Shown: piece after piece, positions 1 through 25,418 of the stretch | Position numbering within the stretch: the stretch's first letter is position 1 | Layout: the number at the start of each line of letters is the position of its first letter | Virus record (IMG/VR): IMGVR_UViG_3300042691_023541 | Coordinates: 1 to 25,418 of that record | From: a virus | Strand: one strand, 5' to 3' | DNA: 25,418 nt | Notes under the pieces: model-generated | What the model saw: only the letters and a program-made list of their open reading frames with translations | Databases searched by the model: none | What the model was told of the DNA's origin: nothing | Translations under genes and position numbers: made by a program

Positions 1-24
1 GATTGATCAGGTGGAGGCCAGACT

Positions 25-1053
25 ATGAGCGATATGGAAGACGACATTAGGGCCGCAATGGCTGAGGTTAACGGCGTTGCGCCAGAACCGGCGCCCGTTG
101 AGGAAGTGGCTGCGCCGGAAGAGGTCATTAGCGAGGCAGAAACGCCCCATGATGACGGCGAAAAGGCAGCAGACGGGCGTGTAAGAGGCCCTGACGGCAA
201 GTTTATTGCCAAAGCACCCGAAATGGTGCAAGATACTCCCGACCAGCCCTCGGAGGCAGTCGCGGACCCTGCTGCAAAGCTCGCCATCCGCGCCCCGGCT
301 TCGTGGTCACCTGCGGCTAAGGCGACGTTCGATAAACTGCCACCGGAAGTGCAACAGGCTGTTGCAAAGCGGGAACAGGAGATCGATCACGGACTGCGGC
401 GCAAGTCTGAGGAAGTGAAGCGGTATGAACCGCTGGAACAAATCATTGCTCCCCGACGGGCTGTATGGGCCGCTCAGGGAATGGATGAGACTACGGCAAT
501 CAAGACGCTGCTTGCGGCTCAGGATTTGCTGGAGCGAGACCCTAAGCAGGGCCTTGAGTTCCTTGCCCGTTCGTACGGCGTGAACATTGCGAGTCTATCG
601 GCCCAGCCGCAGGGACAGCCATACCAGGCCCAGCCCGCGCGAGACAGCCACCCTGAGATTGCAGCCCTCAAGCAGCAACTCCAAGTCCTGCAAAGCCAAG
701 TCCAGACGGCGCAGACCGCGCCTATCGTCAGCCAAATCGACGCCTTCCAGAACGATCCGGCCAACCTGTATTTTGAGAACGTCCGCGATGATATGGCGGT
801 CCTCTTGCACAACGGGAAAGCAGCGGACCTTAAGGAAGCTTACGATATGGCTTGCTGGATGAGGCCGGATATTCGCCCGTTCCTGCAAACCGCGCAGGCA
901 CCGGCGGCTTCGATGCAGGACAAGGCAGCGCAAGCGCGACGGGCAGCAGTCAGTGTCACGGGATCGCCGGGTCAGACGGCCATCCGCAAATCAAATGGAT
1001 CAATCGAGGACGATATTCGAGCGGCTTTTGAGGAAGTCGCCGGTACGGCCTAG
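25..1053 (+). CDS. Capsid scaffolding protein (probable)
   Basis: 342 residues, directly upstream of the major capsid gene with a 10-nt gap, the usual place for a podovirus scaffold. It should direct procapsid assembly and leave or be degraded before packaging. The protein is acidic at the N-terminus (residues 1-50), Gln/Ala-rich, and largely helical, with a coiled-coil-like stretch around residues 208-232. A GPDGKF motif lies near residue 55. The peptide EDDIRAA followed by an (x)xEV tail occurs at both ends, at residues 5-14 and about 327-336. The start is supported by GGAGG about 8 nt before ATG 25. Family assignment rests on position and composition, not on a catalytic motif. Confidence 0.7.
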   Translation: MSDMEDDIRAAMAEVNGVAPEPAPVEEVAAPEEVISEAETPHDDGEKAADGRVRGPDGKFIAKAPEMVQDTPDQPSEAVADPAAKLAIRAPASWSPAAKATFDKLPPEVQQAVAKREQEIDHGLRRKSEEVKRYEPLEQIIAPRRAVWAAQGMDETTAIKTLLAAQDLLERDPKQGLEFLARSYGVNIASLSAQPQGQPYQAQPARDSHPEIAALKQQLQVLQSQVQTAQTAPIVSQIDAFQNDPANLYFENVRDDMAVLLHNGKAADLKEAYDMACWMRPDIRPFLQTAQAPAASMQDKAAQARRAAVSVTGSPGQTAIRKSNGSIEDDIRAAFEEVAGTA

Positions 1054-1063
1054 GAGAAGTTAA

Positions 1064-2035
1064 ATGACCTCCCCGAATGTTTCGGAAATCGCAACCACTA
1101 CCCTGCGTAACCGCACGGGCAAGCTGGCGGATAACGTCACGCAGAACAACGCGATTCTGTCGCGTATGAACCGTCGTGGCACCATCAAGCCGGTGTCCGG
1201 TGGTCGGACCATCCTGCAAGAACTCGAATACGCCGAGAACGTCACTTATCAGCGTTACTCCGGCTACGAAGTCCTGAACATCTCGCCTAGCGACGTGTTC
1301 ACTTCGGCTGAGTTCGACTGGAAGCAAATCGCCGTCAACGTGACCATGAGCGGTCTGGAGCAACTGCAAAACTCCGGCGTTGATGCCATTATCGACCTGC
1401 TGGCCTCGCGCATCAAAAACGCCGAGAAAACCATGCAGAACGGTGTGGCCGAAGACCTGTACTCAAACGGTACGGCGTCGGGTGGTAAGCAGATCGGTGG
1501 CCTTCAGCTTCTTGTGGCTGACGACCCGACCAGCGGCACCGTGGGCGGTATCAACCGTGGAACGTGGAATTTCTGGCGTAACCAGAAGTTCCAAGCGACC
1601 TCGGACGGTGGTTCGGCTGCTACGGCGGCGAACATCACCCGATACATGAACACCCTGTATCGCCAATGCTCGCGCGGTACGGACAAGCCTGACCTGATCC
1701 TGTGCGACGACAACTATTTCGGCCTGTACGAATCGTCGCTGCAAGACATTCAGCGCATCACGCAGCCGAATGAGGCTGACGCTGGTTTCGTGTCCCTGAA
1801 ATACAAGGGTACGGATGTTGTGTTTGACGGTGGTTACGGCGGGGCTTGCCCTGACAACCACATGTACTTCCTCAACACCGGCTACATCCACTGGCGTCCT
1901 CACAAAGACCGCAACATGGTCCCGCTTGAGGAAGTCCGGTCGATCAACCAGGATGCCATGGTCAAGCCTATCGTCTGGGCCGGTAACATGACGCTCTCCA
2001 ACGCCTTCCTTCAGGGCGTTTTGTTCCAGTCGTAA
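1064..2035 (+). CDS. Major capsid protein
   Basis: 323 residues; forms the icosahedral shell, presumably with an HK97-type fold. The sequence has the look of the podovirus capsid family: an N-terminal SEIATTTLRNRTGKLADNV stretch, a central helix near residues 104-130 (SGVDAIIDLLASRIKNAEKT), a Gly-rich loop (NGTASGGKQIGGLQ), and a C-terminal MVKPIVWAGNMTLSN segment. It follows the scaffold and has GGAGA just upstream of the ATG. Codon use is strongly biased to C-ending codons, as expected for a highly expressed structural gene. No signal peptide or membrane segment. High confidence in role, moderate in exact family. Confidence 0.85.
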   Translation: MTSPNVSEIATTTLRNRTGKLADNVTQNNAILSRMNRRGTIKPVSGGRTILQELEYAENVTYQRYSGYEVLNISPSDVFTSAEFDWKQIAVNVTMSGLEQLQNSGVDAIIDLLASRIKNAEKTMQNGVAEDLYSNGTASGGKQIGGLQLLVADDPTSGTVGGINRGTWNFWRNQKFQATSDGGSAATAANITRYMNTLYRQCSRGTDKPDLILCDDNYFGLYESSLQDIQRITQPNEADAGFVSLKYKGTDVVFDGGYGGACPDNHMYFLNTGYIHWRPHKDRNMVPLEEVRSINQDAMVKPIVWAGNMTLSNAFLQGVLFQS

Positions 2036-2059
2036 TCTCTCTCGAAAGGAGAACACATC

Positions 2060-2347
2060 ATGGCATCGTCTGCCGCTACGGTCTTTTCGACCACTCCGAC
2101 TGTCGGGATTGATCTGGACGACAAGTCCTCGGCCCCGGCCTTCGCGCTTAACACGCGCATCAACGCCAACGACGGTCGCTCGCATCTGTATGTGCGGGCG
2201 TCGGAGGCTCTTTCCTCGACCCAGACCATCCTGATCGGCACCAACGGCTCTGCGTCGTCGGACGCCGGTTCGGCTGGCTGGACGGTGAATACGACGGGTG
2301 GCGTTGCCACTGGCCAATACTTCTGGGCCAAGCGCACCGCTCTCTAG
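2060..2347 (+). CDS. Small capsid-associated (decoration-like) protein
   Basis: 95 residues, Ser/Thr/Ala/Gly-rich, predicted mainly beta, no cysteine, no membrane segment. AAAGGAG lies 8 nt before ATG 2060. It sits 24 nt after the capsid gene and just before a terminator, so it belongs to the capsid transcript. A head-decoration or head-fibre protein is the likeliest role by position. I recognise no domain; it could also be a minor head protein of another type. Confidence 0.6.
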   Translation: MASSAATVFSTTPTVGIDLDDKSSAPAFALNTRINANDGRSHLYVRASEALSSTQTILIGTNGSASSDAGSAGWTVNTTGGVATGQYFWAKRTAL

Positions 2348-2360
2348 TTCTTGCGCCTGC

Positions 2361-2382
2361 CCTAGCCTCCACTGGGGTTAGG
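2361..2382 (+). other. Hairpin upstream of terminator
   Basis: CCTAGCC (2361-2367) can pair with GGTTAGG (2376-2382) with one G-T wobble, giving a 7-bp stem and an 8-nt loop. It has no U-run, so it is not a terminator alone. It lies 9 nt before the terminator hairpin and could protect the 3' end of the capsid mRNA or serve as an antitermination or processing element. Confidence 0.4.
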
Positions 2383-2391
2383 TGTTAGCTT

Positions 2392-2423
2392 AACGGCCTC
2401 CGGTTCCGACTGGGGGCCGTTTT
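2392..2423 (+). terminator. Intrinsic terminator after the capsid genes
   Basis: AACGGCCTCC (2392-2401) pairs with GGGGGCCGTT (2412-2421) through ten pairs including one T-G wobble, with a 10-nt loop, followed directly by TTTG. It separates the highly expressed scaffold/capsid genes from the accessory island. The short U-tract (four T in total) suggests partial read-through, a way to lower expression of downstream genes. Confidence 0.75.
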
Positions 2424-2438
2424 GCTATGGAGGTAGCT

Positions 2439-2633
2439 ATGAGAGTTGCGAGCCAAGCAGGCCGCTGGCATGGGTCTTGCTACACTGACGGGTTTCCGCT
2501 TGCCATCGTCATTGCGGACAATGAGCGGCCAGATTTACCAATGCAGGACAAGCGTATGTCGTTAGAGGATATGCGCGACCTTCGATATGTGCTGGACCGA
2601 ATGATTGCCCGGTTGGAGCCGCTGGACCGATGA
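2439..2633 (+). CDS. Hypothetical 64-residue protein
   Basis: Starts at ATG 2439 rather than 2427 because GGAGG at 2429-2433 gives a 5-nt spacer to 2439. Its stop overlaps the next start as ATGA at 2630-2633, indicating translational coupling to the glycosyltransferase. The N-terminal half is beta-like and the C-terminal half (MSLEDMRDLRYVLDRMIARL) is an amphipathic helix. No family recognised. It is the first gene after the capsid terminator. Confidence 0.6.
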   Translation: MRVASQAGRWHGSCYTDGFPLAIVIADNERPDLPMQDKRMSLEDMRDLRYVLDRMIARLEPLDR

Positions 2634-4063
2634 TTAACGTTGTCAGCGTCCGCGTCGGGGACAAGTACGGGATTGAGTACGTCACCCGCCTTCACGACGG
2701 CATTGCCCGGCATCTGGACGAAGAACAGCGCCATTGGTGCCTGACGGACAAGCCGGATGAACTGCCGGAAGGCATCACGGCCATTCCGCACAATCCAGAA
2801 TGGCCGGGGTGGTGGCAAAAGATTGAAATGTTTGCTCCGTATATGCCGTGGGAACGGAGAAGCGAAATCCTTTACATGGATTTGGATGTGTGCGTGACCG
2901 GCAGACTTGAGGGTTTGCCGCACGGCATCATTCAGGACTGGCATTGGCCGACTTACAACAGCAGCGTCATGCGCTGGCGTCACGGTGACCACGCGGCGAT
3001 TTGGGATCGTTTTTCAAACAGAAAAATGACCCGTCGCACAAGGCGGCTTAAAGGCCTTCTCCCTGCCGGTCAGGTCAACGGCGGCGACCAAGAGTGGATT
3101 ACGGAGGTCAGCAAGTGGGACACGTTCCCCGTTGGTATGTTCGTGTCCTATCGGGATGCGGTCGCATGGCCCCCGGAAGGCTGCAAGGCGGTCATTTTCC
3201 ACGGCTCGCCTAAGCCGGATGAGGTGACGCAGGGGTGGGTTCCTGGTGTGTGGAAAGTCGGAGGCTATACCGCGTTTCCAGAACTGAAAGGCATGAACGT
3301 CTCTCACGAGTTTGCCTATGGAAACGTCAAGGCCAACGTGCTGCGTGACTTGCCGTGGTTCTCCGGTTTTGGAGAGCAGGACAAGGGCTGCGTCATCGTC
3401 GGCGGCGGTCCCTCAATGCGGGACAGTCTGAGAGCGATTAAGGACCACCGCAAGCGCGGGCTTAAGGTCATCACGGTGAACAACGCGCTGTCGTATCTGC
3501 ATGATCGAGGCATCACGCCAGACGCTCATGTAATGCTGGACGCGCGGGAAGAAAATCTGTCGATGGTGGAGAATGCGCCTAAGTCCGTGCGCTATTTCCT
3601 AGCCTCGCAGGTTCATCCGTGCGTGTTTGATGCACTTTCGGGGCATGATGTTGTGCTGTGGCATAACGGCATGGGTTCGGGTGACGAACTGCTGGAAATC
3701 ATCAAGCCGTGGTTTGACGAAGGGCCGAATCAGAAGCCGTGCGTTCTTGTTCCCGGTGGCGGCACGGTTGGCCTTCGCGCAATCAATCTGGCGTGGCTGT
3801 CTGGGTATAAGAAGGTGCATCTGTATGGTTTCGACAGTTGCTATCAGGACGGGGCGCATCATGCGTATGGTCAGAGCCTGAATGACGGCGAGCCGACGCA
3901 GGAGGTGGTCATGGCCGATAAGACGTATATTTGCGCTCGCTGGATGATCCGGCAGGCTGCGGAGTTTCAGCAGCAGTATCAGTATTTGCGGGATCGGGGC
4001 GTTAAGGTGATTGCTCACGGTAAAGGGCTGATCCCTGATATGGGAAGGTTGCTGTCAAAATGA
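2630..4063 (+). CDS. Glycosyltransferase fused to DUF115/MptE-like domain
   Basis: 477 residues in two parts. The N-terminal part (about 1-215) looks like a nucleotide-sugar glycosyltransferase: LYMDLDVCVTG at 81-91 carries a DxD-type DLD at 84-86, the metal/UDP-sugar site of GT-A enzymes. The C-terminal part (about 250-475) resembles the DUF115/6-hydroxymethylpterin diphosphokinase-like family, with GCVIVGGGPS (253-262), a LDAREENL segment (303-310) and GGGTVGLRAINLAWLSGYKK (376-395) followed by LYGFD. DUF115 relatives include the Maf flagellin-glycosylation factors. It is ATGA-coupled to both neighbours. A phage role in glycosylating virion proteins, host surface sugars or DNA bases is inference. 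Confidence 0.75.
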   Translation: MINVVSVRVGDKYGIEYVTRLHDGIARHLDEEQRHWCLTDKPDELPEGITAIPHNPEWPGWWQKIEMFAPYMPWERRSEILYMDLDVCVTGRLEGLPHGIIQDWHWPTYNSSVMRWRHGDHAAIWDRFSNRKMTRRTRRLKGLLPAGQVNGGDQEWITEVSKWDTFPVGMFVSYRDAVAWPPEGCKAVIFHGSPKPDEVTQGWVPGVWKVGGYTAFPELKGMNVSHEFAYGNVKANVLRDLPWFSGFGEQDKGCVIVGGGPSMRDSLRAIKDHRKRGLKVITVNNALSYLHDRGITPDAHVMLDAREENLSMVENAPKSVRYFLASQVHPCVFDALSGHDVVLWHNGMGSGDELLEIIKPWFDEGPNQKPCVLVPGGGTVGLRAINLAWLSGYKKVHLYGFDSCYQDGAHHAYGQSLNDGEPTQEVVMADKTYICARWMIRQAAEFQQQYQYLRDRGVKVIAHGKGLIPDMGRLLSK

Positions 4064-4137
4064 TGTGGGTTTTAGGGTTTCTGGCTATCTGGATTTGCTG
4101 GATTGCCGTTGTGGCGATTGTGATGGACCGCCGATGA
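4060..4137 (+). CDS. 25-residue single-pass membrane micropeptide
   Basis: Reading from ATG 4060, the frame gives MMWVLGFLAIWICWIAVVAI, then VMDRR and a stop. It is almost entirely one hydrophobic helix with a C-terminal basic tail, suggesting an N-out/C-in or reversed membrane anchor. Its start overlaps the glycosyltransferase stop as ATGA (4060-4063) and its stop overlaps the next start as ATGA (4134-4137), the same coupling used through the cluster. This makes it more than a chance frame. A GGGAAGG stretch lies 11 nt upstream. Function unknown; it could anchor or regulate the sugar-modifying enzymes, or act as a small toxin or inhibitor. Confidence 0.6.
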   Translation: MMWVLGFLAIWICWIAVVAIVMDRR

Positions 4138-4316
4138 GCAGCCAATACCATGAGCGCAACGATAACGACCGGCGCAAGGCATGGGCAACGCTCAAATGGT
4201 TTCCTGAGCGGCTGACGGACGCTGACCGGGCGCTTTTGCTGTTAGATGAACCGGATTTCTGTCATCCAGTCGATGCTCAACGGCACATGTATGATGAGCG
4301 GGGATTTGCCAAATGA
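4134..4316 (+). CDS. Hypothetical 60-residue protein
   Basis: Start set at ATG 4134 (MSSQYHERNDNDRR...) since it overlaps the micropeptide stop as ATGA; a longer reading from GTG 4065 would run through the micropeptide in another frame. The protein is charged and soluble, with a LTDADRALLLLDEPDF segment and two histidines near the end. Its stop overlaps the FkbM start as ATGA (4313-4316). No domain recognised. Confidence 0.6.
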   Translation: MSSQYHERNDNDRRKAWATLKWFPERLTDADRALLLLDEPDFCHPVDAQRHMYDERGFAK

Positions 4317-4891
4317 AGCTAATCGACGGCCTTTGGTGGCCTGATTTTGACGTTCGATGCCGTGCCGTAGTGATGGACGAATGTGCCGCCGCCATGCCTC
4401 TCGTTCTGCCGTTGGTGACGGAAAAGCGGGTTTGTGTTCAAGCTGGTGGCAATGTCGGGGTGTATCCGCTGGCGCTGTCAAAGGTGTTTGGTGAAATCAT
4501 TACGTTTGAGCCGGACGAAGACAATTTTGAATGCCTGCACAAGAACGTCGCTCATGACCAAGCCCGTGTGTATTTTGGGGCGCTAGGGTCGGAGCCTGGT
4601 TGGTGCGGTGTGCATCGGATCGACACGGACAACTGTGGTTCACACAAGACGCTGCCGGGAACGGTTGTTCCCGTGCAAACCATAGACAGTCTAAACCTCG
4701 ACCAGTGCGATTTAATCTGGCTGGACATTGAAGGGGCCGAGGCTGACGCCATTATGGGCGCACTAGCGACAATCGAGAAGTTTTCGCCTATCATAGTCCT
4801 TGAAGAAAAGGGACTTGGCCCAAAAGCCGCTCTGCCCGGTTATTGTCGCGTGATGCGGATTGGAAATGACACTGTGTATCGGAGGACATAG
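4313..4891 (+). CDS. FkbM-family SAM-dependent methyltransferase
   Basis: 192 residues; members transfer a methyl group from S-adenosylmethionine, usually to sugar hydroxyls. The class I methyltransferase core is visible: motif I near 43-55 (QAGGNVGVYPLAL), the acidic ribose-binding end of beta-2 in TFEPDEDNF (64-72), and the FkbM signature LDIEGAE (137-143). The expected helix and strand follow (FSPIIVLEEKG). It is translationally coupled to the small gene before it and lies two genes downstream of the glycosyltransferase. The likely job is O-methylation of a sugar added by that enzyme; the acceptor is unknown. Confidence 0.85.
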   Translation: MKLIDGLWWPDFDVRCRAVVMDECAAAMPLVLPLVTEKRVCVQAGGNVGVYPLALSKVFGEIITFEPDEDNFECLHKNVAHDQARVYFGALGSEPGWCGVHRIDTDNCGSHKTLPGTVVPVQTIDSLNLDQCDLIWLDIEGAEADAIMGALATIEKFSPIIVLEEKGLGPKAALPGYCRVMRIGNDTVYRRT

Positions 4892-5413
4892 ATGGATTAT
4901 GTAGCGCCAGACGGACGGGACCGGATTATCCCGCGTTTCCATATCAAGCCGGTTCGGAACAACTTTCTGTCCGAAAAAGAAGGCCGCGAGGTCTGGGCTG
5001 ACGTTGAGTATGTGGAACTGATCGTGCCGGGCGATAACAAGAACATCGTTGACGTGGCCGTGAAGGACGAACACCGCGACCGCTGGCCCATTAAATACGC
5101 TGCGTTTAAGGCCAACATGGAAGCCCCAGAAAGCGGAACACCGCTAGAGGAATGGGCAGGCGTGGGCCGCAGTCAGGTCATTGAGCTTAACAGCGTCCAT
5201 ATCCGCACCGTAGAGGCTCTGGCGGGCCTGTCTGATGCCCAGCTTGCCAAGTGTGTCCCGATGGGTGGTCAAGCCCTTCGCGCTAAGGCGCAGCGGTTTA
5301 TTGAGCAGACCGAGGCTGAGAAGCCGCTTGCGGAACTGACCCAGCGCATCCGTGAGCTTGAGGAAAAACTGGCCCTCGCACTTGAGGCCAAAACAGAGAA
5401 GGAACCAGCATGA
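4892..5413 (+). CDS. Hypothetical virion-region protein with helix-hairpin-helix-like segment
   Basis: 173 residues, start immediately after the FkbM stop. The N-terminal 75 residues are beta-rich (RIIPRFHIKPVRNNF, DVEYVELIVPGD). Residues 98-135 resemble a helix-hairpin-helix or SAP-like unit (VEALAGLSDAQLAKCVPMGG), and residues 145-168 form a probable coiled coil (ELTQRIRELEEKLALALEAK). Position among head genes suggests a minor head or head-completion protein. No named family. Its stop overlaps the next start as ATGA (5410-5413). Confidence 0.65.
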   Translation: MDYVAPDGRDRIIPRFHIKPVRNNFLSEKEGREVWADVEYVELIVPGDNKNIVDVAVKDEHRDRWPIKYAAFKANMEAPESGTPLEEWAGVGRSQVIELNSVHIRTVEALAGLSDAQLAKCVPMGGQALRAKAQRFIEQTEAEKPLAELTQRIRELEEKLALALEAKTEKEPA

Positions 5414-5697
5414 GCGGTCTGGAAAGAGACGTGATGTATAAGCCCGGCGCGACGTTCTTTAAGGACGGCAAGTTCCTCATGTTCCGTTTTCAGGCGGATT
5501 CATCGTCGGTTATTGGCCCCCGTGTTGCGACCGAAGCGGACAAGAGGGCGCACGGCGCGGAATATGATATGTACCTGAAAGAAGCCTTCAACTATGCGCC
5601 GGTTGAGGCTTTCGATCACGACGGGGTGGATGGTCCCGGCGGTTCTGTTACCGAAACCCCTCCGCTCGCAAAGCGCGGACGCCCCAAAAAGGTCTAA
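5410..5697 (+). CDS. Hypothetical protein with C-terminal AT-hook-like tail
   Basis: 95 residues, start at ATG 5410 fixed by the ATGA overlap with the gene before. The body (residues 12-60) is mixed alpha/beta with no recognised domain. The tail KRGRPKKV at the very C-terminus has the RGRP core of an AT-hook, a minor-groove DNA-binding motif, which would suit a packaged or DNA-contacting head protein. DNA binding is inference from this short motif only. Confidence 0.6.
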   Translation: MSGLERDVMYKPGATFFKDGKFLMFRFQADSSSVIGPRVATEADKRAHGAEYDMYLKEAFNYAPVEAFDHDGVDGPGGSVTETPPLAKRGRPKKV

Positions 5698-5700
5698 GCC

Positions 5701-6402
5701 GTGGCCAATCTGCTTTCCATCGTCCAGCGGGCCTGCCGTCTGCTTTCGATCCCCGTTCCTACGGAAGTCGTCAACTCGACTGACACTCAGGTCCAGCAAT
5801 TATACGCGCTGGCCAATGAGGAAGGCGACGAACTAGCCGGGACGTACGATTGGCAGGTTATGCGTAAGCAGCACCTGTTCGACACGGTGGCAAGCGCAGT
5901 CCAGTCTAGCGCCGTCCCGTCTGACTTTGACCATTTCATTGCGAACTCGTTCTTCAACCGCACGACCATGCGGATGATTTACGGGCCTATCACTCCGCAA
6001 GAGTGGCAGGCCATTCAGGCGCAGCCCCAACTCAACCGCGTGTTTCTGGCGTTTGTGGAGCGTGACGGGCAGTTCCTTGTGACCCCGACGCCTCCGGCTG
6101 GTCAGGAAATCGCATACGAATACATCACGAAGTATTGGGCAAAGTCAGACGCTGGCGTTCCGCAGGCGGAGTTTCTGGCCGATACGGATGAAACCTATCT
6201 TGACGACAAATTGTTTCCGCTTGGCCTCCGCTGGCGCTTTCTCAAGTCCAAGGGTCTGGATTATGCGGAGGACTTCCGCACCTATCAGGGCGAGCGCAAT
6301 CAACGCATGGCCCGTGACGGTGGGAACGGCGTAATCGACACGGCGGGTGGCGCTTATTACGGCTGGGCCACGAACATTCAGGAAGGCTCTTGGCCCTCAT
6401 GA
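5701..6402 (+). CDS. Head-tail adaptor protein
   Basis: 233 residues, starting at GTG 5701 with AAAAAGG about 8 nt upstream. The N-terminus (NLLSIVQRACRLLSIPVPTE) and the DWQVMRKQ segment near residue 50 match what is known of podovirus adaptor/tail-tubular proteins that dock under the portal (SU10- or P22 gp4-like). The C-terminal region carries long helices (DKLFPLGLRWRFLKSKGLDY). It should bridge portal and nozzle. Its stop overlaps the next start as ATGA. Called by sequence style and position. Confidence 0.7.
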   Translation: MANLLSIVQRACRLLSIPVPTEVVNSTDTQVQQLYALANEEGDELAGTYDWQVMRKQHLFDTVASAVQSSAVPSDFDHFIANSFFNRTTMRMIYGPITPQEWQAIQAQPQLNRVFLAFVERDGQFLVTPTPPAGQEIAYEYITKYWAKSDAGVPQAEFLADTDETYLDDKLFPLGLRWRFLKSKGLDYAEDFRTYQGERNQRMARDGGNGVIDTAGGAYYGWATNIQEGSWPS

Positions 6403-6593
6403 TCCTGTTCCTGTCCATCGCTGACACCAAAAACCAAGAGACGCAGCGTAAGAAAATTAACGCGCTGCTTTCGGTGTATGGGCCGGGCTATGGCTCCACC
6501 TTGCCGGATGTTGCGGACAGCCCCGATGGTCGGTTGTTTTATATTGGCTCGCAGGGCTATCAGAACCGTTCAGGAGCATGGGTCGCGCTATGA
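6399..6593 (+). CDS. Hypothetical 64-residue virion-region protein
   Basis: ATG 6399 overlaps the adaptor stop as ATGA, so it is preferred over TTG 6390. The protein (MILFLSIADTKNQ... ending GAWVAL) has a helical middle (ETQRKKINALLSVYG) and a Gly-rich tail. Its stop overlaps the nozzle start as ATGA (6590-6593). No family recognised; a small head-tail completion factor is likely from position. Confidence 0.55.
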   Translation: MILFLSIADTKNQETQRKKINALLSVYGPGYGSTLPDVADSPDGRLFYIGSQGYQNRSGAWVAL

Positions 6594-8278
6594 GACAAGC
6601 CGCACAGCGATATGGTCGCCAGCCGTTGCGGGCGGTGTCTCAACAGCGGGTGTCTATCGGACGCGCCGTTCCCGCTCCTGTTGGTGGATGGGATGCACAG
6701 TCCCCGTTGGCCAATATGCCTGCGGAAAACGCGGTCATCCTCGACAACTTCATTCCCCGCGCTGGTTACGTCGAACTGCGTAAAGGTTATGTTCCTTGGC
6801 AAGAGGGCTTGCCCCTGCCGACTGAATCAATCCTGGTCTGGCGCGGCGGCACGGCATCGGCTGCGGATGACATTTTTGCAGCGTCGGGCGGCTCGCTCTT
6901 TGACGTGAGCAACCAGAATGATGCGCCGGTCGAGGTGTTCTCTGGCGCTGGTAACGCTCGCTGGCAATGGATCAACTTCGCCAATGACGCGGGAACGTTT
7001 CTAATCGCAGCGAATGGTTCGGTTGATCCGATTTATTACGACGGGTCCGCGTTTGCCTCGACGGTCATCACAGGGTCAGCCGGGGTGATTACCCTCGACC
7101 CTCGCACCCTGATCGACGTGATGGATCATAAGGGGCGGCTGTTCTTTGTGCAGGAAAACAGCCTGCGGACGTGGTTTCTTGAGCCGTTTGCTATTCAGGG
7201 AGAGGCTAACCTTCTCGACCTTGGCCCGATTTTTGACAAGGGCGGGTCTATCCTCTGTCAAGCCACTTGGACGCTGGACGGTGGTTCCGGTGCCGATGAT
7301 CTAGCGGTCTGGGTGACGACGCAGGGTCAGGTGGCCGTGTATCAGGGCCTTGACCCTTCGGATGCGGCTAACTGGGCGCTGGTCGGTGTCTATGACCTCG
7401 GCCTGCCGCTCTCGCGCCGGTCGCTTATCAAGTATGGTTCCGACCTAGTGGTGCTGACGACTGACGGCGTGGTGCCTCTTTCGCAGGCCCTGAAGCTGGA
7501 CCGCGCTCAAGAGAACCTTGTGGCGCTGACGCAGAAAATCCAGAACGCTTTTCAACAGGCGACGAACCGTTATCGCGGCAACTTTGGATGGGAAGGGGCG
7601 CTGTATCCAAGGGGAACGCTGGCGATTTTCAACGTCCCGACTGCCGATCTAACCCGGTCGGAGCAATACGTGCAGAACGTCCAGACCGGCGCATGGTGTC
7701 GGTTTACGGGCATCAATGCGTTCTGCTGGGCCGTGGCTAACGATCAAATGTATTTTGGCGCGGCTGATTCGGTCTGTCTCTGGGACACCGGATATGCGGA
7801 CAATACAACCGGGATTGTCGGGGACATTAAGACGGCATTCAACTATTTCGGATCGCGCGGCAGCCTGAAAAAGTTTGAGATGCTTCAGCCGGTTCTGCGT
7901 ATCGGTGCGGACCTGGCACCGGCAGTCGAGATTGTCACGGACTTCAAAGAGAAAATCCCTACGGCTGTCCCGACCACTATCACGACCACAGGCGGGCGAT
8001 GGGATACGGGCTTATGGGACGTGGCCAAATGGGCTAACAGCGTGGAGACGCGCGATAGCTGGACCAGCGTAACCGGCATCGGTTATTGCGGTGCGGTGCG
8101 GATGCGTGTTGCGCCTAACGCTACGCTCTACATTGACCTTGGCGTCGATGACGATACGTCGCTTGCCTATGAGGCTGACGGCATTATTGCGATGCAAGCG
8201 GCCCGAAACACAAACGCGCCTTGTGAGATTATTGCGTTCAATCTGAAATACGAAAACCAAACGGGCGGGCAGCTTTGA
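6590..8278 (+). CDS. Tail nozzle / packaged-DNA stabilisation protein
   Basis: 562 residues from ATG 6590, chosen because it overlaps the preceding stop as ATGA; ATG 6578 has its AGGAG only 1 nt away, too close. The protein is beta-rich with repeated WxxF/WVTT/TWFLEPF-type blades, consistent with the beta-propeller nozzle proteins of short-tailed phages (P22 gp10-like, SU10 nozzle). Conserved-looking features include the N-terminal GGWDAQSPLANMP, which matches the opening of this family, and NFIPRAGYVELRKGY. The nozzle closes the tail and plugs the packaged DNA. No membrane segment. Confidence 0.7.
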   Translation: MRQAAQRYGRQPLRAVSQQRVSIGRAVPAPVGGWDAQSPLANMPAENAVILDNFIPRAGYVELRKGYVPWQEGLPLPTESILVWRGGTASAADDIFAASGGSLFDVSNQNDAPVEVFSGAGNARWQWINFANDAGTFLIAANGSVDPIYYDGSAFASTVITGSAGVITLDPRTLIDVMDHKGRLFFVQENSLRTWFLEPFAIQGEANLLDLGPIFDKGGSILCQATWTLDGGSGADDLAVWVTTQGQVAVYQGLDPSDAANWALVGVYDLGLPLSRRSLIKYGSDLVVLTTDGVVPLSQALKLDRAQENLVALTQKIQNAFQQATNRYRGNFGWEGALYPRGTLAIFNVPTADLTRSEQYVQNVQTGAWCRFTGINAFCWAVANDQMYFGAADSVCLWDTGYADNTTGIVGDIKTAFNYFGSRGSLKKFEMLQPVLRIGADLAPAVEIVTDFKEKIPTAVPTTITTTGGRWDTGLWDVAKWANSVETRDSWTSVTGIGYCGAVRMRVAPNATLYIDLGVDDDTSLAYEADGIIAMQAARNTNAPCEIIAFNLKYENQTGGQL

Positions 8279-8736
8279 GGCTAGTTTCCGGCCCGTTCTC
8301 GCCTTTGGTCGCTCAATGGGTAGCGGATCAAATCGGGCATGGTTTGGATTGGGGGCCATGCGAGGCTATCGGGGTGGTTGATAAGCATGACAATCTCATT
8401 GGTGGTGTCGTGTTTAATCAATATCAGCCTCAATACCGCAACATCGAGGTCAGTTTTGCCTCTGCACGGGCGAACTGGTTGACGCCTCGGCTTGTCAGCG
8501 GTATCTTGCGTTATCCGTTCTATCAGCTTGGAGCGGCGAGAATCACCAGCCTGACGCCAAAGAAGTTGCGTCCCGCTCGCCAGTTTCTCTCAAAGTTTGG
8601 TTTCAAACATGAGGGGACTATCCGGCGTGGTTATGGTGATGACGATTGCATCATCTCCGGTCTCCTCGAAAGCGAGTGGCGTTGCCACCGTTTCAACAAG
8701 GAGCGCGTGAGTGATGGGGACCGTATCGCTTCTTGA
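8275..8736 (+). CDS. GNAT family N-acetyltransferase
   Basis: 153 residues from TTG 8275, whose TTGA overlaps the nozzle stop. GNAT fold features: beta strands around LIGGVVFNQY (41-50), IEVSFAS (57-63), and the acetyl-CoA region from VSGILRYPFYQLGAARITSL with the downstream ARQFLSKFGFKHEGTIRRG, typical of RimJ/RimL-like enzymes. The substrate (protein N-terminus, or small molecule) is unknown; phage GNATs of this type commonly sit among tail genes. The last 17 residues, after ESEWR (codon ends 8682), do not look like a GNAT tail and overlap the converging homing endonuclease by 44 nt, so the C-terminus was probably rewritten by that insertion. Confidence 0.85.
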   Translation: MRLVSGPFSPLVAQWVADQIGHGLDWGPCEAIGVVDKHDNLIGGVVFNQYQPQYRNIEVSFASARANWLTPRLVSGILRYPFYQLGAARITSLTPKKLRPARQFLSKFGFKHEGTIRRGYGDDDCIISGLLESEWRCHRFNKERVSDGDRIAS

Positions 8737-9194
8737 TTGCCCAAATGGACGATTTGTCCACGCCGTAACGTTTGGCCAGAACGACGTTGCTTTCGGTGCT
8801 ATTCGCAATAGCTTGTCGCTCGCTAAACGGTATCTTTTGAACGCGTCGGCCCTTCTGAACCGAATCGTTAATGTTGTCCGCGTTGGTTCCAAGGAACAGG
8901 TGGTCGGGGTTGACGCATCGCGGTGTGTCGCAAGTGTGGCAGCACTGAATGCCCGGCGGGATCGGCCCGTGAACGATTTCGTAAGAGAAGCGGTGCGCGA
9001 GAACGCGGGCGGCTGGGCCGTCCGGCCTAAACATTCCGTATCCCTTTTTTCCGTTGCCGCCAGCCGTCCAAAGCCAGCAAGAGTCGGTCTTCTCGACTTT
9101 GGCAAAAAATCGCACAAGCGGGTCTTTTCGAGTTCTTTTTCGCATGGCGGCATCATGAGCAACCGTCCCGCTCAAGTCAACGGGAGAGTTTCCC
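8683..9194. mobile_element. Inferred intron-less homing endonuclease insertion
   Basis: This about 510-nt interval holds only the minus-strand HNH gene in an otherwise continuous + strand operon with overlapping stops and starts. The left limit is inferred from where the GNAT protein stops looking native (after codon ending 8682). The right limit is inferred from where the next virion protein begins to look native (ATT 9195). No terminal repeats were found. Exact borders need comparison with an uninterrupted relative. Confidence 0.45.
8693..9145 (-). CDS. HNH homing endonuclease (free-standing)
   Basis: 150 residues from ATG at 9145 (MRKRTRKDPLVRFFAKVEK...), chosen because homologues begin just before a RFxxKVxKxxxCWLW motif; longer readings from 9196 or 9298 add an unlikely tail. 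Typical phage HNH features are present: CWLW, KKGYGMF, AHRFSYE, then CCHTCDTPRCVNPDHLFLGT with the His and Asn of the HNH site, and NADNINDSVQKGR. The C-terminus (residues about 115-140, VLAKRYGVDKSSIWAIKKR) is a helix-turn-helix for target recognition. It makes a cut in phages lacking the element, so it spreads by repair. It is opposite in strand to the operon and converges on the GNAT gene. Confidence 0.88.
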   Translation of the reverse strand: MRKRTRKDPLVRFFAKVEKTDSCWLWTAGGNGKKGYGMFRPDGPAARVLAHRFSYEIVHGPIPPGIQCCHTCDTPRCVNPDHLFLGTNADNINDSVQKGRRVQKIPFSERQAIANSTESNVVLAKRYGVDKSSIWAIKKRYGPHHSRAPC

Positions 9195-9197
9195 ATT
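9182..9197 (+). promoter_or_regulatory. Shine-Dalgarno plus probable ATT start
   Basis: GGGAGAG at 9182-9188 is followed by six bases and ATT at 9195. The frame is closed upstream by TGA at 9156-9158 and contains no ATG, GTG or TTG until 9291. Residues read from ATT (ISKPRPPAAPDPVQLANAQ) match the usual N-terminus of this phage protein family, where the first residue would be Met. GGGA and TCCC around the site could form a small hairpin that hides the ribosome site. Confidence 0.55.
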
Positions 9198-10265
9198 TCT
9201 AAGCCCCGGCCCCCCGCAGCTCCTGATCCCGTCCAGCTTGCCAACGCGCAATCGTCTGCAAACACCGCGACGGCGCGTGAACAGCAAAGATTGAACATGG
9301 TGAATACGACCGGCCCGCAAGGCTCGGTTCGTTACATCGCTGACCCGACTGCGCCCGGTGGATACCGTCAGGAAACGCAACTCAGCCAAGGCGAACAGCA
9401 GAACTACGACCGCTCTACGTCGGTCTATGGTGGTGCGCTGGATACGGCGGGCCAGCAGATTGGCCGTGTGAACCAAGCTCTTGGACAGGGCCTCAACACC
9501 GAAGGCTTGCCGGAGCTTCAAGGCTTCAACGCGCCAGACTTTGACCGTCAGCGGTATGAGGATGCGGTTTATGCGAGCCAGACCCGTCGCCTCGACCCGC
9601 AGTTTCAGCGGCTTGAAAGGTCGCAGGATGCACGTCTTGCCGCGCAGGGCCTTGGAGCGAATAGCGAGGCTACGCGAAACCTTCGATCTGATTTTGCTAG
9701 AGGTCGAAATGACGCTTACGAGGGAGCCGCTAACCAAGCCATCCAAGCCGGTGGTGCTGAACAATCTCGCGCTATTCAGAACGCTATTGCCGGTGGTACA
9801 TTCGGTAACCAGGCGCGGACGCAGGGCCTTCAAGAGCGGGCTTACGTCCAGAACCAGCCGCTTCAACAGTTGCAAGCCCTGCTAGGCACGGGCCAAGTCG
9901 GTATGCCGCAGGGTATCCAATACAGCCCGACCGGCGTTGGCCAGACGGACGTGCTAGGCGCTCAAGGGTTGGCGCTTAACCAGCAAAACGCGAACTATCA
10001 GGCTCGTGCGCAACAGCAGCAGGCACTCATGAGCGGCCTGTTTCAGCTTGGCGGCGCTGCTATCGGCGCGTCTGACCGTCGCCTGAAACGCGACATTAAG
10101 CGCGTTGGCACGATGGCTAACGGCCTGCCGGTCTATGAATACCGCTACGTCTGGGGCCGCAAGCGTCATGTCGGCGTGATGGCTCAGGACGTTCTTAAGG
10201 CTGGCATTGACGCGGTGGTCCGTCACTGGACGGGCTTCCTCATGGTCGATTACGGGAAGCTCTGA
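9195..10265 (+). CDS. Virion protein with C-terminal peptidase S74-type chaperone module
   Basis: 356 residues if started at ATT 9195; the conservative starts are TTG 9291 (324 residues) or ATG 9297. The N-terminus (KPRPPAAPDPVQLANAQ) and Gln/Ala-rich helical body look like podovirus internal or tail proteins. The C-terminus carries SDRRLKRDI, HVGVMAQDVL and VDYGKL, the intramolecular-chaperone (peptidase S74) signature. The predicted catalytic Ser-Lys pair is five residues apart, as in endosialidase. This module is short, only about 64 residues after the serine. It lies just ahead of the ejection proteins and overlaps the next start (TGATG). Function in assembly is inferred. Confidence 0.7.
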   Translation: MSKPRPPAAPDPVQLANAQSSANTATAREQQRLNMVNTTGPQGSVRYIADPTAPGGYRQETQLSQGEQQNYDRSTSVYGGALDTAGQQIGRVNQALGQGLNTEGLPELQGFNAPDFDRQRYEDAVYASQTRRLDPQFQRLERSQDARLAAQGLGANSEATRNLRSDFARGRNDAYEGAANQAIQAGGAEQSRAIQNAIAGGTFGNQARTQGLQERAYVQNQPLQQLQALLGTGQVGMPQGIQYSPTGVGQTDVLGAQGLALNQQNANYQARAQQQQALMSGLFQLGGAAIGASDRRLKRDIKRVGTMANGLPVYEYRYVWGRKRHVGVMAQDVLKAGIDAVVRHWTGFLMVDYGKL

Positions 10266-11836
10266 TGCCCGCCGCTCGCGCTCCCATGCCCGCTCCGCAA
10301 ATGATCGAAACGCCCGCGATGCGGCGTAGCGCCCTGCTGGCCAAAATGCTGGAACAACAACGCCAGCCGACTGAGATTAAAGGCGGTTACGGCGAGCTTG
10401 GCGCACGGTTGCTCGCTCAAGGCATCACGCAATGGGGCGCTAATCGTGCTGAGAAGGCGGCTCGGGAAGAACGGGCTACGCGGACGGCTGGCGAGGCGGA
10501 TTCGTTCGGTTTGACGCTTGCTAGTATTTTGCGTGATTCTGGCGGCGGTCCGCCTCCCGCGTCAGAAATGCCGCCTGCCGCACCCCCGCCGATGGTGCCT
10601 CCGGTTTCCAATACGCAACAGCCCGTTGAGGCAATGTCGGCTCCCGTTGCGCCCGTTGCTGGCTCGCCTATGCCTCCGGCTGCGCCTGCTGGAATGCCCG
10701 CCGCTATGCCGCCAATGGCAGACGTTCCGCCCATGCCGCAAGCCGCCGCACCTGCCGCCGCTCCGCCGCAGATGGCACCGCAAATCGCGCCGCCTGCGCC
10801 TGCACAAATCGCCCCACAATCTGCCGCAAACCCGCTTGGCATTACGCCGGGTGAGATGGCCCGCATTCAAGAGGGCGTGGACGCTTTCCGACGGACGGGT
10901 GACCCCGCAATCGGGGCATGGGTGCGTGGCGAGATTGACCTTGTTCGGCAACGAATGTCGGCCCCTGCGGCGGAACGGCTAGAGTATCAAGCGCAAAACG
11001 GCGTTCCTGGCGTGTTTGACCCTGCCACAAATCAATGGACCGCGACGCCGGGCGGGGTGCCAGAGATTGCGCGAAACCGCACGTTCTTGGCTGATGAAGG
11101 CAATGACTATGGTGTTCCTGCTGGAACGCTGCTGTCGATAACCCCGTCTGGCGTTATTTCCGTCGTTAACCGGCAGGAAACGGGATTGGAATTGGTCGGC
11201 GGGCAGTTGCGCCCGCAAAGTGGCGGGTCACGTGACCTGAATGCCGCTGACCGTCGATTTGCCGAACTGACCAATCTTCGCAAAGAGATTGACCCAATCA
11301 TTGATTCCGCAACGCTGCTGCAACGGAACATTCAGGCGCTTCGTGCCGGTTCTCGCGCTCAAAACGGCGCGGGCGACATTGCCATGATTAACGGCCTGCA
11401 AAAGCTCATTGACGAGGGCGTGGTCCGTGAAGGCGACGTTGCGCTGCAACTGCAAGCCCAAGGCATCAACGGCGGTATTGCGGGCCTGCAAGGATACCTA
11501 ACGTCGTCTGGTCGGTTTAGCCCCGCTATTCGCAATCAACTGCTGGCAACCGGCGAAGACATTTATCGCAACATGAACGCGGTTTATCGTGACCGTGTGC
11601 TGTCTTATGAGCCGCTTGTGACAAGCTCGTTTGGCGCGGGCGCGTTTGACGATGTGTTGCCTTCTCGCACTCGGAACGCGTTTGGGTGGGGTGGAGAAGA
11701 AGCGCCAGCGCCTGCTCCTCCCCGTCGTGCGCCCGCTCCGTCTGGTCAACGTCCAGCGGCTCGTCCGTCATCTACTGCGCCTCGCCGTAATGGCCAGACG
11801 CGCCGCTATAACCCCAATACAAACCAGCTTGAGTAG
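10265..11836 (+). CDS. Internal virion / ejection protein (probable)
   Basis: 523 residues, start overlapping the preceding stop (TGATG at 10263-10267). The N-terminal 70 residues are helical (GGYGELGARLLAQGITQWGA). Residues about 95-195 are a Pro/Ala/Met-rich, low-complexity linker. Residues 200-450 are folded, mostly helical, with INGGIAGLQGYLTSSGRFS near 402-420, and the last 45 residues are again Pro/Arg-rich. Such flexible architecture just before a larger internal protein is typical of podovirus DNA-ejection proteins stored in the head. No enzymatic motif seen. Confidence 0.6.
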   Translation: MPAARAPMPAPQMIETPAMRRSALLAKMLEQQRQPTEIKGGYGELGARLLAQGITQWGANRAEKAAREERATRTAGEADSFGLTLASILRDSGGGPPPASEMPPAAPPPMVPPVSNTQQPVEAMSAPVAPVAGSPMPPAAPAGMPAAMPPMADVPPMPQAAAPAAAPPQMAPQIAPPAPAQIAPQSAANPLGITPGEMARIQEGVDAFRRTGDPAIGAWVRGEIDLVRQRMSAPAAERLEYQAQNGVPGVFDPATNQWTATPGGVPEIARNRTFLADEGNDYGVPAGTLLSITPSGVISVVNRQETGLELVGGQLRPQSGGSRDLNAADRRFAELTNLRKEIDPIIDSATLLQRNIQALRAGSRAQNGAGDIAMINGLQKLIDEGVVREGDVALQLQAQGINGGIAGLQGYLTSSGRFSPAIRNQLLATGEDIYRNMNAVYRDRVLSYEPLVTSSFGAGAFDDVLPSRTRNAFGWGGEEAPAPAPPRRAPAPSGQRPAARPSSTAPRRNGQTRRYNPNTNQLE

Positions 11837-14059
11837 ATGGAACCTGACATCGAAATTGTTGCCCCTGATGGCACCACGATCAAGTTTCCTGCCGGAACGC
11901 CCGACGACGAAATCCTGCGCGTAATGCAGGAGAATTTCGGTGGTCCTGAGGATGCGGCGTATTATGCCGAACCTGGGATGAGCGAAAGCAATCCCATCGA
12001 CCTGACGCAGATTGATCGTTCTACCCCCGAAGGCCAAGCGGTTGTGTCCAGCCTCACGCGAGGAACATGGGTCAAAGGCGCGGATGGCACGGTGTATGCT
12101 TTACCCGACGACGCGCGGGAAGGCTCTGTAACCGTCGGTGATGAACCGCTGTCGCCCGGCCTTGTGCAGCGTCCGTTTTCTGGCGTTGAGGACGTAGCTA
12201 AGTCGTTCCCGACTGGCGTAGTCGAGGGCGTGACGGGGCTTTTGGGAACGCCGGGTGCCTTGGGAGACTTTGGCGCGGGCGGTGGCGTGGCCAGCAATGT
12301 TCTGCTTTCCATGATGCCAACCGGCGCGGAAATGAACCAAGGCATTCGGGACCAGCTAGGACGCGACTACTACCAGCCTCAAACCGTGCCGGGCGAGTAC
12401 GCACGGACCCTTGGCGAATTTCTGCCGGGTGGTGTTGCGCCGGGCGGAATTGGCACCAAGATTGCGTCTGTTGCCGTCCCCGCGTTTGCAAGCGAAACCG
12501 CTGGCCAAATTGCGCGAGGAATGAGCGGCGGGCGTCGTGATACGGACGCGGAGAACTATGCCCGCTTGCTTGGTGGCCTTGGCGGGGGTCTAAGCGTTGG
12601 GGCGTTTGGTGCGGCCCGTGGCGGTGCTGACATTGCCCTGCGTGGCGCTGCTGAAGGCGTTACCCCGCAACAGTTGGACCTTGCCGCACAACTGCGTCAA
12701 CGGGCTGGGTCGCTTGGCGTTGACCTGACCAATGCGGAAGCCCTCCAACAAGTCACTAGCGGCGGGACTGGCCTTACTCGGTTGCAGCGGGTGGTCGAAG
12801 GCCAAACCTCGCGCATGGCCCCGATGTTTGGGCGGCGTCCGGCGCAAGTGGAACAAGCTATTACTGGCGAGCTTAACCGGCTCGGACCCGCCGTGGCCCC
12901 TTCGGCGCTTGCTGGACAATCGCAAGAGGCCGCAACCGGCGTTCTGGACACAATGCGTCGTCGCGTAAACGAAAGCGCACAGCCACTTTATGACCAACTG
13001 CCGGGGCAGACACTTGACCCTGCGGACTTGGCTCAACTGCAAGCCAATCCGTCGTATAACGCGGCGGCTGAGCAGCTTATGGGCAATCCAGAGCTTGCCG
13101 CGTTGGTAACGGGCGGTCCCGACGACCTCTCAACTATCAATCGTGTCATTCAGCAACTCGACACGATGGGCGAACAAGCGCGGCCCGGCGTGATGAACCC
13201 GACCGGCAACAACACGCTTGCGGCAGCGCGGGACCAAGCAGCGGCATTGGCACGGCAGCTTTCCGCTCGCGCGTCGCCAGAGTTTGCAGCCGCTCGCCAG
13301 ACGGTAGCGACCGGACGGGAAGCGTTTGTGGACCCGCTTCGTCGCGGCCCGATTGGCACAATAGCCGGTCAGTCCGATGTGCAACCTAATCTGGTTGGCC
13401 AGACGGAAGCCTTGTTCCCTGCTCAACCATTTGAAGGGCAAGCCGCAGAAACGGCTCAGGCGCTTGGATTGATGGGCCAGATTGACCCGTCCGTGGGTGG
13501 CCCGCTTGTGCGTCAGCACCTTGCTCGGCAGGCAATGGAAGCGCAACAGGCGTTGGCCACGGGTGATAACCAGTTTGGCGGTGCCAACTTCGCCGCTCGC
13601 GCTTTCGGAAATCCAGAACAGCGCCGGACGGTGATGGGGGCTATCGACGTAACCGCGCCACCGCCTAGCTCTCTAGCCTTTCCGCCACTCAATCCTAATG
13701 CACCGCAACCGTTGCCGTCCGATCCGATGGCGCAGCTTGTCGAGGTTCTGCAAGCCACTGGCCAACGTGCGCGGGCAGGTTCTGAGACGGCGTTTAACCA
13801 AGAGTTTCAACAGCAACTGCGTAGCGGGAACCTAGTCACCAATGCGGCGCAAACCGTTACAAACCCGACCGGCGTATTTGGTCGGGCCGGGCGCTGGATT
13901 GATGACCTGACGGCCCGTCGCAATGCGGAAACCCTTGCTGACCTTCTCATGGCCAACTCCGATGAGTTTAACGCTCGGCTAACCCGTGCAATCAATCGTC
14001 CCCGTGGCGCTAACCGCATCCGTGCGGCGGCGACGCTTGGCGCAGTTCAAGAGGACTAG
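11837..14059 (+). CDS. Large internal virion protein (probable DNA-ejection protein)
   Basis: 740 residues, start directly abutting the previous stop. The N-terminus (IEIVAPDGTTIKFPAGTPDD, then EILRVMQ) is a motif seen at the start of many podovirus internal virion proteins. A Gly-rich segment lies around residues 225-265 (LLGGLGGGLSVGAFGAARGG), suitable for membrane interaction during ejection, and the rest is Ala/Gln-rich helix. No lytic transglycosylase or peptidase motif seen. It should enter the host envelope with the DNA. Confidence is limited to the functional class. Confidence 0.6.
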   Translation: MEPDIEIVAPDGTTIKFPAGTPDDEILRVMQENFGGPEDAAYYAEPGMSESNPIDLTQIDRSTPEGQAVVSSLTRGTWVKGADGTVYALPDDAREGSVTVGDEPLSPGLVQRPFSGVEDVAKSFPTGVVEGVTGLLGTPGALGDFGAGGGVASNVLLSMMPTGAEMNQGIRDQLGRDYYQPQTVPGEYARTLGEFLPGGVAPGGIGTKIASVAVPAFASETAGQIARGMSGGRRDTDAENYARLLGGLGGGLSVGAFGAARGGADIALRGAAEGVTPQQLDLAAQLRQRAGSLGVDLTNAEALQQVTSGGTGLTRLQRVVEGQTSRMAPMFGRRPAQVEQAITGELNRLGPAVAPSALAGQSQEAATGVLDTMRRRVNESAQPLYDQLPGQTLDPADLAQLQANPSYNAAAEQLMGNPELAALVTGGPDDLSTINRVIQQLDTMGEQARPGVMNPTGNNTLAAARDQAAALARQLSARASPEFAAARQTVATGREAFVDPLRRGPIGTIAGQSDVQPNLVGQTEALFPAQPFEGQAAETAQALGLMGQIDPSVGGPLVRQHLARQAMEAQQALATGDNQFGGANFAARAFGNPEQRRTVMGAIDVTAPPPSSLAFPPLNPNAPQPLPSDPMAQLVEVLQATGQRARAGSETAFNQEFQQQLRSGNLVTNAAQTVTNPTGVFGRAGRWIDDLTARRNAETLADLLMANSDEFNARLTRAINRPRGANRIRAAATLGAVQED

Positions 14060-14061
14060 AC

Positions 14062-15237
14062 ATGGCGCGGAACGGCTCGGGGTCATATTCTCCCCCCTCA
14101 AACACATGGAACCCTGCGGTACCTGAAACCGCTATCCTGTCCGATGATTGGAACGCCACGCTTGCTGACCTTGCAACGGCGTTGACGCAATCGCTAGCCT
14201 CCGATGGCCAGACGCCTGCTGCTGCGGTTATCCCGTTTGCCCAAGGCATCCGCGTGTCTGACGGCCTGATTACCGCGCCGTCCATTAGCGTGATTGGTGA
14301 CACGGACACGGGCTTTTACTTCCCGGCGGCAAATTCGGCCACGCTGGTTTGTGGCGGTGCGGCTGTTCTGTCGGCTACGTCGTCGGGCGTGACGTTCCCG
14401 CTTGGTGTGACGTTCTCTGGAAACCAGACCGTCACCGGAAACCTGACCGTCAATGGCAACACGACCATCGGCAATGCAGGAGCCGATACGCTTTCGGTTG
14501 TAGCAACTGGCACCTTTACTGGAAACCAGACGTTCAACGGCACGGCCACGTTCACCTCGACTGTGACCGTTCCTGACGCATCGTTTGCAAATGCCAAGCT
14601 AGCAACCGTTGCGACAAACACGATCAAGGGCCGGGTGACGGCTGGGACCGGCGCGGTTGAGGATTTGACCGGCGCTCAAGCGACCACGATTCTCAGCGCG
14701 GTGGTTGGTGATAGCGGGTCTGGCGGGACAAAGGGCCTGGTCCCTGCTCCTGCTGCTGGCGATACGGCTGCGGCTCGCTTCCTTAGCGCGGCTGGCACGT
14801 TTGTAGCGGCTGTTCCTGTCGGCTCCATCACGATGTATGCCGCTAACACGGCCCCAACTGGTTGGCTGGAATGTAGCGGAGCGGCTGTATCCCGCACGAC
14901 CTATGCCGGATTGTTTGCTGCAATCGGCACGGTGTTTGGTTCTGGCGATGGATCGACCACGTTTAACCTTCCCGAAATGCGCGGCGAGTTCGCCCGGGGC
15001 TGGGATAATGGGCGGGGTGTCGATCCGGCTCGCGCGTTCGGTTCGGCGCAGGCTGACGAACTTGAGGCGCACGTTCACAGCGTTCAGCCTCCCGCTTCTA
15101 GCAGCGATGCAGGTGCTGGCCTAACTGCGACTGGAGCGGGCGGCGCGGAAACTATTACGCCTTACAATACGGATTCAACGGGCGGCAGCGAAACTCGGCC
15201 CCGAAACATCGCCCTCATGTTCATTATCAAGTTCTAA
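14062..15237 (+). CDS. Tail fibre with phage tail-collar domain
   Basis: 391 residues. Residues 1-100 form an attachment region, 105-175 a run of Thr/Asn/Gly-rich beta repeats (GNQTVTGNLTVNGNTTIGN and a later copy of GNQTFNGT), and residues about 253-330 a tail-collar domain: VPVGSITMYAANTAPTGWLE, CSGAAVSRTTYAGLFAAIG, STTFNLPEMRGEFARGWDNG. The C-terminus (ETRPRNIALMFIIKF) is the usual end of collar-domain fibres, and EAHVHSV is a metal-binding-like His pair. It should form a trimeric host-binding fibre. It is followed after 9 nt by the tailspike gene. Confidence 0.85.
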   Translation: MARNGSGSYSPPSNTWNPAVPETAILSDDWNATLADLATALTQSLASDGQTPAAAVIPFAQGIRVSDGLITAPSISVIGDTDTGFYFPAANSATLVCGGAAVLSATSSGVTFPLGVTFSGNQTVTGNLTVNGNTTIGNAGADTLSVVATGTFTGNQTFNGTATFTSTVTVPDASFANAKLATVATNTIKGRVTAGTGAVEDLTGAQATTILSAVVGDSGSGGTKGLVPAPAAGDTAAARFLSAAGTFVAAVPVGSITMYAANTAPTGWLECSGAAVSRTTYAGLFAAIGTVFGSGDGSTTFNLPEMRGEFARGWDNGRGVDPARAFGSAQADELEAHVHSVQPPASSSDAGAGLTATGAGGAETITPYNTDSTGGSETRPRNIALMFIIKF

Positions 15238-15246
15238 GGGACTACA

Positions 15247-17793
15247 ATGGCCAATACGCCCCGTAAGACTTTCCCTGAACTGTCTGCGCTTTCCGCTCCG
15301 GTAGTAGATAGCGATGTTCTGGCCGTTTATCGGTCGCCAGGACCGGCAAAACGCACAACGGCAGCAGTTGCTGCGGATTATTTTGGTTCTGTGTTATCTG
15401 ACAACGGCACTATACCGTCAGTTGCTTCTCGATCCGCGCTTGCCGGGCTGACTATTGAAGCAGTTATTAAGCAAATCGCCACACGCGGTTATGCGACCCA
15501 AGGTGACGGCGGGGGGGCTAACTACGTCCGCACGTCATACGCAACGATTGTTTCGGGGGGCTATCCCGCTGCGTCCTATCAACGCTCGACCGACCGCATT
15601 ATGCCAGACGGTTCAACCGACGCGATCAACGGCGGTTATTGGCTTTTATCCGAGCGCCAGCCTTCGCCAGAAAATTTTGGCGCTGTTGGTGATGGCACAA
15701 GCAACGACCGGGACGCAGTTGATGCGTGGGTGAAATGGGGCGGCTCCCTGACTTGCCAGCCGGGCAAAACCTACAAGTGCAACACCCCCGTTACGGGTTC
15801 AGCGACCAGAGACACGCATATCGACCTTTGCGGCGCGGTGTTCGATTTTTCCGCACTGACCGGAACGCCGGGCGATGTCAACGGCATGACGCTCGGCGGA
15901 TCGGTCGGCTCGTTTGTTGCGTTGAATGCCGATGTCGCCAAGGGCGCGACCACAATCACGTCGAGCGTCCCTGTCGTAAAAGGAGACATCATAGAAATCG
16001 TCTCGACCGATTTGTTTAACCCGACGCGCGTGGCTTACGTTAAGGGTGAGGCGGCGCGGGTCCGGTCTGTGTCTGGGACAACCATTATGCTGGAGCATCC
16101 GCTATTCGATGCATACACCGCCGCGACTACGACTATCGCCAAGGTCACGGCCCCGAGTGTCAGCGTCAAGAATGGCCGATTTATCGGGGACAACAATCAC
16201 CTCGGGCTGGTCATTCGCTACGCTCAAAACGTCACGACGGACGGACTGCGGTTCAGCGGCCTGCGATATACGGCGCTTACGCTCCAATATTGCTACGGTT
16301 TCGATGTCCGCAACACGCTCACAAGCGACACATGGGCGGCTGCGACCGGCACATCCTACGGGATTGCCATTGCGTCCTGTCAGCACGGGAACGTCACGGG
16401 CGGAATGCTGGAGGGCGTGCGCCACGGCGTAACCTTCGTCGGCTGGCGTCCGAACCGCGACATTACTGTGTCGGGCGTCCACGCCTACCGCTCGCCTGGT
16501 GAGAGCGCGGTTGAGGTGTTTGAAGCGCACGGCAACGGTGAATATCTTAGCTTCGTTAATTGTTTTGGGTCGGGATTCTCAATTAACAGCCGGAACACAG
16601 CCGTTCGTGGCTGCACGGTAATCGACACCACCACCTCACGAAGCCTTCCGGGTATTCGGATCACCCAAGAAATCGACAGTGATTTTTACGACGTTGAAGA
16701 CAACACAGTTATTTTCTCATCGACCGCTACCGCAATCATTTTTACACCTGACCGAAGTCTGGCCGGTTCTCCCGCGACACTAACGACCGCCCGCCTTTCG
16801 GTGAACCGGAACAAGGTCAAAGGCCTTGGGCGAGGTATTGAGATTACGCCTAACAATGCGTCGTCTACGAACTGCACGGTTACGCTCCTAGAAATGCGCG
16901 GAAACAATATCGAATCGGGAAGCTTCCACGCTTTTGTTTTGACAGCGAACACGACGACGTTGGCTGTGACCGTTATTGACAGCTTGGGCAACACATTCGA
17001 CGCCACGGCGTTTGATGCCTTTATTATTACTTCAACCAATCCTGCGGGGGTGTTCAGGAGCGTTGGCGACACGTTCCGGGCCAATCGGCTGAACTTCTAC
17101 CCGGCAACTTTCTCGGCGACCACCGTTGATCTGGTGGCCCCGACGTTCATCGGGGACACCGGAGGCGCGGGCGTGTCGCGGTCGATCAGGTATTACGCCA
17201 CCGGCCAAATCCGCGTGGTCAACCCAACCTTTCAAAATCTTACCTACAAGGCCGAGATTGAGACCGGCACGGACTACGCGGAAAATGGCTGGAACGCCTC
17301 GACCCCGACCATTCTAAACACGGCAGCGGCCCGCCTTGTGAACCTCTACGGCGCGGAGGGCCGGTCGATTGGCTACGGCGCGGCGGCTCCTACGGCGGGG
17401 GCGTTCAAGTTTGGCGATGTTACGATAAACCAAGCACCCGCGCAGGGTGCGGTTACGGCATGGGCGTGTGTGTCAGCAGGGACGCCAGGGACGCATTTTC
17501 CGCAGGGCATTATCCCCGGTGCAATCGAGATTGGAGACGCCGCTGTTACGCTAACGGCAGGAACTTCGCGCCCCTATCAACTCTGGACAACGACCCTGAC
17601 GGCAGACCGGGCGGTGACGCTTTCCGCGACGGGGGCATTCCGGGGTGCGAACTTCAAAATCTCTCGCCCTGCGGCGGGTGCGTTTAACCTGAACGTGGGG
17701 TCAGGACCGCTAAAGGCCCTTGCCGCCGGTCAATGGTGCGAGGTTGTTTATGACGGCTCGGTGTGGCGCTTGGCCGCCTTCGGGTCGCTCTGA
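15247..17793 (+). CDS. Tailspike with right-handed beta-helix
   Basis: 848 residues. Residues 1-60 are a particle-binding head. From residue about 142 the ENFGAVGDGTSNDRDAVDAW motif starts a pectin-lyase-type right-handed beta-helix, as in many depolymerase tailspikes, running to about 640 with regular short strands and NG/DN turns. A C-terminal beta domain (residues about 720-848, ending WCEVVYDGSVWRLAAFG) should trimerise it. Such spikes bind and often cleave capsule or O-antigen. The catalytic acids cannot be assigned from the sequence. It follows the collar fibre, so the virion has two candidate receptor-binding proteins. Confidence 0.82.
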   Translation: MANTPRKTFPELSALSAPVVDSDVLAVYRSPGPAKRTTAAVAADYFGSVLSDNGTIPSVASRSALAGLTIEAVIKQIATRGYATQGDGGGANYVRTSYATIVSGGYPAASYQRSTDRIMPDGSTDAINGGYWLLSERQPSPENFGAVGDGTSNDRDAVDAWVKWGGSLTCQPGKTYKCNTPVTGSATRDTHIDLCGAVFDFSALTGTPGDVNGMTLGGSVGSFVALNADVAKGATTITSSVPVVKGDIIEIVSTDLFNPTRVAYVKGEAARVRSVSGTTIMLEHPLFDAYTAATTTIAKVTAPSVSVKNGRFIGDNNHLGLVIRYAQNVTTDGLRFSGLRYTALTLQYCYGFDVRNTLTSDTWAAATGTSYGIAIASCQHGNVTGGMLEGVRHGVTFVGWRPNRDITVSGVHAYRSPGESAVEVFEAHGNGEYLSFVNCFGSGFSINSRNTAVRGCTVIDTTTSRSLPGIRITQEIDSDFYDVEDNTVIFSSTATAIIFTPDRSLAGSPATLTTARLSVNRNKVKGLGRGIEITPNNASSTNCTVTLLEMRGNNIESGSFHAFVLTANTTTLAVTVIDSLGNTFDATAFDAFIITSTNPAGVFRSVGDTFRANRLNFYPATFSATTVDLVAPTFIGDTGGAGVSRSIRYYATGQIRVVNPTFQNLTYKAEIETGTDYAENGWNASTPTILNTAAARLVNLYGAEGRSIGYGAAAPTAGAFKFGDVTINQAPAQGAVTAWACVSAGTPGTHFPQGIIPGAIEIGDAAVTLTAGTSRPYQLWTTTLTADRAVTLSATGAFRGANFKISRPAAGAFNLNVGSGPLKALAAGQWCEVVYDGSVWRLAAFGSL

Positions 17794-17844
17794 AGCGACG
17801 ACCCTCCCTGATAGCCTAAACCCTTAAGATCGAGTGACCCACTG

Positions 17845-18078
17845 ATGACCTTGCACTCCGACGCCCGCAAACTGAACTGGTCGATGATCGGGGTGATCGT
17901 CGCCCTCATACTGCAAGCGGCCACGCTCATTTTCTGGGGCGGCGGCATCAACCAGCGCGTGGCCAGCCTTGAGCGCATCGTCGGCCCTCTCGCTGACGGA
18001 ACGCTGGCCCGGCTGGACGAGCGCACCCAGGCGATGAAGGAACAGCTCGACCGTATCGAGAAAAAAGAACGGCCATGA
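17845..18078 (+). CDS. Small membrane protein, lysis cassette (holin-like or accessory)
   Basis: 77 residues with one membrane helix at about residues 14-31 (MIGVIVALILQAATLIFW), followed by a heptad-type coiled coil (INQRVASLERIVGPLADGTL... to the C-terminus). Its stop overlaps the next start as ATGA (18075-18078). In phages of this kind such a protein accompanies the holin and endolysin; whether it is the holin, an antiholin or an accessory factor is unclear. Only a weak ribosome site is visible before ATG 17845. Confidence 0.6.
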   Translation: MTLHSDARKLNWSMIGVIVALILQAATLIFWGGGINQRVASLERIVGPLADGTLARLDERTQAMKEQLDRIEKKERP

Positions 18079-18275
18079 CCCCGCTCGACCTGCGCCAACT
18101 GGTTTCGACCCTGCTGCCCTACGCGACAATCATCGCCGCGATGGGGTTTGCCCGCGCAGGCGTCGACGCGACCATCATCTCGCTCGTCGCCGGGGGGTGC
18201 CTCGCCGCGATCGACCCGCGCCGCAACCAGGCGCTTCCGCCGCCCGCACCGCCAGTAGAAGAAGCCAAGCCATGA
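18075..18275 (+). CDS. Putative holin
   Basis: 66 residues with two probable membrane helices, about 12-27 (LLPYATIIAAMGFARA) and 31-45 (ATIISLVAGGCLAAI), and a Pro-rich charged C-terminal tail. This is the size and shape of a small holin that permeabilises the inner membrane to release the endolysin. It is coupled on both sides by ATGA overlaps, to the small membrane protein and to the endolysin. The first helix is short and weak, so an alternative is an antiholin. Confidence 0.55.
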   Translation: MTPLDLRQLVSTLLPYATIIAAMGFARAGVDATIISLVAGGCLAAIDPRRNQALPPPAPPVEEAKP

Positions 18276-18697
18276 CCTACGCTCTCGGCCCCAAGTCGCG
18301 CGAACGCCTGCAAGGCGTCCACCCCAAGCTAGTCGAGGTGGTCGAGATGGCCATTGAACTGACCAAGCAGGATTTCATGGTGCTGGAGGGTGTCCGCACG
18401 CCCGCACGGCAAGCGGAACTGTACGCCCAAGGCCGCACCAAGCCAGGGCAGAAGGTGACGTGGACGCTCAAGTCCAACCACTTCATCAACCCGGCGACCG
18501 GGTATGGCCACGCCGTCGATCTGGTGCCGTTCCCGGTCGACTGGTCGCACAAGAAGCTGGACGTGGTGTCCAAGGCCATGTTCGCCGCCGCCGACACCCT
18601 CGGCGTCCAGATCCGATGGGGCGCTGACTGGGATCGCGACGGCAAGCCGCGCGAGAAGGGCGAGAGCGACAGCCCGCATTTCGAGTTGGTGCTGTGA
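18272..18697 (+). CDS. Endolysin, M15 family L-alanyl-D-glutamate-type peptidase
   Basis: 141 residues from ATG 18272 (ATGA overlap with the holin stop); a longer frame upstream from 18197 is not needed. Zn-peptidase M15 features: LEGVRTPARQAELYAQGRTK (39-58), SNH at 68-70 with His70, GHAVDLV at 79-85 with Asp83, and SPHFEL at 134-139 with His136. These three are the expected zinc ligands. The His-to-Asp spacing is 13 residues, longer than the basic SxHxxGxAxD pattern, because of an inserted FINPATGY loop seen in some phage enzymes. It cuts the peptide side chain of peptidoglycan. No signal peptide, so it needs a holin. Confidence 0.88.
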   Translation: MTYALGPKSRERLQGVHPKLVEVVEMAIELTKQDFMVLEGVRTPARQAELYAQGRTKPGQKVTWTLKSNHFINPATGYGHAVDLVPFPVDWSHKKLDVVSKAMFAAADTLGVQIRWGADWDRDGKPREKGESDSPHFELVL

Positions 18698-18981
18698 AGA
18701 CCCTGACGCTGCGCGCATGGATCGCCCTCGGGGTCATCGTGCTGGCCATCCTGCTGACGGTGTCGTGGTGCGCCGACCGCGCCCGGCTCAAGACGATGCG
18801 CGGCGAGGCCACCGTCGCCGCAGCGACTGGCGAGGCGCTGGACACCGTGGCTGAACAGACGCCGGTCATCCGGCAGGAACAAGCGGAGAAGCAACGTGAA
18901 GTCGAGAAAATCGAGGGTGCTGACCAGCGTCTGCCTGATGGGTTCGGCGCTGACCTTGAGCGGGTGCGGCGGGGCGGCTAA
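18694..18981 (+). CDS. Rz: Rz-like inner-membrane spanin
   Basis: 95 residues from GTG 18694, overlapping the endolysin stop as GTGA. One membrane helix at about residues 8-26 (AWIALGVIVLAILLTVSWC) is followed by a periplasmic charged helix (VAEQTPVIRQEQAEKQREVEKI), the i-spanin pattern. It should pair with the outer-membrane partner encoded in an overlapping frame to fuse the membranes at the end of lysis. Identification rests on architecture and position after the endolysin. Confidence 0.8.
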   Translation: MKTLTLRAWIALGVIVLAILLTVSWCADRARLKTMRGEATVAAATGEALDTVAEQTPVIRQEQAEKQREVEKIEGADQRLPDGFGADLERVRRGG

Positions 18982-19168
18982 CGTCACCATACCTGACAGC
19001 CTGAAAGCCCCTTGCGTCTCGACTGTGGACGTAAGCACGGCCCAGACCGTTGGTGATTTAGGCCGTGCCATTGTGCAAGGTGATGCTGACTTGCGTGTTT
19101 GCGATGTGCAGAAGCAAGCCGTGGTGGCTATTGCGGAGAGCCAGAATCGTCGGTGGTGGAAGTTCTAA
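18896..19168 (+). CDS. Rz1: Rz1-like outer-membrane lipoprotein spanin
   Basis: 90 residues from GTG 18896, starting inside the Rz gene in another frame; the two share 86 nt. GGAG lies about 8 nt upstream. A signal peptide runs to a lipobox LSGC at residues 21-24, with Cys24 as the lipidated residue. The mature part has two further cysteines (in KAPCVSTV and LRVCDV). It is longer and less proline-rich than lambda Rz1. Last gene of the rightward cluster. Confidence 0.82.
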   Translation: MKSRKSRVLTSVCLMGSALTLSGCGGAANVTIPDSLKAPCVSTVDVSTAQTVGDLGRAIVQGDADLRVCDVQKQAVVAIAESQNRRWWKF

Positions 19169-19204
19169 CCGCGCCGGAATGAACCAGGGCCTTGGGATAT
19201 TGGG

Positions 19205-19654
19205 TCATGGCTCGCCCCTTTCTGACTGAATGAGGGAAAGGATGCGCGTTTCGAGGTCGCAAAAGCCTTTCGGTGTCAGCATCATTTTAAGGCCCGTTGA
19301 ACAGTCCTCTTGCGCCCACGCCTTCATCGCACCCCTAACCTTCTCCCGCAGATCACCGGGCAGGGCGTCGGGTTCACTCCGCTTCGCTACGTCCCCACCG
19401 AGACTGTCAGCAGATGGCGGGGGTGGGAGGGGCATCCAGTGGGTTGGTGTGATTGGAACCGAGGCAAAGCCGCACGAAAAGTCGTCATAGCTATCGTCTA
19501 GCCACATCGGCTCTTTGCTGGCGAAGCCCTCGTCAACCCGCCATGAGCCAAACCGTGCGCGGCGGCCATCCCACAACACGCAATCCGTCCCATCCCTCGG
19601 AGCGGTCGCAATATCCCGCCAGCCGGGGGCGTCACCGATATGGTCGGCGCTCAT
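19205..19654 (-). CDS. DUF551-like small early protein
   Basis: 149 residues from ATG 19654 (MSADHIGDAPG...), set by the ATGA overlap with the preceding gene's stop. The N-terminal part has the DUF551-type pattern W(x)DIATAPRDGTDCVLWDG with a downstream PTHWMPLPPPP, about residues 10-80. The C-terminal part (residues 95-145) is helical. Members are common accessory phage proteins of unknown role. It is the last gene of the leftward operon and converges with the Rz1 gene across 36 nt. Confidence 0.7.
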   Translation of the reverse strand: MSADHIGDAPGWRDIATAPRDGTDCVLWDGRRARFGSWRVDEGFASKEPMWLDDSYDDFSCGFASVPITPTHWMPLPPPPSADSLGGDVAKRSEPDALPGDLREKVRGAMKAWAQEDCSTGLKMMLTPKGFCDLETRILSLIQSERGEP

Positions 19655-19965
19655 GGCTTCACTCCTTCGGTGACGCGGTAGGCGATGATGTCGTATCGCG
19701 CGCCCTCGCCGTGCGGGTGATACCACCCTTCCAGTTCGTCAGACTCGCAGGTTTCTTCCCCTCCTTCGCGGTTGCGCCAGTCCACCATCTTGCCCGGCAC
19801 CGGGTTCGGCCCGCCGTCATGCGTGATCCAGTCAGCCGATGAACCCTCTCCTTGAGGAGAAGCTGCGAGCATGGCGGCCAAATGCACGGCTAGACCGCTG
19901 CCTTTAGGCACAACCGCCAGCAAGCGCACAACGGTCGTTCTCGGAACTCTCACTGTATCAGTCAT
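19651..19965 (-). CDS. Hypothetical early protein (MTDTVRVP start)
   Basis: 104 residues from ATG 19965 with AAGGAC about 6 nt upstream. Its first eleven codons and ribosome site are shared almost exactly with the gene starting at 20951. The C-terminus (ITHDGGPNPVPGKMVDWRNREG ends in a GARYDIIAYRV tail) is a pattern common to small phage proteins, possibly a beta barrel. Function unknown. Overlaps the next gene as ATGA. Confidence 0.65.
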   Translation of the reverse strand: MTDTVRVPRTTVVRLLAVVPKGSGLAVHLAAMLAASPQGEGSSADWITHDGGPNPVPGKMVDWRNREGGEETCESDELEGWYHPHGEGARYDIIAYRVTEGVKP

Positions 19966-19985
19966 GGCTTGTCCTTGTGGTTGGC
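19940..19985. repeat. 46-bp direct repeat, copy 1
   Basis: Matches 20926-20971 at 45 of 46 positions; the only difference is G versus A. It covers the ribosome-binding region and the first codons of the minus-strand gene starting at 19965. It looks like a duplicated translation-initiation module. Confidence 0.85.
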
Positions 19986-20098
19986 GCGGAGGCAAAACGT
20001 CCGTGGGCATCGCGATGGCAAACAACCTCGCAATACGGACAAAGGCCGCCCTGCCAGCAAAGGTCGTGCGCGTTGACGCATTTCGGCTCTTTGGTCAT
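19958..20098 (-). CDS. Cys-rich 46-residue protein
   Basis: Starts at ATG 20098, overlapping the upstream stop as ATGA. Five cysteines (positions 7, 14, 20, 23, 27) plus His28 suggest a small zinc-binding knuckle: KCVNAHDLCWQGGLCPYCE. The 3' end overlaps the following gene start by 8 nt. No family recognised; small zinc proteins of this kind are frequent in phage early regions. Confidence 0.6.
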   Translation of the reverse strand: MTKEPKCVNAHDLCWQGGLCPYCEVVCHRDAHGRFASAPTTRTSHD

Positions 20099-20307
20099 GC
20101 GGGCCGCCACGCAACTGGGTAGAAGCACTTGCTGACCTCCCAGTTTCCGCCGCCCTGCATCTCGGTCTCGCCCTCGCCCCAGTGTCGGAGGCCCGGAACC
20201 TTCGGGTGTGTTTGGCGCGACTGAATACGGGCCTCGCGTCCGTCCTTGTCGATGCCGATAATCCACGTCCCGTCGAGCGGGGCGGTGTCCATTTCCTGTC
20301 GGCTCAC
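20095..20307 (-). CDS. DUF551-like small protein
   Basis: 70 residues from GTG 20307 with AAGGAG seven to eight bases upstream; the GTGA overlaps the previous stop. The pattern MDTAPLDGTWIIGIDKDG and the end SKCFYPVAWRP resemble the DUF551 layout also seen in the gene at 19654. The two may be distant paralogues in the same operon. Function unknown. Confidence 0.6.
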   Translation of the reverse strand: MSRQEMDTAPLDGTWIIGIDKDGREARIQSRQTHPKVPGLRHWGEGETEMQGGGNWEVSKCFYPVAWRPA

Positions 20308-20951
20308 TGGCCCGCTCCTTCATTGCTAGAACAGCCGTCAGCGGGTTGGGGGGTGGGTGCTGTGTCGATCAGATGAAGCATGGCGGGTTCCAGAGCGCCG
20401 CGCAGCCGCGCCCATTCCGTCCACTTCGAGGCGACGAGGTTGTAACCGTCAGCCTGATTGCCGGAGACCCCGCCTTGTGCGCGCATGAATATGTCGTGGC
20501 ACTTGACCAGCGCCGCTGCCGCGTGTGTCAAGTTGGCCAGAACAGCCCGTTCCGCTTGCTCGCCGGGTACGGCCTCTTGGGGCCGTGAACCATTATCTAT
20601 AGAGACTGAGGGTGGGGGAGGGGCTGCTAGAGCCGCGCGTAGGTCTGTCAAGTTGACAGCATCCAGCGCGTCGCTCAGGGCGTTCAGGTTGTCGGCGTGA
20701 AGTTCGCAAACGTCTTCCGGCAGGCCGTCCACCACGGCAGCCATCGCCCCGATTGCGGCCATCATCTGATGCGCCAGCGTGCTGATGTCCTCCCAACCTC
20801 CTACAGGTGTAGAAGCTGCGAGCATGGCGCTGGCTTCGTGGCAAAACATATCCCAGACCGTGCCGCCGTCATCCGCAATCGGTTCTGTCGGGTCGGTGTC
20901 GCGGCGGAAGGCTTCAAGCCAAGCCCTCGGAACTCTCACTATATCAGTCAT
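20304..20951 (-). CDS. Hypothetical early protein (MTDIVRVP start)
   Basis: 215 residues from ATG 20951, with the same AAGGAC ribosome site as the gene at 19965. The N-terminus (MTDIVRVPRAWLEAFRRDTD) is shared in its first eight residues with that gene; the rest is mostly helical (ISTLAHQMMAAIGAMAAVVDG, NALSDALDAVNLTDLRAALA). Asp/Glu-rich, no membrane segment. Function unknown. Coupled to neighbours by ATGA/GTGA overlaps. Confidence 0.65.
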   Translation of the reverse strand: MTDIVRVPRAWLEAFRRDTDPTEPIADDGGTVWDMFCHEASAMLAASTPVGGWEDISTLAHQMMAAIGAMAAVVDGLPEDVCELHADNLNALSDALDAVNLTDLRAALAAPPPPSVSIDNGSRPQEAVPGEQAERAVLANLTHAAAALVKCHDIFMRAQGGVSGNQADGYNLVASKWTEWARLRGALEPAMLHLIDTAPTPQPADGCSSNEGAGQ

Positions 20952-20971
20952 GGCTTGTCCTTGTGGTTGGC
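20926..20971. repeat. 46-bp direct repeat, copy 2
   Basis: Second copy of the 46-bp repeat (see 19940-19985), here spanning the ribosome-binding region and first codons of the gene starting at 20951. The 986-bp spacing encloses three genes, so recombination between the copies would delete them. Confidence 0.85.
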
Positions 20972-21148
20972 AGGATGACTGTGCATCGGACAATCGCCGG
21001 AATAGTAAAAACAGGTGCCAACATCGGTCGGGACGCCCTGCCCCCGGCGGTTGTCGGACACGGGGCAAGTGCAGCCGCCGTCTATGGCCGCGTCTGAACC
21101 CGGCTTAGGTTTCTCCGCTTCCTCTAGGCGTGTGATGAGAGGGGTCAT
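20948..21148 (-). CDS. Cys-rich 66-residue protein
   Basis: Starts at ATG 21148 (ATGA overlap with the previous stop). Begins with a helix (MTPLITRLEEAEKP) and then has a Cys pattern C-T-C and TCFYYSGDC, with histidines in the tail. This resembles small phage zinc proteins ending in a GDCP(M/L)H motif. Function unknown. Confidence 0.65.
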   Translation of the reverse strand: MTPLITRLEEAEKPKPGSDAAIDGGCTCPVSDNRRGQGVPTDVGTCFYYSGDCPMHSHPANHKDKP

Positions 21149-21321
21149 TGCGGCCTCCACAGGACTTCTCCGGTCAAAGCGCAGGTAATCTTCAGGGTGC
21201 CGGGGTTGCACTCCGCGTGGGCGGAAAGGTCGTCGTAGAGCGGCAACTCCAGCGGATAGAACATTCCTTCGCGGTGAAAAATGAGGGGCCGCATCGGGCC
21301 GCGTTTCCGCGCTTCGCTCAT
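21145..21321 (-). CDS. Hypothetical 58-residue protein
   Basis: An open frame below the usual length cut-off, starting at ATG 21321 and ending at TGA 21145-21147. Both ends are ATGA overlaps (with the genes at 21318-21746 and 20948-21148), which supports it strongly. Sequence opens MSEARKRGPMRPLIFHREG and ends ALTGEVLWRPQ, a beta-rich small protein. No family recognised. Confidence 0.75.
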   Translation of the reverse strand: MSEARKRGPMRPLIFHREGMFYPLELPLYDDLSAHAECNPGTLKITCALTGEVLWRPQ

Positions 21322-21746
21322 CCCCTCTCTCCCTGTTCAGTCGAGGCGGTAGTGAGCGCAGCGCGGGCGCGGCGAAGGTCCGCGTAGTCGATCATGGCGG
21401 ACTCTGGGCTGTCGTATATGAACAGGCTGTCCGGTTCGTCGCCGTCCATGTTGTCAGCAGCCAAGGCAAACGGCTCCAAAGCCCCCCGCATCCTCTCAAC
21501 AGCAGCCAGAAGCTCGGCTCGTTCGGAGAGAAGCGCGAGATTGTCATAATAAGTCTGCGCCACGGCTTGATAAGCGGGAAGCAAAATAATCTCGTCGGCA
21601 GCCATAAGGATTTCGTCCAGATAGCCTTCCACCAGGTCGTCATAGTCTTCTTGCAGCACCTTTCTGACGATGATGGCCGCAATCTTCTCCCGCAGTTCTT
21701 TGCGATTGTGGGCGCGTTCAATGATGTCGTGGTCACAAACGCTCAT
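21318..21746 (-). CDS. Hypothetical early protein, helical
   Basis: 142 residues from ATG 21746 (MSVCDHDIIERAHNRK...); the start is fixed by a TGATG overlap with the previous stop. The central part (LAAVERMRGALEPFALAADN) is a long helix, and the N-terminal half has DDLVEGYLDEILMAADEII. No known domain. Its stop overlaps the 58-residue gene as ATGA. Confidence 0.65.
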   Translation of the reverse strand: MSVCDHDIIERAHNRKELREKIAAIIVRKVLQEDYDDLVEGYLDEILMAADEIILLPAYQAVAQTYYDNLALLSERAELLAAVERMRGALEPFALAADNMDGDEPDSLFIYDSPESAMIDYADLRRARAALTTASTEQGERG

Positions 21747-21940
21747 CACAGCCACCACAGGCTGATGACGCCAGCGAGGGCCAGCAGGATGATGATGCTA
21801 CGCGGACGAAGCACCTCGGCCACGGCGCGGAGCCACAGCGGCGGCTCGTCGGACGGGCGGAAGTCAAACCCGCGATTGCTCTGGTTGGTGGCCTGTGCCG
21901 CTTTCATGCGGTGGCAAACGTATTCGGTTCGGTCAATCAT
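21746..21940 (-). CDS. Small membrane protein, C-terminal anchor
   Basis: 64 residues from ATG 21940, with GGGAGG about 8 nt upstream. The first 40 residues are soluble and the C-terminus (SIIILLALAGVISLWWL) is a single membrane helix, a tail-anchored layout. Its start overlaps the HTH gene stop. Role unknown; early phage membrane peptides often act in superinfection exclusion or host takeover, but nothing here proves it. Confidence 0.6.
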   Translation of the reverse strand: MIDRTEYVCHRMKAAQATNQSNRGFDFRPSDEPPLWLRAVAEVLRPRSIIILLALAGVISLWWL

Positions 21941-22166
21941 TGGTTTCCTCCCTTTCGGACGCTGCTGCCATTTCGGCAAATTGAGTCGCCCATGATGTGT
22001 TGTGGTAATCCGCCAGCTTGTCGCGGACCCATGCTGAATGCTTCTCAGGAACCCCGTGAGCGGCATAGGTGCGGCTGGTGCGTTCGTTGACGCCGATAAC
22101 CCTAGCCGCCGCCCTCTGGCTTAGCTTGAGGGCGGCGATGGCGGCTCGATACTGGTCAGAAGTCAT
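21933..22166 (-). CDS. Small HTH DNA-binding protein (Cro/YdaS-like)
   Basis: 77 residues from ATG 22166. Residues 4-50 read YRAAIAALKLSQRAAARVIG then VNERTSRTYAAHGVPEKHSAW, a lambda-repressor-like helix-turn-helix as in YdaS/Cro-type regulators. It is the second gene after the palindromic promoter at 22408-22437 and is a natural candidate for its regulator, which is inference. Confidence 0.75.
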   Translation of the reverse strand: MTSDQYRAAIAALKLSQRAAARVIGVNERTSRTYAAHGVPEKHSAWVRDKLADYHNTSWATQFAEMAAASEREETND

Positions 22167-22368
22167 ACAGGTTCCGCGTGAATGCTTCCTCCGCGCGATT
22201 GTCGCACGGATCGGAAAACCAGTTGTCATAGCCAGCGGCGTAGCCAGTCTTGAAGTCGCGATTAGCGTCTGGCCAAACGTGAAAATCTTTTCCTGCCTCT
22301 GCCGCACCCTCGCCTGCCTCACGACCGGCTGCGTATTGTTCGCCGTCAAAACCGTATTGGTCGGTCAT
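22156..22368 (-). CDS. Hypothetical 70-residue acidic protein
   Basis: Starts at ATG 22368 with GAGGAGAAG upstream, first gene after the promoter region. Sequence opens MTDQYGFDGEQYAAGREAGE and contains FKTGYAAGYDNWFSD. Gly/Tyr-rich, acidic, soluble. The GxxAGxxAGEGAxExG pattern resembles repeats of small phage proteins. Overlaps the next gene by 11 nt. No function known. Confidence 0.6.
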   Translation of the reverse strand: MTDQYGFDGEQYAAGREAGEGAAEAGKDFHVWPDANRDFKTGYAAGYDNWFSDPCDNRAEEAFTRNLYDF

Positions 22369-22407
22369 CTGTCTTCTCCTCGGGGCTTGATTGCCCTCGA
22401 CACACAG

Positions 22408-22437
22408 ACCATAGGGCCGCGCCGCCCTATGCGTCAA
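22408..22437 (-). promoter_or_regulatory. Early promoter with palindromic operator in its spacer
   Basis: On the minus strand, TTGACG (22437-22432) and TATGGT (22413-22408) are separated by 18 nt, a plausible sigma-70 pair (5/6 and 4/6 to consensus). The spacer and -10 hold a perfect inverted repeat CATAGGGC-6nt-GCCCTATG (22410-22431). A dimeric repressor here would block RNA polymerase. It would drive the genes from 22368 to 19205. Confidence 0.55.
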
Positions 22438-22506
22438 GCGCTATTTTCACCCTCTCCCTGTCTTTCTACGGTTTAGGGTGATGGTTCATTCCGGCTTCAT
22501 CCGTCA

Positions 22507-23094
22507 TCACATACTCCTTAAAAGTTGCTGGCGTTGGCTGGTCAGCCGCTCGCAATACTCGTTCAGTTCGGAGAGCGTCGGAAACCAGTTCGGCTTTACG
22601 GTCCTCATGGCGAAGTCCATGCAAGCGCCCTTGGCTATGTCAGCCGGGTATTGCGCCAAACAGGCGGCGTAGAGGCTCATGGTCAGGTCCAGCGTGGCGG
22701 TGTCGTCACCACGGCGGGCCGTTACCGCGTGAAGCCCCGCCACCCATTCCTCGCATTTCTCCAGCGGGGGCCGTGTCATTGCTGACTGAACCGCTTGTCG
22801 AGCTGTTTCCCGGTTCTCTGGGGTTAATCCAGACACCTGAAAGCCCGTCGTCCTCCGATAAAACCCACCCTCCGGCGGGAACATCATCCTGGATTGAGGC
22901 TTGGCGGCGACGTTCAGCGAGGATTCCAGCCATGCCAGTAGGTTTCGATCTGTCTCCGCTGGGGTTTGGCTTTCGAGTTTGGCCAGCACCGCGACGGTTG
23001 CGACACCACGTCCGCCATGTTGCGGACCAATCGAGTTTGCATCCGCCTGCGCCCGGCTTACTAATCCAGAAATCACGGAATTGATCGGCTTCAT
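22507..23094 (-). CDS. Replication-associated protein, helicase-loader-like
   Basis: 195 residues from ATG 23094, with GAGGAG seven bases upstream. The C-terminal part (residues 140-195: YPADIAKGACMDFAMR and NWFPTLSELNEYCERLTS) resembles phage helicase-loader/DnaB-interacting proteins downstream of DUF1376 genes. The first half shares 389 nt, out of phase, with the DUF1376 gene. The assignment is by style and neighbourhood. Confidence 0.65.
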   Translation of the reverse strand: MKPINSVISGLVSRAQADANSIGPQHGGRGVATVAVLAKLESQTPAETDRNLLAWLESSLNVAAKPQSRMMFPPEGGFYRRTTGFQVSGLTPENRETARQAVQSAMTRPPLEKCEEWVAGLHAVTARRGDDTATLDLTMSLYAACLAQYPADIAKGACMDFAMRTVKPNWFPTLSELNEYCERLTSQRQQLLRSM

Positions 23095-23593
23095 GTTTCG
23101 TCTCCTCGGGGGTCATGTTTTGGTTAATGGAAAATGTCAGGTCGGCTTCCGATGGTTTCCAATCTGAAGGCAATCGAGATCCTTTCTTTGGAGAAGGTGT
23201 AACCTTCTCTTTCTTTAACTCTGGTTCTGATTCTGATTGGCTAGGTTTTGGCTGGCGTAAGGTGTTGTTTTTCCTAGGAAGCCCAGCAATTTCGCGCTGA
23301 TTATCCTGATATTTTCTCGATTCTTCGGTGAGATAATCCGCGCGAAAGTTCGAGATAATTCCGTTGGCGCACTGAATCTTGCCAGCCGTTAGAAGCTCTT
23401 TTCGGATGGCCGTCCATTTTCGGACGCTGCATCCAAGCTGGCCAGCGATGTAACGCGCGTCATCGGCAAGCCGTCCGTCCCGCATATAAATCAAGTCGAG
23501 AACGATGGCGTAAGCGCCCTTCGTTTCCAGGCACAAGCCTATCGTCCCGTCGAGGAAGTCGCGGGGAAAGCGTTTGTAATAGGGAAGGCTCAT
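22706..23593 (-). CDS. DUF1376 replication protein
   Basis: 295 residues from ATG 23593 (MSLPYYKRFPRDFLDGTIGL), the typical opening of DUF1376 proteins, a YdaU-like winged-helix replication-initiator family. The DUF1376 domain covers about residues 1-95 with GAYAIVLDLIYMRDGRLADD. A charged Ser/Lys linker follows (115-140), then a second domain ending LDWSATWRTWCRN (187-199). After residue about 205 the sequence becomes Gly/Pro/Ser-rich; this tail overlaps the next gene. Its start overlaps a 19-residue upstream frame as ATGA. Confidence 0.8.
   Translation of the reverse strand: MSLPYYKRFPRDFLDGTIGLCLETKGAYAIVLDLIYMRDGRLADDARYIAGQLGCSVRKWTAIRKELLTAGKIQCANGIISNFRADYLTEESRKYQDNQREIAGLPRKNNTLRQPKPSQSESEPELKKEKVTPSPKKGSRLPSDWKPSEADLTFSINQNMTPEETKHEADQFRDFWISKPGAGGCKLDWSATWRTWCRNRRGAGQTRKPNPSGDRSKPTGMAGILAERRRQASIQDDVPAGGWVLSEDDGLSGVWINPREPGNSSTSGSVSNDTAPAGEMRGMGGGASRGNGPPW
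23102..23107 (-). promoter_or_regulatory. Strong ribosome-binding site inside the DUF1376 gene
   Basis: GAGGAG on the minus strand at 23107-23102, seven bases before ATG 23094. It lies within the DUF1376 reading frame, encoding part of a TPEET stretch. It supports a true start at 23094 and hence a genuine overlap of two genes. Confidence 0.65.
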
Positions 23594-23649
23594 TGCACAG
23601 CCCAAAGGCTTGCACGATCAAACTGGTCGCGGTATATCCGCATGGTCAC
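23590..23649 (-). CDS. 19-residue leader-type peptide
   Basis: GTG 23649 with AAGGAG six bases upstream (23661-23656) opens a frame of 20 codons, reading MTMRIYRDQFDRASLWAVQ, whose TGA stop overlaps the DUF1376 start as ATGA. The ribosome site and overlap suggest a translated leader that couples ribosomes onto the DUF1376 start. It might also be only a regulatory leader without a function of its own. Confidence 0.5.
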   Translation of the reverse strand: MTMRIYRDQFDRASLWAVQ

Positions 23650-23676
23650 GTCTGGCTCCTTGAACAGCCGGTGATT

Positions 23677-23712
23677 AGGGCGGGTTGAGTTTCCGGCTCA
23701 CCCGCCCGCCCT
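23677..23712. other. GC-rich hairpin upstream of the DUF1376 leader
   Basis: GGGCGGGTTGAG (23678-23689) can pair imperfectly with CTCACCCGCCC (23697-23707), and the GC-rich run continues to 23712. It lies in the noncoding stretch between the leader peptide and the next minus-strand gene. Neither strand has a clear U-run, so a regulatory hairpin is likelier than a terminator. Confidence 0.35.
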
Positions 23713-23754
23713 TTATCAATCATTGCAGGAACGAAAGCAAGCCGCTAGGATTGG

Positions 23755-23830
23755 CCCAGCCGCATCGTTTCCCCTCCCTTGTTGTGGCAGACTAGCCCGG
23801 CGCGTGAACAATCCGCGCCGGGCCTTTTTC
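23755..23830 (+). ncRNA. Possible short + strand transcript
   Basis: Inferred only from a weak promoter-like pair (TTGCAG at about 23724-23729 and TAGGAT at about 23747-23752, 17-nt spacing) and the strong + strand terminator at 23795-23829. It would give an RNA of about 75 nt, antisense to nothing annotated, in a minus-strand operon. No open frame is seen in it. Low confidence. Confidence 0.25.
23795..23829 (+). terminator. Strong intrinsic terminator, + strand
   Basis: GCCCGGCGCG (23795-23804) and CGCGCCGGGC (23814-23823) form a perfect 10-bp stem with a 9-nt loop, followed by CTTTTT. On the minus strand no U-run follows, so it acts on rightward transcription, although all neighbouring genes are leftward. 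Confidence 0.8.
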
Positions 23831-23997
23831 TATCCGGCCTCTGGAAACGGAAAACCCAGAACCTTCGCCCGTATCAAAACACTCCGCTCAAGACGGTTAA
23901 GCGTTTTTGCAACGTCGGCTAAGGGGCGTTTGGCAAGTGAGCCGGACTTAAGCAAACGGTCTTCGTCAGGCGTCCAGTGACCTGGTGGCTTACGCAT
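23830..23997 (-). CDS. Small Myb/GcrA-like HTH protein
   Basis: 55 residues from ATG 23997, with GGGAGG six bases upstream; ATG 24003 has no room for a ribosome site. The sequence GHWTPDEDRLLKSGSLAKRP followed by LADVAKTLNRLERSVLIRAK fits a Myb/SANT or GcrA-type three-helix DNA-binding fold: W...DxxLL, then an ELGR-like turn and recognition helix. Similar in layout to the upstream gene. Confidence 0.6.
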   Translation of the reverse strand: MRKPPGHWTPDEDRLLKSGSLAKRPLADVAKTLNRLERSVLIRAKVLGFPFPEAG

Positions 23998-24367
23998 TGT
24001 CATCCTCCCAGACTGAAAACAGCGTGTGACGCTTAGCGGGTACGGGCCGTCGGACTGGCGCGGGCTTTGGCAAATGGTCGCCACGCTGGAAAGCCTCGGC
24101 AAGCGCGATAACGAAACGTCTGTCTGCGTCACGGTGTTTGGCTTCCGCGTCTCGGTCCCGATCAAACCCTGTCGGTGCGGTTGTGGCAAGGATGCTTTTG
24201 CCGACTTCCTTGTGCCAAGTGATATTGAGGGTTCGCGCTCGCTCACGGACGACGTACTCCGTGCGGCCTAGCTTCTCGCCAATCTCGGCAGGCGTGAAGC
24301 CTAGCTTTTTCATCTTGCGGATGGTGTTGTCCTGTACGGACGTAAACCAGTTACGCGGCTGTCGCAT
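23990..24367 (-). CDS. GcrA/Myb-like HTH regulator
   Basis: 125 residues from ATG 24367, with GGGAGG about 5 nt upstream. Residues 5-48 (WFTSVQDNTIRKMKKLGFTP then AEIGEKLGRTEYVVRERARTL) are a three-helix HTH like GcrA or SANT proteins. The remaining part is basic and Pro-rich, ending SVWEDDNA. A role in early gene control or host cell-cycle interplay is possible. Partial overlap with the DnaA-like gene. Confidence 0.65.
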   Translation of the reverse strand: MRQPRNWFTSVQDNTIRKMKKLGFTPAEIGEKLGRTEYVVRERARTLNITWHKEVGKSILATTAPTGFDRDRDAEAKHRDADRRFVIALAEAFQRGDHLPKPAPVRRPVPAKRHTLFSVWEDDNA

Positions 24368-24719
24368 AGGAACCTCCCTGACGGGCCTTGTTCATCGTGC
24401 GCTCATAACCCTTGGCCAGCACATAGAACGCGAAGTCTGGACCGCCTGCTTTGCGGATACGCACGGCCTCCTCATAGGGAATGCCGATCCGCTGGCAATG
24501 AGCGCGGACGCCGTGGAGGATCGTGGTGTGGTCACGGCCACCGATGCGCCGGGCAATCTCTGGATAAGAGAGGTGCGCACACTCAATAAAGGCCCGATAA
24601 TAGACCTCCTGACGCGGCTTGGTGATGTGCTGTTGCCGTCGCTGCCCGGTCAACGCTGCGATGGTCAGGCCGTAATCCAGGGCCACCTCTCGCAGTATGT
24701 TGGCAATGGATTGTCTCAT
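24351..24719 (-). CDS. DnaA domain IV-like DNA-binding protein
   Basis: 122 residues from ATG 24719, ribosome site GGGGAGAG upstream. Residues 15-78 match the DnaA C-terminal domain: KPRQEVYYRAFIECAHLSYP, EIARRIGGRDHTTILHGVRA, with the GGRDHTTxLHxVR signature at 60-72 that recognises DnaA boxes. There is no AAA+ ATPase part. It may compete with or guide host DnaA, or recruit the phage origin; this is inference. ATGA coupling with the HNH gene. Confidence 0.88.
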   Translation of the reverse strand: MRQSIANILREVALDYGLTIAALTGQRRQQHITKPRQEVYYRAFIECAHLSYPEIARRIGGRDHTTILHGVRAHCQRIGIPYEEAVRIRKAGGPDFAFYVLAKGYERTMNKARQGGSYATAA

Positions 24720-25087
24720 GTCTCTCTCCCCTTAAAAGGCCGCTTTGGCCATGTGGTTTTAGTCTTTGGAAACGGACGGGACGGGATTGAGCCGCCTTTG
24801 ACAGCCCGTCTCGCCTGTTGCCCAGTCTCGCCAGCTTGTCGCTTGGCCTTGGCTATCCGCGCAACGTCGTCTCCGGTTTTAAGCGTCCGGTGACAGACCG
24901 TGTGCGCCACCTTCAGGTTATCGTCGGAATCATCAAACGACAGCGCCCACGGAATGACATGCTCAACCTCAAAAAGCTGGCCTATCTTGATTTTCTCCCG
25001 GCACAGATAGCAGCGCCCATCTTCCTTGACGAAGATACGGACGCGGCGAGCCTTGGACATTGACGGTCGAGGCGGAGCAGCGGTCAT
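24716..25087 (-). CDS. HNH endonuclease
   Basis: 123 residues from ATG 25087, TAATG overlap with the preceding stop. Zn-binding CYLC (27-30), then FEVEHVIPWALSFDDSDDNL (39-58) with Glu42, His43 and Asn57, and HTVCHRTLKT (62-71). This is a standard HNH nuclease of the phage type. It is part of the leftward operon and has the operon's overlaps, so it could be a packaging or replication nuclease rather than a selfish element. C-terminal tail is basic and Pro-rich. Confidence 0.85.
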   Translation of the reverse strand: MTAAPPRPSMSKARRVRIFVKEDGRCYLCREKIKIGQLFEVEHVIPWALSFDDSDDNLKVAHTVCHRTLKTGDDVARIAKAKRQAGETGQQARRAVKGGSIPSRPFPKTKTTWPKRPFKGRET

Positions 25088-25356
25088 TAGGTCCGCCGTC
25101 CCTCAATCGTGAGTTCCTCAACACTCAAAGCCCGGAGAGCCTGATATATCGACGCTCTGGACTTCTTCTGTTTGACGGCCTTGGCAAGTTGGAGTTTCAG
25201 CGCGTCCCGTTCACGGGCAATAGCGGCGAGGCGTTCCGTCTTGGCCTTGTGAGCGGTAAAGAAGGCGTCCGACGCCCAGTCAGGGTTAGCCGGAAACGTC
25301 TGTGTCTGGCGGTGGAAGCCATAACGCTGGATGAGACGGCGAAGGAGGGCAATCAT
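25087..25356 (-). CDS. Hypothetical basic helical protein
   Basis: 89 residues from ATG 25356 with GAGGAAC upstream. Residues 33-65 form a charged coiled-coil-like helix (AHKAKTERLAAIARERDALK), followed by a short HTH-like end (SRASIYQALRALSVEELTIE). Strong positive charge suggests nucleic-acid or protein scaffolding. No family recognised. Confidence 0.6.
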   Translation of the reverse strand: MIALLRRLIQRYGFHRQTQTFPANPDWASDAFFTAHKAKTERLAAIARERDALKLQLAKAVKQKKSRASIYQALRALSVEELTIEGRRT

Positions 25357-25418
25357 GGTTCGTTCCTCAAAGCTGCCCGCAGCAATGTAGCCGGGGACGT
25401 GTTGTAAACGGAGGCCAA
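25353..25418 (-). CDS. Partial CDS, C-terminal end
   Basis: An open frame enters from the right edge, with final residues LASVYNTSPATLLRAALRNE plus P, and a stop at 25353-25355 that overlaps the next start as ATGA. The same coupling as the rest of the operon supports it. Only 21 residues are in view; no function can be given. Confidence 0.55.
   Translation of the reverse strand: MASVYNTSPATLLRAALRNEP

Follow-up and report, generated by a model that had tools for sequence, protein, structure and literature searches.

A probable ATT start codon in a phage virion structural gene, read as a copy of an old ATC/ATT start allele beside an inserted HNH endonuclease gene

The analysed stretch of DNA (the window, 25,418 nucleotides) is the IMG/VR record IMGVR_UViG_3300042691_023541, positions 1 to 25,418. 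Its + strand contains a GNAT acetyltransferase gene (8275..8736; phrog_4470, 2.7e-29), which has a TTG start and is truncated by an insert, and a virion structural gene of 356 codons (9195..10265; phrog_6121, 2.9e-65) with a C-terminal Peptidase_S74 domain (PF13884, 3.3e-9). The two are separated by a minus-strand HNH endonuclease gene. Its longest ORF, 9298..8693, matches PF13392 HNH_3 (E 5.9e-9) and phrog_1872 (2.9e-32), and, as the homology starts near MRKRTRKD, the gene proper should occupy about 8693..9145; the conserved Cys and His residues of the domain can be read in the sequence (CCHTCDTPRCVNPDHL). The preliminary description of an HNH gene interrupting a tightly overlapped + strand operon was thus borne out, the GNAT and virion genes of HNH-free relatives overlapping by about 40 nt or more. 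On the left side of the insert lies a leftover virion-gene start signal of the ordinary type, severed from its gene (8698..8713, + strand: AAGGAG 8698-8703, in-frame TGA 8708-8710, GTG 8711-8713) and identical to the start regions of the relatives L021, L036 and L003. On the right side, a Shine-Dalgarno sequence GGGAGAG (9182..9188, + strand; duplex energy -7.7 in the window and all ATC/ATT relatives described below) precedes the predicted ATT start codon (9195..9197), the end of GGAG being 8 nt away from it. The virion frame here reads TGA (9156-9158) gca acc gtc ccg ctc aag tca acg gga gag ttt ccc ATT tct aag and is intact to 10265. When it is followed from this TGA, the first conventional candidates are TTG 9291 and then ATG 9297, in agreement with the earlier statement that no ATG, GTG or TTG precedes 9291.

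A scan of IMG/VR for loci encoding relatives of the virion protein yielded 70 loci, and the codon homologous to ATT 9195 (codon 1) was read in close relatives only. It is GTG in 32 and ATG in 11 of them, the ordinary relatives. Most of these have an in-frame stop immediately 5' of codon 1 (e.g., L021, AAGGAGCGCG TGA GTG AGC AAG), which fixes the position of the start; this TGA is a stop in the virion frame, and GNAT reads on beyond it. The ordinary start thus falls at exactly the codon where the preliminary description had placed a native-looking N-terminus behind GGGAGAG, and the relatives retain the protein segment encoded by 9195-9290, whose absence had been named there as a sign against such a start. 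In 17 further relatives, HNH-free and each from a different dataset, codon 1 is ATC (13) or ATT (4), with the pattern CGGGAGCGTTCCCC ATC TCT AAG. The window has ATT in similar surroundings, as does L057, a separate IMG/VR contig that is identical to the window over 590 nt and encodes a GNAT protein with 95.8% amino acid identity. These 19 loci (17 HNH-free relatives, the window and its twin L057) are referred to as the ATH group. A hidden ATG-to-ATT change, which the preliminary description had kept as an alternative, is very unlikely given the twin contig and the 17 contigs from 17 datasets.

The start segment of ordinary relatives, GGAG-CGCGTGA-GTG-AGC, corresponds in HNH-free members of the ATH group to GGAG-CGTTCCCC-ATC-TCT, which is one nucleotide longer; the in-frame stop and GTG are absent from it, and the Shine-Dalgarno sequence and spacing are retained. 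In these phages the ordinary segment would have been swapped for the longer version. Two scans by DNA pattern for further ATH members found none beyond the 17 and L057, the remaining matches being unrelated, and no relatives were confirmed among genome contigs. A conventional start candidate is present in all distant relatives (L122-L188). The virion genes of L043-L048 have fewer codons (298-300 in those with a visible end) and match that of the window only to about residue 292; their S74 end seems to be exchanged or missing.

The start codon of the ATH group was weighed against the proposal that its members use differing conventional starts, namely GTG at codon -14 wherever no stop or insert intervenes, with TTG 33 or Met 35 serving the others, the window among them. 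Each phage singly does have at least one conventional candidate (codon -14, 33, 35, 77 or 92), never a common one; the ATH codon, in contrast, is common to 19/19. The GTG at codon -14, the sole upstream candidate in the group, is forced by Glu-Trp codons of GNAT. An in-frame stop bars it from the ATH codon in three relatives, L013 (TAA, 7 codons before ATC), L032 (TAG, 9) and L042 (TGA, 11); in the window and L057 the insert does so. The L013 and L032 stops leave the GNAT protein sequence unchanged, which looks like selection on GNAT rather than on an extended virion protein. Downstream, Met 35 is replaced by Leu (CTC or CTT) in L004, L023 and L043-L048, leaving codon 77 or 92 as the next candidate. 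GGGAG lies 8 nt 5' of the ATH codon in 19/19 (energy -7.7) and is the best site in all of them, while the energy medians before codons -14 and 35 are -1.7 and -2.4, i.e., no good Shine-Dalgarno sequence. Moreover, the protein sequence of codons 2-32 is also conserved where the proposal would have translation begin at 35. Within the ATH group, pN/pS is 0.16 in codons 2-32 versus 0.19-0.23 in codons 35-100, so that the former are under purifying selection no less than the gene body, with the reservation that codons 2-14 overlap the GNAT frame and that recombination with GTG alleles may account for part of the signal in codons 16-32. As differing conventional starts would also need two unrelated sites 49 codons apart among close relatives, this proposal is unlikely, and AUU/AUC, not AUG/GUG, is very probably where the virion gene starts in the window and in no fewer than 17 related phages.

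Two other explanations would dispense with an AUU/AUC start altogether, and both appear highly improbable. Ribosomes could shift into the virion frame with no start needed, from GNAT in HNH-free phages, or from ATG 9155 or the frame antisense to HNH in the window, as overlapping frames do cross the site. However, no common mechanism would serve both cases, since HNH-free phages require a -1 shift out of GNAT and the window a shift out of another frame; the sole C-run is broken in L004 (TTCACC), and no standard slippery heptamer lies in the right frame. Alternatively, the HNH insertion may have broken the gene by separating its ordinary start, leaving the window with little or no translation of the virion protein. 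The ordinary signal (AAGGAG...GTG 8711) indeed persists to the left of the insert, but a complete ATH start follows the insert, whose 3' flank, CGGGAGAGTTTCCCATTTCTAAG, agrees with HNH-free ATH phages in their start region (CGGGAGCGTTCCCCATTTCTAAG); the ORF is intact, and the same arrangement is found in L057. The idea of an untouched insertion scar loses its ground for the same reasons. Two further candidates were rejected: an intron with a spliced-in start, since positions 8200-9800 gave no Rfam intron family and one chance match only, the HNH gene thus appearing free-standing, and a phage tRNA that would explain the start, as none was found in the window or in 10 ATH contigs.

Most relatives have no HNH gene at the GNAT/virion-gene site. 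Those found there belong to three lineages with 41-48% identity between them: L016/L024/L033 together with L027, L041, and the window with L057. They are always on the minus strand, and L063 has an HNH remnant at this site. The junction is a homing hot spot for separate mobile HNH genes. In L016/L024/L033, L027 and L041 codon 1 is GTG or ATG; since these carriers have conventional starts and the 17 HNH-free relatives have ATC/ATT, the HNH gene is not the cause of the ATH start, nor does the latter depend on it. The earlier view that insertion of the endonuclease had left the ATT start therefore has to be abandoned. The window itself looks like a recombinant. To the left of the insert it matches the ordinary type up to and including the Shine-Dalgarno sequence and GTG (8698-8713), with a GNAT gene that clusters with GTG-type alleles in the GNAT tree; to the right it matches the ATH type. 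The insert would thus join an ordinary-type GNAT end to an ATH-type start region. Homing endonucleases cause co-conversion of flanks (PMC2988022), and mixed flanks are consistent with recombination at the HNH site of the kind that co-conversion predicts, the order of events being our reconstruction.

The ATC/ATT allele is one substitution apart from ATG. At the same time, GNAT alleles linked to it show differences at as many as 41% of fourfold sites, which indicates a long-lasting allele and not a recent mutation. The virion-gene tree requires the ATH label to change 10 times, and 7 or more of these changes fall on well-supported branches, pointing to recombination that passes the start region from one gene body to another; as an example, L020 (ATT) shares 95% identity with GTG relatives over codons 16-110. 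Taken from sequence comparison, our preferred reading, with a probability of about 0.82, is that the ATT start at 9195 represents, in the window, an old ATC/ATT start allele, spread by recombination independently of the HNH gene and coexisting with the ordinary GTG and ATG alleles. Translation of the virion gene would begin at this codon, presumably as fMet-Ser-Lys-Pro, by means of the Shine-Dalgarno sequence GGGAG 8 nt upstream. AUU and AUC are weak starts in Escherichia coli, which counts against this reading.

In all HNH-bearing members (among them the window, L016, L024, L033, L027 and L041) the + frame in register with and antisense to the HNH gene is open throughout the insert, and its stop lies between -4 and +7 nt relative to the virion start. 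In the window this open frame (8711..9202, + strand) starts at the leftover ordinary Shine-Dalgarno sequence and GTG, and ends at TAA 9200-9202, 5 nt past the A of ATT 9195. Among HNH genes elsewhere with similar GC the same register is open in 6/28, and codon usage predicts an open register at 0.15-0.24 each. For three independent HNH lineages this gives a chance of about 1 in 100, a lead only, as the pattern was spotted post hoc. Conceivable roles of such a frame are protection of the mRNA from Rho and delivery of ribosomes to the ATT codon.

Lower or regulated translation from an ATT start, as suggested in the preliminary description, is plausible. A stronger version, in which AUC/AUU is a selected dosage switch, seems rather doubtful: host IF3 would limit initiation and keep the protein sparse, or made mainly late when IF3 is scarce, and in HNH-bearing phages ribosomes arriving via the antisense frame would in addition re-initiate at the ATT beside TAA 9200-9202. 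For other non-canonical starts, increases of 3- to 15-fold in an infC fidelity mutant are reported (PMC5472188).

Documented AUU/AUC initiation concerns few bacterial genes, infC foremost, and no phage gene initiated in this way, virion or other, turned up in the literature searched, a limited selection; the 'rare start codon' of EspM4VN refers to Val/Leu (GTG/TTG-type) starts and was rejected as a precedent. Here GTG, ATG, ATC and ATT alleles occur at one homologous start codon within one phage family. As all four precede nearly the same protein behind a similar Shine-Dalgarno sequence, they form a natural series for measuring the effect of a start that may be IF3-sensitive on a virion protein. 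Gene finders restricted to ATG, GTG and TTG misplace such starts, in this case 14 codons upstream or 32-34 or more codons downstream. The family also corrects the easy assumption that an endonuclease insertion lay behind the unusual start.

The closest known counterpart is infC, encoding IF3, which starts with AUU in E. coli and ATC in Streptomyces and is sensitive to IF3 (PMC5472188). The virion gene likewise has AUU/AUC where its orthologs have AUG/GUG, behind a good Shine-Dalgarno sequence, as judged here from the nucleotide sequence. However, infC encodes a translation factor and not a phage virion protein, and in the phage family GTG and ATG alleles coexist at the homologous codon in close relatives. 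Another counterpart is sigR of Streptomyces, whose GTC start is repressed by IF3 (PMC5472188). Both genes combine a non-canonical start with annotation misplaced to a nearby conventional codon; sigR differs in the codon and in being a regulated stress gene with experimental proof, while the phage start is supported by comparison. As to the insert, the free-standing HNH genes of phage T4 (mob) similarly lie between conserved genes and are missing from most close relatives, and the mixed-type flanks of the window are as co-conversion would give (PMC2988022); in contrast, the HNH gene of the window is on the minus strand inside a + strand operon, and its activity is putative.
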